DNA of 64,000 bases, taken from assembly GCA_016183985.1 (NCBI GenBank), contig JACPDN010000006.1:744001-808000 (forward strand), written 5' to 3'. Positions 1 through 64,000 of the stretch are shown one piece after another (the first letter of the stretch is position 1; each line of letters opens with the position of its first letter). This DNA comes from Pseudomonadota bacterium (GTDB lineage Bacteria; Pseudomonadota; Alphaproteobacteria; Dongiales; Dongiaceae). Made by a program: the position numbers and the translations under genes. A model generated the notes under the pieces. It worked only from the letters and a program-made list of their open reading frames with translations. It was not told the DNA's origin and did no database searches.

Positions 1-174
1 ATGTTCCGATCGAGATCGGTAGATACCGCTCGGCATCTCCGGCGCGACAGCCACTGATCCTGGCGACTTGCCCGAACTCTTATCCCGAGCACCTTTGTCA
101 GCGGCATTCATATCTTCTGCTTCGATTTTGCGTGAGGTCACGATCGACAACTGCCTTGTTTCACTCCGATCCAT
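1..174 (-). CDS. Partial open frame divergent from phyR (possible NepR N-terminus)
   Basis: On the minus strand a frame without stops runs from an ATG at 174 (or an internal ATG at 111) off the left edge, 58 codons in all. The product is hydrophilic and rich in Ser, Lys, Asp and Ala, with no recognisable domain in the visible part. In many alphaproteobacteria phyR is transcribed divergently from nepR-ecfG, and NepR is a small anti-sigma factor with a variable polar N-terminus. Position and composition therefore fit NepR. The conserved NepR core would lie outside the window, so this is inference from context. Confidence 0.35.
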   Translation of the reverse strand, partial: MDRSETRQLSIVTSRKIEAEDMNAADKGARDKSSGKSPGSVAVAPEMPSGIYRSRSEH

Positions 175-296
175 AGGGCGCGTACGCCCCCATCCCCGAT
201 ACCGCTGCCTGACCTCTTGACGCTCGCTGGCGAACCAAAAGGTATTTTAGGATTAATGGCATGGCCCGAGCACAGCGGATTTTTCTCTCTGTGACG

Positions 297-321
297 GGAA
301 CCCAAATCGGGTGAATCGGTT
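297..321. promoter_or_regulatory. phyR promoter: Palindromic EcfG-type promoter candidate between phyR and the divergent frame
   Basis: GGAACC at 297-302 is followed, 17 nt after GGAAC, by GTT at 319-321. This fits the EcfG (general stress sigma) pattern GGAAC-N16/17-CGTT, with G in place of C. The block ends in GGTTCC, so it reads equally well on the minus strand and could serve both divergent genes. PhyR and NepR-EcfG operons are commonly autoregulated by EcfG. No transcript data; only pattern and position support this. Confidence 0.45.
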
Positions 322-378
322 CCTTAATTATCCAAAAAATGCCGGTGGCTGCGTCGGCGCTTAAACAAGAGCAAAAGG

Positions 379-1185
379 GTGGCATCTGTGCGCGCGAATT
401 CAGAAGAAATTGTACATAATCTCAAATACTTGCGGCGCTACGCGCGTGCATTGATGGGGTCACAGGAATCCGGCGATCTTTACGTCCGCGTTTGCCTGGA
501 GGCGCTCTTGGCCGAGCCCGACCTGCTTTCAGCTGGTACAAATGTGAAGCGGGATCTTTTTCGTCTTTTCCACGCAGTCTCCAACCGGAATGTCGAAGGC
601 GGCAATGGTAGCGATCTTGTTGACCTATCCGTTGAGGCGCGGCTACGCGCCCTTCCCGCGTCGGAGCGCCAGATTCTCCTGCTCACATCTCTTGAAGGCT
701 TTTCTACCGCTGACGCGGCGGCAATCCTCGATATTCCGCTTGCCGAAGCCGAGGCCCTGCTGGTCGACGCTTGGTCGACGGTCAACCAGCAGATTGCAAC
801 CTCGATCTTGGTGATTGAGGATGAACCTGTCATTGCCTTGGATATCGCCAGCCTCGTCACCGAACTCGGCCACCAGGTCGTCGGCGTGGCGGCGAGCCAG
901 ACTGAGGCGGTTGCGATCTTTAAGAAGATGCTGCCCGGCCTGATCCTTGCAGATATCGACTTGGGTGCCGGTGGCTCGGGCATCACGGCGGTGAGAGACA
1001 TTCTGCGAATGTCGTCGGTCCCGGTGATCTTCGTGACCGCTTATCCTGAACGCCTGCTGACCGGCGAGCGGCCAGAGCCCACCTATCTCGTTACCAAGCC
1101 GTTCGAGCCGGATACGCTCAAGGTCACCATTTCGCAGGCACTGTCATTTACAAGTGCCGGCCACGCCAAACGACTTGCAGTCTAG
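379..1185 (+). CDS. phyR: PhyR, general stress response anti-anti-sigma response regulator
   Basis: PhyR controls the alphaproteobacterial general stress response by partner switching: once phosphorylated, its sigma-like domain sequesters NepR and frees EcfG. The 268-residue protein has the diagnostic inverted layout. An N-terminal sigma70-like domain (about residues 10-130, containing LPASERQILLLTSLEGFS) precedes a C-terminal receiver (about 140-255). The receiver shows the acidic pair IEDEP, the probable phosphoacceptor D192 in LADIDLG, the conserved T in FVTAYPE and K in VTKPFEP. Start is GTG, preceded by purines. An EcfG-like promoter lies about 60 nt upstream, and a sensor kinase gene follows on the same strand. 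Confidence 0.95.
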   Translation: MASVRANSEEIVHNLKYLRRYARALMGSQESGDLYVRVCLEALLAEPDLLSAGTNVKRDLFRLFHAVSNRNVEGGNGSDLVDLSVEARLRALPASERQILLLTSLEGFSTADAAAILDIPLAEAEALLVDAWSTVNQQIATSILVIEDEPVIALDIASLVTELGHQVVGVAASQTEAVAIFKKMLPGLILADIDLGAGGSGITAVRDILRMSSVPVIFVTAYPERLLTGERPEPTYLVTKPFEPDTLKVTISQALSFTSAGHAKRLAV

Positions 1186-1250
1186 CCAGAAAATCTCACC
1201 TTTCTAAAGCGGTAGCCCGATCCGCCGTGCACTCCGGGGCAGCCGCTTAA

Positions 1251-1322
1251 ATGCCATACGTCGTAGAGAGAATGTTGACGATGAGCTGGCTGGAGTCGCT
1301 TCGGGAAGCGGCACAATCATGA
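1251..1322 (+). CDS. Possible 23-codon upstream ORF coupled to the sensor kinase
   Basis: A short frame with ATG at 1251 and a second ATG at 1272 ends in a TGA that overlaps the ATG of the kinase gene (ATGA at 1319-1322). The product would start MPYVVERMLTMSWLE. It is too short for NepR and has no known match. The stop-start overlap is the only argument that it is translated; it could couple or tune translation of the kinase. Confidence 0.25.
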   Translation: MPYVVERMLTMSWLESLREAAQS

Positions 1323-3052
1323 GCGGGTCATTTTTGCAACCGCTGCGGCATCGCCTCATCCTCCTCTTTGCCATTGTCCTTGTCGTGCCCAGCGCCTTTG
1401 GCATCTGGGCGGCGATTAACAATTTCAATGCGCAGGTAGCGACCGCCCGTGACGCCGCCTTGCGCTTTGCTGAACTTGCCTCGAATTATGAAAGCAATCT
1501 CTTGTGGCAATCTCGGCAAATCGTCCAGAATCTCTCGCGTGACGAGAATGTGTTGGCCGTTCTCCGCGGCGTCGATGAGCCTCGGATACGCGATGCCTGC
1601 GACCGAGCATTTGCCAGCGCTGTCCAGCCCTATCCGTCCTATGGCACCGCCGTCCTGTTTGATCCCAAAGGCGATGCGCGATGTCAATGGGATCAAACCA
1701 AGCGATTGATCAATGTCTCGGATCGACTCTGGTTTCAGAATGTAATCGCCAATAAATCCGACACGATCAGCGGCTATCTGCTTTCACCGGCACTCAAGGA
1801 ACCGATCGTTTCTTACGGGGCGCCGATCTTTGATGTCGACGGCGTCTTCAAAGGCGTTGTCTCTCTTGCCATTCGCCTCAACTGGCTCTCTGCGATCGGC
1901 CAGGAACCCGGCCTGCCCAGCATCGCCGAAGTGACGCTGCTGGACCATGATGGCAGAGTGCTGGTGAGTTCCACCGGCACAGAGAAGGAAACAACGCGCC
2001 TGCCGGACATGGACCATATCGGCCAGATCACCAAAGGGGGGCTCCGTCAGTTCGAAGCAGTCGGGGGTGATGGGAAAAGGCGCATTTTTGCCGTGAACGC
2101 GCTCGGCAATGACAGCCTCTTCGTCGTGCTAGGCATCCCGCGTGCCGACATTATCGGCCCCCTTCTCAATGACCTTCTCATGCAGATCGGCATTCTCTGC
2201 CTTGTCTCGGTCGCGGGCATGATGGCGGCGATCTTCGGTGCGCGCCTGCTGGTCACCAAGTGGACCGAAAAGCTTGCCAAAGCGGCTGATTCCATGGCCC
2301 TCGGCCGATTGGATACCATGTCGGAATTACGCGGTGCACCAATCGAGATATGGCAACTCGGGGAAGATCTGAAATCCATGGCGAATCGCCTCGAGCATCG
2401 TGAGGTCGATCTGCGGGAATCGCTGACGCAGAAGCAGCTGATGCTGCGAGAGATTCATCACCGGGTGAAGAATAACCTGCAGATCGTCACCAGCCTGCTC
2501 AACCTCTATGCGCGCCTGCCCCGTAGCGGCGCCTTCAGAGAAGCCTTCGCCGATTTGCAGATCCGCATCAACGCGCTGGCATTGGTGCATCGCCATCTTT
2601 ATGAGAGCGAAGATCTCAAGGAGATCGACCTTGCTCCATTCATGAAGAATTTATGTAGTCTTCTGCAGGATGGGTCCGGTGTACCTGCAAGGCGCGTCGC
2701 CGTGCAGATGGACATTCCAGACCTGCGCATGAGCGGCGACCGTGCAGTGCCACTGGCGCTGCTTACGACTGAAATCGTCACCAATAGCTTCAAGCACGCC
2801 TTCCCCGGGGGGCAGACCGGCATCATCGACATCCGCCTGGCAATTGCGGCAGACGGAACCGCGACCTTATCAATCGCGGACAATGGTATCGGTCCGGCTA
2901 CCGACGCTCACCTGAGCCCTGCCGCGACCATGGGTACAACGCTGATCGCGGCCTTTGCCAAGCAATTGGGAGGAAAAATGAACGTCGTCGGCCCGCCCGG
3001 GACGACGACGATCGTTCATTTCAGCACATTGACGCCCGGGCGGCCTGCCTGA
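1319..3052 (+). CDS. Membrane sensor histidine kinase, HisKA_2/HWE type, with extracytoplasmic Cache-like domain
   Basis: 577 residues: TM1 (about 12-32), an extracytoplasmic double-Cache-like sensor (about 33-280), TM2 (about 286-310), a HAMP-like linker, then a HisKA_2 dimerisation helix with EIHHRVKNNLQIVTSLL (His380/His381) and a C-terminal HATPase (about 480-570) with N-box EIVTNSFKHAF and G-box DNGIG. HWE/HisKA_2 kinases are the class that feeds PhyR, as PhyK does in Caulobacter. The position directly after phyR suggests this one phosphorylates, or dephosphorylates, PhyR in response to a periplasmic signal. The ligand cannot be read from sequence. Confidence 0.88.
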   Translation: MSGSFLQPLRHRLILLFAIVLVVPSAFGIWAAINNFNAQVATARDAALRFAELASNYESNLLWQSRQIVQNLSRDENVLAVLRGVDEPRIRDACDRAFASAVQPYPSYGTAVLFDPKGDARCQWDQTKRLINVSDRLWFQNVIANKSDTISGYLLSPALKEPIVSYGAPIFDVDGVFKGVVSLAIRLNWLSAIGQEPGLPSIAEVTLLDHDGRVLVSSTGTEKETTRLPDMDHIGQITKGGLRQFEAVGGDGKRRIFAVNALGNDSLFVVLGIPRADIIGPLLNDLLMQIGILCLVSVAGMMAAIFGARLLVTKWTEKLAKAADSMALGRLDTMSELRGAPIEIWQLGEDLKSMANRLEHREVDLRESLTQKQLMLREIHHRVKNNLQIVTSLLNLYARLPRSGAFREAFADLQIRINALALVHRHLYESEDLKEIDLAPFMKNLCSLLQDGSGVPARRVAVQMDIPDLRMSGDRAVPLALLTTEIVTNSFKHAFPGGQTGIIDIRLAIAADGTATLSIADNGIGPATDAHLSPAATMGTTLIAAFAKQLGGKMNVVGPPGTTTIVHFSTLTPGRPA

Positions 3053-3072
3053 GTCCGGCCGCTTCCCCGGAA

Positions 3073-3558
3073 CTATCGTCCGTTGCCTGACTTCGCTGCC
3101 GCCGAGATGACGGCGTATTCCAGGTCGTCGAGTTCCTGCCGCGGTTCCTTGATATCCTTGACAATCGCCGAGGCTTCACTGGGTGACAGCTTCACACCAG
3201 CCGCCGATCCGGGTGTCCGCGATTTGCGGATCACGTCGAGCAGGCGGCCGATGGCACCGGGCAGATCGAGTGCCTCTGAGAGCACGTCGCCCGGCTCCCG
3301 CGGTGTCTGCGCGGTCGCTTCAGCAAGCTGCTTGGTATAGGCCTCAAGGAACGGCGCCCTGCCAACTTTGGCATAACAGGCCGCATCCAAGAGGACAGAT
3401 TTCGCCAGGGTCGGCCGACCGGCCCGGTCAGGGTCCGAATAGTCGCGGATCGTCTTCGGCGACAAATTGGCGGCCTTGGCGGCATTGGTGACACCCAGGA
3501 TGCGCAACACATCCAGGGTGGCATCTTCGAAACTTCCGGCTGCACGAATCTTGGTCAT
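3073..3558 (-). CDS. Conserved hypothetical, putative HTH-like protein with a DYSDPxRAGRP motif (copy A)
   Basis: I do not recognise a named family. The ATG at 3558 is chosen because GGAGG sits just upstream; a longer frame reaches 3633. The N-terminal 70 residues (SFEDATLDVLRILG, then NLSPKTIRDYSDPDRAGRP) are clearly paralogous to the gene at 36468-36755, where SFEEA..KIVKLLG and NLSSKTLRDYSDPARAGRP occur. The pattern of short helices with SxKTxRDYSD resembles a helix-turn-helix, so DNA binding is a reasonable guess. This copy has a C-terminal extension of about 65 residues lacking in the other. It is convergent with the sensor kinase gene. Confidence 0.7.
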   Translation of the reverse strand: MTKIRAAGSFEDATLDVLRILGVTNAAKAANLSPKTIRDYSDPDRAGRPTLAKSVLLDAACYAKVGRAPFLEAYTKQLAEATAQTPREPGDVLSEALDLPGAIGRLLDVIRKSRTPGSAAGVKLSPSEASAIVKDIKEPRQELDDLEYAVISAAAKSGNGR

Positions 3559-3811
3559 TCTGCCTCCAATTAGGCTGAAAACGGGGCATAAATTCGCCCT
3601 GCCGGCCGCATGCCGGCGTCGGATTGGAGTCACAACAGGAGAATGAAGTCAGAGTTCCGCCTCCGACCGAATTCGTCACGGGCTTAGGAGCAAGCCATAA
3701 TCGCCTTTGTTATATGCCCGCACAAATCGTAGGGTATCATGGTCATGACGGGATCGCAGAGCCCACCCAAGCTGCGGGCCGCAGCCCGGCCCCCGAGACT
3801 CGACTTCCGCC

Positions 3812-4099
3812 GTCTCGACCTCCCCCGTCGCCATCCAGCATTTCGATCTGGTCGGTGCGGCGATCGAAGGGTTGCGCGCGGTGACCGGCGGTCTCTTCAC
3901 CACGGCCATCGTGCTCTTCTTCCTGCTGGCTCGCCGCTTCACGCTCAATCCCGTCGGAGTGATCCTGTCATTGGTCTTCTGGTATTGGATGTGGGGCGCG
4001 CCCGGCTCGATCCTTGCCGTGCCAATGCTGGCTATTGCCAAGATTATCTGCGATCAGATCGAGATACTTCAGCCCCTCGGCCACATGCTGGAGGATTGA
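3812..4099 (+). pseudogene. Decayed AI-2E family transporter fragment with internal deletion
   Basis: A frame without its own credible start contains GGLFTTAIVLFFLLA, typical of the middle of AI-2E (PerM/TqsA-like) transporters. It is fused directly to RRFTLNPVGVILSLVFWYWMWG and SILAVPMLAIAKIICD, typical of the C-terminal end. In intact members these blocks are far apart, so the N-terminus and a large central section are missing. The stop directly abuts the stop of the convergent permease gene. A full-length AI-2E transporter of a different subtype lies at 48140-49186. Confidence 0.7.
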
Positions 4100-4885
4100 T
4101 CAGCTTTCACGCGGCATCAGGTAGCGCGCAGCCAACAGGCAAAGCAGCGTGGTAAACGCTAGAATGACGGCGACCAGCGCGTTGATATCCGGTGTAAAGC
4201 CCAGCCGCATCATCGCCCAGAGGCGGATCGGCAAGGTATTGTCCGTGCCCGTTACCAGAAGCGTAATCATGGTCTCGTCAAATGACAGCGCAAAGGCCAG
4301 GATGCCGGCGCCGATCATTGCCGAAGTGAGATTGGGAAGCAGGACGTAGCGGAAGGTCTGCCAGCCGCTGGCCCCGAGATCATAGGATGCCTCGACCAGA
4401 GAGCGGCTCAAGGATTGCAGCCGCACCAGCAGCGTCCGATAGACGAGAGCCAGTACAAAAACAGTGTGGCCGATGATGACAGTCACCAAGGATCGGTCGA
4501 ATTCGATTTCGCGGAAATAGATCAGCAAAGCGAGGCCCGTGATAATGGGCGGCATCAGGAAGGGCAGAAAGATGATAAATTGCAGCAGTGCCCTGTCCTT
4601 CGACCGGCCGCTATTTACATAGAGGGCACTGGCGATCCCCAGGATCAACGAACAGACGACCGCAGCACCACCCACCACCAGCGTGTTGCGCAGCGCCACC
4701 AGGATTCCTTCGTTGGAAACCAGCGTCACATAGGCCGACGCCGTCGGCTGTTGCCAATCGACAACACCCTGCTTCAATGCAAAGAAAGACGACGCAATGG
4801 GAACAAAGATCGGCCCGTAAAGCAGAATGAAGACCAACCCGGTGATACCGACCAGCCAGTAAGGCGTCTTGCTGTCACGAATCAT
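4100..4885 (-). CDS. ABC transporter permease, PotC-like
   Basis: A 261-residue inner-membrane permease of the spermidine/putrescine-type (binding-protein-dependent) ABC class. It has about six membrane segments and the EAA loop near residues 165-185 (EASYDLGASGWQTFRYVLLPNLTSA) that docks on the ATPase. The start overlaps the upstream permease stop by 4 nt, showing tight coupling. It is the last gene of the operon beginning with the dehydratase at 11580. Although PotC-like by family, its neighbours are sugar-acid enzymes, so the substrate may be a sugar acid and not a polyamine. Confidence 0.88.
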   Translation of the reverse strand: MIRDSKTPYWLVGITGLVFILLYGPIFVPIASSFFALKQGVVDWQQPTASAYVTLVSNEGILVALRNTLVVGGAAVVCSLILGIASALYVNSGRSKDRALLQFIIFLPFLMPPIITGLALLIYFREIEFDRSLVTVIIGHTVFVLALVYRTLLVRLQSLSRSLVEASYDLGASGWQTFRYVLLPNLTSAMIGAGILAFALSFDETMITLLVTGTDNTLPIRLWAMMRLGFTPDINALVAVILAFTTLLCLLAARYLMPRES

Positions 4886-5739
4886 CGCCCGGCGCTCCGG
4901 TCACGGCCGAAGACAGTGCCGATTGCAATAGCCCCAATCACCATGATGGCGAGGATGACTGAGAGCGCAGCACCGAAGGGCCAATTGAAGGCCGTGCCGA
5001 ACTGGGAATAGATGATACGTCCGAAGGTAAAACCGCTCTGCCCGCCGACCATCTGCGGTGTGAGGAAGTCGCCGATGGCCAACACGAAGACGAAGGTCAG
5101 CGCCGTCACCACCCCGGGAAGGCTGAGTGGCAGAATGACGCGCAGGAATGTCTGCGCGGCACTGGCACCGAGATCCGCCGAGGCATCAATGAGATTGCGC
5201 GGAATTCGCTCCAGCGACAAAAAAATCGGAAGAACGGCGAAAGGAATGAGCAGCACTGTCAGCGTCAGTAAAACCGCGTTCAGGTTGAATACGAAGAAGG
5301 TCAACGGATCATCAATGACGCCTAGCCATATCAGCGTCCGGTTGAGTACGCCATTGCCGCCCAGGATGGAGCGGATCGCGTAAATCTTGATGACATAGCT
5401 CATCAACAGTGGGACCAGCATCAGCATCAGCAGAACATACCGCTTGCGTCCCTTCAGCCCTGCCAGGAAATAGGCGACGGGATAGCCAGCGAGAATCGTG
5501 AGGATCGCAACTTCAAAGCACAGCACGCATGTTTGCCACAAGACCGGCAGGAAGACCGGATCGGTAAAGAAGCGCTGATAGTTGCCCAGGGTCAGCGCAT
5601 AGGACATCGTCCCGTGCTCGGTCCAGAAGAAGCTGTATGCGAGGAAGGCGGCCAGCGGAAACAGGATGAAAGCCAACGGATAGGCAAAGACTGCGATCCT
5701 TGCGGGCCAAGCTCCGCTTTGCCTCAGCACGGCACTCAC
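4882..5739 (-). CDS. ABC transporter permease, PotB-like
   Basis: Second permease of the importer, with a long N-terminal membrane helix and an EAA loop (DASADLGASAAQTFLRVILPLSLPG). A GTG at 5739 overlaps the ATPase stop by 4 nt (GTGA), matching the coupling seen throughout this operon. An in-frame ATG at 5772 would overlap the ATPase by 37 nt and is less likely. It forms a heterodimeric channel with the PotC-like partner downstream. Confidence 0.87.
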   Translation of the reverse strand: MSAVLRQSGAWPARIAVFAYPLAFILFPLAAFLAYSFFWTEHGTMSYALTLGNYQRFFTDPVFLPVLWQTCVLCFEVAILTILAGYPVAYFLAGLKGRKRYVLLMLMLVPLLMSYVIKIYAIRSILGGNGVLNRTLIWLGVIDDPLTFFVFNLNAVLLTLTVLLIPFAVLPIFLSLERIPRNLIDASADLGASAAQTFLRVILPLSLPGVVTALTFVFVLAIGDFLTPQMVGGQSGFTFGRIIYSQFGTAFNWPFGAALSVILAIMVIGAIAIGTVFGRDRSAGR

Positions 5740-6839
5740 TTCAGCACCAGACGGCACTCTGATGGCCGCCAATAGAGGTCAGCCGCTTCACCCGCTCTCA
5801 GCGCAACACCCTCGACCTTGCTCGGCAAGCGCAAACGCAAATTGACCGGTTCATGTCCACCCGCCCGGATCGACGTCAAGGTGTGTGCACCGGCAAAATG
5901 CAGTCCCGTGACCAGACCATGGGCTCGGTTTTCTTCGCTCGAACCAGTCGATGCCAGAGACAGGGCTTCGGGTCGGAAGACGGCATAGGCTGCGGCACCT
6001 TCTGGTGCCGCCGCGAGATGCGGTTGCCCATCGATTGCGCAAACCAGCGCGCCTAAAGGCGTTTCGATCCTGCGCCGATCACCGCTGCTCGGCCCCAGAC
6101 GCCCCTCGACCAGATTGTTGTCGCCAAAGAAGCGCGCCACAAACTCACTTGCCGGCCGGTAATAAACCTCGTGGGCGCTGCCCAATTGCTGGATATGACC
6201 GCTATTCATCACGCAAATGCGGTCCGCCATAGCGATAGCTTCTTCCTGGTCATGCGTCACGAAAAGGAAGGTCGTTTTGATTTCGCGCTGGATATCCTTG
6301 AGGAAGGATTGCATCTGCCGCCGTAGTTCAACATCAAGGGCGGCCAGAGGTTCGTCGAGCAGGATGAGCCGCGGCCGGCAGATGATGGCACGTGCAAGCG
6401 CCACGCGTTGACGCTGGCCGCCGGACAGTTGTGCCGGGAACCGCCCGGCGAAATCGCGCAGCGCCACCAGTTGCAGCGCTTCGCCGACGCGCGTCTCGAT
6501 TTCAGCGTTTTTCACGCCACGCACTTTCAAACCGTAACCGACATTGGCGGCGACGGTCATATGCGGGAACAGCGCGTAGTCCTGGAAGACCGTATTGAAC
6601 GGGCGCTTGTTGATCGGCAATGCGCTGATATCGGCACCGTCCAGCAGAATCTCGCCACTGCTCGGGCTCTCGAAGCCGCCGATCATGCGCAGGATTGTCG
6701 TCTTGCCGGACCCTGACGGCCCCAGAATAGTAATGAACTCGCCATCGCGCACGGCAAGATCGATCCGCTGCAGAACCTCGGTTTGCCCAAAGCTCTTCGA
6801 TACAGCCTTCAGTTCCAGCAGCAATCGTTCAGTAGTCAT
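5736..6839 (-). CDS. ABC transporter ATP-binding protein, PotA-like
   Basis: A 367-residue ATPase with Walker A GPSGSGKTT, Q-loop in TVFQDYALFPH, signature LSGGQRQRVALARA, Walker B LILLDEPLAALD and switch His in FVTHDQEEA. A C-terminal TOBE_2 domain of about 100 residues follows. ATG 6839 starts directly before the nucleotide-binding domain; the upstream in-frame codons are rejected as non-homologous. It powers the two permeases downstream. A strong hairpin separates it from the binding-protein gene. Confidence 0.93.
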   Translation of the reverse strand: MTTERLLLELKAVSKSFGQTEVLQRIDLAVRDGEFITILGPSGSGKTTILRMIGGFESPSSGEILLDGADISALPINKRPFNTVFQDYALFPHMTVAANVGYGLKVRGVKNAEIETRVGEALQLVALRDFAGRFPAQLSGGQRQRVALARAIICRPRLILLDEPLAALDVELRRQMQSFLKDIQREIKTTFLFVTHDQEEAIAMADRICVMNSGHIQQLGSAHEVYYRPASEFVARFFGDNNLVEGRLGPSSGDRRRIETPLGALVCAIDGQPHLAAAPEGAAAYAVFRPEALSLASTGSSEENRAHGLVTGLHFAGAHTLTSIRAGGHEPVNLRLRLPSKVEGVALRAGEAADLYWRPSECRLVLK

Positions 6840-6873
6840 GGATTTTGGGAGTGCATTCTTATGATAAAGAAGG

Positions 6874-6924
6874 CCCCTCACCCCCGCCCTTCCGCAGCCA
6901 AATGCGAAAGACGGGTGTGAGGGG
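6874..6924 (-). terminator. Intercistronic hairpin between binding protein and ATPase genes
   Basis: The arms 6874-6886 and 6912-6924 pair over 13 positions with one mismatch, are GC-rich, and are followed on the minus strand by TTCTTTATC. Such stems after periplasmic binding-protein genes usually cause partial termination or mRNA stabilisation, so that more binding protein than ATPase is made. Role inferred from structure and position. Confidence 0.55.
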
Positions 6925-6939
6925 GCGTTGGCAGACGGC

Positions 6940-7971
6940 CTACTGCGCCGCCTTGATCTCGTTCCAGAGGTCCGCCCGCTTGGTCGGATCCTCAACGGCC
7001 TCCAGATAGATCAGCTTGTCATCTGGCGCAGCATTGGCCGACGGCGCCACTGTATTGCCAAAGCCGGTGCGCTGCGACAGCTGCTCACCGATTTGTTTCT
7101 GCAGCAAGAAGTTGATCCATTCCTCGGCCAGCTCCTTATCCTCGACGCCGCTGGTCAATGCCCAGGTGTCGAGCCAGGCCAAGGCGCCCTCCTTCGGGTT
7201 GACATAGGCGATGGGTGCTCCGGCATCCTTCATCGCCTTCACCTGCTGCTGGCCATAATTGGCCCAGATCAGGGCGACGTCGTTGCTCTGGTAGATCTGC
7301 AGAGCCTCGTCGGCAGTTGAATAGAAGCTCAGAACATTGCCTTTGAGATCGACGAGCTTCTTCTTGATCGCATCCATCTGCTCCGGCGTCAGGTTGAATG
7401 GATCCTGGATACCCAGGGTGAGCGCGGTGAAGGAGAAATTGTGCTCGCCATTGTCATAGGCCAGCACCTTGCCTTTGTATTGCGGATCCCACAGCACATC
7501 CATTGACGTGGGCGGGGTCTTCACCTTGTTCGTGTCATAGATGAGGCCGATCGAATCGAAGCAGAACGGGATAGCATGCACCTTGCCATCGCGCATCACG
7601 CCTTTGACCTTGGCGAGGTCGTTGAAGATCGGCAACTGAGTCTTCTGGTTCGGCACTTTCTCAACATCGATCGGCGTGGTGAGGCCGGCATCGATATAAC
7701 GCTGCAGCTGCGCCGTATTGACGGCGAAGAGGTCGAAATCCTTGCCTTCCGAGCCCTTGATCTTCGCCCAGATTTCGTCATCCGTGCCGATGAAGACGAC
7801 GCTGACATCGGCACCGGTCTTGGCTTCGAATTCCTTGACCCAGTCATCATCGGCATAACCTTGCCAAGCCAGGACGCGCAGTTCCTTGGCGTCGGCCCCA
7901 GCCGCCATGCTCATTAGAACGCAGACGCTCGCCATCACCGGCAAGCCACGCTTCACCCATTTCCCAAACAT
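6940..7971 (-). CDS. Periplasmic substrate-binding protein, PotD/PotF-like
   Basis: 343 residues with a Sec signal peptide (hydrophobic VMASVCVLMSMAAG, cleavage after ADA) followed by KELRVLAWQGYADDDW, the usual opening of polyamine/iron-type binding proteins (SBP_bac_8 fold). It delivers the ligand to the PotA/B/C-like importer encoded next. It lies 50 nt downstream of the FAH hydrolase in the same operon, which ties import to sugar-acid catabolism. The ligand is not predictable with confidence from sequence. Confidence 0.88.
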   Translation of the reverse strand: MFGKWVKRGLPVMASVCVLMSMAAGADAKELRVLAWQGYADDDWVKEFEAKTGADVSVVFIGTDDEIWAKIKGSEGKDFDLFAVNTAQLQRYIDAGLTTPIDVEKVPNQKTQLPIFNDLAKVKGVMRDGKVHAIPFCFDSIGLIYDTNKVKTPPTSMDVLWDPQYKGKVLAYDNGEHNFSFTALTLGIQDPFNLTPEQMDAIKKKLVDLKGNVLSFYSTADEALQIYQSNDVALIWANYGQQQVKAMKDAGAPIAYVNPKEGALAWLDTWALTSGVEDKELAEEWINFLLQKQIGEQLSQRTGFGNTVAPSANAAPDDKLIYLEAVEDPTKRADLWNEIKAAQ

Positions 7972-8021
7972 GCTGACTCTCCTTGTTTATCGTTCGACCG
8001 CATCATTCAACTGTGATGTCT

Positions 8022-9017
8022 TTAAAGCGCCTTCACCGTCACCAGACCTTCATCCGGCACGGCAACCATCTTGTTACGGAGTGTCTTACCGAACACTTCC
8101 GCCTCGATCTCGAACACGTCCCCCACCTGCGTCTTAATGCCGGAGGCATAGGACATGACCGCCGCACCGAAGAAATAGGCGTGGAGATCGCCGGGCCGCC
8201 GGAACATCGAATAGCGGAAATGATAGTGTTCCAGATTAGCAACGGAATGCGACATGTTCTTTTCGCCCGAAAGGAAATCCTCCTCCCACAGGACCTTGCC
8301 ATCGCGCACGATCCGCGACTTGCCGCGCACATCGTCGGGAAGGTCGCCGACCAGCAGCTCCGGCCCCATCGAACAGGCCCGGAGTTTCGAGTGCTGTGTA
8401 TAAAGATAGTTCTGGGCCTCGGTGACATGGTCCGAGAACTCGTTCCCCAATGTATAGCCGACGCGATAAGGCTGGCCATCCGGCCCAACCAAATAGATGC
8501 CGACGATTTCAGCCTCTTCAGCACCGGCCAGCGCAAACGCTGGCAAGGGAATGGGGTCGCCCGGCGCCAGGACGCAGGTACCGACGCCTTTATAGAACCA
8601 TTCCGGCTGAATACCGATCTTGCCCTGCTCCGGCTTGCCACCCGAAAGCCCCATGCGAAAGATCTTCATGGAATCAGACTCCGGCGCACCGTCGCCATGG
8701 GTCGCTATATGCATCTTGTTGCGCGCCGAGGCACTGCCAATATGGGTGAGGCCTGTGCCCGTGATAAAGAAGCGGGCAGGCTCCGGATGCTCGATCGGTG
8801 CCATCACTTGATTCTTGGCCAACAGCTCGGCGTAATTCACCGTGCGATCGGTCGCCAATTCCTTCACCAATGCTGCCAAGCTAGTCTTGCGGGCGATAGC
8901 CAGATTGGCAAGCTCGAACACGCTGCCGACACTGCCGATCTCGCAGGCGTGATCGCCATCTGGCTTTACCCAGCCAACATGACGCTTGCCGTTCTCGAAA
9001 TATTGAATGAGACGCAT
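8022..9017 (-). CDS. Fumarylacetoacetate hydrolase family protein (AraD1/GguC-like)
   Basis: 331-residue FAH-fold enzyme. The C-terminal half carries the metal-binding pattern (AEEAEIVGIYLV, and GNEFSDHVTEAQNYLY), as in AraD1/GguC-type members and 2,4-diketo-3-deoxy-sugar-acid hydrolases. With the SDR and IlvD/Edd dehydratase upstream it fits the last step of a diketo-hydrolase pathway: cleavage of a 2,4-diketo-3-deoxy acid to pyruvate and a hydroxyacid. The exact sugar acid is unknown. A 2-keto-3-deoxy-acid dehydratase role is the main alternative. Confidence 0.85.
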   Translation of the reverse strand: MRLIQYFENGKRHVGWVKPDGDHACEIGSVGSVFELANLAIARKTSLAALVKELATDRTVNYAELLAKNQVMAPIEHPEPARFFITGTGLTHIGSASARNKMHIATHGDGAPESDSMKIFRMGLSGGKPEQGKIGIQPEWFYKGVGTCVLAPGDPIPLPAFALAGAEEAEIVGIYLVGPDGQPYRVGYTLGNEFSDHVTEAQNYLYTQHSKLRACSMGPELLVGDLPDDVRGKSRIVRDGKVLWEEDFLSGEKNMSHSVANLEHYHFRYSMFRRPGDLHAYFFGAAVMSYASGIKTQVGDVFEIEAEVFGKTLRNKMVAVPDEGLVTVKAL

Positions 9018-9047
9018 CTTTTTTTACCCCTCTTGGCGGAATGAGGC

Positions 9048-9827
9048 TTAGACCCAGCCGCCATCGACAATGAAATTCTGCGAAGCACACATGCGGCTGT
9101 CGTCCGCCACCAGGAACAACACCATGCGGGCGATGTCGGCCGGAAACAGCTTGTCTTTCAGACATTGGCGGTCGTTGATCTGTCGCTCGCCGGCATCATC
9201 GAGCCAGAGCTTGACCTGCCGCTCCGTCATTACCCAGCCCGGCAGCACGCAATTGACGCGAATGCGCTCCGGCCCGAATTCGCGGGCCAAGGCTCGCGTC
9301 ATGCCGGTGATCGCCGCCTTAGATGTGACATAGCCCGGACAGTCACCATCGCCGACCAACCAGGTGATGGAGCCGAAATTGACGATCGATCCGCCGCCGG
9401 CATCGCGCATCATCGGCCGCACAGCCTGTGCCGCGAAGAACTGGTGCCGGATATTGACCGCCATTCGGTCGTCCCAATATTCCGGGGTCACATCCTCGCT
9501 TTTGTGCCGGTCATCATTTCCAGCATTGTTGACCAGTGCCCTGATCGGCCCATGCTTCGCTGCCGTTGCCGCGATTGCTTTGCGCAATTCCTCGATATTG
9601 CGCAGATCGCATTTGACGAAATCCGGCTGAGCGTACCCCGCAGCAGCGATCTTGCCGCAAAGCGCCTTCGATGCGTCTTCAGCAATATCGACGAAGGTGA
9701 CCTTGGCCCTCTGTTGGCAAAGATGCGTGACGACGCTTTCGCCGATGCCGCTACCCCCGCCGGTAACAAAGACCACCTTGCCGTTCAGGCTCGGATAATT
9801 GGCGGGTTGATCAATCAGACCGTTCAT
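9048..9827 (-). CDS. Short-chain dehydrogenase/reductase (probable 2-keto-3-deoxy sugar acid 4-dehydrogenase)
   Basis: 259-residue classical SDR: cofactor motif TGGGSGIG near the N-terminus, NNAGN, catalytic Ser in NFGSITW and YVTSKAA supplying Tyr and Lys. The acidic residue in TFVDIAED after beta-2 suggests NAD. ATG 9827 is used; the frame extends upstream into the dehydratase without homology. By its position between an IlvD/Edd dehydratase and an FAH hydrolase it is the natural candidate for oxidising the 4-hydroxyl of a 2-keto-3-deoxy acid, as LRA5 does in the rhamnose diketo-hydrolase pathway. Confidence 0.87.
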   Translation of the reverse strand: MNGLIDQPANYPSLNGKVVFVTGGGSGIGESVVTHLCQQRAKVTFVDIAEDASKALCGKIAAAGYAQPDFVKCDLRNIEELRKAIAATAAKHGPIRALVNNAGNDDRHKSEDVTPEYWDDRMAVNIRHQFFAAQAVRPMMRDAGGGSIVNFGSITWLVGDGDCPGYVTSKAAITGMTRALAREFGPERIRVNCVLPGWVMTERQVKLWLDDAGERQINDRQCLKDKLFPADIARMVLFLVADDSRMCASQNFIVDGGWV

Positions 9828-9840
9828 ATCGAGCCTTATC

Positions 9841-11580
9841 TCAATGAGATTGGCGGGGCACGGCGGCACCACGCTTGCCCACAAGGAAATCGAAATCGCA
9901 GCCGCGATCGGCCTGCAATACGTGATCGACGAACAGCTTGGCATAGCCGCCTGAGGTCGCTGTGCCGGTGGGCACCGGCGCCGTCCAGGCGGCCTTGCGT
10001 CTGGCAAGTTCCACTTCTGAAACATCGAGATGGAGTCGCCGTCCAGCAACATCGAGCTCGATCATGTCACCGTCCTGGACCAATGCCAGTGGCCCACCCA
10101 AGGCTGCTTCCGGCGCAGTATGCAGAATGACGGTGCCATAAGCCGTCCCGCTCATGCGGGCGTCGGAAATGCGCACCATATCGGTCACGCCTTTCTTAAG
10201 GAGCTTGGCCGGCAGCGGCATGTTGCCGACCTCAGCCATGCCCGGATAGCCGCGCGGTCCGCAATTCTTCAGGACCATCACGCAATTCTCATCGATGTCG
10301 AGCGCCGGATCGTCGACCCGGGCGTGGTAGTGCTCGATGGTCTCGAAAACGACGGCGCGGCCGCGATGCTGCATGAGAGCGGGCGTTGCCGCGGAAGGCT
10401 TGATCACCGCGCCATTGGGCGCAAGATTGCCCCGCAGGACAGCGATGCCGCCTTCCGGGGTCAACGGATTGTCGAGATCGCGAATGACCTCCTTATTGTA
10501 ATTGGGCGCATCCTTGATGATGTCACGTACAGTGCCACCAGCGACGCTCGGCGCATCGAGATGCAGCATACCCGCTTCCGCCAGCGCCCTCATCACGGCC
10601 TTGAGGCCGCCCGCATAATAGAATTCTTCCATCAGGAAGCGGCCGGATGGCATCAGGTCAACGATCGTCGGCACTTGACGGCCTAGCCGATCCCAATCGT
10701 CGATGGAAAGATCGACGCCGAGACGGCCCGCAACGGCGATCAGGTGGATCACGGCATTGGTCGAACCGCCGATAGCACCGTTGACCCGGATCGCGTTCTC
10801 AAACGCCTGTTTGGTGAGGATCTGCGACATCGGGACATCCTCCTTCACCAGTTCGACGATGCGCCGGCCGGCGAGATGCGCCAGCACATGGCGTCGAGCG
10901 TCAACGGCGGGAATGGCGGCGTTGTCGGGCAAGCCGATGCCCAGCGCCTCGACCATGCTGGCCATGGTGGAGGCCGTGCCCATCGTCATGCAGGAACCGG
11001 CCGACCGGCTCTGGCCTTGCTCCGCCGCCAGGAAATCCTCGATCGAGATGCGGCCCGCCTTCACATCCTCGAACACTTTCCAGACATGGGTGCCCGAGCC
11101 GACGGGCGCGCCGCGGAAATTGCCGTTCAGCATGGGGCCACCGGAAACCGCGATGGTCGGCAGATCGCAGGAGGCGGCGCCCATCAGCAAGGCCGGCGTG
11201 GTCTTGTCGCAGCCGACCAGCAGGATGACGCCGTCCATCGGGTTGCCGCGAATCGATTCCTCAACATCCATCGAAGCGAGATTGCGGAACATCATGGCGG
11301 TGGGGCGCAGATTGGATTCACCCAGCGACATCACCGGGAATTCCAGCGGCAGGCCGCCTGCCTCGTAAACGCCGCGTTTCACATGTTCGGCGAGCGTCCT
11401 CAAATGCGCGTTGCAGGGGGTCAATTCCGAGAAGGTATTGCAGATGCCGATGACCGGCCGACCGTCGAATACATCCGCCGGCAGGCCTTCATTCTTCATC
11501 CACGAACGATGCATGAAGGCATTCTTGCCCTGCCCACCGAACCATTCCGCCGAACGCAGCTTACGCGGCCATTTGGCCAT
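9841..11580 (-). CDS. IlvD/Edd family sugar acid dehydratase (L-arabinonate dehydratase-like)
   Basis: 579 residues, the size of L-arabinonate/D-xylonate-type dehydratases, which convert an aldonate to the 2-keto-3-deoxy acid. Candidate iron-sulfur ligands are C56 (SELTPCN), C124 (GCDKTTPAL) and C197 (SAGSCMTMGTAST). The C-terminal domain has SDARMSGTAYG. It is the first gene of the seven-gene operon and is divergent from iclR, with a palindromic operator candidate between them. Sequence alone does not separate arabinonate, xylonate, galactonate or rhamnonate specificity. Confidence 0.9.
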   Translation of the reverse strand: MAKWPRKLRSAEWFGGQGKNAFMHRSWMKNEGLPADVFDGRPVIGICNTFSELTPCNAHLRTLAEHVKRGVYEAGGLPLEFPVMSLGESNLRPTAMMFRNLASMDVEESIRGNPMDGVILLVGCDKTTPALLMGAASCDLPTIAVSGGPMLNGNFRGAPVGSGTHVWKVFEDVKAGRISIEDFLAAEQGQSRSAGSCMTMGTASTMASMVEALGIGLPDNAAIPAVDARRHVLAHLAGRRIVELVKEDVPMSQILTKQAFENAIRVNGAIGGSTNAVIHLIAVAGRLGVDLSIDDWDRLGRQVPTIVDLMPSGRFLMEEFYYAGGLKAVMRALAEAGMLHLDAPSVAGGTVRDIIKDAPNYNKEVIRDLDNPLTPEGGIAVLRGNLAPNGAVIKPSAATPALMQHRGRAVVFETIEHYHARVDDPALDIDENCVMVLKNCGPRGYPGMAEVGNMPLPAKLLKKGVTDMVRISDARMSGTAYGTVILHTAPEAALGGPLALVQDGDMIELDVAGRRLHLDVSEVELARRKAAWTAPVPTGTATSGGYAKLFVDHVLQADRGCDFDFLVGKRGAAVPRQSH

Positions 11581-11653
11581 TCTCGTCTCCGCCTGCCTTA
11601 GTGATCTGAAGCATTCGATCGCGACTTGCGATCTTGCTTTTTGTTTGGTATCA

Positions 11654-11668
11654 CAAAACTCTGTTTTG
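11654..11668. promoter_or_regulatory. Palindromic operator candidate for the IclR regulator
   Basis: CAAAACTCTGTTTTG is a perfect 6-bp inverted repeat with a 3-nt spacer, located in the 114-nt divergent intergenic region. IclR-family dimers bind short AT-rich palindromes in exactly this setting, so it is the likely site controlling both iclR and the dehydratase operon. Confidence 0.5.
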
Positions 11669-11694
11669 CATCACCGTGACTGTAAGGCGAGGCC

Positions 11695-12537
11695 ATGCGA
11701 GAAGTCAATCAGGGGAAGAACGCAGCTGCAGATGAGCGCTACCGGGTGCAAAGCCTGGGACGCGCCCTTGATCTTCTGGAATTGTTAGGCAAAGCGGGCC
11801 GCGATGGCGGCCGTCTCACCGATCTCGCCAATGGTCTCGGCCTTTCCAAGGCGGCGACTTACGCCATTTTGCAGACCTACCACTCGCGCGGCTTCGTCTC
11901 GGCGATCGGCGAGGGACCAACCAAGCGCTATCGCCTAGGAATGTCGCTGGCCCGGCTCGGCGACATGGCCATCTCCAATATTGCGCTGGCCGATATTGCG
12001 ATGCCTGTGCTGCGGGCCCTCACCCGCGAAGTGAGCCTCACCAGCCGCGTCGCCATTCTCGATGAAGGCTATGCCGTCGTGATCGGTCGTGCCGATGCGC
12101 CGGGCGCCGTGCGCTTCGATGCAGCCCTTGGGCGACGAGAATTGCCGCATTCGTCGGCCGTCGGCAAATCGATGCTCGCCGCTCTACCGCGCGCGCAAGC
12201 ACTGGCTATCTTGCGCGAAACCGGCCTGCCGCGCCGCACGCCACACACCATAACCAACCTCATCGCCTTGCAATCGGATCTCGATCGCGTCGTCGCCCGC
12301 GGCTATGCCGTGGATGACGAAGAGGATACCGAGGGCGTCGTCTGCATCGGCACCTGCGTCTTCGATCGAACCGGCAATGCGGTGGGCGCCATTAGCATCA
12401 CTGGGTTAAAGCAGAATTCCAGCGAAGATCGGCAGGAACAGCTGGCCGCGATCCTCGTCCGGCATACCGATCAGCTGTCACGCCACATGGGCGGGCTTGA
12501 CGGGCGCGATGCCTGGGCGCTACGCCGCGTCGCATGA
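11695..12537 (+). CDS. IclR family transcriptional regulator
   Basis: 280 residues: winged HTH at about 18-80 (VQSLGRALDLLELL, then LTDLANGLGLSKAATYAILQTY), followed by the IclR effector domain (about 95-265) with RVAILDEGYAVVIGR and the conserved HSSAVGKSMLAALP segment. It is divergent from the sugar-acid operon and overlaps the epimerase gene by 4 nt (ATGA), so it probably senses an intermediate of that pathway. Confidence 0.92.
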   Translation: MREVNQGKNAAADERYRVQSLGRALDLLELLGKAGRDGGRLTDLANGLGLSKAATYAILQTYHSRGFVSAIGEGPTKRYRLGMSLARLGDMAISNIALADIAMPVLRALTREVSLTSRVAILDEGYAVVIGRADAPGAVRFDAALGRRELPHSSAVGKSMLAALPRAQALAILRETGLPRRTPHTITNLIALQSDLDRVVARGYAVDDEEDTEGVVCIGTCVFDRTGNAVGAISITGLKQNSSEDRQEQLAAILVRHTDQLSRHMGGLDGRDAWALRRVA

Positions 12538-13454
12538 GCACCGTTCTTCACCTTCATGCCACCGAATATGCACTGACGCTCCATCCGGAAATTGGCGGCT
12601 CGATCGGACGCTTCACTTGGCGCCATGTCGATCTCTTGCGGCCAATGGGTGATGCCGCGATCGCTGCGAAGAACAGCGAGGGCGCTGGCTGCTTCCCGCT
12701 ATTCCCCTTCTCCAACCGCATCCGCCACGGGCATTTCCGTTTCGACGGGCGGGATATCTATTTGCCTCTCAATACCGGTGGGCCGCATGTGGAGCACGGC
12801 CATGGCTGGCAACGGCCATGGGACGTTATTTCCCAGGACGCGGCCAGCGCCACGATCGGCTTTACTCATGATCCGGCAAAGGACGGCACCTGGCCCTTCG
12901 CCTATCGCGCCGAAATGTGCTTCGTGCTGTCCGAAAATGGGCTTGCGGTGACGCTCTCGGCCGAGAATCTCGGAGAGCGCACCATGCCATTCGGCTGCGG
13001 CCTCCACCCTTATTTCCCGCGCACGCCCCAGAGCCAGCTCACTGCCCAGGTTAGCGGCTTCTGGGAGACGGATGCCGAGGTGATGCCGACACGCCATGTC
13101 GGCGTGCCGGTGACACTCGACCTCAATCGCGGCCTCGCCATGCAGGATATCGTTGTCGACAACGTCTTCACCGGCTTCGCGGGCGTTGCGGAGATCGCCT
13201 GGCCAGAACAGGCGACAGCATTGACGCTCAGCGCCGATCCAGCTTTTGCCCAATTGGTGCTCTATGTGCCCGATCTGGCGACGCAGGCGACCGAAATGGC
13301 GGCGGGTGCCCCATCCTATTTCTGCGCCGAGCCCGTGAGCAACATCACCGATGCCTTCAACCAAATGGGCGAGACCGGCATGATTGTGCTTGCGCCGCGC
13401 GAGACTTTCAGCGCCACAATCCGCTTCAATGCGCGAGAAGGACGGGGATCTTAG
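12534..13454 (+). CDS. Aldose 1-epimerase family protein (GalM-like)
   Basis: 306-residue beta-sandwich mutarotase. It shows the substrate-binding segment FPFSNRIRHGHFRF, the catalytic region HVEHGHGWQRPW and the second His area CGLHPYFPR. It interconverts sugar anomers and would feed the preferred anomer to an aldose dehydrogenase, consistent with an oxidative non-phosphorylating pathway. It is coupled to iclR by a 4-nt overlap, and its 3' end overlaps the convergent uspA by 29 nt. Confidence 0.88.
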   Translation: MSTVLHLHATEYALTLHPEIGGSIGRFTWRHVDLLRPMGDAAIAAKNSEGAGCFPLFPFSNRIRHGHFRFDGRDIYLPLNTGGPHVEHGHGWQRPWDVISQDAASATIGFTHDPAKDGTWPFAYRAEMCFVLSENGLAVTLSAENLGERTMPFGCGLHPYFPRTPQSQLTAQVSGFWETDAEVMPTRHVGVPVTLDLNRGLAMQDIVVDNVFTGFAGVAEIAWPEQATALTLSADPAFAQLVLYVPDLATQATEMAAGAPSYFCAEPVSNITDAFNQMGETGMIVLAPRETFSATIRFNAREGRGS

Positions 13455-14289
13455 CTTCGGCCAGCATCTGGCGAGTAAGGCCGCCCAGCACCATCTCCCG
13501 CAAGCGCGTGTGCCCATAGCCGCCCATGACGACGAGTCCGAACCGGCCCTCATTGAGCGTATCCACCAGGGCCCGGGGCGTGAGCTCCTGCAGTGTGCCC
13601 ACACGCTTGGTGCGTGCCTCGATACCGCGCTGGACCAGGCGTTCGACGAGATCGGTGGGGTCGGCCCCATCGCTTTGCCCTGCTGTCACAACCACAGCAT
13701 TGCCGCAGGCGGCGAGAATCGGCATGGCATCGCCGACGGCGCGGGCCGCTTCCAGGCTGCCGTTCCAGAGGATGGCGACGCTCTTGGGATCGAGCTCGCG
13801 GAAGCCCGTCGGCACGCAGAGAACGGGCCGGCCGGTATCGAAAATGGCGGCTTCCACCACCGCGTCCTGCGCCGCCCGGCCGCCGGCTTGCGGCTGCGCA
13901 ACGACAATGAAATCGGCCAAACGCCCATGGAGCGTCATCGCCCCTTCATAAGTGCCCTCGTAATCGCGCCAAGCAGCGCTCGCTTCCCGCGACTTCGCTC
14001 CTTCTGCGCCGGAGCGCAGGCCATGGCGTGTGCTCCAAGCGTTGAAGGTGGCGTGGGCGGCTTGGCGCCGCCGTTCGATATCCTGGCGGATGCTGGTCAC
14101 GATGTCCGAGGCGGCGAGGCCATTGATGCCATCGATGAAGCCGGCCAGCATCCGATAGGGGTCGAGACGGGGATGCAGTACCTCGATATGGCTTTCATGG
14201 AGCCGCGACAGGGCAAAAGCGGCTTCCAGCACGTCGTCATCAGACGACGCTCCCGTCACCACGCCCAGGATAATACCCTTTTTCATCAA
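13426..14289 (-). CDS. Universal stress protein, two tandem UspA domains
   Basis: 287 residues with two Usp domains. The second ends in the ATP-binding pattern MGGYGHTRLREMVLGG. The start is one of two adjacent ATGs (14289 or 14286). Directly upstream is a FixK/FNR box and a -10 element at the class II spacing, so expression under oxygen limitation is likely. It follows ccoS on the same strand but probably has its own promoter inside the end of that gene. Confidence 0.88.
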   Translation of the reverse strand: MMKKGIILGVVTGASSDDDVLEAAFALSRLHESHIEVLHPRLDPYRMLAGFIDGINGLAASDIVTSIRQDIERRRQAAHATFNAWSTRHGLRSGAEGAKSREASAAWRDYEGTYEGAMTLHGRLADFIVVAQPQAGGRAAQDAVVEAAIFDTGRPVLCVPTGFRELDPKSVAILWNGSLEAARAVGDAMPILAACGNAVVVTAGQSDGADPTDLVERLVQRGIEARTKRVGTLQELTPRALVDTLNEGRFGLVVMGGYGHTRLREMVLGGLTRQMLAEAKIPVLLAH

Positions 14290-14310
14290 TGCTCCAACGC
14301 CACGAGCCCC

Positions 14311-14352
14311 ATCCTAGCGGGGGCCGTCCTGCGACAAATTGATCTAGGTCAG
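14311..14352 (-). promoter_or_regulatory. FixK/FNR class II promoter of uspA
   Basis: On the minus strand CTGACCTAGATCAA (14352-14339) matches the FNR/FixK consensus TTGAY-N4-ATCAA except for the first base. It is followed, after exactly 22 nt, by TAGGAT (14316-14311). Box centre at -41.5 with this -10 is the standard class II FNR geometry. It places the transcription start about 15 nt before the uspA ATG. Confidence 0.7.
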
Positions 14353-14522
14353 GAGTTGGCGTGGCGGTCGGGGGGCGCTACCGGCTCATCATCGAACAGG
14401 ATGCGTTGGGCCGCCCCGTCGAGATCGTCGAATTGGCCGGAGCGCATGCACCACAGGAAGGCGAAAAGCCCCAGTCCGCCGAGGCACAATGCGATGGGAA
14501 TGAGGAACAGAAGAACGGTCAC
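14349..14522 (-). CDS. ccoS: CcoS, cbb3 oxidase maturation protein
   Basis: 57 codons from a GTG that overlaps the ccoI stop (GTGA). The product starts MTVLLFLIPIALCLGGLGLF, one membrane helix, followed by WCMRSGQFDDLDGAAQRILFDD. The GQFDDL(D)GxAxRIL(F/D)D pattern is the CcoS/FixS signature. CcoS is needed for cofactor insertion into cbb3 oxidase. It closes the ccoNOQP-GHIS operon, and its 3' end overlaps the FNR-type box of uspA. Confidence 0.9.
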   Translation of the reverse strand: MTVLLFLIPIALCLGGLGLFAFLWCMRSGQFDDLDGAAQRILFDDEPVAPPDRHANS

Positions 14523-16870
14523 GACGCCCTGCTCCCCTTCACCCGTCCCGCCCGCAGAGCATTGAGCACGACGACGATCGATGAACTGGACATGGCAAGG
14601 GCGGCGATCAGCGGCGTCACCAGGCCGAGAATGGCCAGCGGCACGGCGGCGAGATTGTAGGCCAGCGAGATGCCGAGATTCTGGCGCACCAGCCGATCCG
14701 CAGTCTTGGCTGTATTGAGGGCGATCAGAACGGGCGCCAAATGATCTCCCTGGAACACGAGATCGGCCGCGTTCTGGGCAATCTCGGCACCGCTTGCCGG
14801 CGCCATTGAGACGGCGGCGGCGCGCAAAGCCGGCGCGTCATTGATGCCGTCTCCGATCATCAGCACGTGTCTGCCATCGGTCCGCAGCGCTTCGAGCCGT
14901 GCCACCTTGTCGGTCGGCAATGCTTGCGCATGCCAATCGGCGATACCCACGGCTTCGGCACAGGCTTCGACAGTGGGAGCCCGATCACCCGACCAAATCT
15001 CCACCGGCCCGATCGCTTCGAGCGCTGCCACGATCTCCGCCGCGTCATCGCGCAAGGGGTCGGTGAATTCGAACACGGTTGCGTGTCCCTGCGGATCGAG
15101 CAGGTAAAGCGTCATGGCTGCCGAGCCATTGTCCCGCTGGCCCGTAAAGCGCGTGCTGCCCAAGCGCCAGATACCATCCGGCCCTTCCCATTCGAGTCCC
15201 TGTCCGGGAATCTCGCGCACACCATCCAGCGTCATGACCAGTCCCGCCGCGCGGCGCAGCGCTGCTGCCAGCGGATGCCGGCTGCCACTCGCAATCGCTG
15301 CGGCCTTCGAAAGACGTGCCGGCTCACTGCAAGATGTGAGAACCGGGCGCCCCACGGTCAGCGTCCCGGTCTTGTCGAGTAGCACGTGATCGACGCTGCG
15401 CAAACGCTCCAGCGCGTCGGCCGATTTCAGCAGCACGCCGGCTTTCAACAGACGCTGACTCGCCACCACCTGCACCGCCGGCACGGCGAGCGCCAGCGCA
15501 CAAGGGCAGGTGATGATGAGAACGGCGATCGCGATGAGCAAGGCGTTCTGCCACGCCAAGCCGCCGATAAAGACCCAGGCGAGGAAAGTGGTCAATGCCG
15601 TGAGATGCACGACCGGTGAATAATAACGCGCGACCTTCTCGGCGATGCGCACGAAACGCCCGCGCCGCGCCTCGGCCGCTTCCATCAGGCGGATGATATC
15701 TGCGAGCAAAGTCGCCTCTCCCACCTTTTCGACCAGAATGGTGAGCGGTCCTTCGATGTTCAGCGTACCAGCAAAGACTTCCGTGCCGAGCCCCGCATCG
15801 ATCGGGTTCGACTCGCCGGAGATAACCTGCACATCGATCCGGCTACTGCCGGACAACACCTTGCCATCGGCTGGAATGCGGGCACCGGCCACCACCAGCA
15901 CGCGCTGGCCGACCGCCAATTGCCGCGGCTGCACATCGCGCAAGGTACCGTCCGCTTCGATGGCTGTCGCCGCTTCGGCATTGAGGGCAAGCAATTGCTC
16001 GGCCGTCGCCCGCGCCGCGCGTCGTGCCCGCGTATCGAGAAAACGCCCGATCAGCAAGAAGAACAGCAAAGTAACAGCGGAATCGAAATACGCATGCTGC
16101 CCGCCGGTAAAGGTTTCATGCAGGCTCAGGGATGGCGCCAGGATGATGGCAAGCGAGATCGGCACATCCATATTGGTGCGCCGCGCTTTGAGCGCATTCC
16201 AGGCGGAGGCAAAGAATGGTCGACCGGCATAGGCGATGGCGGGAATGGCAATCATCGCCGAAACCCAATGCAGCAAATCCCGTGTCCAGGGATCGGCGCC
16301 GAGCCAGACGGAAACCGACAGCAGCATGATATTGCCGGCAGCAAAGCCGGCGACAGCGAGGCAGCGCAGCAGCGCTTTCACCTCGGCCTCATCCTTGGCC
16401 ACGAGACAGCTGGGATCCAGCGGTACCAGGCGATAGCCCAGCGCCTGCACCCCTTCAGCCAGCGCTTCCGGCTGACAGATATCTTTCTCCCAGCGCAGGG
16501 TGAGGCGCCGCGTGGTGAGCGAGACGCGTGCGTTGACAACGCCTGGCTGCTGCAGCAGATATTGCTCGATGAGCCACACGCAGGCACCGCAATGAAGGCC
16601 ATCGACCATCAAGGTTAACTCAGCCGTCTCGGCATCGAGATCCCGCACCCAGGCAGCAAGATCGCCTATCTGGTGCAAATCTTCGGGGCGCGGCCGCCGC
16701 TGGCCAGCATCGAGAATGCGGCGCTGGTAATAGGCCGCAAGGCCAGCTTTGCCGATGAGCCGGTGCGCCGCTTCGCAGCCGCTGCAGCAATAGGCAGAAT
16801 TACCAACAACCTCCCCGCCACAATGACGGCAGAAAGCCGTTTCTTCGCGCTGGGCGGCGACGTTCGTCAT
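14519..16870 (-). CDS. ccoI: CcoI/FixI, copper-translocating P1B-type ATPase for cbb3 assembly
   Basis: 783 residues. A Cys-rich N-terminus (CRHCGGEV, CCSGCEAAH) and an HMA domain with GLHCGACVWL precede the TM region with ITCPCALALAVPA (CPC transport motif), DKTGTLTVG (phosphorylation Asp) and MIGDGINDAPAL. FixI-type ATPases move copper for the CuB centre of cbb3 oxidase. The start overlaps ccoH and the end overlaps ccoS, each by 4 nt. The GxGxCYCxSGC-like N-terminal segment separates FixI from general copper exporters. Confidence 0.95.
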   Translation of the reverse strand: MTNVAAQREETAFCRHCGGEVVGNSAYCCSGCEAAHRLIGKAGLAAYYQRRILDAGQRRPRPEDLHQIGDLAAWVRDLDAETAELTLMVDGLHCGACVWLIEQYLLQQPGVVNARVSLTTRRLTLRWEKDICQPEALAEGVQALGYRLVPLDPSCLVAKDEAEVKALLRCLAVAGFAAGNIMLLSVSVWLGADPWTRDLLHWVSAMIAIPAIAYAGRPFFASAWNALKARRTNMDVPISLAIILAPSLSLHETFTGGQHAYFDSAVTLLFFLLIGRFLDTRARRAARATAEQLLALNAEAATAIEADGTLRDVQPRQLAVGQRVLVVAGARIPADGKVLSGSSRIDVQVISGESNPIDAGLGTEVFAGTLNIEGPLTILVEKVGEATLLADIIRLMEAAEARRGRFVRIAEKVARYYSPVVHLTALTTFLAWVFIGGLAWQNALLIAIAVLIITCPCALALAVPAVQVVASQRLLKAGVLLKSADALERLRSVDHVLLDKTGTLTVGRPVLTSCSEPARLSKAAAIASGSRHPLAAALRRAAGLVMTLDGVREIPGQGLEWEGPDGIWRLGSTRFTGQRDNGSAAMTLYLLDPQGHATVFEFTDPLRDDAAEIVAALEAIGPVEIWSGDRAPTVEACAEAVGIADWHAQALPTDKVARLEALRTDGRHVLMIGDGINDAPALRAAAVSMAPASGAEIAQNAADLVFQGDHLAPVLIALNTAKTADRLVRQNLGISLAYNLAAVPLAILGLVTPLIAALAMSSSSIVVVLNALRAGRVKGSRAS

Positions 16871-17391
16871 CTGAAATAAATCCGCTGCACCTGCTGCCAG
16901 GTTACATCGCCGCGTTTAGCTTGCAGCCGCAATTCCCAATTGCCCATCGCCTTGGGTGTGAAGTCGGCCGCATATCGGCCATTGCCCAGATCGGTCAGAG
17001 CCAAGGTATCATCCATGCCGGCATTGGTCGGGCGCACCAGATAGGCTTCGACCTGCAATTCCGTGACCGGCGCGCCGGTGCGGTCCGTGACCGTGATTTC
17101 CAGCTTGCGCGCCGCATTGCCAGCATCGCTCACCTTGGGTTCCGCATGCCAGCCGGTCTCGGCATTGGCCGCCGCCAGCGCCAACGACTGGTTGTAATGC
17201 AGGCCGCGTTCATAGGCACCGTCGGTCTCCAGCCCACTGAAGCTGCTGATCGAGGTATAGATCAGCACGCCGTTGACGGCGATGACGATCAGGAATCCCA
17301 GCACGAACAGGCCCGGGATCCACAAGGACCGGCGGGCGGGCGTGTTACTTTTCAGGGCCGCGGAAGATGGCGTCATGGCTGCTGGTCTCAT
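16867..17391 (-). CDS. ccoH: CcoH/FixH family protein
   Basis: 174 residues with one N-terminal TM helix (LWIPGLFVLGFLIVIAVNGVLIY) and a periplasmic beta domain containing the FixH pattern YERGLHYNQSLA. FixH assists cbb3 oxidase assembly with the CcoI copper ATPase. The frame overlaps the 3' end of ccoG; ATG 17376 is an equally possible start. It ends in a 4-nt overlap with ccoI. Confidence 0.9.
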   Translation of the reverse strand: MRPAAMTPSSAALKSNTPARRSLWIPGLFVLGFLIVIAVNGVLIYTSISSFSGLETDGAYERGLHYNQSLALAAANAETGWHAEPKVSDAGNAARKLEITVTDRTGAPVTELQVEAYLVRPTNAGMDDTLALTDLGNGRYAADFTPKAMGNWELRLQAKRGDVTWQQVQRIYFR

Positions 17392-18772
17392 GGGTTGTCT
17401 GATCTTCGATCATCACGCGGATATGTGTCGCTTCGTCGTGCAGAGATTTGCCAGGCGCCTGCAGCAGCAGGCGGAAGGTGCCGACAGCGTCACCCTGAAC
17501 GGTGACAGTATCGTCGTCTTCGCCGATCACTTTCATACGCAGATCGTCAACGCCCGCGACTGAGATGCGATAGTCGCCGGTCTGGCGGATCATATTGAGA
17601 ATCTTGATCGTATAACCGTTCTGGATATCGCCATGGGACAGCCGCACGAACAGCGGTGACCGGTCAGCTTGCAACGACACATCGAGCCGCGTCCGCAGGC
17701 TCAGAGACAGAGCCATCGCCACACCGATGATCAGAATGACCGCGCTGTAAAGAATGGTACGCGGCCGCACAAAGCGATGCTGCGCTGGCTGCCCGGCAGC
17801 TCGCTGCGCCGAATTGTAGATCGAATCGTAGGTGATGAGGTCGGGCGCCCGCCCGACCTTCGACATGATGCCGTTGCAGGCGTCGATGCAGAGGCCGCAG
17901 CCGATGCAAGCCAGCTGCTGCCCGTTGCGGATATCCACGCCGGTCGGGCAGACGTGATAGCACAGATTGCAATCGACGCAGTCGCCGAGCTTGCTGCCAT
18001 CGGCTGCAAGCGCCTTCACCTTGCCGCGCGGCTCGCCACGCCATTCCTCATAAGTGACAAGCATGGTTCGCTCGTCGAACATCGCCGCCTGGAAACGCGG
18101 CCAGGGACACATATAGATGCAGACCTGCTCGCGCGCCCAACCGGCCAGGAGATAAGTCGTGCCGGCAAAAAGCGCGATGAAGCCATATTGCGTCGGGCTC
18201 GCCTGCAGTGTCACGAAATCGCGCACCAAGGTCGGCGCGTCATTGAAATACATCGCCCAGGCGCCACCGGTCAGCAGCGCAATCAGCAGCCAGATCGCGT
18301 GCTTGGTCACCTTAAGTGTGATCTTGCGGGCCGAGAGTGGCTCCTTGTCCAGTTTCATGCGCTTGTTGCGGTCACCCTCGATCCAGCGCTCGACCCACAT
18401 GAAGAGATCGGTCCAGACCGTCTGCGGGCAGGTGAAGCCGCACCAGACGCGCCCCAGCAATGAGGTCGCCAGGAACAAGCCGAAAGCTCCCAGCATCAGC
18501 AAGCCGGCGAGGTAATAGACCTCCTGCGGCCAGATCTCGATCCAGAAGAAATAGCCGCGCCGGCCAGGCAGATCGAGCAGCAGTGCCTGATCGGGGACGC
18601 CTGGCCCCCGATCCCAGCGCAACCAGGGCGCCACGTAGTAAAGACCAAGCAGAGTAGCGAGGACGACCCATTTGATCAGGCGAAAGCGACCGAAGATTCG
18701 CTGCGGATATATCTTCGCATGTGCCGCGTAAAGGCTCGGCGACTTCTGTTGCCTGACTTCTTGTACCGTCAT
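17345..18772 (-). CDS. ccoG: CcoG/FixG polyferredoxin, cbb3 oxidase accessory protein
   Basis: 475-residue membrane protein with about five TM helices and two [4Fe-4S] motifs (DCVDCNLCYHVCP and CIGCGLCIDAC). The FixG C-terminal Ig-like domain follows (about 355-475). CcoG reduces copper for delivery to cbb3 oxidase. It lies 33 nt after ccoP and is part of the ccoNOQP-GHIS transcript. Confidence 0.94.
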   Translation of the reverse strand: MTVQEVRQQKSPSLYAAHAKIYPQRIFGRFRLIKWVVLATLLGLYYVAPWLRWDRGPGVPDQALLLDLPGRRGYFFWIEIWPQEVYYLAGLLMLGAFGLFLATSLLGRVWCGFTCPQTVWTDLFMWVERWIEGDRNKRMKLDKEPLSARKITLKVTKHAIWLLIALLTGGAWAMYFNDAPTLVRDFVTLQASPTQYGFIALFAGTTYLLAGWAREQVCIYMCPWPRFQAAMFDERTMLVTYEEWRGEPRGKVKALAADGSKLGDCVDCNLCYHVCPTGVDIRNGQQLACIGCGLCIDACNGIMSKVGRAPDLITYDSIYNSAQRAAGQPAQHRFVRPRTILYSAVILIIGVAMALSLSLRTRLDVSLQADRSPLFVRLSHGDIQNGYTIKILNMIRQTGDYRISVAGVDDLRMKVIGEDDDTVTVQGDAVGTFRLLLQAPGKSLHDEATHIRVMIEDQTTHETSSHDAIFRGPEK

Positions 18773-18805
18773 CTCATTCCAACCAGGATGCGCAGGGGTG
18801 ACGGC

Positions 18806-19672
18806 CTATTGGCCGCCGCCCAGGCTGTGCACATAAACCGTCACCATCTTAATGCGGTCGTCATTGAGGCGCCCCTGCCAGGCCGGCATTACGCCATGCT
18901 TGGGCGAGGTCACCTGAGCTGCAAAGGCAGCGCGGTCGCCGGTGAACTGCCAGATGTTATTGGTCAGCGACGGCGCACCCAATTCCTTATTGCCTTCGCC
19001 ATTCTGACCGTGACAGGCTACACAATTCTCGGCAAATACCGTGGCGCCGCGTTCCTTCGCAGCCGCGTCGGCTTCGCCGCCGCTCAAAGCCACGACATAT
19101 TCGGCAACGTCGTGGATTTGCTCAGGCGTCAGGATACTGTCGGCACCGAAGCGCGGCATCTGCGATTGGCGCGCCTCGCCATCGTCGGAACGGATGCCGT
19201 GACGCACCGTCTGCTCGATCTGGGCTAACGATCCGCCCCACAGCCAATTGTCGTCGGCCAGGACCGGATAGCCCTTTTGTCCTTGTCCGCCGACGCCATG
19301 GCATTGCGCGCAATTCTCGTTGAACACAGCCTGACCGCCGGCCAGCGAGAATTCAAGCAGCTGCGGATCCTTTGAAATATCCTCGACGGCAAGTGCTGCG
19401 ATTCTATCCGTGTACTGCTTCTTCGCATCCGCCGCGGCAGCAGCCTCGGTATAGTAGTCGGCATGCGAGTTGTAGCCGAGAATGCCCTTGGTATATCCCG
19501 AGAGGCTCGGCCAGGCTGGATAGAACACGGTGTAGCCGAGGCCATAGATGATGCTGGCATAAAGCACCAGCAGCCACCAGCGCGGCAGTGGGTTATTGAG
19601 TTCTTTGATGCCGTCCCATTCATGGCCGGTGGTATCAACGCCTGTGGCGTCATCACGTTCAATCTTAGCCAT
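18806..19672 (-). CDS. ccoP: CcoP, diheme cytochrome c subunit of cbb3 oxidase
   Basis: 288 residues from ATG 19672. A cytosolic N-terminus with HEWDGIKELNNPLPRWW (FixP signature) is followed by a TM helix and two cytochrome c domains with heme motifs CAQCHG and CVACHG. CcoP passes electrons from the bc1/cytochrome c pool to CcoO. The start overlaps the ccoQ stop by 8 nt. The annotation-like upstream extension to 19717 would run through ccoQ and is rejected. Confidence 0.95.
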   Translation of the reverse strand: MAKIERDDATGVDTTGHEWDGIKELNNPLPRWWLLVLYASIIYGLGYTVFYPAWPSLSGYTKGILGYNSHADYYTEAAAAADAKKQYTDRIAALAVEDISKDPQLLEFSLAGGQAVFNENCAQCHGVGGQGQKGYPVLADDNWLWGGSLAQIEQTVRHGIRSDDGEARQSQMPRFGADSILTPEQIHDVAEYVVALSGGEADAAAKERGATVFAENCVACHGQNGEGNKELGAPSLTNNIWQFTGDRAAFAAQVTSPKHGVMPAWQGRLNDDRIKMVTVYVHSLGGGQ

Positions 19673-19838
19673 GATGAGTGGTCTCCTGCGTGTCTTCGCG
19701 GAAGGGGATCTGGGCACAATCGGCGAAGTGCTCTTTGTTCCGTTTGCGATAGGCGTGAAAGACGATGGCGCCGAAGATGATCAGCAGCCACACCACCCAC
19801 AATTCACGAGCGAGGCTCGACAGAAAATGCATATCCAT
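19665..19838 (-). CDS. ccoQ: CcoQ/FixQ small subunit of cbb3 oxidase
   Basis: 57 codons. The ATG shares one base with the ccoO stop (TAATG) and is preceded by GGGAGG. The product begins MDMHFLSSLARELWVVW with one TM helix and then a basic stretch (AYRKRNKEHF). Size, hydrophobic profile and position between ccoO and ccoP identify it as CcoQ, which stabilises the complex. Confidence 0.9.
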   Translation of the reverse strand: MDMHFLSSLARELWVVWLLIIFGAIVFHAYRKRNKEHFADCAQIPFREDTQETTHHG

Positions 19839-20578
19839 TACTGACCTCCCTCGGCCTTGGAATCGCCGAGCTCGGGACGATAAGTGGTGAAATCCACCAT
19901 GCGGCCCAACGACTGTAGATAGGCGATGATCGCATCCATCTTGGTGATTCGTGCCGGATCGCCGTCGAGATCGCCGATGGCCGCCTTCGGATAGCGCTGC
20001 AGAAACGCTTCGGTGTCGGCATCCGGCGTCGCCTGGGCAGCAAGATCCGCGGCTGCGTCCTTGATCATCTCGTCGGTATAGGGCACGCCGACGATCGACA
20101 ATGCCTTCAGATGATCCGCGATATTGGGCAGCTCCAGCGGCTGCTCGGAAAGATGCGCATAGGTCGGCATGATCGATTCCGGCACGACCGAGCGGGGATC
20201 GATGAGATGCGCCGCCTGCCAGTCGTTGGAATACTTGCCGCCGACGCGCGCCAGATCCGGACCGGTACGCTTCGAGCCCCACTGGAACGGATGGTCGTAG
20301 ATGCTCTCCGCTGCCAGGCTGTAATGGCCATAGCGCTCGACCTCATCGCGGAACGGACGGATCTGCTGGCTGTGACAGTTGTAGCAGCCTTCCGCGATAT
20401 AGATGTTACGCCCGGCGAGCTCGAGCGGGCTCAAGGGGCGTACCCCTTCCACCTTCTCGATCGTCTCGCCGATGGTGAAGAGTGGCACGATTTCCACCAA
20501 GCCGCCGATGGCCACCGTAAGCAGGATGCCGACCAGCAGGATGATGGAGTTGGTCTCGAACTTTTCGTGTTTGATCAT
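19838..20578 (-). CDS. ccoO: CcoO, monoheme cytochrome c subunit of cbb3 oxidase
   Basis: 246 residues: N-terminal TM anchor (SIILLVGILLTVAIGGLVEIVPLF), heme motif CYNCHSQQIRPF, then GPDLARVGGKYSNDWQAAHLIDPRSVVPESIMP, where Met is the axial ligand region. It receives electrons from CcoP and feeds the low-spin heme of CcoN. It sits 29 nt after ccoN. Confidence 0.96.
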   Translation of the reverse strand: MIKHEKFETNSIILLVGILLTVAIGGLVEIVPLFTIGETIEKVEGVRPLSPLELAGRNIYIAEGCYNCHSQQIRPFRDEVERYGHYSLAAESIYDHPFQWGSKRTGPDLARVGGKYSNDWQAAHLIDPRSVVPESIMPTYAHLSEQPLELPNIADHLKALSIVGVPYTDEMIKDAAADLAAQATPDADTEAFLQRYPKAAIGDLDGDPARITKMDAIIAYLQSLGRMVDFTTYRPELGDSKAEGGQ

Positions 20579-20607
20579 GACAGGGTCTTTCCGTTTCAGG
20601 CCCAGGT

Positions 20608-22065
20608 TTACGCTCTGGCTGGGACAGCGCCGGTGCTGCCGATCGCACGCTCGTCACGCACGTCACCGCGGATGGTCCGGATCAGGTTGTAGGTCATGAT
20701 GAGCGACCCGATCAGGAAGAGGACGCCACCGAAGCCACGCACCACGTAATAGGGGTGCATCGCGGCGACCGTCTCGACGAAGGAGTATTGCAGGAAGCCG
20801 AGGCTGTCATAGGCACGCCACATCAGGCCCTGCATGATCCCCGAGATCCACATCGAGACGATGTAGAGCACGATGCCGAAGGTCGCCACCCAGAAATGCC
20901 ACTCGACCAGGCGCAGCGAATAGAGGCGCTGACGCTTCCACAAAGCCGGCACCAAGTAGTAGATGGCGCCGAAGCTCACGAAGGCGACCCAGCCCAAGGC
21001 GCCCGAGTGCACGTGGCCGATGGTCCAGTCGGTATAGTGGCTCAAGCTGTTGACGGCCTTGATCGACATGACCGGGCCTTCGAAGGTCGACATACCGTAG
21101 AAGCCGACCGAGGTGACCAGGAAGCGCAGGATCGGATCGGTCCGCAGCTTGTCCCAGGCACCCGACAACGTCATCAGGCCGTTGATCATGCCACCCCAGC
21201 TCGGCATCCACAGCATGACCGAGAAGACCATGCCCAGCGACTGCGTCCAATCAGGCAGCGCCGTGTAATTCAGGTGGTGCGGACCCGCCCAGATATAGAG
21301 GAAGATCAGCGACCAGAAGTGCACGATGGAGAGGCGATAGGAATAGACCGGACGGCCGGCCTGCTTCGGCACGAAATAGTACATGATGGCCAAGAAGCCG
21401 GCGGTCAGGAAGAAGCCCACCGCGTTGTGGCCGTACCACCATTGCAGCATCGCATCCTGCACGCCCGGGAACAGCGAATAGCTCTTGGTACCGAAGAACG
21501 AGACCGGCATCGAGAGGTTGCGCCCAATATGCAGCATGGCGATGGTGACGATGAAGGCGAGGTAGAACCAGTTGGCCACATAGATATGCGGCTCTTTGCG
21601 CTTCATCAGCGTGCCGAGGAAGATCAGCAGATAGACGACCCAGACGATGGTCAGCCACAGATCCGTGTACCACTCGGGTTCAGCGTATTCCATGCCCTCG
21701 GTGATGCCCAGCACATAGCCGCTGGCCGCCAGCACGATGAACAGCTGATAGCCCCAGAACAGGAATTCAGCGAACAGCGGGCCACCGAACAGCGCGGTGC
21801 GGCAAGTGCGCTGCACGACGTAAAGGCTGGTCCCCAACAGCACGTTGCCGCCGAAGGCGAAAATCACCGCCGAGGTGTGCAGCGGGCGCAGGCGGCCGAA
21901 GGATGTCCACTCAAGCCCCAGATTGAGCGCCGGAAAAGCCAGCTGGAAGGCGATGACGACGCCGACCGTGAAGCCGACCACGCCCCAGAACATCGCAGCG
22001 AGCGTGAACATGCGCACGATTCGTTCATTGTATGACGGCATGCCGTCTGCCCGAGTGAGTGACAT
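20608..22065 (-). CDS. ccoN: CcoN, catalytic subunit I of cbb3-type cytochrome c oxidase
   Basis: 485 residues from ATG 22065, chosen for its GAAGGA ribosome site; a TTG at 22080 is a poor alternative. Twelve hydrophobic segments and heme-copper ligand regions are visible ([62 protein letters not shown]). It reduces oxygen at high affinity and pumps protons. It is the third gene of an operon led by a DUF2189 protein and controlled by an upstream FNR/FixK box. Confidence 0.97.
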
Positions 22066-22082
22066 GGAATGATCCTTCAAGT

Positions 22083-22307
22083 TCAGTGCTGAGACGGGAT
22101 CAGCACGGCAATGACGCGGAACAGCATCAGAATACCGAAGATGGCGAGCAGGCTGCCGAACAGCTGAAAGGCACCGTTGACGGCATGCGCTGTCAGAAAC
22201 ACACCCAGCAGCGCGATGACGCTGAGCGCAGCGACTGCCAAGAGGCCCGCGCCACTCCCGGCCCGTTCGGCATCTGCTGCCGTGATGACATCTGTTTTTT
22301 CAGTCAT
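22083..22307 (-). CDS. Small two-helix membrane protein upstream of ccoN
   Basis: 74 residues from an ATG that overlaps the end of the DUF2189 gene by 8 nt. There are two hydrophobic stretches ([22 protein letters not shown] and [22 protein letters not shown]). I do not recognise a family. It ends 17 nt before the ccoN ATG, so it is cotranscribed with the oxidase and may assist assembly or membrane energetics. Confidence 0.7.
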
Positions 22308-23121
22308 TTTTCGTCTCCACCAGATCTCGATAGGCATGCCAGCTCGCATGACCGATGAGGGGCATCGTCACGACGAGGCCGATACAAAGGGTCGCTATCC
22401 CAGCAACAGTGAACAAAACGATGAGGGCGCCCCAGCCGAGAAGGACGCGCCAATTGACGACCGTGGCGCAGATCGACGTGACGATCGCCTTCAGACTCCC
22501 ACAATCGCGATCAGTGAGCATCGGGAAGGCGACGACGCCAATTGCAAAGGCCGCAACCGCCAGAACGCCGCCCACAGCCGTGCCGACCAGCAGGAAAGGG
22601 ATACCATCGGTCGAAAAGAGCACGGCCCCGACGAAATGCTCCCAGCTCGCCAGCTCGACATTGAAGAAGCCGGCATAGATCAGCATGGCGATGCGTTCCC
22701 ACGCCAAATGCAGGAACATCATGATCAGGCCCATGGTGAAGAGCTGGCCGGCATGCGGCCGCCATGACAGCGCCACATCGACTACGTTAAGCGGCAATCC
22801 CTTTTCCAGCCGGCGGCTGATGTCGTAGAAGGCGACGGCCAGCAGCGGGGCCACGAAAAAGAAACCAGCAGCAAGTGGAAACGCATACGGCCTGAAATCG
22901 CTCTGCCAGAAGCCAAAGATGATCAGCGCGCTGATGAGCGCGATGGCAATACCGAAGAAGAGGCTGACTGATCCCGCCCGGCAGAAATCCTGCCATCCCA
23001 GCAGCAACCAACGCCATGGCTGCTCGACCGTCACCTGATTGACCGGTAACTCCAGGTCGATCCCGATGATCGATGTGTAGCGCAGCCCGTGGGCGTCGCG
23101 CGATGTATCGGATCTTGCCAT
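22300..23121 (-). CDS. DUF2189 integral membrane protein, first gene of the cco operon
   Basis: 273 residues from ATG 23121, with GAGGG upstream. About six TM helices in the DUF2189 pattern (QPWRWLLLGWQDF, PHAGQLFTMGLIMMFLHLAWERIAML, PLIGHASWHAYRDLV). The family has no established function. It leads the cbb3 oxidase transcript, and a perfect FNR/FixK box sits about 100 nt upstream, so its production is expected to rise at low oxygen. It may help oxidase or cofactor handling. Confidence 0.85.
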   Translation of the reverse strand: MARSDTSRDAHGLRYTSIIGIDLELPVNQVTVEQPWRWLLLGWQDFCRAGSVSLFFGIAIALISALIIFGFWQSDFRPYAFPLAAGFFFVAPLLAVAFYDISRRLEKGLPLNVVDVALSWRPHAGQLFTMGLIMMFLHLAWERIAMLIYAGFFNVELASWEHFVGAVLFSTDGIPFLLVGTAVGGVLAVAAFAIGVVAFPMLTDRDCGSLKAIVTSICATVVNWRVLLGWGALIVLFTVAGIATLCIGLVVTMPLIGHASWHAYRDLVETKND

Positions 23122-23221
23122 GCTGTGTCCCTCGATCCGCCTAGGCCGCCCCTTTTGGACTGGCCTGGGATGAATCGACTCCCTTCCCACGGAAAACTAC
23201 CGACCTGCCACTGAAGGCATG

Positions 23222-23235
23222 TTGATTTAGATCAA
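23222..23235. promoter_or_regulatory. Perfect FNR/FixK box before the cco operon and the TauE-like gene
   Basis: TTGATTTAGATCAA is an exact TTGAT-N4-ATCAA palindrome in the divergent intergenic region. Towards the cco side, a weak -10 (TAGTTT) lies 22 nt away, which would start transcription about 66 nt before the DUF2189 ATG. Towards the plus strand no -10 is evident at that spacing. It is the best FNR-type site in the window. Confidence 0.8.
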
Positions 23236-23251
23236 TGCCCGGCCTTACGGT

Positions 23252-23265
23252 TTGACGTTCATCAC
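23252..23265 (+). promoter_or_regulatory. Second, weaker FNR-like box before the TauE-like gene
   Basis: TTGACGTTCATCAC matches TTGAC-N4-ATCA with a final mismatch and lies 17 nt beyond the perfect box. It could be a secondary site, or block or assist transcription of the downstream TauE-like gene. No clear -10 is placed at class II distance. Confidence 0.35.
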
Positions 23266-23294
23266 CTTGATAAACTTCGTGGATTGCAGGGCCC

Positions 23295-24032
23295 ATGCTG
23301 GATCTGGCCAGGGAATTGGGGGCGCATTGCGTGGTGGTGGTGACCGGGCACGGTTCCATCATCCTCGCCATGTTCCTCGCCGGCCTCGTCGGCAGCCTTA
23401 CGCACTGCGCCGGCATGTGCGGGCCGCTTGTAGCAGCACAATCCCTGGAGCGGCTTTCAGCCATTCCGGTTGGAAAGAGCAAGCCGTGGCAACGACTTAC
23501 TGGTGGCGCGCTCATTCCCTACCAGGCTGGGCGTACCACGACCTATATGATGTTGGGCGCAATCCTCGCCCTTCCCGTCACGGCCAGCCTCGAGATCAAT
23601 TGGCTGCCGCCGATCCTGCTCTGGATCGCTGCGGCGATTTTTCTCATGCAGGGTTTGCAAAAACTCGAAGCCATGCCGGCAGGTTGGGGTCTCAAATACG
23701 GCACCACTTTCGGGTTTCTGCAGCCGATGACCCGGCAGTTGATGCAGCACCCCACTGGCGTCAGGGGTTATTTCCTCGGCATTCTGCTGGGCTTCCTTCC
23801 TTGCGGATTGCTCTATGGCGCGTTGGTCGCCGCGGCAGCGACCGGCGATCCGCTGGCAGCAGCCTTTGCCATGCTGGCCTTTGCCATGGGCACCTTTCCG
23901 CTCTCCTGGGCAATCGGGTATGGCAGTCGCTATGCGACGCAGCGCTTCCGGACCCGGCTGAAAGTGCCGCTTGGACTTCTCATGGTCTTTAACGCCGTGC
24001 TGCTTGCCGCCCTCAGCCTGCAACACATCTAG
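23295..24032 (+). CDS. Sulfite exporter TauE/SafE family-like membrane protein (cco-associated, COG2836 type)
   Basis: 245 residues with about six TM helices. It has the motif GLVGSLTHCAGMCGPLVAAQ near the N-terminus and GFLPCGLLYGAL in the middle. These Cys/Pro pairs are typical of the DsbD-like/TauE subgroup found beside cbb3 oxidase genes, which is thought to serve copper or cytochrome assembly and not sulfite export. It is divergent from the cco operon across the FNR boxes. Confidence 0.82.
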   Translation: MLDLARELGAHCVVVVTGHGSIILAMFLAGLVGSLTHCAGMCGPLVAAQSLERLSAIPVGKSKPWQRLTGGALIPYQAGRTTTYMMLGAILALPVTASLEINWLPPILLWIAAAIFLMQGLQKLEAMPAGWGLKYGTTFGFLQPMTRQLMQHPTGVRGYFLGILLGFLPCGLLYGALVAAAATGDPLAAAFAMLAFAMGTFPLSWAIGYGSRYATQRFRTRLKVPLGLLMVFNAVLLAALSLQHI

Positions 24033-24088
24033 AGCTGTACGATTGTACGATTCACACCCCTTCTTCGGTCAATTTCGGACGCTTAAAC

Positions 24089-25450
24089 ATGCCCAAAATC
24101 ACCTTTCTCGGCGGGGCTGGAACCGTCACCGGCTCGAAATACCTGCTCAGCCATGGTGGGCGACGCATCCTCATCGATTGCGGATTGTTCCAGGGCCTAA
24201 AGCAATTGCGCCTGCGCAACTGGGCTCCCTTCCCCGTACCACCGAACTCGATCGAGGCGGTGATCCTGACCCACGCCCATCTCGACCATTCCGGCTACCT
24301 CCCCGCGCTCATCCGTGACGGATTCAAAGGCCCGGTCTATGGATCGGAAGGCACCAAGGACGTTTGCGGAATCATCCTGCCAGATAGCGGCATGCTGCAG
24401 GAACGCGATGCGGAATTTGCCAACAAGCACCGTTTCTCGAAGCATGAACCGGCATTGCCACTCTATACGGCGGACGACGCAATGCAGGCCTTGGAGAAAA
24501 TCGTGGCCCTGCCCTTCAATAAGCGGCGCGAGATCGGACCAGGTACGGCAATCACCCTACAGCGTGGCGGGCATATCCTGGGTGCCTCGATCGTCACCTG
24601 CGAATTCGAGGGCAAGAGGATCGTCTTTTCCGGCGACCTCGGGCAGTTTGGCGATCCGGTGATGGTCGATCCCACCTTGATCGAGGAGGCGGATTACCTA
24701 TTGGTCGAATCGACCTATGGCAACCGCAAGCATGACACGCTCGACCCCGAAGAAGCCCTGTTGCGCGTGGTGAAGCAGACGGTGGAGCACGGCGGCACGA
24801 TTGTCGTGCCGGCCTTCGCCGTAGGTCGCGCCCAAGCCTTATTATGGCATCTCAGCCGTCTGCGGAAAGCGGGACGGCTAGGGAATGTGCCGGTCTTCCT
24901 CGATAGTCCGATGGCCACCGATGCGACCGAGCTCCTCGCCAAGCATCCCAATGATCACCGCCTGTCAGCGGCAGAATGCCGCGCCGCCTTCAGTATCGCG
25001 CGCATCGTGCGCAGCGCTGAGGAATCGAAAGCGCTCACCGCCGACCCGATGCCCAAGATCATCATTTCGGCAAGCGGCATGGCGACCGGCGGGCGCGTGC
25101 TGCACCATATCAAGCATTATGTCGGCGATCGTAACAGCACGATCCTATTTTCGGGTTTTCAGGCAGCCGGTACGCGCGGGGCGGCAATGCTGGCGGGTGC
25201 AGAAAGCGTCAAGATCCACGGCGCCTACTATCCCGTGCGCGCGAGGGTCGAAAATCTATCGATGCTGTCGGCCCATGCCGATGCCGATGGGATATTGCGC
25301 TGGCTCAAAGGCTTCAAAAAGGCACCCCGTCAGACCTTCATTACCCATGGCGAGCCCACGGCCTCGGATGCGCTGCGCCACCGCATCGAGGAGGAATTGG
25401 GGTGGAAATGCATCGTGCCCGACCAAATGCAGCGCGCAACATTGGACTGA
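24089..25450 (+). CDS. Metallo-beta-lactamase/beta-CASP family RNase-like protein
   Basis: 453 residues. The metallo-beta-lactamase domain has THAHLDHSG (zinc motif) and the downstream FSGDLGQFGDP Asp; the beta-CASP insert follows, with VESTYGNRKH and FAVGRAQALL. The C-terminal region has ISASGMATGGRVLHH and SAHADADG, then ITHGEP. This is the layout of the YSH1/RNase J-related exonucleases, so RNA processing is the likely job. Members of this group often sit near low-oxygen genes; here it follows the TauE-like gene by 56 nt. Confidence 0.85.
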   Translation: MPKITFLGGAGTVTGSKYLLSHGGRRILIDCGLFQGLKQLRLRNWAPFPVPPNSIEAVILTHAHLDHSGYLPALIRDGFKGPVYGSEGTKDVCGIILPDSGMLQERDAEFANKHRFSKHEPALPLYTADDAMQALEKIVALPFNKRREIGPGTAITLQRGGHILGASIVTCEFEGKRIVFSGDLGQFGDPVMVDPTLIEEADYLLVESTYGNRKHDTLDPEEALLRVVKQTVEHGGTIVVPAFAVGRAQALLWHLSRLRKAGRLGNVPVFLDSPMATDATELLAKHPNDHRLSAAECRAAFSIARIVRSAEESKALTADPMPKIIISASGMATGGRVLHHIKHYVGDRNSTILFSGFQAAGTRGAAMLAGAESVKIHGAYYPVRARVENLSMLSAHADADGILRWLKGFKKAPRQTFITHGEPTASDALRHRIEEELGWKCIVPDQMQRATLD

Positions 25451-25454
25451 TCGG

Positions 25455-25468
25455 CTGATTTATATCAA
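25455..25468 (+). promoter_or_regulatory. FNR/FixK box upstream of the DUF2267 gene
   Basis: CTGATTTATATCAA differs from the consensus TTGAT-N4-ATCAA only in the first base and starts 5 nt after the stop of the exonuclease gene. A possible -10 (GATACT, 25493-25498) lies about 24 nt downstream. The next gene starts 51 nt after the box. Confidence 0.65.
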
Positions 25469-25519
25469 AGTCTTCTTATCCGACGACCTTATGATACTGC
25501 CCATCAAGGGAGACGTGGG

Positions 25520-25978
25520 ATGAGCAAGGACCATCTGCCCATTCTCGACAAGAGTGTCGAAGACGTTCATTTGTGGCTTAACACGCTCATGCGGAACCTG
25601 GGTCATCACGACCGAGTGCAGGCATTTCATATCCTGAAGGCCGTGCTGCATGCATTGCGCGACCGCATCGGGCCGGAGAATGCGGTGCATTTCTCGGCGC
25701 AATTGCCACTCATCATCCGCGGCCTCTTCTTCGAAGGCTGGAAGATGAATGCATCGGCGAGCCATGAGCGTCATCTCTCCGACTTTCTGGAGCATGTTGC
25801 GCGAAACCTTGATGAAAATCATCGCGGCAATCTTGAAAGCAATGTACGCGCAGTCTTTTCCGTAATTTGGGAGCGCGTCGACCAAGGTGAAGTCGCCAAG
25901 CTGATGCGTATTTTTCCCAGCGAATTGCGCGTGTTGTGGCAAAGCCCCGAAGTCAGCGCACGCATCGCCAAGGGATAG
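25520..25978 (+). CDS. DUF2267 domain protein
   Basis: 152 residues, all-helical in appearance. It has the DUF2267 pattern (WLNTLMRNLG, AFHILKAVLHALRDRIGPENAVHFSAQLPLIIRGLFFEGW, and a second half ending KLMRIFPSELRVLW). The function of the family is unknown; members are often stress- or anoxia-induced in alphaproteobacteria. GGGAGACGTGGG precedes the ATG. An FNR/FixK box upstream and fixK downstream place it in the low-oxygen regulon. Confidence 0.85.
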   Translation: MSKDHLPILDKSVEDVHLWLNTLMRNLGHHDRVQAFHILKAVLHALRDRIGPENAVHFSAQLPLIIRGLFFEGWKMNASASHERHLSDFLEHVARNLDENHRGNLESNVRAVFSVIWERVDQGEVAKLMRIFPSELRVLWQSPEVSARIAKG

Positions 25979-26015
25979 GCCGCGACACCGCGCCTCAGCG
26001 GCAGTCTGCCGCAAT

Positions 26016-26044
26016 AAGTAGGAACCCTTAGGTAGCTTCCCTAA
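26016..26044 (+). promoter_or_regulatory. Direct repeats upstream of fixK, candidate FixJ binding sites
   Basis: Two consecutive 14-15-nt units, AAGTAGGAACCCTTA (26016-26030) and AGGTAGCTTCCCTAA (26030-26044), share GTAG-N3-CCCTWA. The second resembles the GTAGTTTCCCTTA-like element recalled for FixJ-dependent promoters in rhizobia. They lie about 80-105 nt before the fixK ATG, in keeping with a response-regulator site. The match to the FixJ site is from memory and should be treated as tentative. Confidence 0.45.
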
Positions 26045-26122
26045 CTAGGCCGGCGTCGCGCGCTCGCATAGCCTCCGCTTGTCCGAACCCAATGGGGTCA
26101 GATCAAGCCAGGAGGGGATGTT

Positions 26123-26977
26123 ATGCCTAGTGTTGCCAGTGCCTCGCAGGACCGTATGCACAGTCACGACGTCGTCCTTGCGAACCGCGCTTTGAAACAG
26201 CCGCATCTGGCGAGCGATCACGGGGTCGCCACCTCGGCCATTCAACTGCCGCAACCTCTGCCGGGCCTCCTCGCCCGCGGGCTGACACCCCAAGACATGC
26301 TGCGCGTCAATGCCGCGCGCCCCACCTTCGTCACCCTCGAGCCTGGTGAATCGCTTTATTATCAAGGCGACGATTGCCACAACATCTATCTGCTGCTCGA
26401 TGGCTGGGCCTTCCGCCACCAGATCCTGGAAGACGGCCGGCGCCAGATTCTCGATTTTGCGCTGCCGGGCGTCGTTTTCGGCTTGCCGGGCACCGGCACC
26501 ATGACTCACAGCCTGGAAACGCTCACCACCTGCACCTTCAGTGTCTTCACCCGCGAGCGTCTCTTTGACTTGATGCGCGACGTTCCGACGCTGGGCTTCC
26601 GTCTGCTGGAGATCATGGCCGACGCCGAATCGCGTGCCTTCGAACATTTGACCAGTATCGGCCGTCGCACCGCCAGGGAGCGGGTTGCCCATTTGCTTCT
26701 CGAACTGGTAATGCGCGCCAGCAAGAGCCGGGCTACGCCACGCGACGGAAGCATGACACTGCCGCTGATGCTCCCGCATATCGCCGATGCCCTGGGCCTT
26801 ACCAGCGAAACCGTGTGTCGCGCGCTATCTTCCATGCGGAAGGACCGCATTGCCACACTACGCGGCCAGAAGCTCGACATCCTGGATCTGAAGCGTCTCG
26901 CCACAGCGGCCGGCGTCGACCTCAGCGCAGATGCGGGCAAAGATGCTGGCGGCGGCGCCCTCCGGCTCGCCTCCTGA
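26123..26977 (+). CDS. fixK: Crp/FNR family regulator, FixK-like
   Basis: 284 residues: cyclic-nucleotide-like sensor domain (about 65-175) and a C-terminal Crp-type HTH (about 212-245; IADALGLTSETVCRALSSM). The recognition helix has E229 and R233, as FNR-type proteins that read TTGAT-N4-ATCAA do. The N-terminal Cys cluster of Fe-S FNR is absent, which makes it FixK-like and dependent on FixLJ for oxygen control. C232 takes the place of the Ser found in FNR. GGAGGGG lies 6 nt before the ATG. Four or five matching boxes lie within 30 kb. Confidence 0.88.
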   Translation: MPSVASASQDRMHSHDVVLANRALKQPHLASDHGVATSAIQLPQPLPGLLARGLTPQDMLRVNAARPTFVTLEPGESLYYQGDDCHNIYLLLDGWAFRHQILEDGRRQILDFALPGVVFGLPGTGTMTHSLETLTTCTFSVFTRERLFDLMRDVPTLGFRLLEIMADAESRAFEHLTSIGRRTARERVAHLLLELVMRASKSRATPRDGSMTLPLMLPHIADALGLTSETVCRALSSMRKDRIATLRGQKLDILDLKRLATAAGVDLSADAGKDAGGGALRLAS

Positions 26978-27066
26978 GACATCATCGCTCTTGCCGGAAC
27001 CGGTCATGTCCTAGCAACATGCGGGGCTCATAATCGAGCGCCCACATCAACAGGGACATTCTCGTC

Positions 27067-29769
27067 GTGACCATCCGCAATCTCGACCGGCTGTTCCGAC
27101 CGCAATCATTGGCCATCATCGGTGCCAGCGCCCGTGAAGGCGCCATCGGCCATGTGCTGGCCCGCAATGTACTTGCCGGCGGCTTTCGTGGCCCGATCGG
27201 TTTCATCAACCCGAAATATCAATCCGTCCTGGATCGCCCTTGCGTGGCCAACATCGGCGCATTGGACGGAGCACCCGATCTTGCCGTCATTGCAACGCCC
27301 GCTGCTACGGTACCAGGTATCGTCAAGGAGCTGGCAGAACGTGGAACGCGCGCGGCCATCATCATCAGCGCTGGTTTCGGCAGCGCGGATGGCCAGGCGC
27401 TGAAGCGCGAGATGCAGTTGGCGGCACGGCCGCATCTCATGCGCATGGTCGGCCCCAATTGCCTGGGCGTAATCGCCCCCATCATCGGCCTCAATGTCAG
27501 CTTTGCGCATCTTTCGCCCAAAAAGGGATCGATCGCCCTGCTGACGCAATCGGGCGCCATCCTGACCTCGGCGCTGGATTGGGCGGCCGCGCGCGGCATC
27601 GGCTTTTCGCATCTGGTGTCGATGGGCGAGATGCTCGACGTTGATTTCGGCGACATGCTCGATTATCTCGCCAGCGATGGCAGCACCAGTGCCATCCTGA
27701 TCTATGCCGAGGCGGTCACCAATGCGCGCAAGTTCGTCTCGGCAGCACGGCGCGCAGCGCGCCTCAAACCCGTCATCATCATCAAAGCGGGACGCTATGG
27801 CGAAACGGCTGGCGCCGTTACCTCGCATACGGGTGCCCTGGCCGGCAGCGATGCGATCTACGACGCCATTTTCCGCCGCGTCGGCCTGTTGCGAGTCGAC
27901 GATTTGGCGGAGCTGTTTGAAGCCATGGAAACGCTGGCACTGATGGGACCGGCCGCTGGCGACCGCTTGACGATCCTTACCAATGGCGGCGGTGCCGGCA
28001 TTCTGGCAGCCGATGCGCTGGTGCGGGCCGGCGGGCATCTTGCCCCGCTTGATCCCGGCGTATTGGAACGCTTGGACCACGTGTTGCCCAAGGGCTGGTC
28101 GCGCGGCAACCCGGTCGACATCATCGGCGATGCTGATGCAGAACGGTACCGCGTCGCCATCGACATCCTGGCGGGCGATGTCCATTCCGACGCATTGCTA
28201 GTGCTCAACAGCCCGACGGCTCTCACCTCCAGCGACGCAGCGGCCGATGCCGTCATCGCCGGCCTGGCCGGCCGCAAGAAGCCGGTGCTGACAAGTTGGA
28301 TCGGCGATCAGACCTCCCGTCCGGCACGGGCGAAATTTGCCGCCGTGAAAATTCCAAGCTATACGACGCCCGAGCAGGCCGTGCGTGCCTTCGGCTATAT
28401 GGTCGCCTATCGACGCAGCCAGATGCTGCTGACCGAGACTCCGCCATCCTTGCCCAGCAATTTCACGCCGGATCATGCGACGGTCCGGCAGATGATCGAT
28501 CAGGCGCTGGCGAAAGGCCGCAGTTTTCTCACTTCGCCGGAATCCCTCGCCGTCATGCGCGCCTATGGCATCAATGTGGTGACCGACGAGATCGTAGCCA
28601 GCCCGCAGGAAGCGCGAAAAAAGGCTGAGGCGATGGCTGAAACTGTAGCCGGGCCGCTGGTGCTCAAGCTGCTGTCGCCGGACATTACTCACAAATCCGA
28701 TATCGGCGGCGTGGTCCTGGGACTGACCGACGGGGCCGCAGTGGAAGCGGCGGCAGCGGCGATGCTGGAACGGGTCGGAGAAATGCGACCCGACGCCCGC
28801 ATCGACGGCTTTACACTATCGCCCATGATCGACCGCAGCGCATCGCAGGAGTTGATTCTAGGGGCCGTGACCGACCCGCAATTCGGCCCCATCATTCTGT
28901 TCGGCCAGGGTGGCACGTCGGTCGAGGTGACGGCCGACAGGTCGCTGGCCCTACCCCCGCTCAACCTCAAGCTCGCGCGAGAACTCATCGCCGATACGCG
29001 GGTTTATCGCCTGTTGCAGGGATATAGGGAAAGGCCGGCAGCCGATCTCGACAGCATTGCTCTGTCATTGATGCGGGTTGCCCAATTGGTGATGGATTTT
29101 GCCGAGATCCAGGAGCTCGACATCAATCCTCTGCTGGCTAACGAACATACCGTCATCGCCCTTGACGCGCGCATTCGCGTCGCCAGGAGCGCTGTGGCGC
29201 CGCAAAGTCGGCTGGCCATCCGTCCGTATCCGCAAGAACTGGAGGAGATCGTTCCAGACCCTGCCGGCGGATCGCTGCTGCTGCGTCCAATCCGGCCGGA
29301 AGATGAGCCGGGAATGTTGGAAGCGTTCAAGCACCTGTCGTCGGAAAGCGTCGAGTTGCGCTTCTTTCGCGTCGTCACCAACCCGTCGCATCAGATGATC
29401 GCAGGCCTCACCCAGATCGATTACGACCGCGAGATGGCCCTGGTTCTCACCGATATCGATACACCCGAAGGGGAGACTCCACCGATCTACGCCGATGTGC
29501 GCCTGTTGATGGATCCCGACCGCGTAGAGGCAGAATATGCAATCATCGTCCGCGATGACATGGCAGGGCGCGGTTTCGGCAGTCTGATGATGGAGCGCAT
29601 CATCGCCTATGGCCGCTCCATTAACCTTTCCCGTATCACCGGGCTGGTGCGCATGGAGAATGCCAGCATGCTGGCAATCTGCCAGCGCCTTGGTTTCACA
29701 CGCCGTGTCGATCCGGATATGCCGGGCCTATTTCATGTGACGAAGGAATTAAGTGGCCGCAGCGCGTAA
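27067..29769 (+). CDS. Bifunctional acyl-CoA synthetase (ADP-forming)-like / GNAT acetyltransferase, Pat/PatZ type
   Basis: 900 residues from a GTG. In order: CoA-binding domain (about 1-130; SLAIIGASAREGAIGHVL), succinyl-CoA-ligase-like flavodoxin folds (about 150-460; LLTQSGAILTS, SHTGALAGSD), ATP-grasp (about 480-700; LSPDITHKSDIGGVVLG) and a GNAT domain (about 730-895; DDMAGRGFGSLMMERII). This is the protein lysine acetyltransferase architecture (YfiQ/PatZ), which acetylates and inactivates acetyl-CoA synthetase and other enzymes. It follows fixK by 89 nt on the same strand, and acetate genes (pta, ackA) occur elsewhere in the window. Confidence 0.9.
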   Translation: MTIRNLDRLFRPQSLAIIGASAREGAIGHVLARNVLAGGFRGPIGFINPKYQSVLDRPCVANIGALDGAPDLAVIATPAATVPGIVKELAERGTRAAIIISAGFGSADGQALKREMQLAARPHLMRMVGPNCLGVIAPIIGLNVSFAHLSPKKGSIALLTQSGAILTSALDWAAARGIGFSHLVSMGEMLDVDFGDMLDYLASDGSTSAILIYAEAVTNARKFVSAARRAARLKPVIIIKAGRYGETAGAVTSHTGALAGSDAIYDAIFRRVGLLRVDDLAELFEAMETLALMGPAAGDRLTILTNGGGAGILAADALVRAGGHLAPLDPGVLERLDHVLPKGWSRGNPVDIIGDADAERYRVAIDILAGDVHSDALLVLNSPTALTSSDAAADAVIAGLAGRKKPVLTSWIGDQTSRPARAKFAAVKIPSYTTPEQAVRAFGYMVAYRRSQMLLTETPPSLPSNFTPDHATVRQMIDQALAKGRSFLTSPESLAVMRAYGINVVTDEIVASPQEARKKAEAMAETVAGPLVLKLLSPDITHKSDIGGVVLGLTDGAAVEAAAAAMLERVGEMRPDARIDGFTLSPMIDRSASQELILGAVTDPQFGPIILFGQGGTSVEVTADRSLALPPLNLKLARELIADTRVYRLLQGYRERPAADLDSIALSLMRVAQLVMDFAEIQELDINPLLANEHTVIALDARIRVARSAVAPQSRLAIRPYPQELEEIVPDPAGGSLLLRPIRPEDEPGMLEAFKHLSSESVELRFFRVVTNPSHQMIAGLTQIDYDREMALVLTDIDTPEGETPPIYADVRLLMDPDRVEAEYAIIVRDDMAGRGFGSLMMERIIAYGRSINLSRITGLVRMENASMLAICQRLGFTRRVDPDMPGLFHVTKELSGRSA

Positions 29770-29784
29770 GAAGCCAGCTTGGTT

Positions 29785-30645
29785 CTAAGTCCGCGCGATC
29801 AGCATGCCTTCGGCATTGGCGGGCGGGCGCAGGCCGTCGGGACGATTGGCAAAGTAGCGCGACGCAAGATCGTCGGCCGAGACATATCGCGTATCGCGGA
29901 GGCCGGTTTCTGCAGCAAGTGCCAGCATCGCAGACGGCATGAAGAAGCTGATGAACGGTGTGCCGCTCGCCTCAGCGCCCGCCACAGCGCGGGCAAGGAT
30001 GGCGCGCATGTCCGGATCCGCCATTTCCACGGGCAGCAGGAAGGACATGGCAAAAGTCGATCCCCGCGCAAGGAATGCCATTCGGCGCAAGGTCGCCACG
30101 ATGGCATCGCGGGTCAGATACATGCTGACGCCAGTCGAAGCCACGACGGCCGGCTTGCCCGGATCGAAGCCGGCTGATGTGAGCTGCTCCCACCAATCAT
30201 CGCCCGCCTCAAAATCGACCGGCACGAAATGCAAAGAGGAAGGCACATCAAGACCGACCTTGGCGAGACGCTGCCGTTTCCAGGCCTGCGCGCCCGGTCG
30301 GTCCACTTCGAACAAGGCAAGACGCGTCGCCACATCGGGGTGACGCTGAGCGAAAGTATCAAGCCCTGCACCGAGAATGACATACTGGGCGACACCATGG
30401 TCGATTTCCTGCAGCAGCAGATCCTCGATCAGACGCGCACGGCCGACGATGGCGGCGCGAAATGGCGCGATGCCTTGCGGATGCATGTCGGGGCGCTGGC
30501 GCCAGTCTTCATCCGGCGGCGCCAGCTTGAGACCAAGTTCGTCATTGAGCACATGGGGTAGCGAATCGATTTCAACATGCTGGGCCCGCCACAAAGCGAC
30601 CCGCACCGCCGTGCTGTCGGGCACCAGAGCGGGCTCGTCAGGCAT
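29785..30645 (-). CDS. SAM-dependent methyltransferase, TIGR00027/leucine carboxyl methyltransferase type
   Basis: 286 residues. It has ARLIEDLLLQE, QYVILGAGLDTFAQR (SAM-binding glycine motif), LFEVDRPGAQAWKR and ASTGVSMYLTRDAI, the pattern of the putative class I methyltransferases of the LCMT/PPM superfamily. The substrate is unknown. It lies 27 nt downstream of fixJ on the same strand and could be cotranscribed with fixLJ. Its stop is near the convergent stop of the acyl-CoA synthetase gene. Confidence 0.87.
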   Translation of the reverse strand: MPDEPALVPDSTAVRVALWRAQHVEIDSLPHVLNDELGLKLAPPDEDWRQRPDMHPQGIAPFRAAIVGRARLIEDLLLQEIDHGVAQYVILGAGLDTFAQRHPDVATRLALFEVDRPGAQAWKRQRLAKVGLDVPSSLHFVPVDFEAGDDWWEQLTSAGFDPGKPAVVASTGVSMYLTRDAIVATLRRMAFLARGSTFAMSFLLPVEMADPDMRAILARAVAGAEASGTPFISFFMPSAMLALAAETGLRDTRYVSADDLASRYFANRPDGLRPPANAEGMLIART

Positions 30646-30672
30646 GATCGTCTCCTCGCCTATGCCTTCATT

Positions 30673-31284
30673 CTAGCTCAGTTTCAACGTGCCCAGTTCC
30701 AATGCCATGCGAACCAGCTCGGGAAGATTCTTCGCCTTCATCTTTTCCATCACACGGGCGCGGTGGATTTCGACCGTCCGGATGCTGATGTCGAGCGCGT
30801 GGGCGACTATTTTGTTGGCATCGCCCGCCACGAGGAGATCGAACACCTCCCGCTCGCGCGCGGTGAGGCTGTCAAGACGCCCCTGCAACTCGGCACTGGC
30901 TGGGCGCAGCCGCAGTCGATCCTGGTGCTTTTTCACCGCGGCCGCGATGGCCTCCAGGATAGCTTCGTCGGTGAAAGGTTTTTCGACGAAATCGGCAACA
31001 CCCGCCTTCATGGCGGCCACCGCCAGCGGCACCTCACCATGGCCAGTCATAATGATGACTGGCACGTCGACGCCAGCCTTGCCAAGCGCTGCGAACAGCG
31101 CCATGCCGTCCATGCCGGGCATGCGCACGTCGGTCACCAGGCAATCCGGCACTTTTTCGGCGCAGCGCGCCAGCACCGGCTCGGCGCCAGGGAATGCTTC
31201 GATGGCAAGGCCGGCTGATTCCAGCAGAATGGTGAGCGAGTCGCGAACTGCGTCGTCATCATCGACAATATAGACCAGTGTCAT
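30673..31284 (-). CDS. fixJ: FixJ-like response regulator
   Basis: 203 residues: receiver domain (about 1-120) with DDDD acidic patch, phosphoacceptor D52 in [22 protein letters not shown] and VEKPF, then a LuxR-type HTH ([34 protein letters not shown]). FixJ activates fixK and related promoters once phosphorylated by FixL. It overlaps fixL by 4 nt, and direct repeats resembling its target lie before fixK. Confidence 0.93.
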
Positions 31285-32438
31285 CCCGTCTTTCCGTCCG
31301 TCTCATCGGTAATCGGCAGCGCGATATAGAAGGTGGCGCCGCGTTTGGAATTGGGGCTGGCCCAAAGCCGCCCGCCATGTGAATCAATGATGGTCTTGCA
31401 GATGGAGAGGCCGAGCCCCATGCCGCGTTCCTTGGTCGTCACGAAAGGCTGAAAGAGTTGCGCCATGACCTTGGGCGCAAGGCCCGGGCCACTGTCGCTG
31501 ATCGAAATCTGCGCCGTGTCGCCACCGACCAGGCCCGTCGTCACGGTGAGATCGCGCGGCAAAGGATGCTCGCTCATCGCCTCGACGCTGTTGCGGATGA
31601 TGTTGAAGACCACCTGCTGGATTTGCACCTTGTCGATGAGGACCGGCATCGGCTCGGTGCCCAGCACCCAGCGCACATTGATGCTGCTCTCCTTGGCGCC
31701 AACAAGGGCCAAGGCCGTCGCCTCCTCGACCACGTTGTTGAGTTCCTCGATCTGGCGCTCCGCCTCGCCGCGCTGGATGAAGCTGCGCAGGTGACGGATG
31801 ATCTCACCGGCACGGGCTGCCTGAGTCACCGCCTTTTCCATCGTTTCGGCGATCTTGGGCGAATGATGGCCTTCGGCCTGCAACATGCGGCGGGTCGCCT
31901 GAACGTAATTGACGATCGCCGCCAGCGGCTGGTTGAGCTCGTGGGCAAGCGTTGAGGCCATCTGGCCGACGTCGCTCAAACGCGAAACATGGAGCAGCTC
32001 CAACTGCAATTCATGCAGACGGTTTTCGGTGAGCTGACGCTCCGAGAGGTCGCGGATGAAACCGGTGAAATGGCGTTTGCCGCCGATCATCGCCTCGCCC
32101 ACCGAGAGCTCGATGGGAAATGCGCTGCCGTCCTTGCGCTGGCCAACGACGATGCGGCCGATGCCGATGATCCGCCGCTCGCCGGTTTCCAGATAGCTGC
32201 GGATATAGCTGTCATGCCGCTCGTGATAGGGCGAGGGCATGAGAATACTGACATTCTGCCCGATCACTTCGCCAGACCTATAACCAAAGAGCCGCTCGGC
32301 GGCCGGGCTGAAGGATTCGATGATACCACGCTCATCGATGACCAGAATGGCATCAGGCGCGGTTTCGAGAATCGACCGCAGCCGCGCCTCACGTTCGCGC
32401 AGCATGTCATGCGTGACTGTGCCTTCGTTCTCGATCAT
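31281..32438 (-). CDS. fixL: FixL-like heme PAS sensor histidine kinase
   Basis: 385 residues, soluble. A PAS domain (about 15-130) carries [20 protein letters not shown] and [16 protein letters not shown]75 and R95 align with the heme-ligand His and oxygen-sensing Arg of rhizobial FixL. A HisKA domain follows with H166 in [14 protein letters not shown], then HATPase with [15 protein letters not shown] and [11 protein letters not shown]. With oxygen released from heme, FixL phosphorylates FixJ. Membrane helices are absent, as in Bradyrhizobium-type FixL. Divergent from the P-type ATPase gene. Confidence 0.92.
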
Positions 32439-32484
32439 CGTCCCTGCCCCTGGTCATGGAAATTGTAGTATAAGCAATTGCGTA

Positions 32485-35115
32485 ATGGAAAGCTCATTGA
32501 TGCCGATACGCTACGCGTCGAAAAGGCGCGGGCATCCGGGCTGCGGGGCGGGGATGATGGGGACGAAAAACGCCACAGCGCAAGGCGGCAGTTTGGCAGA
32601 TGGCCCGAAAGGGCTCAGCGACGCCGAGGCGAAGCTTCGGCTGCAGCGCAACGGCGCCAATGAACTGCCGGGTGGCGGAACGCGATCGCCATTTACCGTT
32701 CTGATCGATGTCGTCAAGGAACCGATGCTGGCCCTGCTGCTCTGTGGTGGCCTCATCTATTTCCTGATCGGCAGCCGCAGCGAGGCGTTGATCCTGCTGG
32801 GCTTTGCGACGTTTTCGGTCATTGTGACTCTGATCCAGGAGACGCGTACAGAGCGGGTGCTTGAGGCTTTGCGCGACCTGGCGAGCCCGCGGGCGCTGGT
32901 GATCCGCGACGGCCAGCACCGGCGCATTCCCGGACGCGAGGTGGTGGTGGGTGATCTGGTGGTGCTAAGCGAAGGTGACCGGGTGCCGGCCGATCTTGCC
33001 CTCATAAAGGCGCGCGACCTCCTCGTCGACGAATCGCTGCTGACCGGTGAATCGCTGCCTGTACGCAAGGCCGCAGCCGACACTGCGCCTGTACCCGATG
33101 CGGCCCGGCCCGGCGGTGACGATCTCGCGGCGACCTTTTCCGGTACGCTCATCGTGCGCGGCAGCGGCATGGGCGAGGTAACGGCCACCGGCACACGGAG
33201 CGAGATCGGGCGGATCGGCGCGAGCCTAGCCAAGGTACGGACGGAGGCTCCGCGGCTGCAGCGTCAGACCGGCGCCTTGGTGCGGATCTTTGCCGGTATT
33301 GCGGCCTTGTGCAGCTTCAGCGTCATCCTGCTTTACGGCTTTGCGCGTGGTGACTGGCTGCAGGGGATTCTGGCCGGCATCGCCCTTGGCATGTCGCTCA
33401 TTCCGGAAGAATTTCCGGTGGTGCTCACGGTCTTCACCGCGATGGGCGCGTGGCGCATTTCCCACGCCCGCGTCCTCACGCGACGCGCCGCGACGATCGA
33501 GACGCTGGGTGCAGCAACAACGCTCTGCACCGACAAGACCGGCACCCTCACCGAGAATCGCATGTCGGTCACCGAACTGCGCGCCTGGAACGGTGCGGCC
33601 TTCACCCTGGCGCGCGATGATCGGACACCTCTGCCCGCCCCTTTCGCCGAGATGGCGGAAATCGGGCGCCGCGCCTGCGCCGAGATGCCATTCGATCCGA
33701 TGGAGAAGGCATTTCATGATCTGGCGCCGCGCCTTCCCGAGTCAGCCACATCGCGACTGCTGCGCAGCTATGGCCTGCGTCCAGACCTCCTCGCCATGTC
33801 CAATGTCTGGATGACGGCGGAGGGGTGCGTGGTTGCCGCCAAGGGCGCGCCGGAAGCGATTGCAGAGCTGTGCCATCTCAATGAGGCAGAACGTGCGGCG
33901 GTGAAGACCCTGGTCGATGCCATGGGTCAGCGCGGCATGCGCGTGCTGGGCTTGGCACGCGCCGAGGCGTCGCGGGGCGATCTGCCCGAAACGCAACGCC
34001 ATTTCGCGTTCACATTTCTGGGTCTTGCCGGCCTCACCGATCCACTGCGGGCGGGCGTGCCGCGGGCTGTGGCGCAATGCCGCTCGGCCGGCATCCGCGT
34101 CGTGATGATCACCGGTGACTATCCGGCGACCGCCCGCGCCATCGCCGATGCCGCCGGCATTGCCGGTGAGAATATCCTGACCGGCACTGAAATTGACAAT
34201 CTCGACGATACGGCACTCGGCCAGCGCATCGCCGATATCGGCGTCTTCGCCCGCATCCTGCCACAGCAGAAGCTGCGTCTGGTCGAAGCCTTCAAGGCGC
34301 GGGGGCAGATTGTCGCCATGACCGGCGATGGGGTCAACGACGCGCCCTCACTGAAGGCGGCGCATATCGGCATCGCGATGGGTGGGCGCGGTACCGATGT
34401 CGCGCGCGAGGCATCGAGCATCGTGCTGCTCGACGACAACTTCACCTCGATCGTCGGCGCTATTCGGCTCGGCCGGCGCATCTATGACAATCTCAGAAAG
34501 GCAATGGGCTTCATCATCGCGGTGCATGTGCCGATCGCGGGCCTTGCCTTGCTGCCGCTGCTCTTCGGCCTGCCGGTGCTTTTCGGGCCGCTCCATATCG
34601 CCTTCCTCGAAATGGTCATCGATCCAGTCTGCACGCTGGTCTTCGAGGCGGAGGAGGATGAGGCCGATATCATGGCCCGGCCGCCGCGGCCGCCCGAGGC
34701 ACCACTCTTCTCGAAGCACTTGCTCCTCTGGAGCTTTCTGCAGGGGATCGCCACTTTGGCCGTGACGGCAACCGCCTTCGTCCTGGCCTGGCTGAATGGC
34801 ATGGCCGAGGATGAAATCCGGGCATTGGTCTTTACCATGTTGGTGCTCGCGATCGTGGCTCTGATCCTGGTCAACCGTGCCTTCAGCTCGTCGCTGCGCC
34901 TGGCCGTCGGGCGGCACAACCGTGCCCTGGGTCTCGTCCTTGGCATCGTCGGATTGGTCTTGGCGGGGGCGACCCTGGTCCCGCTTTTGCGCGACCTATT
35001 TCACTTCGGGCCGCTGCATGTAGCCGATTTTGCAGCGATTTTTGCTGCAGCGGTGATCCTGTGGTTGGGCCTTGAGCGAGCCAAGGCGCGGCTGGGACGG
35101 CGCCTCGCCCTCTAG
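32485..35115 (+). CDS. Cation-translocating P-type ATPase, P2 (SERCA-like) group
   Basis: About 876 residues. Motifs: TGESLPV (dephosphorylation), PEEFPVVLT in M4, DKTGTLTENRMSV (phospho-Asp), MTGDGVNDAPSLKAAHIGIAMGGRGTD hinge region, and about ten TM helices. It probably moves Ca2+, Mg2+ or a similar cation; ion specificity is not decidable here. ATG codons at 32485, 32500 and 32554/32557 are all possible starts; codons before 32439 overlap fixL and are rejected. Divergent from fixLJ, which suggests it may share low-oxygen control. Confidence 0.87.
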   Translation: MESSLMPIRYASKRRGHPGCGAGMMGTKNATAQGGSLADGPKGLSDAEAKLRLQRNGANELPGGGTRSPFTVLIDVVKEPMLALLLCGGLIYFLIGSRSEALILLGFATFSVIVTLIQETRTERVLEALRDLASPRALVIRDGQHRRIPGREVVVGDLVVLSEGDRVPADLALIKARDLLVDESLLTGESLPVRKAAADTAPVPDAARPGGDDLAATFSGTLIVRGSGMGEVTATGTRSEIGRIGASLAKVRTEAPRLQRQTGALVRIFAGIAALCSFSVILLYGFARGDWLQGILAGIALGMSLIPEEFPVVLTVFTAMGAWRISHARVLTRRAATIETLGAATTLCTDKTGTLTENRMSVTELRAWNGAAFTLARDDRTPLPAPFAEMAEIGRRACAEMPFDPMEKAFHDLAPRLPESATSRLLRSYGLRPDLLAMSNVWMTAEGCVVAAKGAPEAIAELCHLNEAERAAVKTLVDAMGQRGMRVLGLARAEASRGDLPETQRHFAFTFLGLAGLTDPLRAGVPRAVAQCRSAGIRVVMITGDYPATARAIADAAGIAGENILTGTEIDNLDDTALGQRIADIGVFARILPQQKLRLVEAFKARGQIVAMTGDGVNDAPSLKAAHIGIAMGGRGTDVAREASSIVLLDDNFTSIVGAIRLGRRIYDNLRKAMGFIIAVHVPIAGLALLPLLFGLPVLFGPLHIAFLEMVIDPVCTLVFEAEEDEADIMARPPRPPEAPLFSKHLLLWSFLQGIATLAVTATAFVLAWLNGMAEDEIRALVFTMLVLAIVALILVNRAFSSSLRLAVGRHNRALGLVLGIVGLVLAGATLVPLLRDLFHFGPLHVADFAAIFAAAVILWLGLERAKARLGRRLAL

Positions 35116-35242
35116 ACGGCAATTCGGCACAAATTTATCGCCAACGGGAAGAAATCTGTGACCCCGGGGAAAGCGGAGAAAGTTGCTTTGCGTTGCAGCG
35201 CGGCGCGTCGTCATAAAAGGGCATCGCAGATCGGAGGGTCGG

Positions 35243-35551
35243 ATGCTGCGCTTTTTGAATGAGACGCCTGTTTACGATTTTGAGCTCGAACGCCTGCGTT
35301 TCGTGGGGCTGGACAGGGATCGGCACATCGTGTGCCGGGTCACCAAGGACGCCCTGCTCGCCTGCCTCGACAATAGTGACGCCACGGCAATAGAGCTTTT
35401 GGAGGCGTTCGAGAACAATCGAACATTGTTTGAGGACATTGCCAGCATGGAGCATGCGGCAGGTTCGCGTGACGAGGTCTATATCGAACGCTTTCATGTT
35501 GAGCACCCATGGCTGAAGGTGCCGACCATGGCCGTTGCCGGCCGCGCTTAA
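35243..35551 (+). CDS. DUF1488-like small protein
   Basis: 102 residues from ATG 35243, preceded by GGAGGG. The sequence begins MLRFLNETPVYDFELERLRF and continues with CRVTKDALLACL and ELLEAFENNRTLFEDIA, matching the overall shape of the DUF1488 family (a small fold with AF(E)xNRxxIE). The function is unknown. It stands alone between the ATPase and the PRC-barrel gene. Confidence 0.7.
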   Translation: MLRFLNETPVYDFELERLRFVGLDRDRHIVCRVTKDALLACLDNSDATAIELLEAFENNRTLFEDIASMEHAAGSRDEVYIERFHVEHPWLKVPTMAVAGRA

Positions 35552-35643
35552 ATCCGAATAACACGGGGGAAGCGGAGCTACCCGCAACCCCTGCTTTTAA
35601 TCATGGTTACCCTTTGAGTTGATCAATTCAAGGGAGATGACCC

Positions 35644-36408
35644 ATGAAGACTCTGTTGCAGTTGGGCACAGCCCTGGGCCTCGTGGTCGGCGGCTTGACG
35701 CTGCCTATGATGGCTTACGCCGAAGGCACCGAAACCCCGGTGATGGGTACGGTCGATGCCGGCTCGCTCATTGGCAAGAATGTCGTCGACGCCAAGGGTG
35801 ACACAGTCGGCGAAATCGATAGCGTGATGGTGGATAGCAGCGGTGAAGTGAAAGCCGTCGTGATCGACGTCAGCAGCTGGCTGCAGAGCGAGAAGCTGAT
35901 CAGTCTGCCGTGGAAGGATCTTGCCGTCACTGACGACAACGTCATCACATCGCGCATCACCCAGGAAGATGCCAAGGCCGCAGCGGCTTACACATATGTC
36001 GATGAAAATAGCCGCCGCAAGGTACTGACCGAAACCGGCCAAGTTTATGCAGCAGGCAGCGATGCCGACATGACGACGGCGAGCGGGGGTGGCGGGACAC
36101 TCGGCACGCCGGTCAAGAACCCCGATGGGTCGATCAATGCCAGCCAGTTGGTCGGTGTCAACATCCAGAACGCCGACGGCGACATTCTGGGTGAGGTCGA
36201 CGAGATCGTGATCGCCAGCGATGGTGCGTTGCAAGGTGTCGTCGTGGATGTCGGCGGCTTCCTCGGCATCGGCGCGCATCCGGTTCTGTTGAATTGGAAG
36301 GACGTGAAGATCTCCGGCAATGGCGACAACATCAAAGCCATTGTCAATACGACCAAAGACAATCTGAAATCACTGCCTGAATACAAGGCAGATGCAGCCA
36401 GCAACTAG
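35644..36408 (+). CDS. Exported protein with two PRC-barrel domains
   Basis: 254 residues with a Sec signal peptide (LGTALGLVVGGLTLPMMAYA, cleavage before EG). Two PRC-barrel domains follow (about 30-115 with LIGKNVVDAKGDTVGEID; about 150-235 with LVGVNIQNADGDILGEVDE), joined by a Gly/Ser-rich linker. Periplasmic PRC-barrel proteins are common, often stress-induced, in alphaproteobacteria; their ligand is unknown. AGGGAGATG precedes the start. A hairpin after the stop ends the transcript. Confidence 0.87.
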   Translation: MKTLLQLGTALGLVVGGLTLPMMAYAEGTETPVMGTVDAGSLIGKNVVDAKGDTVGEIDSVMVDSSGEVKAVVIDVSSWLQSEKLISLPWKDLAVTDDNVITSRITQEDAKAAAAYTYVDENSRRKVLTETGQVYAAGSDADMTTASGGGGTLGTPVKNPDGSINASQLVGVNIQNADGDILGEVDEIVIASDGALQGVVVDVGGFLGIGAHPVLLNWKDVKISGNGDNIKAIVNTTKDNLKSLPEYKADAASN

Positions 36409-36428
36409 CAGCCGCATGTTCGTCAAGA

Positions 36429-36462
36429 GACAGCCGGGGTCAGAAGGATGATCCCGGCCGTC
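36429..36462. terminator. Hairpin terminator between the PRC-barrel gene and the convergent orphan gene
   Basis: Arms GACAGCCGGG (36429-36438) and CCCGGCCGTC (36453-36462) pair over 10 positions with one mismatch; the sequence after the stem, TGCTTCTATTTC, is T-rich. Placed 20 nt after the PRC stop and 5 nt before the stop of the convergent gene. Confidence 0.65.
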
Positions 36463-36467
36463 TGCTT

Positions 36468-36755
36468 CTATTTCTGAGCCGTCTGCACTGCCGGCATCGG
36501 TTTTTCACCGACAGTATCGGCAAGATTGAGCAGGTAAGCGTCGAGTAGCGGGGCCTGGCCGGTCTCTTGAAAGCAGGCGATATCCAGCTTCAACGCCTCT
36601 GCAAGGCGCGGCCGGCCGGCCCGGGCGGGATCGGAGTAGTCGCGCAGTGTCTTCGATGAGAGATTGACGATCTCTGCCGCGCGGCGTGCGCCCAGCAATT
36701 TGACGATCTTCATCATGGCTTCTTCGAATGATCCGGCGTCACGGCGTTTGGTCAT
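36468..36755 (-). CDS. Conserved hypothetical, putative HTH-like protein with a DYSDPxRAGRP motif (copy B)
   Basis: 95 residues from ATG 36755 (GAAGGATGG upstream). Paralogue of the gene at 3073-3558: SFEEAMMKIVKLLGARRAAEIVNLSSKTLRDYSDPARAGRP matches the first part of copy A, but this copy lacks the C-terminal extension. The family is not recognised; the helical N-terminus could bind DNA. Two copies 33 kb apart suggest a small gene family in this genome. Confidence 0.7.
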   Translation of the reverse strand: MTKRRDAGSFEEAMMKIVKLLGARRAAEIVNLSSKTLRDYSDPARAGRPRLAEALKLDIACFQETGQAPLLDAYLLNLADTVGEKPMPAVQTAQK

Positions 36756-36834
36756 GCTGCCCATCCTTCTCGTCTTGGTTAACTTTATGAAGGATTGAGC
36801 GGGCCGCAAGTTCCCGGAGAAAATGACCGTAAGT

Positions 36835-37131
36835 TCAGTCCCCGACTGGATCGGCGTTGGGGACGCCCAAAATATCGGCAGCTTCGTCGATCGCCTGCCT
36901 GGCCTTCTTGAGGCTCTCGATCTCGACTTCCATTGCCTCGCGCACCACCTTGTCGCTTTGATTCGACGGCGGCAACTCGGCAGGAATATCGATGCTGAGT
37001 TTCGGATTCATAATCATATTGAAGACCGACTCTCGGCGGCATGCAACCCCGCATTCTGGATTGTCGGGGATTGTCTTCCGTCGCTTCTGATGAAACGGCG
37101 AAAATAGACGGCGATATATAGCCCCGCTCAC
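36835..37131 (-). CDS. Small hypothetical protein, coupled to the upstream ORF
   Basis: Frame from a GTG that overlaps the stop of the 37128-37556 gene by 4 nt (GTGA). An ATG at 37017 or 37011 would give a 58-60-residue product rich in Lys/Glu/Asp helices (PAELPPSNQSDKVVREAMEV, IESLKKARQAIDEAADILGV). The first 38 residues look less protein-like, so the internal start may be the real one. No family recognised. Confidence 0.45.
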   Translation of the reverse strand: MSGAIYRRLFSPFHQKRRKTIPDNPECGVACRRESVFNMIMNPKLSIDIPAELPPSNQSDKVVREAMEVEIESLKKARQAIDEAADILGVPNADPVGD

Positions 37132-37556
37132 GCAGCGTGGGAGGACGTCACATTCGGCGTCTTCAGCTGGGGCCGCACCGAAACGCGATAGATGCCCTGG
37201 CCGATGATAACCTCGCCGGGCCGGGTCGGCGGCTGGTAGAAGAAGAGGGGGCGTCCATCATAGATACCGACGAACTCCGCGACCCGACCGCATTCCAGCG
37301 TCCACCATTCGGGCATCTCGCAGCCGGCGAATATTGCAATCGGCGGCCCTTTTTGAGCCGGAACAGCATCGTGCCAGCGCCCGTTCAGAAAGACACTTTT
37401 CTTTGGCGGCAGGATCCAGCATCGCAATCGACGCCAAAGCATGTGGAATCGGCGACGATGTGGATTTAAGGGTGACGTTGGCGGCATAATCTTAACATTC
37501 CTCGCGACCTGCTTAGGCCAGCGTGCCAAATCCGAAAAGCGGCCAAGATGCCGCAT
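37128..37556 (-). CDS. Hypothetical protein
   Basis: Frame of 142 codons; the true start may be an internal ATG (37487 or 37445). The product has a basic N-terminus and a C-terminal segment (GRWHDAVPAQKGPPIAIF, EMPEWWTLECGRVAEFVGIY, RPLFFYQPPTRPGEVIIGQG) that looks like a small beta fold. I do not recognise it. The 4-nt overlap with the next gene supports translation. Confidence 0.5.
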   Translation of the reverse strand: MRHLGRFSDLARWPKQVARNVKIMPPTSPLNPHRRRFHMLWRRLRCWILPPKKSVFLNGRWHDAVPAQKGPPIAIFAGCEMPEWWTLECGRVAEFVGIYDGRPLFFYQPPTRPGEVIIGQGIYRVSVRPQLKTPNVTSSHAA

Positions 37557-37941
37557 GCGATAGCCCCTTCTTCACACAAGGAATTCCGGGGCGCCAATAC
37601 AGGAAAAGTCGTGTGGCCGCCGGCTATTTCCGGCGAGATTCCAAGGACATCTTCCACGAGCCGCTCAATAGGAGCGGCCGATGCTTGCCGATACGCCGAA
37701 CGCCGGAACCCTCGCATTGCTTGGCCGCACCTGGACCCCGCTTTCACAGGCGCGCTTCGTCGGTCCAGCCGCTCCTGAGAGGCTGAGAGGCTGAAGGCAG
37801 TCGCCGATGTCTGACCAGATCGCCGGCACCACCGCGCGGTCGCGCAAGGTCGCTTGACCGTGCCGCGTCCGTTACCCCCATAATCAACTGTTCGAAGATC
37901 CCGGCTTTGGCCGGGATCTTCTTTGCCTCAAGGAAGCGACC
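37557..37941 (+). other. Gene-poor region before the 2OG oxygenase
   Basis: 385 nt without a supported gene. Frames on both strands here are short and of atypical composition. The only clear element is a strong hairpin at its right end (described separately). The region may hold a promoter and a structured leader for the oxygenase gene, but I see no known riboswitch signature or tRNA. Confidence 0.5.
37894..37921 (+). terminator. Strong 12-bp hairpin just upstream of the oxygenase gene
   Basis: GAAGATCCCGGC (37894-37905) and GCCGGGATCTTC (37910-37921) pair perfectly around a 4-nt loop, with CTTTG next to the stem. It ends 20 nt before the ATG of the oxygenase gene and just before its AAGGAAG site. 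It may terminate a short transcript from the preceding region or act as an attenuator; the trailing T-run is short, so intrinsic termination is not certain. Confidence 0.6.
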
Positions 37942-39000
37942 ATGAATGCCCCTGTGAAGCGGAGCACCCTGCCCATCCTCGATTTCAGCGAGTTCGACGG
38001 TTCGGCAGAAAGCCGCACCGCCTTTCTCGAGAAACTGCGCGCAGCGGCACGGGAGAGCGGTTTCTTCTATCTGGTGGGGCATGGCATCGAATTCGATTTC
38101 TTGACCGATCTCTTCGCATTATCGCGCCGCTTCTTTGATCTGCCGGAAGCTGAGAAACTGGCCGTCGAAATGGTCAACTCACCGCACTTCCGCGGCTATA
38201 CCCGCGTCGGCTGGGAACATACGCGCGGTGAACGCGACTGGCGTGAGCAGCTTGATGTCGGCGCCGAGCGTGAAAGAGCCAATGTGAAACCAGGCGATCC
38301 AGCCTGGTTGCGGCTGCAGGGACCAAATCAGTGGCCCAATGCCCTGCCAGAACTCAAACCCGCCATCCTGCGCTGGCAACAAGAGGCGACAGCCCTTGCT
38401 GTGCGCCTCACCCGCGCCTTTGCAGAAAGCCTGCGCCAAGCCCCCGATGTGTTCGAGCCAATCTATGCAGAACGGCCGAACCAGCTCGTGAAGATCATCC
38501 GCTATCCCGGCCGCCATGCGACCGAAAGCGAACAGGGCGTGGGTGCTCATAAAGATAGTGGTTTCGTTACCGTGCTGCTGCAGCATCAGCGGGGTGGCCT
38601 ACAGGTCGAAGGCCCCAATGGCTGGATCGATGCGCCTCCCCTGCCCGGCAGCTTCATCATCAATATCGGTGAAATGCTCGAGATGGCGTCGAACGGCTAT
38701 TTCAAGGCGACGGTTCACCGCGTAATCACGCCGACCGCCGGCAATGACCGCCTGTCGATCGCCTTCTTCCTCGGCGCGCGCCTTGATTCGACTGTGCCGG
38801 TTCTGTCGCTCGATCCGGATCTGGCTGTGGAGGCCAAGGGGGTTGCCCAAGATCCGCTCAACCCGTTGTTCCGCGAGGTCGGCAAGAATTATCTGAAGGG
38901 GCGCCTGCGCTCACATCCCGACGTGGCGCGGCGGCACTATGCCGATCTCCTGGGCGCCGAAGAACTTGGCAAGCCGGCGGGACCGGGCTCGGCCTATTAG
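37942..39000 (+). CDS. 2-oxoglutarate/Fe(II)-dependent oxygenase, isopenicillin-N-synthase-like
   Basis: 352 residues. A DIOX_N region (PILDFSEFDGSAES, GFFYLVGHGIE) leads to the 2OG-FeII_Oxy domain. Fe ligands are visible as GAHKDSGFVTVLL (HxD) and ATVHRVIT (distal His), with DRLSIAFFLG carrying the 2OG-binding Arg-x-Ser-like position (R in DRLSIA). Bacterial members act on small organic acids, amino-acid derivatives or plant compounds; the substrate is unknown. AAGGAAG precedes the ATG, and a strong hairpin lies in the leader. Confidence 0.9.
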   Translation: MNAPVKRSTLPILDFSEFDGSAESRTAFLEKLRAAARESGFFYLVGHGIEFDFLTDLFALSRRFFDLPEAEKLAVEMVNSPHFRGYTRVGWEHTRGERDWREQLDVGAERERANVKPGDPAWLRLQGPNQWPNALPELKPAILRWQQEATALAVRLTRAFAESLRQAPDVFEPIYAERPNQLVKIIRYPGRHATESEQGVGAHKDSGFVTVLLQHQRGGLQVEGPNGWIDAPPLPGSFIINIGEMLEMASNGYFKATVHRVITPTAGNDRLSIAFFLGARLDSTVPVLSLDPDLAVEAKGVAQDPLNPLFREVGKNYLKGRLRSHPDVARRHYADLLGAEELGKPAGPGSAY

Positions 39001-39422
39001 AACATGTGCCAGAGTCAGAAGTGGATGGGGGGTGAACCTTCTCCCCGCTTTGTGCCCTCCTCCGCTTCGCTATAGGGCCGCATTCTCGATCTCAGCGGCA
39101 ACTGCCGCCGCCGGCGATCGGGAAGATCGGGATTAGCAATAATCTCACCCCAATTCCCTAATCTGCGTGAGGAGATGGTACAGCGTCCCCAACTCGAATG
39201 AGGTCATGTGGACGATCATGGCCAGTGATAATCGATATTGGGAATATAAATTGGCCTCCGTCACGGTAGAGATGAGATGGTCGCTCATGCAAATGCACCT
39301 ACGAGGCCTTTTCAAGAGGCCGCCAGGTGCAATCCGCCGGTTTTCTGATCGACGCGCCTTCGCGGCTCGTCACGAGACCGGTTCATAGCGGTGCGCATTC
39401 GAGCGCGCTGGGAGCGTTCCAC
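39001..39422 (+). other. Gene-poor region after the oxygenase gene
   Basis: About 420 nt with only short, unconvincing frames. It contains a nested inverted repeat at 39295-39330 (reported separately) and an AT-richer stretch around 39220-39260 that could hold the promoter of the small membrane-protein gene at 39423. Confidence 0.5.
39295..39330. repeat. Nested inverted repeat
   Basis: GCACCT (39295-39300) and AGGTGC (39325-39330) flank two GGCC blocks (39305-39308 and 39317-39320), so an RNA hairpin with outer 6-bp and inner 4-bp stems can form. It precedes the small membrane-protein gene by about 90 nt. Purpose unknown. Confidence 0.35.
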
Positions 39423-39755
39423 ATGAAAGACCCACTTAGTTACCGAAATCAGCCGGAAACGCAGGAAGACATCGACCGTTTGGCCTTATTTGAGCGTGCC
39501 AGGAAATTCCTCACGCTGAAGGATGTCGTCGTCTTGGCCTGTATCGTCGCAGTCGCTTATGTCGTCACCGCGAATTTCGGCGAGACAACCGCGTGGGGCA
39601 AGCTCAGCGTCGACCAGCTGCACGGCCAACCTTTCTGCAGCGATGAGGAATTGCGGCACATGCGCGCGGGCAGAGATGCCTGCTTCGACCCATCGAATCT
39701 GCACCGCACCGGAAGCGATCACGAGCCCGCATTGCGCACGATCACCAATACCTAA
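39423..39755 (+). CDS. Small single-pass membrane protein, hypothetical
   Basis: 110 residues from ATG 39423 (GGGAG upstream). A charged N-terminus (QPETQEDIDRLALFERARKF) is followed by one TM helix (VVVLACIVAVAYVVTANF) and a polar, probably periplasmic, C-terminus with two Cys (QPFCSDEELRH, RDACFDPSN) that could form a disulfide. No family recognised. Confidence 0.55.
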   Translation: MKDPLSYRNQPETQEDIDRLALFERARKFLTLKDVVVLACIVAVAYVVTANFGETTAWGKLSVDQLHGQPFCSDEELRHMRAGRDACFDPSNLHRTGSDHEPALRTITNT

Positions 39756-39918
39756 CGACGACGCGCAGGACGTGCCTGGATTCGAATTGAACACCTGGCG
39801 CCTGGGAACAGCGCCAGTCGAGTTTTCGATTGGTTCGCCGGTCCGCGCCCAAAAGGAATATATGTGAGGAAGCTGCCGAGCGCGCCGCCATTCGGTGGTC
39901 GCCCGGCTTCTATCGCAC

Positions 39919-40353
39919 CTATCGGTCCCAGCTCAAAAGGAGGGCGACCGTGCCCGGCATGCCTTCCGGGTAATCCAGAATTTGCGCGGTAAGCCGAAAG
40001 CCTAGCGGCTTCAATTCGGCAGCGTAGAATTCGTAGGCCTTCTTGGCAAAACCCTCGAGCGATTCCGGCCAATCGGGTTCGAGGTTGTTAATGCGGCGGC
40101 CGCGATCGTTGCAATAGCTGGCTGGAAACGATATCGCCTGAATTTGATTGAGCCCCTGCTCCGCGGCGCGCCGGATGGCGTTATTGACACGCTGCCTGGC
40201 TTCCGGATGAAGGTCGCGATGCATGAAGACATCTTGCAGGTCGCGCTTCTCGCGCTCCTGGGTCTGCATTTTTTCGAACGCCTTCTTCGCCCGCTCCATA
40301 TCGATATCGTCGGAAATCTTCTTGAGATCCTGGGGCCGCAAAAGATCGGTCAT
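39919..40353 (-). CDS. Hypothetical protein downstream of ppk2
   Basis: 144 residues. The N-terminal third is helical and charged (DIDMERAKKAFEKMQTQERE), followed by DLHPEARQRVNNAIRRAAEQG and a mixed segment with FPASYCNDRGRRINN. The C-terminus (PEGMPGTVALLLSWDR) looks like the end of a small alpha/beta domain. The family is not recognised. It lies 42 nt after ppk2 on the same strand, so it is probably cotranscribed with it. The ATG has GGAGAAGGAGGAATAG-like purines upstream. Confidence 0.7.
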   Translation of the reverse strand: MTDLLRPQDLKKISDDIDMERAKKAFEKMQTQEREKRDLQDVFMHRDLHPEARQRVNNAIRRAAEQGLNQIQAISFPASYCNDRGRRINNLEPDWPESLEGFAKKAYEFYAAELKPLGFRLTAQILDYPEGMPGTVALLLSWDR

Positions 40354-40395
40354 GGTCTATTCCTCCTTCTCCAGCGAAATCAGCCAACCTTGCTG

Positions 40396-41253
40396 TCAGA
40401 ATTTCTGCGGCACTTGCTTAAAGACATAATTCGGCGCTCGGTAGCCTTTTGCCTTCTGGCGCTTGGGCAGAGCGATCTTGGGCCGCGATACTGGATGATA
40501 GGGAATCAGCCCAAGAAGATGCGTGATGATGTTAAGGCGCCCGCGCTTCTTATCGTCTGTATCGGCAACATACCAGGGTGCCCAGGGAGTATCGGTGGCT
40601 TGGATCATGTCGTCGCGCGCCCGCGAATAGTCGTACCAACGGCTGTATGATTTGAGATCCATAGGGGACAGCTTCCAGAGTTTCCGGCCGTCGCTGATGC
40701 GAGATTTGATCCGTCGCGTCTGCTCATCCTCGCTCACCTCGAGCCAGTACTTAATGAGAAGAATGCCGGATTCAACCATCGCCTTCTCCACGGCCGGCGC
40801 GATGCGCAGGAATTTTTGCACTTGCTCTTCGCTGCAGAGACCCATGACCCGTTCGACGCCGGCGCGGTTGTACCAAGAGCGATCGAAGATCACGATCTCG
40901 CCGGCCGCAGGCAGGTGCTTCAAATAGCGCTGGACGTACATCTGGGATTTTTCACGTTCAGTCGGCGCCGGAAGTGCCACGACACGGAATATCCGAGGGC
41001 TCACCCGTTCGGTGATCGCCTTGATGGCGCCACCCTTGCCAGCTGTATCACGGCCTTCAAACAGGATGCAGATCTTAGCGCCCGTCGATATTGCCCATTG
41101 CTGCAGAGTTACCAACTCGACATGAAGCTTGCGCAATTCGGCAGCATATTCCTTGTTGCCGAGCTTCGTGCCGCCGGGTGCCTCATCTCCGCTCCGGTTA
41201 CGACCCGCCATTGCCTTCCTTGCTTTGGCGGCACTCTTAGCGACCTTTGCCAT
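40396..41253 (-). CDS. ppk2: Polyphosphate kinase 2 family protein, class I type
   Basis: 285 residues: a Lys/Ala-rich N-terminus, then the PPK2 fold with Walker A FEGRDTAGKGG (67-75), Walker B VIFDRSWYNRAGVERVMG and the lid SRISDGRKLWKLSPMD. Class I PPK2 enzymes use polyphosphate to phosphorylate nucleoside diphosphates, making ATP or GTP when respiration is limited. One PPK2 domain only. A hypothetical gene follows on the same strand. Confidence 0.93.
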   Translation of the reverse strand: MAKVAKSAAKARKAMAGRNRSGDEAPGGTKLGNKEYAAELRKLHVELVTLQQWAISTGAKICILFEGRDTAGKGGAIKAITERVSPRIFRVVALPAPTEREKSQMYVQRYLKHLPAAGEIVIFDRSWYNRAGVERVMGLCSEEQVQKFLRIAPAVEKAMVESGILLIKYWLEVSEDEQTRRIKSRISDGRKLWKLSPMDLKSYSRWYDYSRARDDMIQATDTPWAPWYVADTDDKKRGRLNIITHLLGLIPYHPVSRPKIALPKRQKAKGYRAPNYVFKQVPQKF

Positions 41254-41613
41254 CGCATCAAGCTCCCCGTTACCCTATTGCAGCATTTCGCTTTAGCCGA
41301 GCATATCTTGTAGTATGGCGATACTGTAAAGTATGTCTATCTCGGGTCGTCATTCTTGATATGCCGCAAGTAGAATGGAGCAGCTCGCCGACGTTGAATG
41401 ACAGGGCCGTTCTGGTTCGAACGTTATCGAACACCTCCTAACCCCAACGACAGGAGGCGCCGAATTCCAATGACCATAATGGCCACGCTCCTTAAACTGC
41501 CGCTCTGCCAACAGGTTAGAGAGTATCGGTTGGCTTGGGCTGAAGAAGGCCACATCAAAGTAGCCCTCACATTTTAGGTTTGCCATCGCATCGGATCACC
41601 ATCAGGGGAGAAA
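41254..41613 (+). other. Intergenic region between ppk2 and an exported protein gene
   Basis: About 360 nt. One 78-codon minus-strand frame (41350-41586) has unusual composition and no credible ribosome site, so it is not called. The region must hold the divergent promoters of ppk2 and of the gene at 41614; a TTGAT at 41356 has only half of an FNR box. No other feature seen. Confidence 0.5.
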
Positions 41614-42864
41614 ATGCCAATGATTTCACGGATCGCGACGACCTTTGTTGGGTTGGCCTTGGCATTTGCCATGACCACCGCCGCCCATGCCGAGGATTTC
41701 GAAATCGGCAGCAATGTGAAGGCAAGCCATATCCTGCCGGCTAATGTCCTGGCCGGTCCGCATTACCGCATCGCCGACAAAGTCATCAGCGATGGTCTGC
41801 TCTATACCTTTACCGTGGAATCTGAGTATGGCACCTTTCAGCCGACGGGTACTTACGCGCTGCAGAAGGTACTTAATGAGATCCGGGTGATTGCAGCGCT
41901 CAAGGACATCAGTCGTACAGAGGCTTTCGCCCAATCCGTGCTCTATGCAGCCAAATCGCCCTTGCGCTTCGGCGAAAGCATGATCACCGATCCTGTTGAT
42001 ACCATCACCGGAGTCCCGCGCGGCTTGTTTGCGATCTTCGAGAATGTGGCCGAAAGCGTGTCTTCCGACGCCAATCCGAGCGAGGATGCCCGCATCAAGC
42101 AGGCACTGATGGTTTCGTCATGGAAGCGCGAATATTGCGCCGATATGGGCTGCGACGTTTATTCCAGTAACAAGTCGCTGCAGGAGGAGCTCAACCGCAT
42201 CGGCTGGGCGGCGGCGATCGGTGGTCTCACCGTGTCCGGCGCCACCACGGTTGCCTCGGGCGGAGCCGTCATGGCGTTCAGCCTGGTACGCACATCCGAC
42301 CAGCTCAATGAAGCGCTGCGCTCCGAACCACCATCACGCCTGCGCATCATCAATGAGGAAAAGCTTGAGGATCTCGGTATCAATCACGAGCTGGCGGAAC
42401 ACTTCCTCGATCATCCGGCCTTCACCCCGCGGCACGCCACGCTGATCGTCGAGGCGCTTCACGATATGAAGGGCGTCAAAGGCCTCGACCGCTTCCTGGA
42501 ACTATGTCTGCGCGCGCAGGATGAGGTGGGCGCCAATTTCTATCAGAACACGGCTGAGATTCTGCGTGGCTACCACACCAAGAATGCGCGGCTCACTGAG
42601 ATCATCCCCGTGCTGGGTGTCGCCGCCGCGAGCGCTGCCAATGGGCATGTCGTTGTGGCCGTGGCCTGGGATAACGGCGTTTATGATCCGGCCATCGCCA
42701 AGCGCATCGATTACGGTCGCGCGCAGTTCGAGAAGGCCGGATTCAAGAAGGGCTTCGATATCTGGACCACGGGCACGGCGAGCAAGCGGCTCAAGGAAGA
42801 ACTCGCCAAGCGCGGCTTCACTCTTGCCGAGCACATTGAACAGAAAGTGCCTATTACGCAATAA
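41614..42864 (+). CDS. Exported protein of unknown function
   Basis: 416 residues with a Sec signal peptide (FVGLALAFAMTTAAHA, cleavage before EDF). The mature protein has YTFTVESEYGTFQPTGTYALQKV and a central segment with two Cys (REYCADMGCDVYSS). A Gly/Ala-rich hydrophobic stretch (WAAAIGGLTVSGATTVASGGAV) may span or insert into a membrane. The C-terminal half is alpha/beta. I do not recognise a family. GGGGAG precedes the ATG. It precedes the FNR-type promoter of the DUF3141 operon but is not part of it. Confidence 0.75.
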   Translation: MPMISRIATTFVGLALAFAMTTAAHAEDFEIGSNVKASHILPANVLAGPHYRIADKVISDGLLYTFTVESEYGTFQPTGTYALQKVLNEIRVIAALKDISRTEAFAQSVLYAAKSPLRFGESMITDPVDTITGVPRGLFAIFENVAESVSSDANPSEDARIKQALMVSSWKREYCADMGCDVYSSNKSLQEELNRIGWAAAIGGLTVSGATTVASGGAVMAFSLVRTSDQLNEALRSEPPSRLRIINEEKLEDLGINHELAEHFLDHPAFTPRHATLIVEALHDMKGVKGLDRFLELCLRAQDEVGANFYQNTAEILRGYHTKNARLTEIIPVLGVAAASAANGHVVVAVAWDNGVYDPAIAKRIDYGRAQFEKAGFKKGFDIWTTGTASKRLKEELAKRGFTLAEHIEQKVPITQ

Positions 42865-42920
42865 GTTAAGGTGAATCTGGGAGCCTGGCGGCGTGACGTT
42901 TTGGTGAATTCCGCTGCCGC

Positions 42921-42963
42921 CTGACTTAGATCAATACCGCATCGCACAATTTCGCGCTAAGAT
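42921..42963 (+). promoter_or_regulatory. FNR/FixK box and -10 of the DUF3141-pta-fabI-ackA operon
   Basis: CTGACTTAGATCAA (42921-42934) has one mismatch to TTGAY-N4-ATCAA and is almost identical to the uspA box. A TAAGAT at 42958-42963 lies 23 nt beyond it, near class II spacing, placing the transcription start near 42970. This also argues that translation starts at ATG 42995 and not at the earlier in-frame ATG 42962. Confidence 0.7.
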
Positions 42964-42994
42964 GCGGCACGCAACCGACCTCGTGAGGTGCGCA

Positions 42995-45172
42995 ATGACG
43001 TCGCGTGAGCCCGGTCCCCAGATCTTCACCCCCTTCAGCGCTCTCCAGGAATATTGCCTCGACGCCTGGCAGCGCGCCGTCCTGACCCTCGACGTGCTGC
43101 ACGAACGCGGCATCAATTACGACGAGCGCGCGACGGCAACCGCGCCCAATGTGCTCACCTTCGACGCTGAATTGATCCTCGACGGCTGCACGCTCTTGCA
43201 CCCTGTGAATTACGCACTGATGCGCATCGTACCGCCAGCCGAGGTGACGATCGACATGGCGAAGCGACCCTTCGTCGTCTTCGATCCCCGGGCCGGCCAC
43301 GGTCCCGGCATTGGCGGCATGAAGCATGACAGCGAAATCGGCGTCGCCCTGCGGGCAGGTCATCCCTGTTATTTCGTCGGCTTCACACCGGCACCGGTGC
43401 CCGGCCAGACCATCGCCGATGTCTGCATGGCCGAAGCGTATTTTCTTGAACAGGTGGTTGCCCGTCATCCGGAATCGGACAAGCCAGCACTGATCGGTAA
43501 TTGCCAAGCCGGCTGGCAGATCATGATGATGAGCGCATTGCGACCTGATCTGCCGGGCCCAATCATTCTCGCTGGATCGCCGCTTTCCTATTGGGCCGGT
43601 GAGCGCGGCAAGGCGCCGATGCGCTATCTGGGCGGATTGCTGGGTGGAACATGGCTCACCGCCCTTGCCGGCGATCTTGGTAACGGCATTTTTGATGGTG
43701 CCAATCTGGTCGCCAATTTCGAAGGCATGCATCCTTCCAACACGCTTTGGAAAAAGCCGCACGATCTTTACGCCAAGGTCGATACTGAGGCGGCCCGCTT
43801 CCTGGAATTCGAGAAATGGTGGGGTAGTCCCGTCCTGCTCAATGCGGGAGAAATGCAATCCATCGCCGACGATCTCTTTGTCGGCAACAAACTCACGTCG
43901 GGCGAATTGAATACCGAGGACGGCGTTGGCGTCGACTTACGCGAAATTCGCTCGCCGATCGTTGTATTTTGCTCCCATGGTGACGACATCACGCCGCCGC
44001 CGCAGGCCCTCCAATGGGTGCTCGATCTTTACGGCGGCGAGCAGGAGATCATCGCCAATGGGCAGACCATCATCTACTGCCTGCATCAGAGCATCGGCCA
44101 TCTCGGCATCTTCGTCTCTGGCAAGGTCGCTACCCGCGAGCATGACGAGTTCGCCCTGTCGATGGACCTCATCGATGTAACACCGCCAGGCCTTTATGAA
44201 GCCGTGATCTCCGGCATAGATGACTCTCTCGCCAACCCCGACCTTGTCGCCGGCAAATATCTGTTCCAACTCGAAAAGCGCAGCTTCGACGATTTGCGCG
44301 CAATCTGTCATCCCGATCCCGAGGACGAGCGCTGCTTTGAAGCAGCGGCTCAGGTGTCGCGTGCCAACCTCGCGCTCTATCGCATGATGCTGGCGCCGAT
44401 CGTGCGGGCGGCAGCGAATGCGCCGGTAGCCGCTTTGATGCGCGAGTGGCATCCCAACCGCATGCGCTTCCGTGCCTTCTCCAACAGCAATCCGCTGATG
44501 CCGCCCGTTGCCACATTGGCTGAGGTCGTGCGACAGAACCGCCAGCCGGCGCGACCCGACAATTCCTTTACCGCCATGGAGCGTTTCGTCTCCGCCTCGC
44601 TCGAACAGACTCTCGACGCTTGGACCAAATGGCGTGACATGATCCAGGAAGAAGTTTTTTTCGGCGTCTACGGGTCGCCGATCCTCCAGGCTTTGGCTGG
44701 CCTCGATTCCAGTCGCCATGCGGAAGGGCGACGCAGCCAACGTGAACTTGCACGCACGGCCAGGGAAGCACAGTTTGCCGACACACTCGCCCAGAAAATC
44801 GACAGCGGCGGCCTGATCGAGGCCGGCATTCGCGCAATGCTCTATGTGCGCATGTCCGAAGGCCGCGTCGACGAGCGCGCCTTCGCCGCCTTGAAGCAGA
44901 TTGCTGCCGAGCGTGCCGGCGCGGGCATGTCGCTTGCCAAGTTCAAGGAAGTGTTGCGAGAGCAGTATCTTCTTCTGCACTATCACAATGTGGCGGCCAT
45001 GGCTGCGCTGCCCAAACTTTTGCCGGCCGACGCGGTGCAACGTGCGGCGCTGCTCGATATCATCCGCCGCGTCGTCACCGCCCGTGGACCCTTACCGCCT
45101 GAGAGCGATATTCGCCTCAAAGAGGTTGAGGCCTTGCTGGGCGCAACGGGCAGCAAGCGCAGCGCTGCCTAG
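42995..45172 (+). CDS. DUF3141 protein, PHA-synthase-like alpha/beta hydrolase
   Basis: 725 residues from ATG 42995 (GAGG upstream). The N-terminal two thirds is an alpha/beta hydrolase related to PHA synthase: a GNCQAG nucleophile elbow with C170 (as in the PhaC GxCxG box), VVFCSHGDDITPPPQ supplying the Asp and HQSIGHLGIF the His. A helical C-terminal region of about 250 residues is particular to this family. Polymerising or transferring hydroxyacyl groups from CoA is plausible but unproven. It leads an operon with pta, fabI and ackA under an FNR/FixK box. Confidence 0.82.
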   Translation: MTSREPGPQIFTPFSALQEYCLDAWQRAVLTLDVLHERGINYDERATATAPNVLTFDAELILDGCTLLHPVNYALMRIVPPAEVTIDMAKRPFVVFDPRAGHGPGIGGMKHDSEIGVALRAGHPCYFVGFTPAPVPGQTIADVCMAEAYFLEQVVARHPESDKPALIGNCQAGWQIMMMSALRPDLPGPIILAGSPLSYWAGERGKAPMRYLGGLLGGTWLTALAGDLGNGIFDGANLVANFEGMHPSNTLWKKPHDLYAKVDTEAARFLEFEKWWGSPVLLNAGEMQSIADDLFVGNKLTSGELNTEDGVGVDLREIRSPIVVFCSHGDDITPPPQALQWVLDLYGGEQEIIANGQTIIYCLHQSIGHLGIFVSGKVATREHDEFALSMDLIDVTPPGLYEAVISGIDDSLANPDLVAGKYLFQLEKRSFDDLRAICHPDPEDERCFEAAAQVSRANLALYRMMLAPIVRAAANAPVAALMREWHPNRMRFRAFSNSNPLMPPVATLAEVVRQNRQPARPDNSFTAMERFVSASLEQTLDAWTKWRDMIQEEVFFGVYGSPILQALAGLDSSRHAEGRRSQRELARTAREAQFADTLAQKIDSGGLIEAGIRAMLYVRMSEGRVDERAFAALKQIAAERAGAGMSLAKFKEVLREQYLLLHYHNVAAMAALPKLLPADAVQRAALLDIIRRVVTARGPLPPESDIRLKEVEALLGATGSKRSAA

Positions 45173-45197
45173 GTCGTCACGAAAGAAGGCACCACTG

Positions 45198-46154
45198 ATG
45201 AACCGCGAAGTTATCGACCGCCCACATGAGAAATATGAGCGACTGCTGGCGGCCGCCCGTGGGACGGCAGCGGTTCCGACAGCCGTCGTTCATCCCTGCG
45301 ATCCGATTGCACTCGATTCAGCCATCGAGGCCGCACGTGCTGACCTCATCGATCCGATTCTGGTCGGCCCCGCAACGAAGATCCGTGCTGCGGCCGAACG
45401 CGCAAGCCTCGATATTAGTGCGTTGCCGCTGATCGATGCGGGCCATAGCCATGAAGCTGCCGCCTTGGCCGTCGGCTTGGTTCGCGAAGGCCGCGTGCAG
45501 GCGCTTATGAAAGGCAGTCTTCACACAGATGAACTGATGGGGGCAGTCGTCGCCCGGGAGACCGGCATCCGTACCGCAAGGCGCATCAGTCATTGCTTTG
45601 TGATGGATATTCCTGGCCACCCCTTGCCTCTCATCATCACGGATGCGGCGGTCAATATCGCGCCCACACTCGAGGACAAGGTCGATATCGTTCAGAACGC
45701 GATCGACCTCGCCCATGCCTTGCGTTTCGAAGAGGTCCGGGTGGCCATTCTGAGCGCCATGGAAACGGTCAATCCAAAGGTCGCTTCCACCATCGAGGCG
45801 GCTGCCTTATGCAAAATGGCTGACCGCGGCCAGATCACCGGTGCGCTTCTGGACGGGCCACTGGCGCTCGACAACGCCATCAGCATGGAAGCGGCGCAAA
45901 TCAAAGGCATCCGATCGCCCGTCGCTGGCCAGGCCAATGTACTTGTCGTGCCGGATCTCGAGGCCGGCAATATGCTGGCCAAGAGCCTTTCCTTTCTGGC
46001 CGGTGCCGATGCTGCGGGTATCGTGCTGGGCGCAAAGGTGCCGATCATCCTGACCAGCCGTGCAGACAGTCTGCTGACGCGGCTTGCATCCTGTGCCGTG
46101 GCCTGCCTGGTCGTCGCAGCACGGCGATCCGATGCCGCCAAAGCAATCGCCTGA
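45198..46154 (+). CDS. Phosphate acetyl/butyryltransferase
   Basis: 318 residues from ATG 45198 (AAGAAGG upstream). It is of the phosphotransacetylase family without an N-terminal regulatory part: DLIDPILVGP, GRVQALMKGSLHTDELM, LPLIITDAAVNIAPTLEDK and DLEAGNMLAKSLSFLAGADAAGIVLGAKVP. It interconverts acyl-CoA and acyl-phosphate. With the acetate kinase two genes downstream it allows ATP to be made from acetyl-CoA (or butyryl-CoA) when respiration is limited. Confidence 0.9.
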   Translation: MNREVIDRPHEKYERLLAAARGTAAVPTAVVHPCDPIALDSAIEAARADLIDPILVGPATKIRAAAERASLDISALPLIDAGHSHEAAALAVGLVREGRVQALMKGSLHTDELMGAVVARETGIRTARRISHCFVMDIPGHPLPLIITDAAVNIAPTLEDKVDIVQNAIDLAHALRFEEVRVAILSAMETVNPKVASTIEAAALCKMADRGQITGALLDGPLALDNAISMEAAQIKGIRSPVAGQANVLVVPDLEAGNMLAKSLSFLAGADAAGIVLGAKVPIILTSRADSLLTRLASCAVACLVVAARRSDAAKAIA

Positions 46155-46174
46155 TCTCTCAGCCGGGAGCGCAC

Positions 46175-46954
46175 ATGACCGACCAGATCCGACCCGTTCT
46201 TGCCGGCATGAAGGCCCTTGTGGTCGGCGTCGCCAACGAACATTCGATTGCCTATGGCTGCGCCAGTGCTTTCCGGGCAGCCGGGGCGAATCTTGCCGTC
46301 ACCTGGCTCAATGATAAAGCCCGCCCACATGTCGAACCGCTGGCACTCGAACTTGGCGCAGAACTGACTGCGCCATTGGATGTATCGCAGCCAGGTCAAT
46401 TGGAGGCGGTATTCGAGCGCATCTCGGCCAGATGGGGAAAGCTGGATATTCTCGTCCATTCCATTGCCTTTGCGCCCAAGGATGATCTTGCTGGCGGATT
46501 GCTCAATTGCTCTGCCGATGGCTTTGCCAAGGCCATGGACATTTCATGCCATTCCTTCGTGCGCATGGCCAAACTCGCAGCGCCGCTGATGACGGATGGC
46601 GGCTCGATGTTCGCCATGAGCTATCATGGCGCCAACCGTGTCGTGCCGAATTATAACGTCATGGGCCCCGTAAAGGCAGCATTGGAAGCTGCTTGCCGCT
46701 ATCTCGCCTACGAATTGGGCCCGCAAGGCATCAGGGTACATGCGATCTCGCCGGGGCCACTGAAGACACGGGCAGCCTCGGGCCTCAGGGATTTCGAACT
46801 GCTCCTCAACAAGGCGGCGGAGACGGCGCCGCTCGGCGAACTGGTCGATATCATGGATGTGGGCTACACTTGCGCCTATCTGGCGACGCCGTTTGCCAAG
46901 CGCGTCACCGGCAGTACCGTCTATGTCGATGGCGGCGCGAATATCGTGGCCTAA
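46175..46954 (+). CDS. fabI: Enoyl-[acyl-carrier-protein] reductase, FabI type
   Basis: 259-residue SDR-type protein with the FabI-specific cofactor segment VVGVANEHSIAYGCA, HSIAFAPK and the Tyr-x6-Lys pair in NYNVMGPVKAALE. It reduces the enoyl double bond in fatty acid synthesis or, as a second copy here, of a short-chain acyl-CoA or ACP intermediate. Its place between pta and ackA suggests a special role in a low-oxygen operon and not the housekeeping enzyme. Only 20 nt after pta. Confidence 0.88.
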   Translation: MTDQIRPVLAGMKALVVGVANEHSIAYGCASAFRAAGANLAVTWLNDKARPHVEPLALELGAELTAPLDVSQPGQLEAVFERISARWGKLDILVHSIAFAPKDDLAGGLLNCSADGFAKAMDISCHSFVRMAKLAAPLMTDGGSMFAMSYHGANRVVPNYNVMGPVKAALEAACRYLAYELGPQGIRVHAISPGPLKTRAASGLRDFELLLNKAAETAPLGELVDIMDVGYTCAYLATPFAKRVTGSTVYVDGGANIVA

Positions 46955-46958
46955 GCCG

Positions 46959-48143
46959 ATGCAAGACTGCCTCGCCGTCCTTAATGCTGGATCATCGAGC
47001 ATCAAGTTCGCCCTCTACGACGCGGCTGGATGCAAGCGCCTGCTCCATGGCCAGATCGAAGGGATCGGTACGGCGCCGCATCTCAGCCTGGTGGATGCCA
47101 ACGGCGCCATCCGCCTTGAGCGCCGTTGGGCAGCCGATGAACTTGATCACGATTTAGCGACGCGTGAAATCTTCGCTGCGGTGAGCGGCACAATGACTGG
47201 AGCGCGCCTCGCAGCTGTCGGTCACCGGGTAGTTCATGGCGGGGCGAACTACAAAAGATCAATACGAGTCAACGACAAGATCCTGGCAGACCTTGATGCC
47301 TTGATTCCTCTCGCACCACTGCATCAGCCGCACAACCTGGCACCCATCCGCACCATCACCGGCAGGCATCCACATTTGCCGCAGGTCGCCTGCTTCGATA
47401 CGGCCTTCCATCAAGCGCAGCCGTTGTTGGCGCAAACCTTCGCCCTGCCGCGCTATTACTTTGATCAAGGTGTCCGCCGCTATGGCTTCCACGGCCTTTC
47501 CTATGAGTATGTGAGCCATCGCCTGCACGAAATCTGTCCCGACCTTGCCAAGGGACGCGTCATTATTGCGCATTTGGGCAATGGCGCCAGTCTCTGCGCC
47601 GTCAAGGACGGTCGGAGTGTCGCCAGCACCATGGGTTTCACAGCGGTCGACGGGCTGATGATGGGCACGCGCTGCGGCACGATCGATCCCGGCGTCATCC
47701 TCTATCTCATGGATAAGGAAGGACTCGACAGCCGCGGCATTGCCGACCTTGTCTATCGCCGCTCCGGCCTGCTCGGCGTGTCCGGCATTTCATCCGACAT
47801 GCGAACCTTACGCGCATCGACGGCACCGGAAGCAGCTGAGGCAATTGCACTCTTCGAATATCGCATCATCCGCGAAGTTGGATCTCTCGTCGCCGCATTG
47901 GGTGGTCTCGACGGATTGATTTTCACTGCCGGCATCGGCGAGCATGATGCCGCGACCCGTGCCAATGTCATGACGGGTTGTGCTTGGCTCGGCCTCATCG
48001 CCGACATAGCGCGTAATGCTGACGGCAGGGGTCGCATCAGCGCCGATGATTCATCCGTCGCTGCTTGGGTGGTGCCCACCGATGAGGAAGGCATGATCGC
48101 CCATCATACCGCGGCCCTGCTGACGATGGCACCCGCCGACTAG
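46959..48143 (+). CDS. ackA: Acetate/propionate/butyrate kinase (AckA family)
   Basis: 394 residues from ATG 46959, 4 nt after the fabI stop. It has the ASKHA-fold signatures LNAGSSSIKF, GHRVVHGG, FHQAQP (catalytic region), GFHGLSYEYVS, IIAHLGNGASLCAV and FTAGIGEHD. It makes ATP from acyl-phosphate supplied by the phosphotransacetylase. Its end overlaps the stop of the convergent AI-2E transporter gene by 4 nt. Confidence 0.93.
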   Translation: MQDCLAVLNAGSSSIKFALYDAAGCKRLLHGQIEGIGTAPHLSLVDANGAIRLERRWAADELDHDLATREIFAAVSGTMTGARLAAVGHRVVHGGANYKRSIRVNDKILADLDALIPLAPLHQPHNLAPIRTITGRHPHLPQVACFDTAFHQAQPLLAQTFALPRYYFDQGVRRYGFHGLSYEYVSHRLHEICPDLAKGRVIIAHLGNGASLCAVKDGRSVASTMGFTAVDGLMMGTRCGTIDPGVILYLMDKEGLDSRGIADLVYRRSGLLGVSGISSDMRTLRASTAPEAAEAIALFEYRIIREVGSLVAALGGLDGLIFTAGIGEHDAATRANVMTGCAWLGLIADIARNADGRGRISADDSSVAAWVVPTDEEGMIAHHTAALLTMAPAD

Positions 48144-49186
48144 ACCCGGCGCTCATCGGCAATCCACGCACTAAGCAACGTATAGCTGACCGCCAGGACT
48201 GTCGGGCCCAGGAAGATGCCGATGAGGCCAAAAGCCACCAGGCCGCCGACGACGCCTACCAGAATAAGCAGGATCGGCAGGTCCACACCGCGTTTGATGA
48301 GGATCGGCCGCAGGATGTTGTCGGAACCGATCGCAGCCAGACTGATGATCAGTGTGATCGTGCCCATGGTCACATCGCCTTCGCCGTAAAGCCAGATGAC
48401 GACGGGCATCAGCACCAGCGCTGGCCCTAGCTGGGCAATGCACAACATGAACATGATCGCGATGAGAATGGCGCCATAGGGCACGGCCGCGATCAGTACC
48501 GCCAGGGCACCCAGTGCCGATTGGATGAAGGCCGTCACCACCACGCCCAAGGCGACGCCGCGAATAGCCTGCCCCGCCAGAATAGCCGCTTGCTCCCCAC
48601 GCGCATCCGCCAAGCGCTTCGCAAAGCGGACGACCGCAGCGGCGGCTCGCTCGCCATTGAGGTACATGATCGCTGAGATAAAGACGGTCAGCAGGAATTG
48701 CAGCACAACTGCGCCAAGGCCGCCAACCGCTCCAACGAACCATTGCGTCAGCATGCCGGCATAGGGACGGATCTTCTGCAGCAATTCTTGGCTGCCGGCG
48801 AGGTTGGCGTTCTCCCAGGCACGCGATATGGGGCCGCCCACCAGCGGTATGCCTGCGATCCAATCCGGCGGTGCCGGCAGGGTCATGGTCGACGCCATTT
48901 CGGCCCAGGACAGTAATTGCCCGGCATTCCGGGCAATGGTCCCAATGGCCAGCGAGAACGGAAGAACGAAAACCAGCAACAGAGCCAGCGTCATGACGAG
49001 CGTGGCCAAGCCACGGCTGCCCCAAAGTCGTCCCTCGACCCGGCGCAGGATCGGCCAGGTCGCGATCACCAGCGTTGTCGCCCAGACCAGCGCCGGCAGG
49101 AACGGCCGCAGAATCCAGATCGAAACGCCGATCAATGCAACGATGAACAGGATAGAGAGAATCAAGCGGGTGAGATCGTGGCGCAA
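48140..49186 (-). CDS. AI-2E family transporter (PerM/YdiK-like)
   Basis: 348 residues from a TTG at 49186, chosen because GGAGG lies 7 nt upstream; a GTG at 49264 would add 26 residues without homology. About eight TM helices in the AI-2E layout, including GVALGVVVTAFIQSALGALAV, MFMLCIAQLGPALVLMPVVIW and GLIGIFLGPTVLAVSYTLL. Members export autoinducer-2 or other small molecules or ions; the substrate is unknown. Confidence 0.85.
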   Translation of the reverse strand: MRHDLTRLILSILFIVALIGVSIWILRPFLPALVWATTLVIATWPILRRVEGRLWGSRGLATLVMTLALLLVFVLPFSLAIGTIARNAGQLLSWAEMASTMTLPAPPDWIAGIPLVGGPISRAWENANLAGSQELLQKIRPYAGMLTQWFVGAVGGLGAVVLQFLLTVFISAIMYLNGERAAAAVVRFAKRLADARGEQAAILAGQAIRGVALGVVVTAFIQSALGALAVLIAAVPYGAILIAIMFMLCIAQLGPALVLMPVVIWLYGEGDVTMGTITLIISLAAIGSDNILRPILIKRGVDLPILLILVGVVGGLVAFGLIGIFLGPTVLAVSYTLLSAWIADERRV

Positions 49187-49266
49187 GTGACGGGCCTCCG
49201 ATTTGGCTGGCGACCTATTATGCAAAACTTGGAACCCGCTGCGGTAGCAAAAAAGGAAGAGCACCC

Positions 49267-49538
49267 TTGGTGGTGTCGCTCGGCTTCACCTACGCGATCT
49301 GCTATGGGCTGGAGGCCGCTCTCTTCTCAGACCTTTTGACGCAAGGGCACGCTACACGACCATCTCCTTCGTTTATCAGTTCTCAGGGATCTTTGCGTCG
49401 AGCATCACGCCGATCATCGCGACCTACCTCATCACCAGGAATGAGGGCAATCCAGCTCTTCTTGCCGGCTATGTCGTCTTCGCCGCCTCGGTCAGTATGG
49501 TTTCCGCTATCGCCATCAAGCGATCGTCGGATAACTAA
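49267..49538 (+). pseudogene. Frameshifted C-terminal remnant of an MFS (MHS-type) transporter
   Basis: One frame gives VVSLGFTYAICYGLEAALFSDL, then after a one-base shift at the TTTT run near 49336-49340 the next frame gives ARYTTISFVYQFSGIFASSI, then PIIATYLITRNEGNPALLAGY and a normal stop at 49536-49538. Together they match the last 90 residues of metabolite:H+ symporters. The rest of the gene is absent, so this is a degenerate fragment. Confidence 0.75.
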
Positions 49539-49620
49539 ATAATGCGCCGCCACAGGATTCCTTATCCAGCGTCCCGTGGCGGCCTGACCTTCCTGCCAAT
49601 GTACCGCGCTTGCTACATAG

Positions 49621-51318
49621 CTAAATGCTGCGGCACTCCACACGAAATGGCACCACCTTCTCGGCCTGTAGATGACGCGACAACTGCGGAATGGCAGCGA
49701 TCAGCTGACGCGTGTACTCCTCCTGTGGCGCACCCAAAACAGCGTCGGTCGCGCCATACTCCACCAAGCGGCCATGCCGCATGACGGCCACATCCTCACA
49801 AAGATAGCGAACGACCGCGAGGTCGTGAGAGATCAAGATGAGAGTTAAAGATAGTTCCCGGCGCAACCGCTCGAACAAGCCCAGTATCTGCGCCTGAATG
49901 GTCACGTCCAATGCCGATGTGACTTCATCTGCGATCAAGATCTCGGGCTCCATAGCCAGAGCGCGCGCAATACCCACACGCTGCCGTTGTCCGCCCGAAA
50001 GCTGCGTCGTCTTGCGGCCGAGCAATGTCAGCGGGAGTTCGACTTTGCCCATGAGTTCCTGAATGCGGCGAGGAATTTCGCTCTCTACGCAAATGCTCTG
50101 TTCGCGAAGCGGCTCAGCCAAGGTTCGAGCCACTGTGAACGCGGGGTTGAGCGACATGAACGGATCTTGGAAGACCATCTGCAATTTACGCAGTTGCTGC
50201 GGCTGGCGATGACCCAACCCAGCACTCAGACTCTCGCCGGCAATGCCGATGCTGCCACGCTCCGGCTCGACAAGGCCCACAATCGCGCGTGCTATCGTGC
50301 TTTTGCCGGAGCCGGACTCGCCAACAATTCCCAGGGAACCGCCCTTACGCAACCCGATCGATATCTTGTCGACCGCCCGGACAATCTGCGGTGGCTTGCG
50401 CATCGCCCATGAAAGCAGGCTCTCGCCCGGATAGAAATTCACCTCCAGATCCTTGACCTCAAGATAAGATGCCGCACCGGTGGCCTTCTCAATCGGCCTT
50501 GCAGGCGGCAACAGCGAAGGCTGCGAGGCGACGAGCCGACGCGTATACTCAGCCACGGGTCTGTTAAGAATCTGTTCGACTGGGCCGACCTCGACCACAG
50601 CGCCGTCCTTCATGACGACGACGCGGTCGCACATTTCGGCTACGACGCCAAGATCATGCGATACGAGGATGATTGATAGATTCCGCTCCCGCCGAATGCG
50701 GCGCAGAAGTTCCAGAATCTGGGCCTGGACGGTCACGTCCAGCGCTGTCGTCGGTTCATCGGCAATGAGGAGCTGTGGCCGGCAGGCAAGGGCCGCGGCT
50801 ATCATCACGCGTTGCCGCATGCCGCCGGAGAGTTCGTGCGGATAGGCGGTGGCACGGCGCGGTGCATCCTTAATCTGCATATCTTCGAGCAGACTTACGG
50901 CGCGCTTGCGCGCGTCGCGCCAGGTTGCACCTTGATGCATCACCATGCCTTCGGCGACTTGCCGGCCGACAGCCATAATGGGATCGAGATGGGTCGATGG
51001 ATTCTGAAAGATCATCGCCACCTTTTCGCCGCGCATCTGGCCGAGCGCCGCTTCGTCCATTGCGAGTACGTCCTCGCCCTCGAATAAGATACGGCCCGCC
51101 TTCACTTTGGCATTGTCGGCGATAAGGCGCAGTATTGCGCGGCAAGCGACGGTCTTGCCGGAACCGGATTCACCGACGATCCCCAGAACTTCGCCGGCCT
51201 TGAGAGAGAATGAGACGCCGCGCAGCGCACTGACCGTGCCGTACTCAGTCGCAAAGTCCATGGCCAGATCTTCGACCCGGACTAGATCGGGTGATTCTTT
51301 TGTCGTCGACATGATCAC
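49621..51318 (-). CDS. Dipeptide/oligopeptide ABC transporter, fused DppD-DppF ATPase
   Basis: 565 residues with two complete nucleotide-binding domains: first GESGSGKT, LSGGMRQRV, Walker B LLIADEPTTALD (about 10-260); second GESGSGKS, LSGGQRQRV, LIADEVTSALD (about 290-560). In most systems DppD and DppF are separate. The start GTG overlaps the permease stop by 4 nt; ATG 51312 is an alternative. Final gene of the RpiR-amidase operon. Confidence 0.93.
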   Translation of the reverse strand: MIMSTTKESPDLVRVEDLAMDFATEYGTVSALRGVSFSLKAGEVLGIVGESGSGKTVACRAILRLIADNAKVKAGRILFEGEDVLAMDEAALGQMRGEKVAMIFQNPSTHLDPIMAVGRQVAEGMVMHQGATWRDARKRAVSLLEDMQIKDAPRRATAYPHELSGGMRQRVMIAAALACRPQLLIADEPTTALDVTVQAQILELLRRIRRERNLSIILVSHDLGVVAEMCDRVVVMKDGAVVEVGPVEQILNRPVAEYTRRLVASQPSLLPPARPIEKATGAASYLEVKDLEVNFYPGESLLSWAMRKPPQIVRAVDKISIGLRKGGSLGIVGESGSGKSTIARAIVGLVEPERGSIGIAGESLSAGLGHRQPQQLRKLQMVFQDPFMSLNPAFTVARTLAEPLREQSICVESEIPRRIQELMGKVELPLTLLGRKTTQLSGGQRQRVGIARALAMEPEILIADEVTSALDVTIQAQILGLFERLRRELSLTLILISHDLAVVRYLCEDVAVMRHGRLVEYGATDAVLGAPQEEYTRQLIAAIPQLSRHLQAEKVVPFRVECRSI

Positions 51319-52166
51319 GGCCCCGTATTGAGTAGTCGCGCCAAGCCGTCAGCGACAAGCGATAGACCAAGCGCCAGTGAGCAAACAGCGATACCGGGGA
51401 AGATAGCAATCCACCATGCGCTGGTGAGATATGTTTGCCCCTCCGCGATCATGGCGCCCCATTCAGGCGTCGGCGGCTGGACACCTAGGCCAAGAAAGCC
51501 CAAAGACGACCCAAGGACAATCGCCAACACAGCATCCGTCATGACAAAGACAACTGACGGAATGATGGCATTGGGAAGAATATGAAACAACATGATGCGC
51601 AGATGGCCAAAGCCCATCCCTCTGGCCGCCAGAACAAAATCTGCGCTGCGCAAGACCAGCACCTGTGACCTGACAAGGCGTGTATAGCTGACCCAGTTCA
51701 CCAGCGTCAGGGATATGAAATAGCCTTTGAGGCCCGGACCGATCACAGCAACGATAGCAATAACCAGGACAAAGTACGGAAACGATACCGTGACTTCGAG
51801 GATGCGCATCAGAATACTGTCGATCCTTCCGCCGAAATAGCCACCAGCCAAACCGATAGCGGTACCTAGGATGATCGGCCCGACGACCCCAAAAAACGCC
51901 ATAGCCAGGTCGTAGCGCGCACCGTAGACGATACGCGCAAAGATATCGCGGCCGATGGCGTCGCTGCCTAACCAATGGTCTGGTCCCGGCGGCTTCAACG
52001 CCTGAATGACGTCGACCTTGATAGGGTCGTAATCCGTTAGAAACGGAGCGAAAATGGCAAACGCGACCCATATTGCCGTCAACGCGCCGCCGATCAGAAG
52101 GGTCGGCGGTAGCCGGCGTAGTGAGGCCAGACGCCTCTCGCGCGAGGACAAGGCCATATCGCTCAC
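51315..52166 (-). CDS. Peptide ABC transporter permease, DppC-like
   Basis: 283 residues. N-terminal oligopeptide-transport domain (ASLRRLPPTLLIGGALTAIW, HWLGSDAIGRDIFARIVYGAR) and five to six TM helices with an EAA-type loop (AARGMGFGHLRIMLFHILPN). It pairs with the DppB-like permease whose stop overlaps its start by 4 nt. Confidence 0.93.
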   Translation of the reverse strand: MSDMALSSRERRLASLRRLPPTLLIGGALTAIWVAFAIFAPFLTDYDPIKVDVIQALKPPGPDHWLGSDAIGRDIFARIVYGARYDLAMAFFGVVGPIILGTAIGLAGGYFGGRIDSILMRILEVTVSFPYFVLVIAIVAVIGPGLKGYFISLTLVNWVSYTRLVRSQVLVLRSADFVLAARGMGFGHLRIMLFHILPNAIIPSVVFVMTDAVLAIVLGSSLGFLGLGVQPPTPEWGAMIAEGQTYLTSAWWIAIFPGIAVCSLALGLSLVADGLARLLNTGP

Positions 52167-53101
52167 AACTTCACCCGCGGATCCAGGAGCGCCGTCAGCA
52201 GATCTACAACGAAGTTCGAGATGACCACGCCAACCGCCAAAATGAAGGCAACAGCCTGCACGACAAAATAGTCGCGTGTCAGAACCGCTCGAATCAGCAG
52301 ATTGCCGAGACCTGGTATATTGAAGACGTTCTCAATGACAACCGTTCCACCAATGAGGAAGGCGACCACCACGCCCAACAGATTGACCGTCGGCAGAAGC
52401 GAATTCCAAAAGACGTGGCGTGCGAAGATATAGCGCTCGGTCAGTCCTTTGGAGCGGCAGGCCGTTGCATAATCCGCATCCATTTGCTGGACGAAGGTGG
52501 CGCGCAGGTTACGCGTCAGGATGGGCGTCACGGCTATACCGATAGTTAGGGCCGGCAGGAATAGATGCCACAGATTGTTGACAATGGTCGGTCCATAGCC
52601 GGAGACGGGAAACAGTTTCAGCCGCAGGCAGAGACCCATGATCAGCAAAAGGCCGATGAAATAGGATGGCACGCCAACACCGGCAACACAGATAAAGCGA
52701 ATGATATGATCCAACCATGATCCACGATTTCGCGCCGCCGCGACAGCCAGGACCAAGGTCAGCGAGATGGAGATCAACAGACCGTAGAGAATTAGAAATG
52801 TTGTCGGTGCGATGCGCTCCACTATCACATCACCCACCGGCGCCCGGAAGGCAATTGACTGCCCAAAATCACCGCGCAGTGCATTGAGGATGTAGTAGAA
52901 GTACTGAAGAAGAACCGGTTGATCGAGCCCATAGCGTGCCCGAACGAAATCGATGGCCTCCTGGCTCGCTTTTGGGCCAAGCATCAGACGTACCGGATCG
53001 CCAGGCGTCAATTGCAGCAGGATAAAAGTGATCACGCTGATGCCGAGCAGTACCGGAATCAGCTGGATGGGCCGTCGCAAGGCGAAGGAGAATCGGTTCA
53101 T
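52163..53101 (-). CDS. Peptide ABC transporter permease, DppB-like
   Basis: 312 residues from ATG 53101. Typical DppB opening (RRPIQLIPVLLGISVITFIL, TPGDPVRLMLGPKAS, RARYGLDQPVLLQYFYYI) and EAA loop (CRSKGLTERYIFARHVFWN). It forms the channel with DppC. A hairpin separates it from the binding-protein gene upstream. Confidence 0.93.
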   Translation of the reverse strand: MNRFSFALRRPIQLIPVLLGISVITFILLQLTPGDPVRLMLGPKASQEAIDFVRARYGLDQPVLLQYFYYILNALRGDFGQSIAFRAPVGDVIVERIAPTTFLILYGLLISISLTLVLAVAAARNRGSWLDHIIRFICVAGVGVPSYFIGLLLIMGLCLRLKLFPVSGYGPTIVNNLWHLFLPALTIGIAVTPILTRNLRATFVQQMDADYATACRSKGLTERYIFARHVFWNSLLPTVNLLGVVVAFLIGGTVVIENVFNIPGLGNLLIRAVLTRDYFVVQAVAFILAVGVVISNFVVDLLTALLDPRVKL

Positions 53102-53135
53102 ATCGTTAGTTCCAAACAGGACGGCCAAAGAGAGC

Positions 53136-53157
53136 GAGCCGACATTGCTGCCGGCTC
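53136..53157 (-). terminator. Intercistronic hairpin after the binding-protein gene
   Basis: GAGCCG (53136-53141) and CGGCTC (53152-53157) form a 6-bp GC-rich stem with a 10-nt loop between the binding-protein stop and the dppB start. On the minus strand it is followed by GCTCTCTTTGG. Probably reduces or stabilises expression differentially, as in other binding-protein operons. Confidence 0.45.
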
Positions 53158-53178
53158 ACCTTGATTGTCTCAGCAAGT

Positions 53179-54711
53179 TCAGCCCAGCGTTGTCTCACCG
53201 ATCGAGCTGAATTGGAGGCCGACATTGAGAATGAGGCCCTGCACATTTGGTGCATAGGCATTCAGCCAGGTTGGGTGATAGAGCGCTACCTGCGCTACTT
53301 CGTCGACCACGATCTTCTGGATCTGGGCATAGAGTTCAGCTCGCTTTGCTGTATCCGCCTCGCCCGCCGCTTCATCGACAAGTTTATTCACCGTATCGTT
53401 GTTATAGCGGGTGAAATACGACTTGTTGTCGCCGGCGCCCCAGACGCACCAGCGCAATGCATTGTCCGGGTCGCGTGTTTCGTTGTACCACCAGTTCATC
53501 TCGGCCTGGTACGTGCCTTCGGCCAGACGCGTCCAAGCTTGCGTCGAATCAATCTTCGCAATGTTGACAGCAATCCCGATCTCGGCGAGCTGAGCCTGAA
53601 TCAGCACCGCCGCCTTTTCCTCGTCGGCAATGCCAGCATTCTGGATCAGCTCGAAGCTTGCGTCAGATACGCCCGACTCTGCTAGTAAAGACTTCGCCTT
53701 TTCCACATCGCGCGCGATGGTGGGCAACGACTTGTCGAAATAGTCAAGAGACGGGCTCATGATCGAGGTGGCGGGTGTTCCAAGACCCAACGTTACGGCT
53801 TCGCAAATAGCCTGGCGATCAATGCCATGACTGACAGCCTGGCAGAATTTAATATTGTCGAAGGGTGCCGCGCTGTGATTGATCAGCATATCATATGTCT
53901 CGCTGGAAGGCTCCGGATCGGCCCGGAATCCTGCTGCCTTTAATTCCACCATCCGCGGCGCTGGTACGCCCAGGCAGACATCCAACTCGCCCGCCTGCAA
54001 CATCGAAACGCGCGTATTGTCGTCCGGCACATAGCGGAATTCCAAGCCATCGATATGCGGCTGCCCTTCGAGATAGTAATGCTCGTTCTTCGCCAGGATG
54101 ACGCGGTCGCCGGGTAGCCATTCTGCGAATTTGAATGGCCCCGATGTGACCGGGGCCTTGGCGAATGCCTCATCGCCCATCTTTTCGACCGCGGCCTTCG
54201 GCACGATACCGGTGTTCCAAATTTCGGTCAGCGTCAGGAATGGGGTGAACTGGCGATCGAGCGTCATGACAACGGTTTTGTCATCTGTCGCCTCGATCTT
54301 GATCAACGGCTGGAAAGGCGCCGCATAGGCAGAATCCTTCTGAAAGCGCATGCGGTTCCAGCTGAAAGCGACATCGGTCGCGGTGATCGGCGAGCCGTCC
54401 GAGAACTTGGCCGCGCGCAAATGGAACGTATATATCTTGCCGTCTGGCGAGATCTCCCACGTTTCTGCAAGGCCGGGCCCGACCTCGGTACGATCGGCAT
54501 TGGCTTGCAATAGGCGAGCAAACATCATGCCCTGAATCAGAATATCAGGACCATAGACGGTCTTGATCGGATCGAGGGTCAGAACCTCCGAGCCATATCC
54601 CATGCGCAGGATCTTCTTTCCTTCTGCATTGGCTCGCAATGCAGAAGCCGGTAGCGTCGCCACGGTAAAGGCGGCGATGGCAGTGGTTTTTAAGAAAGAT
54701 CGGCGATCCAT
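53179..54711 (-). CDS. Peptide/opine-type ABC substrate-binding protein, Tat-exported
   Basis: 510 residues from ATG 54711 (GGGAGAG upstream). The N-terminus DRRSFLKTTAIAAFTVATLP is a twin-arginine signal. The mature protein is SBP_bac_5 (DppA/OppA-like): LAETWEISPDGKIYTFHLR, KFSDGSPITATDVAFSWNR, YQAEMNWWYNETRDP. It captures a peptide or amide-containing compound for the DppBCDF importer. The adjoining amidase suggests the ligand is hydrolysed at an amide bond after import. Confidence 0.9.
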   Translation of the reverse strand: MDRRSFLKTTAIAAFTVATLPASALRANAEGKKILRMGYGSEVLTLDPIKTVYGPDILIQGMMFARLLQANADRTEVGPGLAETWEISPDGKIYTFHLRAAKFSDGSPITATDVAFSWNRMRFQKDSAYAAPFQPLIKIEATDDKTVVMTLDRQFTPFLTLTEIWNTGIVPKAAVEKMGDEAFAKAPVTSGPFKFAEWLPGDRVILAKNEHYYLEGQPHIDGLEFRYVPDDNTRVSMLQAGELDVCLGVPAPRMVELKAAGFRADPEPSSETYDMLINHSAAPFDNIKFCQAVSHGIDRQAICEAVTLGLGTPATSIMSPSLDYFDKSLPTIARDVEKAKSLLAESGVSDASFELIQNAGIADEEKAAVLIQAQLAEIGIAVNIAKIDSTQAWTRLAEGTYQAEMNWWYNETRDPDNALRWCVWGAGDNKSYFTRYNNDTVNKLVDEAAGEADTAKRAELYAQIQKIVVDEVAQVALYHPTWLNAYAPNVQGLILNVGLQFSSIGETTLG

Positions 54712-54775
54712 TTTGCTCTCCCTAGCTTCATGGTTATCGTTGCGGTAAGCCAATCAGGCGACCTTTCTGGCCGCT

Positions 54776-56218
54776 TCAGGTTATTTTGGTAACGTGCACA
54801 GGCGGAATACGGTGCCGCCAGCCGAACTCGGCTTCGAGAAGAGCGCCCAAGCGCAGCAGAGTGTCCTCCCGGCCGAAGGGGGCAATGAACTGGATACCGA
54901 TAGGCAGGTCGTTCGCGGACCAGGCCAACGGCAGCGAGATGGCCGGAGAACCTGTACCATTGAAGAGCGCGCTAAAGGTTTCCTTCGGCGCCAAGTCCCC
55001 AAAGACCGTATCGATATCGCGACCCGGTCGATCTGGAGCATGGAGCCCTATTTTTTCCGGCAATGTCGGGCAGGTAGGCGTCAGCAGCACGTCGTAACCG
55101 GCCAAGAATTCGCCGACTTGGCGGGTGACCTGATCGTAGACGCCTAAGGCCGAGATCAAGCTGGCCGCATCGAGTGACTTTCCGTAGCGGTAAACCGCCA
55201 GTGTCGTCTGCTGCAGCGATCTATCGTCAATCGGGCGGCCCAACGCTTGCGATAATTGGTCGAGGGATTGCGCCGTAGAGGCGCCCCAAATAACCTTCTG
55301 TGCTTGCAGAAACGCGCCGTAATCAAAGATAGGGCTGGCAATCTCAACGCGATGGCCTAGATCCTCCAGGCCCTTAGCAATCCCGTTTGCACCAGCCACG
55401 ACCTCCGCATCGATCGGGTAGCCTGACCAGGAGGTCGTACACAGTGCGATACGGCAGTTTTCGGCAGGTCGCTTGATCGCGTCAGTGTAGCTCGTTTCCG
55501 GGCGCACGATTTCATAGCCATCACCCGGACAAGCACCTTCTGCCAAATCGAGCAAGGCAGCCGTGTCGCGGATCGAGCGCGTCAGCATGAAGGATATGGC
55601 AAGTCCCAGCAATGGCGCATTGCAATCTGGCGCGCCGCTGACTCGCCCACGCGAAGGCTTTAAGCCGACCACACCGCAAAAAGACGAAGGCGTTCTGATC
55701 GATCCGCCGCCGTCAGCGCCCTGAGCAAAGGGTACGATACCGGCCGCAACGGCAGCGGCCGAGCCACCGCTGGAACCGGCGACGCCACGCGCAATATCCC
55801 ATGGATTGCACGTCGCCCCATAAAGCGACGATTCCGTTGCCGCGGCGATGCCGAATTCTGAAGTTGTCGTACGGCCAATATTGATGAGGCCGCCGGCCCG
55901 CAGCTTCTCCCAAAGAGAGTCGTCGCTGCTCGCCTTGAATCCTTTCGTGAACACGCTACCGAATTCAGCAGGGCGGCCCGCCTCAATCGGGAAGTCCTTG
56001 GTGAGTGTCGGCAGACCGCCGAATAGACCTACATCAGGCCGATCACCCAAGCCATCGATGACATCGTCATAGAGCTCGACTACGGCGTTGAGCTGAGGAT
56101 TCAGCGCCACCGTCGCATCCACGATCATGCGACCAAGCTGGCGTGGCGTCACTTCACCGCGCTGCAATAGCGCGGCGATCCCCAATCCATCTAGATCTGC
56201 ATACTCTGAAAAATTCAC
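54776..56218 (-). CDS. Amidase signature family hydrolase
   Basis: 480 residues with the Ser-cisSer-Lys catalytic set: Lys in [12 protein letters not shown], the [16 protein letters not shown] Gly/Ser stretch and [29 protein letters not shown]. It cleaves amide bonds of small molecules and is not a GatA by context. The ATG overlaps the rpiR stop by 4 nt. Substrate unknown; it probably acts on what the importer downstream brings in. Confidence 0.92.
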
Positions 56219-57162
56219 GATGCTCCGTCCTCTCTGATCCGGCGAGCTAGGCGTCGCGGCGGCTTACGGAAGGTTCGCAATATCCCGGCGATGTCCTCCA
56301 GTTCATCCATCCGCTTCTCAGCTGTCTTGCCAAGTTTCCCGGCGACGGCATGGGTCAGGAGGTTGAGGATGGTGCTGATCGCCGACGTTGAATCCCAATA
56401 GAGGTCAACCCGCGTCGAAACCTCCAGCGCCAGATTGGTATACTCGCTGGCCCAATGACTGTAGCGGTCGGTTACGATGATCAGCGGGATCTTGCGCCGT
56501 ACAATCTGGTCGCAAAGCCGGAACGTCATCGACGCGTACTCCGCCATGTCGACCAGCAGGACGCACGAATTGGGGCCACTGTCCGTTAGTATCTCGGAAT
56601 AGGTGCCGCCAAGGCCTTCTGCAAAACGGACGCCGGGGCGCACCCAGCGCAATCGCGTCGCAAAATCCAGCGCCAAGCCTTTCACCGACTGAAAGCCGAC
56701 ACAGTTCACGTGATCGCAGACACTGAGCAGCGTGACGATTTTGTCCCATGTTTCGCCCTGAGCGAGGTTATAAGCGGCAACGAGCGCCTGCTTCTCCATC
56801 TCCAAGCTGCGCGCCAGACGTTCTTGCGCTTCGCCGCCGATACGAAAGCGCAGCTCGGGCGAGTCCAGATCGCCACCAAGCGGCTGCGGTCTCGTCCGCA
56901 GTCCGCGCTTCATTTCTTTTAGATCCGCATAGCCTATACGGCGCACGAAACGCGTGACACTGGCCTCGCTGACACCGGCGCCTGCGGCAATCGTCGCCCC
57001 GGTCTCAAACGGAATGTCGTGAGCATTGGCGATGAGATATCGCGCAATTGCCTGTTCCGTTCGGGCGAAATCGAGCCAACCTTCACGCAGGCGCGCATCG
57101 AGCGCCCGCACGGCGTCGGTCGCCGCCTCACGATTCTTCTTTCTATCCGGACGCGCGCCCAT
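56215..57162 (-). CDS. RpiR/MurR family transcriptional regulator
   Basis: 315 residues: N-terminal HTH_6 (about 30-105; EQAIARYLIANAHDIPFETG, AGVSEASVTRFVRRIGYAD) and a SIS domain (about 135-270; HVNCVGFQSVKGLALDFATR) that normally senses a phosphosugar or related ligand. It heads the operon with the amidase and ABC importer and probably autoregulates it through the palindrome about 55 nt upstream. Confidence 0.92.
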   Translation of the reverse strand: MGARPDRKKNREAATDAVRALDARLREGWLDFARTEQAIARYLIANAHDIPFETGATIAAGAGVSEASVTRFVRRIGYADLKEMKRGLRTRPQPLGGDLDSPELRFRIGGEAQERLARSLEMEKQALVAAYNLAQGETWDKIVTLLSVCDHVNCVGFQSVKGLALDFATRLRWVRPGVRFAEGLGGTYSEILTDSGPNSCVLLVDMAEYASMTFRLCDQIVRRKIPLIIVTDRYSHWASEYTNLALEVSTRVDLYWDSTSAISTILNLLTHAVAGKLGKTAEKRMDELEDIAGILRTFRKPPRRLARRIREDGAS

Positions 57163-57214
57163 TGCCCCCTCTTTCGTTGGGCGAAGTTAGCACGCAATTG
57201 AGGCTCATGAAATA

Positions 57215-57229
57215 GAAATATTATATTCC
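57215..57229. promoter_or_regulatory. Operator candidate for the RpiR regulator
   Basis: GAAATATTATATTCC is a 15-nt near-perfect palindrome with GAAA/TTCC-like ends, in the AT-rich promoter zone before rpiR. RpiR-family sites often take the form GAAA...TTTC. A second partial copy (TATTTTCC at 57240-57247) follows at about 23 nt. Confidence 0.5.
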
Positions 57230-57379
57230 AAAAAACTGGTATTTTCCTTTCACGCCAGATCGGCCTTCATTTCGACCATGCAAAGACCGCCAATGCGATA
57301 GAGCTTCGCGCGCCGCCTTTCGCGCAGACAGTGGCGGCAATGGGTGGGCCGGCCTCTAGTGATTTGGCACGGGTAGCAG

Positions 57380-58036
57380 CTATTCGTTGAGCCGACCGCC
57401 GCGATGCCCTAGCTGCATCCGGCCGGCATACATCGTAGGGGAACGCCGGCCCGGCAGATTGGCTTCCAGCACGATTTGCTCGACATATCCCTGGCTCATC
57501 TCCAATTCCACGCACTGGTTCAGCTTGTCGACAATCCAGACCCTGTAGCCTGGCTTTTTGTCATAGCCACTGTCGTCCTGCGGCACGAGGTCCGGCATAG
57601 CGGGAATAAGCATGATCTTGGGCTTGGCCAGATCATAGGTGTGTCCTTCGAACGCATAGCCAAAGATGACACCTGCGCTGACCGGATCCGAGCTATCAGC
57701 CAAGGAATTCAGGGCGCCCAGCAGGATCATGTATCCTTTGATGACGGACTCAAGAACGACAAAGGATGCATCGCTCTCTTTTATTTCCGATGCGAAAGCC
57801 TTTTTAAGATTGTCGTTGAGAACGTCTCCCCTCAGCCGCTCGTCACCCTTTCTGTCAATGACGGCAACTGCGATGTCGTCGCTGATCCCGGCTGCTGCAA
57901 TTCTGGCGCCGATGCCATCAGCCGCGCCGGCGGGGATGCTCGAGCTCAGTCCCGGTATGCCGTAGAGCCGTACCTGACCGGCGCTGTAAACATTCTTTTT
58001 ATCGCTGATATATGTCGGCCTGTAGTTTTCAGTCAT
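57380..58036 (-). CDS. Hypothetical protein of the YcaO-TfuA cluster
   Basis: 218 residues from ATG 58036 (GGGGAGG upstream). No family recognised. It is not a typical precursor peptide: it is long, with a single Cys (KLNQCVELEMSQGYVEQIVL) and a globular look. The C-terminus is unusual, basic and Gly/Arg-rich (PGRRSPTMYAGRMQLGHRGG then RLNE). It lies 29 nt after the metallopeptidase gene and is the last gene of the cluster. It might be the protein modified by YcaO-TfuA, a binding partner or an unrelated passenger. Confidence 0.7.
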   Translation of the reverse strand: MTENYRPTYISDKKNVYSAGQVRLYGIPGLSSSIPAGAADGIGARIAAAGISDDIAVAVIDRKGDERLRGDVLNDNLKKAFASEIKESDASFVVLESVIKGYMILLGALNSLADSSDPVSAGVIFGYAFEGHTYDLAKPKIMLIPAMPDLVPQDDSGYDKKPGYRVWIVDKLNQCVELEMSQGYVEQIVLEANLPGRRSPTMYAGRMQLGHRGGRLNE

Positions 58037-58065
58037 CACTGCCTCCCCTGCTGGATTTCAGATCG

Positions 58066-59256
58066 TCATAGAATCTCCCGCCAAGTAAAATTCTCTCGTA
58101 GCGCCGCGCGTAGGCGGCCATCGCTGAGTGACAGCATAAGATTCGCGGCATCAGTAAAATGGATGTCATCGACGTCGAGGTGCGCCCAAAGACGAACAAG
58201 CGCCAGGGCAACCACATCGCGTGCCTCGATCAGCGCTGTCTTGAACAGAAACGGCCGCGCCGTGAACGCCGCCGCGGTCAAATTGGTGATACGGCCGAGG
58301 ATATCGTCATTGACTTCCTGGACCGGGATCTGCAGCAGACGTGGATCGGACAGGTCGGCAGCCACTAGGCGCGCATGAAATTCACTGACGATGGTGTCGA
58401 AAATGGCACCAGTGAACGGTCGCGATCGGTCGTGGACATCGCTCGACACTTCCGACATGCGACGCGAATTGCTGGCAACACGGATTTGGCGGTCGCCAGT
58501 AAGCTCGGCGATGCGGTTAAGCTCGTTGAGAATGAGCAAATTGCCGCTGCAATGCCGCAGTAACCGGTCGAGGCCGCTGTCGAAATGCAGAAAGGAAATG
58601 AGCGAGATCAGGTCGGCATTCGCTTCGTGGAAAGGCGCAAAATCGCCATTCTCGATACTGCTGCTGGGCATGCCGCAGAGCGAGAAGAGAATAGAATGTC
58701 CTATTTCATGGGCGATAACGTCGAAGTTGAGCGCATAGGGATAGGCGCCGCCGGCAGGATCCCGGTCATAGCCCAGTTCCAGATAGCCATAGCCGGACTG
58801 CGCATTATCCCAATCGATCCAGGGAATAACTTCCAGGCGCTGATAGGTGTCGGCAAAGTGCCATTCAATGGTATGTCCGAGGTAGCTTTCCCAGATGTCG
58901 AGAACCCGACGGACCGAAGCATATGCATGTGCCGCAAGGAATTCTCGCGATCCCGGATCGATATTGTCAAAATGACCGTCGGGACCAGCCTGGGCCGGTG
59001 GATAGAGAGTGCCGACAAAAGGTGGTAGGTCCGGAAATTCATAGGGTGTCTTGTCGAGAAGCGGATCGCAGACATAGATGCGGTCGTCTTCGGGTCCGAC
59101 CCGCAACCTATCCGGCGGAGTGGAAACCCAGACGATCTCCGGCTTCTCATAACCGGCAAGATGCGGCACCTGGGGAAAGATCAGGAATCGCGTCCCCAAC
59201 GCCGAACCGGTGTCGTTCGGGCGGTCATTCCCATCCGCTGCCGATAGATCCCACAT
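58066..59256 (-). CDS. Gluzincin-type metallopeptidase-like protein in the YcaO-TfuA cluster
   Basis: 396 residues from ATG 59256; a TTG at 59319 is a weaker start. The zinc motif HEIGH (183-187, in VIAHEIGHSILFSLCG) is followed 24 residues later by HEANAD, where E211 fits the third zinc ligand and D215 the gluzincin ExxxD pattern. No signal peptide is evident, so it is probably cytosolic. The C-terminal half is helical and unrecognised. It lies about 90 nt after tfuA and may process the modified product or its leader. Confidence 0.75.
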   Translation of the reverse strand: MWDLSAADGNDRPNDTGSALGTRFLIFPQVPHLAGYEKPEIVWVSTPPDRLRVGPEDDRIYVCDPLLDKTPYEFPDLPPFVGTLYPPAQAGPDGHFDNIDPGSREFLAAHAYASVRRVLDIWESYLGHTIEWHFADTYQRLEVIPWIDWDNAQSGYGYLELGYDRDPAGGAYPYALNFDVIAHEIGHSILFSLCGMPSSSIENGDFAPFHEANADLISLISFLHFDSGLDRLLRHCSGNLLILNELNRIAELTGDRQIRVASNSRRMSEVSSDVHDRSRPFTGAIFDTIVSEFHARLVAADLSDPRLLQIPVQEVNDDILGRITNLTAAAFTARPFLFKTALIEARDVVALALVRLWAHLDVDDIHFTDAANLMLSLSDGRLRAALRENFTWREIL

Positions 59257-59346
59257 CGCCCTGCAATATAGCACAAGCAGCACGCCTGGCGAACGGGTTA
59301 GCCCACTTCCGCAACCCAAAGGTCTTCCCGAGCGAGCCGCAATTCC

Positions 59347-60045
59347 TCAGCAGCGCAGGGCCATCCATGACGCCCTGATGGCCGCCAGGGCTTGCAACGC
59401 ATCACGCTTCTTTTGGCTGACCAGGGAGCCGTTCAGGGCGAGTGCCAACCGCGCGGCGGCAGCACGGTCGCCCGGCGGGACGACCTCACGGACAATGTTC
59501 TCAACGGTCCGGTCGCGAAAATTAGTTGCTGCGGCGACCGCGTCCAGGCGCCTTCGACATCTGTCGCTGATCAGGCCCCGGCGTGCAGCGCACCGGAAGG
59601 TCAGGCGCAGATCGAGATGTGCCGTCGAGAGTGGAGTGCCCTGCAATTCCGCCGGCGCATGCAGAACCGCAACGGCGTCGTCGGCAGTAAAATCGAAGCG
59701 GCGATACCAGCGATAGATCATGCCAACACCATGCATCTGCGGATAGAGTTCGGCAGCGCGCAGGGCGCCCATGCTGGCGGCACCGATGACGGTCGTACCC
59801 TGTCCGATCGCCCAAAGGATTTCTTTGTGCTTGATGGCCGGCGCCGATTGAAAAACGCCGTCGATGATAAGGATCACTGCCGGTGCAAGACGTTCAACGG
59901 CATCAATTAACGCTCCGTCGACGATAGGCGGCAGATAGATCGCATCCAGTTCCGAGCGCGCTTGGGCCAGCGGCAAAGTCGGCCCGAGATAGACCACGGC
60001 GCGGCGAGCAACATCCGGCTCTAGATGGCCCGGCGCGTCAACCAT
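59347..60045 (-). CDS. tfuA: TfuA-like protein, YcaO partner
   Basis: 232 residues with the TfuA core: VVYLGPTLPLAQA (17-28), DGVFQSAPAIKHKEILWAI (about 62-80) and the signature GTTVIGAASMGALRAAEL (83-100) then MHGVGMIYRWY. TfuA proteins occur with YcaO enzymes in trifolitoxin-type and thioamide-forming systems and are thought to help install sulfur. The start overlaps ycaO by 8 nt, as expected for a working pair. Confidence 0.9.
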   Translation of the reverse strand: MVDAPGHLEPDVARRAVVYLGPTLPLAQARSELDAIYLPPIVDGALIDAVERLAPAVILIIDGVFQSAPAIKHKEILWAIGQGTTVIGAASMGALRAAELYPQMHGVGMIYRWYRRFDFTADDAVAVLHAPAELQGTPLSTAHLDLRLTFRCAARRGLISDRCRRRLDAVAAATNFRDRTVENIVREVVPPGDRAAAARLALALNGSLVSQKKRDALQALAAIRASWMALRC

Positions 60046-61189
60046 GGAGGAGCGGCCGACAATCTGGAATCACGGCTTTAATGACATGGATGTCTTGAAA
60101 CGGCGATGTATCGATGCGCACGAGCAGCACATCAGATATGCCGGATCGTTCGATCAACGTCAGCAGGACTGGAAGAGCGTCTGCGACCGGCGCCGTTTCC
60201 ATCAGGTGCCTGAAATCGATTGGCCTGGGCCCCTGTTCGAGCAGATGTCGGTGTGCCGCAGCGCCGTCCCAAACCTGCAGTTTTGGATAGGCTTCCGGCG
60301 GCATGTCGTCTCGCGCACCCGATATGGCTGTCAGCCGACACTGCGCCGCTTCCAAAATCGCCTGCCGTGCGGCGCAGACTGGATCCGTGCTCGCCGCCGT
60401 GCCATCGGCGGGAAAGGGCAGTATCGGGGATATGAGGTCGCGCTCCATGACCTGGCACCAGATCACCTGCACGCCAGAAAACGACGGCGCTTGCCACAGG
60501 CCGACCAGCATGCCTCGGCCCTTGAGACCCTCAAGGAGGTCCTGCAAGCCGGTATCAAGAATGGTCGCTGTGTCGATCCGATGACGCTGAAAGAAGCCAT
60601 GCATTCGTTCCGCTCGGACGATTGCGTCGCGCTCCAGGCATTCCAGGATGCCATGTACGAACGCATCTTCTTCTATGAAGGAGGCTGCCAACCCTGTGCT
60701 AGACGTCTCGAAAATTCCTTCTCGGGCGCCAGACGGCAGATCATAGGCGGCGTGCACCATTTCAAAGGGGACGGGGCGCATTTCTCCAGAGAACAGGCTC
60801 TGCGCTTCAGTCCAGCGGATTTGCCGCTCGGTCCAGTCGGGGCTGACGCCCAGGCGGACATGCTGCGCCAGTTCGGCCCCGATGCTGAGATCGATGGCAC
60901 GGGCCTTGATCGTGTTGAAGCGATCGAGACGTTCAGCAAAGAAGGTCTCGCAGGATTCGCTTAGGGCAGAGATCGCCGCCGTCACCGGTAGCAGACCTTT
61001 CCCTTGCGAGACCGCGTTGGAGCGGGATCGCGGCCGCGTCACCTGCATGACGGGAATACCGATACGGTCGAGGCCGGTAATATCGCCGATCCGGCTGATA
61101 CCGAGCTCCCGGCGCCATTGCAACAATCGCGCTAGAACCCGCTCATCGGACCAGTTGATCCCGACCTGCGCCAGCGCATCCACTGTCAT
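60038..61189 (-). CDS. ycaO: YcaO-type ATP-dependent cyclodehydratase/thioamide synthetase
   Basis: 383 residues. YcaO ATP-binding residues are in place: SQGKG (61-65), E78 and E81 in LSESCETFFAE, SSTGLAASFIEEDAFVHGIL and ECLERDA (182-188). YcaO enzymes phosphorylate a peptide amide, forming azolines, or with TfuA and a sulfur source thioamides. The C-terminus (DCRPLLHG) lacks the proline-rich tail of azoline cyclodehydratases, which together with TfuA favours thioamidation. Starts 10 nt after the cyclase/ATPase gene. Confidence 0.92.
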   Translation of the reverse strand: MTVDALAQVGINWSDERVLARLLQWRRELGISRIGDITGLDRIGIPVMQVTRPRSRSNAVSQGKGLLPVTAAISALSESCETFFAERLDRFNTIKARAIDLSIGAELAQHVRLGVSPDWTERQIRWTEAQSLFSGEMRPVPFEMVHAAYDLPSGAREGIFETSSTGLAASFIEEDAFVHGILECLERDAIVRAERMHGFFQRHRIDTATILDTGLQDLLEGLKGRGMLVGLWQAPSFSGVQVIWCQVMERDLISPILPFPADGTAASTDPVCAARQAILEAAQCRLTAISGARDDMPPEAYPKLQVWDGAAAHRHLLEQGPRPIDFRHLMETAPVADALPVLLTLIERSGISDVLLVRIDTSPFQDIHVIKAVIPDCRPLLHG

Positions 61190-61199
61190 CAGGCAACCT

Positions 61200-64000
61200 T
61201 CAAAGCAATTGCCTGAGTGGCGGTTCGGGATTCACGATCAGCGGAAGTCCCGTTCGGGCCGACGATCGGGCAAGAGATATTTCCCGCGCCAGCGGCGCCG
61301 CTATGGCGGAAAGATGCCCGAACGCGTCGGCTGTATCGGCCAGATTGAGAAGTAATGGAACGCTGCCCTGTCGTACTGCAATCTCTATCCCACGAGTGAA
61401 TGCCGCTGCGATCGGCTCGTCATTGGCGTTTTGCCGGAGGAGCAGCTTCGCCCGTCGCAATTCAAGGGCTGCAAGCCAATAACGATGCCCATTCGTTTCG
61501 GCGCTTTTTTCCGCGTCGGCCAGAAGTTCAAGTGCCTTATCGCAATCGCCCATGTGGAACAGGAGTTCGCCCAGCATGTCGCAATAGACCGGGTAGTCCT
61601 CCGGCGTCTGCAATTCCCGGTGCGCAGCCAGACCCATTTCGATGAGGTCGATCCCGTCCTCATACTGACCTCGGACGCCGAGCGACCAGCCTTCGAAGAT
61701 CTCGATCGTTGCGGCCAGGGACCGCAGGCCATTCCGCTGAATGAGCGGCCGGAGATCCGCGATCGCATCCGCCAACCCGGCAAAATCCCGTCGATAGCAT
61801 TGCAGCATCGCCCGGTTGTGATGGGCATGGGCAATGCTGCCGGCATGACCCGTCTCCATCGCCCATTTCAGCGCTGCGGCAACCGATTGTTCGGCCTGCT
61901 GCCCATTGCCGGTGAGCCATGCCGACAGTCCGCGATGTGCAAGACCGCATACCATCGCATCATGGCCACCATAGAGCGATGCCGCTTCCTTGCCGCGGCC
62001 ATGATGGTAGAGCGGCAGGGCTGCATCGACTGCGGTCATGCAGCTGACATGCCGGCCGAGATAGAAATCGATCGCCCAGATGCAATGTCGCGCCTGTAGC
62101 TGCACATCCGGATCATCGACGTCCTGCAAGTCCGCGAGAATTTCTTGAGCGCGCTTGTTATCGACATCCGTCCCGGTAAACCACCAGCCCCAATAGATCG
62201 GAAACAGAGCTGCTTGTTCCGGTCGCGGCCGCCGCCGCGCCATTTCTATCGCGGTCGCATAGAGGCTTTGGGTACGTGGTGAAGCCGACCCTTCGGCGCG
62301 GATCAGGACCGGGCCAAGGGCTGCCAGAACCGGCAGCAACGCCGCTTGATGCGCATCCACCTCCTTGATTTGCAGACAAAGTTCGCGGGCACGCTCCAGC
62401 AGATGCATGGCTTCGGTTACCGCCGAACGCTCGAAACTTTTCTGGCCGGCAGAAACGAAGAAATCGATTGCCTCTGCCAGCAATCCGCCGCGATAGGCGT
62501 GCTCGGCGAGCGCCGCGTCGTCGAGCCAGGCTGTGACCGATGGATCGCGCGTGAATGTCGCGACAATTTCGCGATGATACGCTTGGCGAGCTCTCTTCAA
62601 CAGACCGCCATAGATCGTCTCCTGGATCAACGCATGGCGAAAGGCGAAGGCATCGCCGCCGACATATCTGGCGCGGGTAAGGAAATCAGCCGCAACCAGG
62701 CGGTCGAGACCTTCCGCTAGGGACTCCTCGCTAAGCGCCGGCATCAATTCACGCAGCAGCGCGACGTTGAACCAGACCCCTACCACCGATGCCGCACGCG
62801 CAATCTCGCGCGCCTGTCCCAGAGCCTTCAGGCGCGCGTCGAGGACAAGCTCCAGGACTGATCCACCGTCCAGCGAGAGGGCCCGTGCCACTTGTTCCTC
62901 AGCTTCGGCCTCAACAGTGCTCGCTGCCAGATATTGGCAGGTTTCCTCGATAAAGAAGGGTATACCGCCAGACACTCGGTCGATGAGTTCGGCAAGATAG
63001 GGGGACGGCGCGGATGGCAGCATGGTCGCAATGGCCGTTCGCGTCTCCTCCGGTCCCAGCCGGTGAAGAGACAATTTGGCGAGATCCGGATCCGCAAGCC
63101 AGTGACACGAGTCCGGCCTCGCGCTGAGAACGAGCAGCAGCGGCGATTCTTTGACGAAGGCAACCAGCTCGGTCAGCAGGCTGCGCGACGTCGGGTCGAT
63201 CCAATGGCAATCTTCGACGATGACAACGACCGGACCGGCCGCGCAGATATCGGCTACGGCTCTGCTCAGGGCGGAGCGTACCTTCTCTCGCAGCAGATCT
63301 GGTGGCACGTCCTTCAGCAGCCCTGCGTCGTCTTTCCTGGCACCGAGCATGAAGGAAAAGACGTCGACGACGTCGTCGTCATTGATACCCTGCTGTCGAA
63401 AGAGCCGCTTGATCGTATCTTCCGGGGTCGCTGCGGCAGCACTTTCCGTGTTCCGGACCCCATGCAGCAATGGGTGCAAGGCGGTGTCCGCGCCGCCGGG
63501 AAGGCACTGGAAGACGAGCATCTTCTTGCGTGTCTGCTGCGTCATCCGGCGCAGTTCGTGCAGCAGGCGGGACTTGCCGGCTCCCGCTTCGCCCTCCAGC
63601 AGCAGCGTGGCGCCGCGCCCGTTCACGACACCGCTCCAGAGGTTCGCCATGTAACGCAGTTCAGCGACCCGTCCAATGATCGGGCAATTCAACCGCCCGA
63701 AGGCAAAAAAGCGGTCGACTTCCACGCGGTGCCGAACGGCACGCCAGGTGGCCTCCGGTTGGGCGAAGCCCTTGAGGTCGAGCTGGCCCTGAAAGGAAAA
63801 GACATGCGAACGCCGCGCCAGGCGGCGTGCATCGTGGGAAACCAGGACGGTATCCGGCAGCGCCAGGCCTTGCAGCCGCGTTGCTAGCGCAAAGGCCAGT
63901 CCGGCCACATTTTCCGAGGTCGGCAGCCGCTGATCGCCCTGGACCAACACCATGGATGAAGCAATGCCGACACGGACATGAATGCCGTCGCGCGCCACCT
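61200..64000 (-). CDS. Class III cyclase-like / AAA ATPase / TPR regulator, 5' end outside the window
   Basis: At least 932 residues are visible; the frame is open to the right edge. The first 95 residues look like the end of a class III nucleotide cyclase domain (VRVGIASSMVLVQGD, SENVAGLAFALATRLQGLA). A signal-transduction ATPase follows, with Walker A GEAGAGKSRLLHEL and Walker B VVVIVEDCHWIDPTSRSLL. About 450 residues of TPR-like helices complete it. Such proteins act as sensors or regulators; the visible part cannot show whether the cyclase site is active. It leads the YcaO-TfuA operon. Confidence 0.85.
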   Translation of the reverse strand, partial: VARDGIHVRVGIASSMVLVQGDQRLPTSENVAGLAFALATRLQGLALPDTVLVSHDARRLARRSHVFSFQGQLDLKGFAQPEATWRAVRHRVEVDRFFAFGRLNCPIIGRVAELRYMANLWSGVVNGRGATLLLEGEAGAGKSRLLHELRRMTQQTRKKMLVFQCLPGGADTALHPLLHGVRNTESAAAATPEDTIKRLFRQQGINDDDVVDVFSFMLGARKDDAGLLKDVPPDLLREKVRSALSRAVADICAAGPVVVIVEDCHWIDPTSRSLLTELVAFVKESPLLLVLSARPDSCHWLADPDLAKLSLHRLGPEETRTAIATMLPSAPSPYLAELIDRVSGGIPFFIEETCQYLAASTVEAEAEEQVARALSLDGGSVLELVLDARLKALGQAREIARAASVVGVWFNVALLRELMPALSEESLAEGLDRLVAADFLTRARYVGGDAFAFRHALIQETIYGGLLKRARQAYHREIVATFTRDPSVTAWLDDAALAEHAYRGGLLAEAIDFFVSAGQKSFERSAVTEAMHLLERARELCLQIKEVDAHQAALLPVLAALGPVLIRAEGSASPRTQSLYATAIEMARRRPRPEQAALFPIYWGWWFTGTDVDNKRAQEILADLQDVDDPDVQLQARHCIWAIDFYLGRHVSCMTAVDAALPLYHHGRGKEAASLYGGHDAMVCGLAHRGLSAWLTGNGQQAEQSVAAALKWAMETGHAGSIAHAHHNRAMLQCYRRDFAGLADAIADLRPLIQRNGLRSLAATIEIFEGWSLGVRGQYEDGIDLIEMGLAAHRELQTPEDYPVYCDMLGELLFHMGDCDKALELLADAEKSAETNGHRYWLAALELRRAKLLLRQNANDEPIAAAFTRGIEIAVRQGSVPLLLNLADTADAFGHLSAIAAPLAREISLARSSARTGLPLIVNPEPPLRQLL

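Follow-up and report, generated by a model that had tools for sequence, protein, structure and literature searches.

What could bring a PHA-synthase-like protein of the DUF3141 family into one gene set with a phosphotransacylase, an enoyl reductase and an acyl kinase? This question is raised by a locus in the window, the 64,000-nucleotide stretch of alphaproteobacterial DNA analyzed here. The four genes named in the original prediction are present, all on the + strand with intergenic gaps of 25, 20 and 4 bases, and the last three score above the PRK11890, PRK07533 and TIGR00016 cut-offs, respectively:

42995..45172, + strand: DUF3141 protein of 725 aa (PF11339, 853 bits)
45198..46154, + strand: phosphotransacylase, annotated Pta (NCBIfam PRK11890, 510.7 bits, cut-off 413)
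46175..46954, + strand: FabI-family enoyl reductase (PRK07533, 442 bits, cut-off 337)
46959..48143, + strand: AckA, an acetate/propionate-family kinase (TIGR00016, 366.5 bits, cut-off 293.4)

Strand and spacing suggest that the four genes are cotranscribed. The start codon of the phosphotransacylase gene is ATG 45198; the profile and similarity searches with its product began at 45201, one codon downstream. For DUF3141, ATG 42995 appears the more likely start than the alternative ATG 42962, because GAGGT sits 5 bases before the former and the latter overlaps a likely -10 element. A PPK2 gene lies close to the operon.

The DUF3141 protein comprises a PhaC-like alpha/beta hydrolase core at residues ~50-400 and a helical C-terminal region after it. 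The PhaC-type Cys-Asp-His triad claimed for this protein holds up well, as none of the three residues varies among the 58 DUF3141 proteins aligned (57 of the 78 usable loci, thinned by hand, plus the window; a further alignment drew 51 from these 57 and again included the window). In the predicted model, Cys, Asp and His come after strands 165-169, 322-327 and 358-364, so that the triad is carried by an alpha/beta hydrolase core, as expected of a PHA synthase. The predicted fold and the triad are common to DUF3141 and the PHA synthase PhaC (5t6o, 5hz2, 5xav, 6k3c, 9knj-9knl), and the top seven solved structures matching the model are all PhaC, with Z between 23.0 and 24.7 (next entry 21.0). 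However, DUF3141 is 12-16% identical to PhaC, has an extra helical C-terminal region, shows GNCQAG where PhaC has G-x-C-x-G, and gave no PhaC_N (PF07167) match in the profile search; it reached 19.3 bits against the PHA synthase model TIGR01836, far under the cut-off of 365.3. Triad and predicted fold together argue for the PhaC-like lead enzyme of the original prediction. This likeness is already in print and hence not new here: in the parts of the sources available, DUF3141 was grouped with PHA synthase (PMC11878206), tied to the class III synthase (PMC8601165) and, in a genome note, called phaZ (PMC8050969). We found no report of an enzyme assay of DUF3141 in the available portions of the open-licence literature. 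The C-terminal region matched no Pfam family besides DUF3141 in the three proteins run and gave no Foldseek match at E up to 0.001. In VIA-align, it reached Z 9.5 over 105 residues with 2h5n, which we take to be TerB (next 5.5). The region is possibly TerB-like in this model, and only possibly, because helical models reach such Z values by chance.

Upstream of the operon and elsewhere in the window, the following elements bear on its control:

42921..42934, + strand: FixK/FNR-type box CTGACTTAGATCAA, one mismatch to TTGAYNNNNRTCAA
42958..42963, + strand: likely -10 element TAAGAT, from reading the sequence
26123..26977, + strand: Crp/FNR-family regulator, FnrL/FixK-like, the candidate regulator (119.7 and 100.3 bits, below the cut-offs of 300)
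30673..31284, - strand: FixJ-like response regulator (248.7 bits, below the cut-off of 255)
31281..32438, - strand: FixL-like PAS sensor kinase (506.7 bits, below the cut-off of 850)

Taken as a single site, the box is weak. It differs from TTGATNNNNATCAA at 2 positions, and 31 sites in the window come within 2 mismatches of that consensus; 100 shuffles averaged 20.4, and none reached 31. It rises above chance level because it is conserved in relatives. Upstream of DUF3141, 43 of 100 loci have a box with no more than one mismatch (shuffles, ~3; gene interiors, 0 of 99), and the share is 35 of 56 for complete operons versus 3 of 30 for lone DUF3141 genes; since related loci are not independent, the shuffle and Fisher figures overstate the significance of these differences. 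The counts cover 100 of 101 loci, window included and L086, cut at its start, excluded. The same-genus locus L040 carries CTGATCCAGATCAA. The box is absent from 21 of the 56 complete operons and present in only 7 of the 22 named groups having one (a hand count with group labels typed by hand from record titles). Its center would lie at about -42 from the transcription start, a class II position (-41.5 expected), and across the 43 boxes, that of the window among them, there is a modest excess of T and A at 36-40 bases past the box start. Genes for a cbb3 oxidase are also within the window, and one of the four Crp-type genes of the genome is found there. The conserved box, together with the FixL/FixJ/FixK-like genes, favors the FNR/FixK control originally claimed, and the operon is probably under low-oxygen control of the FixK/FNR type.

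How widely the gene set is kept was assessed in the best 80 of 573 confirmed relatives, 16 of them Bradyrhizobium, a sample that leans to close relatives because the best matches were taken. All three partners stand beside DUF3141 on the same strand in 56 of the 100 loci listed, including beta- and deltaproteobacterial contigs, and gene order varies. In 30 of the 100 loci listed, DUF3141 is lone, meaning that no same-strand partner occurs from -3 to +7 kb, with some contigs stopping sooner; in L090, the partners lie 8 kb away, beyond this span. DUF3141 is present in only 3 of 17 genomes of the family and 2 of 7 of the genus. Of the 17 genomes in which DUF3141 gave a long match, 16 have PhaC_N, as opposed to 228 of 368 others, in raw counts that ignore relatedness and genome size and treat two class samples as the same 385 genomes. 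Among those 385, 76 have any DUF3141 match, 30 exceed the cut-off, and the 17 were counted at >380 bits; the sole one without PhaC_N, G355, has a partial DUF3141 match. On plasmids of Sphingobium, Paracoccus and Tateyamaria, a PhaC_N protein replaces DUF3141 beside MaoC-Pta and AckA. A near box, with 1 mismatch, is found at one of these three PhaC-led loci; the other two, with 4 mismatches, have none.

We tentatively read the operon as a low-oxygen fermentation module leading from 3-hydroxyacyl-CoA, by way of enoyl-CoA and then acyl-CoA, to an acid and ATP, in keeping with the fermentative or storage module first proposed. A FixK/FNR-type regulator would switch the operon on at low oxygen. The PhaC-like Cys-Asp-His enzyme DUF3141 would draw on PHA or a related pool and free or hand on (R)-3-hydroxyacyl-CoA. 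The step to enoyl-CoA would fall to an R-specific enoyl-CoA hydratase, whose gene lies elsewhere in the genome and which some relatives have as a fusion with the phosphotransacylase. FabI would then reduce enoyl-CoA to acyl-CoA with NADH, the Ptb-like enzyme would turn acyl-CoA into acyl phosphate, and AckA would convert the latter into ATP and the free acid. The reading draws on gene content, motif conservation, family relations and a predicted fold. In its favor are the conserved box, the Fix-like genes and cbb3 oxidase in the window, the resemblance of the DUF3141 model to PhaC, the PhaC_N swap on plasmids, the Ptb-like score, the MaoC fusion, the stand-alone MaoC gene, the second FabI and the co-occurrence with PhaC_N. 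Against it stand the acetate/propionate type of AckA, the acetyl activities ascribed to the Sinorhizobium meliloti operon, the absence of a MaoC match in the window with two HMMs, the 30 lone loci of 100, the 21 of 56 operons without a box and the patchiness in family and genus. FabI may be restricted to acyl-ACP, which would also count against the pathway, as does Bacillus cereus, where butyrate formed during PHB use comes from acetyl-CoA and not from PHB, according to the available part of PMC7236355.

In a rival account, low oxygen or phosphate stress would have Pta and AckA convert acetyl-CoA to acetate, acetyl phosphate and ATP, with DUF3141 and FabI acting separately in storage or lipid metabolism. 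The claim of a phosphotransacetylase stood as far as phosphotransacylase goes; its acetyl part fits less well, as the protein is far closer to a solved phosphate butyryltransferase (7vg9, 209.8 bits) than to the best phosphate acetyltransferase (57.8 bits). It scores 286.2 bits against the Ptb model TIGR02706, under the cut-off of 410.5, and 78.6 bits against the canonical phosphate acetyltransferase model TIGR00651, under the cut-off of 311.2, and PRK11890, which it passes, is itself named 'phosphate acetyltransferase'. In 8 of the 68 loci that have a Pta match, the phosphotransacylase carries a fused MaoC hydratase-type domain; the domain HMM was built in-house from six of the eight fusions, and Pfam confirmed three of three run. 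Two in-house HMMs found no MaoC-type domain in the window. A stand-alone MaoC gene elsewhere in the genome has the hydratase half of the fused family as its best match. The operon FabI is a second copy, 45% identical to the one other in the genome (threshold E 1e-20). Butyryltransferase likeness, fusion and the retention of the three partners beside DUF3141 all speak against acetyl-only overflow. For it speaks AckA, which is of the acetate/propionate type, its matches to the butyrate kinase models being weak (32-63 bits). The S. meliloti operon is also said to have shown acetyl-substrate activities in the 1999 study. Furthermore, pta (blr3457) and ackA (blr3458, bll2517) of B. diazoefficiens are up in a phaR mutant and were read as acetate-pathway genes in the available part of PMC10888616. 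Salmonella AckA did not use butyrate, while an older E. coli study reported that use was possible (PMC3475010, as far as available). On balance, we consider the acetyl-only account somewhat unlikely. Of 58 operon kinases, 56 have Ala at the position of M. thermophila Pro232; as a mark of operon-specific substrate use it was dropped, because the second AckA of the genome has Ala too.

The same enzymes could run the other way, since Pta and AckA are reversible in general, and activate acetate or other acids, which the PhaC-like enzyme would then build into PHA. Such assimilation was put forward for Burkholderia phaC-pta-ack clusters (PMC8231600, in the part available). However, FabI reduction would head to a saturated acyl group, away from hydroxyacyl monomers, low-oxygen control would better suit an outlet for NADH and ATP, and a separate PhaC_N gene (276.4 bits) is found elsewhere in the same genome. 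We regard this direction as distinctly improbable.

A phosphate-stress role, with the gene set serving membrane lipid or phosphate economy, would accord with the reported phoB control in S. meliloti and the nearby PPK2 gene. Using an E. coli-type consensus, which a divergent PHO box could escape, the best window site had 5 mismatches, and sites with at most 4 occurred in 12 of 100 upstream regions versus ~8.5 in shuffles and 25 of 99 gene interiors; the S. meliloti locus L137, with its reported PHO box, was not among the 12. With this consensus, PHO boxes show no clear upstream enrichment in these 100 loci, FNR boxes being enriched instead, and the phosphate role seems very unlikely. That the genes form a loose stress set with no common pathway, as the varying order and the lone DUF3141 genes might suggest, is scarcely credible given the three same-strand partners in over half of the loci, reaching beta- and deltaproteobacterial contigs.

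Returning to the low-oxygen pathway, a bolder version would have DUF3141 start anaerobic PHA fermentation by CoA thiolysis of the polyester to (R)-3-hydroxyacyl-CoA, from which a hydratase of the PhaJ type, followed by FabI, the Ptb-like enzyme and AckA, would form butyrate or an acid like it; each monomer would consume one NADH and yield one ATP, so that normally respiring bacteria survive anoxia on their plastic store. We hold this version unlikely as it stands. If the low-oxygen pathway is right, it would give a function to a family listed as of unknown function in the Pfam copy used here, explain what keeps a PHA-synthase-like gene, an enoyl reductase and a phosphotransacylase-kinase pair in one set across many bacteria of soils and nodules, and make PHA an anaerobic store of energy and electrons.

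The operon type itself is already known from the S. meliloti orfA-pta-ackA-fabI operon (Summers 1999), controlled by phoB according to the available parts of PMC8231600 and PMC5789663, and from the Burkholderia phaC-pta-ack-fabI clusters. In S. meliloti RCAM1115, the gene ahead of pta, ackA and fabI is annotated DUF3141, and we take it to be orfA by its position. The make-up is that of the window, DUF3141, phosphotransacylase, acyl kinase and FabI on one strand, whereas the order is ackA-fabI there and fabI-ackA here. The reported control by PhoB and phosphate contrasts with the FixK/FNR box of the window, although a box at one mismatch is present in the S. meliloti stretch as well. In Burkholderia sensu lato, the available part of PMC8231600 describes group D clusters with a PhaC-type enzyme beside Pta, AckA and FabI and a PhaJ-Pta fusion in group D1; the lead gene there is called PhaC, whereas that of the window is a DUF3141 without PhaC_N. 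The available part of PMC3759415 places ackA and pta in every Burkholderia genome covered there and makes no mention of this operon; the low-oxygen-activated locus of Burkholderia, weighed as an analogue, was set aside. Compared with the Ptb-Buk butyrate pathway, the phosphotransacylase is nearest Ptb (7vg9) among solved structures but stays under the curated Ptb cut-off, and the kinase is of the acetate/propionate type rather than a butyrate kinase. To these systems, our analysis adds the PhaC swap in three plasmid loci, the nearness of the 'Pta' to Ptb and the MaoC-type fusion in 8 of 68 loci.

Four genes on the + strand, each matching a known family, follow a FixK/FNR-type box:

42921-42934: FixK/FNR-type box CTGACTTAGATCAA, one mismatch from TTGAYNNNNRTCAA, which we take to be the box pattern
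42958-42963: -10-like element TAAGAT
42995-45172 (alternative start 42962), +: DUF3141 gene (PF11339, 853 bits)
45198-46154, +: phosphotransacylase gene (PRK11890, 510.7 bits, cut-off 413)
46175-46954, +: FabI gene (PRK07533, 442 bits, cut-off 337)
46959-48143, +: AckA gene (TIGR00016, 366.5 bits, cut-off 293.4)

The genes are separated by 25, 20 and 4 bases, close enough to suggest a single transcript. The original observation of four such genes behind a box is sound. Elsewhere in the genome, FabI has one further copy (45% identical, E up to 1e-20) and AckA one above the cut-off, while the remaining two PTA-domain matches belong to long frames (789 and 808 aa), probably malic-enzyme fusions. 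Adjoining the operon is a PPK2 polyphosphate kinase gene (40396-41253, - strand), and PPK2-like genes also occur near DUF3141 in several relatives. Directly ahead lies a 416-aa protein (41614-42864) with a start that looks signal-peptide-like by eye and no match in Pfam or NCBIfam; another genome of the genus has a 79% identical copy at the corresponding position.

Taken as a single site, the box is weak, and we credit it for its conservation across relatives rather than for its single-site score. TTGATNNNNATCAA with up to two mismatches occurs at 31 sites in the window, whereas 100 shuffles averaged 20.4 and never reached 31. Genome-wide, there are 26 perfect boxes versus 2 for the reversed control pattern. 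Within 400 bases upstream of DUF3141, countable in 100 of 101 loci including the window, 32 loci carried a perfect box and 43 a box with at most one mismatch, compared with about 0.3 and about 3 in shuffled upstream regions; in gene interiors, used as a control, 0 of 99 had a box with at most one mismatch. Such boxes accompanied 35 of 56 complete operons, 5 of 14 partial ones and 3 of 30 lone DUF3141 genes (complete versus lone, Fisher p 1.6e-6, relatedness ignored). Two points count against conservation: the box occurred in just 7 of the 22 named groups having a complete operon (hand count), and Bradyrhizobium supplied 16 of the loci. Across the 43 boxes, modest T/A enrichment 36-40 bases past the box start (T 56% at 36, then 44-47%) would fit a -10 element with the box centred near -41.5. 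The position of TAAGAT makes the ATG at 42995, with GAGGT ahead, the preferable DUF3141 start.

Other boxes in the window include a perfect one at 23222 and one with a single mismatch at 25455, and the window also encodes a cbb3 oxidase, FixG and a heavy-metal ATPase, probably for copper. Its regulators include:

from 26123: FnrL/FixK-like candidate regulator (119.7 and 100.3 bits, cut-offs 300)
in the window: FixJ-like regulator (248.7 bits, cut-off 255)
in the window: FixL-like kinase (506.7 bits, cut-off 850)

About 90 bases past the FnrL/FixK-like gene, 27067-29769 encodes a 900-aa protein that resembles ADP-forming acyl-CoA synthetases and carries a GNAT domain at its C-terminus. At 25455-25978, a DUF2267 gene, which follows a beta-CASP/RMMBL hydrolase gene, has a one-mismatch box about 50 bases upstream.

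The PhaC-type Cys-Asp-His triad predicted for DUF3141 was borne out: all 58 aligned sequences share Cys170, Asp330 and His369 (numbering with 42995 as the start). For the predicted structure (mean pLDDT 85.6, pTM 0.87), VIA-align placed seven PhaC entries on top (Z 23.0-24.7, 12-16% identity), followed by gastric lipase as the first non-PhaC entry (Z 21.0); Foldseek likewise put PhaC first, with modest TM-scores (first row 0.30 query, 0.54 target). Among solved structures, the single sequence found no match and the profile reached PhaC at E 0.011 at best. The PhaC_N domain was not found in the window's DUF3141 protein, and its C-terminal helical part gave no clear match in Pfam, Foldseek or VIA-align. 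DUF3141 has already been grouped with PHA synthase (PMC11878206); since the depolymerase PhaZ carries the triad too (PMC11878206), the triad cannot tell synthase from depolymerase.

The operon phosphotransacylase scored 209.8 bits to a solved phosphate butyryltransferase versus 57.8 to the best phosphate acetyltransferase, and the NCBIfam models P_butyryltrans and pta gave 286.2 and 78.6, each under cut-off. Of the 68 loci with a Pta hit, 8 have the enzyme fused to a MaoC-type domain (HMM built from six of the eight; Pfam confirmed 3 of 3 run). In 12 of 16 Bradyrhizobium loci, the opposite strand carries a MaoC-type gene 5-12 kb downstream, as found with an HMM built from those same genes, one of which was run in Pfam. 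Two clusters of CoA-transferase-type genes occur close by, in 14 and 10 loci respectively, chiefly Bradyrhizobium (one member of each was run). A stand-alone MaoC gene of this genome (98.2 bits) is on contig C10, which bears a PhaC_N gene as well. Among NCBIfam models, this MaoC protein is closest to the hydratase half of the fused family, and it may be the R-specific hydratase of the pathway.

We favour a route run under low oxygen from hydroxyacyl-CoA to acid and ATP. A hydratase acting in trans would convert (R)-3-hydroxyacyl-CoA to enoyl-CoA, FabI would reduce this with NADH to acyl-CoA, the Ptb-like enzyme would form acyl phosphate, and AckA would yield acid and ATP. Enoyl reduction would set the direction of the pathway, as an outlet for NADH. 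In Bacillus cereus, crotonyl-CoA is described as an intermediate in PHB breakdown, and Ptb and Buk peak at 48 h, with PHB in use and oxygen short; the same source, however, derives the butyrate from acetyl-CoA (PMC7236355). The weak points of the favoured route are AckA, whose Salmonella relative did not use butyrate (PMC3475010), the absence of a hydratase gene from the operon and the putative role of DUF3141. An acetyl-only reading of the operon comes close behind.

DUF3141 is patchy, occurring in 3 of 17 family and 2 of 7 genus genomes. Of 385 genomes sampled from the class, 76 gave some match, 30 exceeded the cut-off and 17 had a long match (>380 bits). PhaC_N (E up to 1e-20) was present in 16 of these 17 versus 228 of 368 others (Fisher p 0.004, uncorrected). 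Two further gene clusters recurred: a family of about 160 aa in 21 of 101 fetched stretches (e.g. L096:17648-18130; the single member run had no Pfam match), and a GNAT acetyltransferase type in 19 of 101 loci (e.g. L057:180-725, - strand; one member run in Pfam), opposite in strand to DUF3141 in 16 of the 19.

Sphingobium xenophagum, Paracoccus yeei and Tateyamaria omphalii each have a plasmid operon in which a PhaC_N protein (181-192 bits; TIGR01838 519-552, under the cut-off of 622.65) takes the place of DUF3141 beside MaoC-Pta and AckA; the latter two operons include FabI. These are three of six regions opened, chosen by eye among 60 listed (243 records matched); the remaining three contain DUF3141, either as a gene or as its motif in sequence without annotation. 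A box with one mismatch precedes the PhaC gene in Paracoccus, and none was found in Sphingobium and Tateyamaria (best 4 mismatches). On a Burkholderia aenigmatica plasmid (L149), the DUF3141 motif NCQAGW appears around 4065 with no listed gene, ahead of pta, ackA and fabI.

The general idea of a fermentative or storage module is reasonable, but the operon type was already known from Sinorhizobium meliloti and Burkholderia. In Burkholderia sensu lato, phaC-pta-ack-fabI and PhaJ-Pta fusions have been read as serving PHA synthesis (PMC8231600). In a B. diazoefficiens phaR mutant, pta and ackA are up, as are known FixK2 targets (PMC10888616); this pta may follow a DUF3141 gene, the operon being complete in 15 of the 16 Bradyrhizobium loci. 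S. meliloti plasmid records often have two or three DUF3141-like places; one locus (L137) has a second, short partial match (43% over 86 aa) on the other strand, about 7.2 kb past the DUF3141 start. Without claim to priority, we add the conservation of the FixK/FNR box across relatives, the replacement by PhaC and the identity of the orfA slot. The S. meliloti ORF-pta-ack-fabI operon is induced by phosphate starvation via PhoB (PMC8231600 and, more briefly, PMC5789663, both citing Summers 1999); in strain RCAM1115, pta, ackA and fabI are preceded by a gene annotated as DUF3141, which by its position we take to be orfA.
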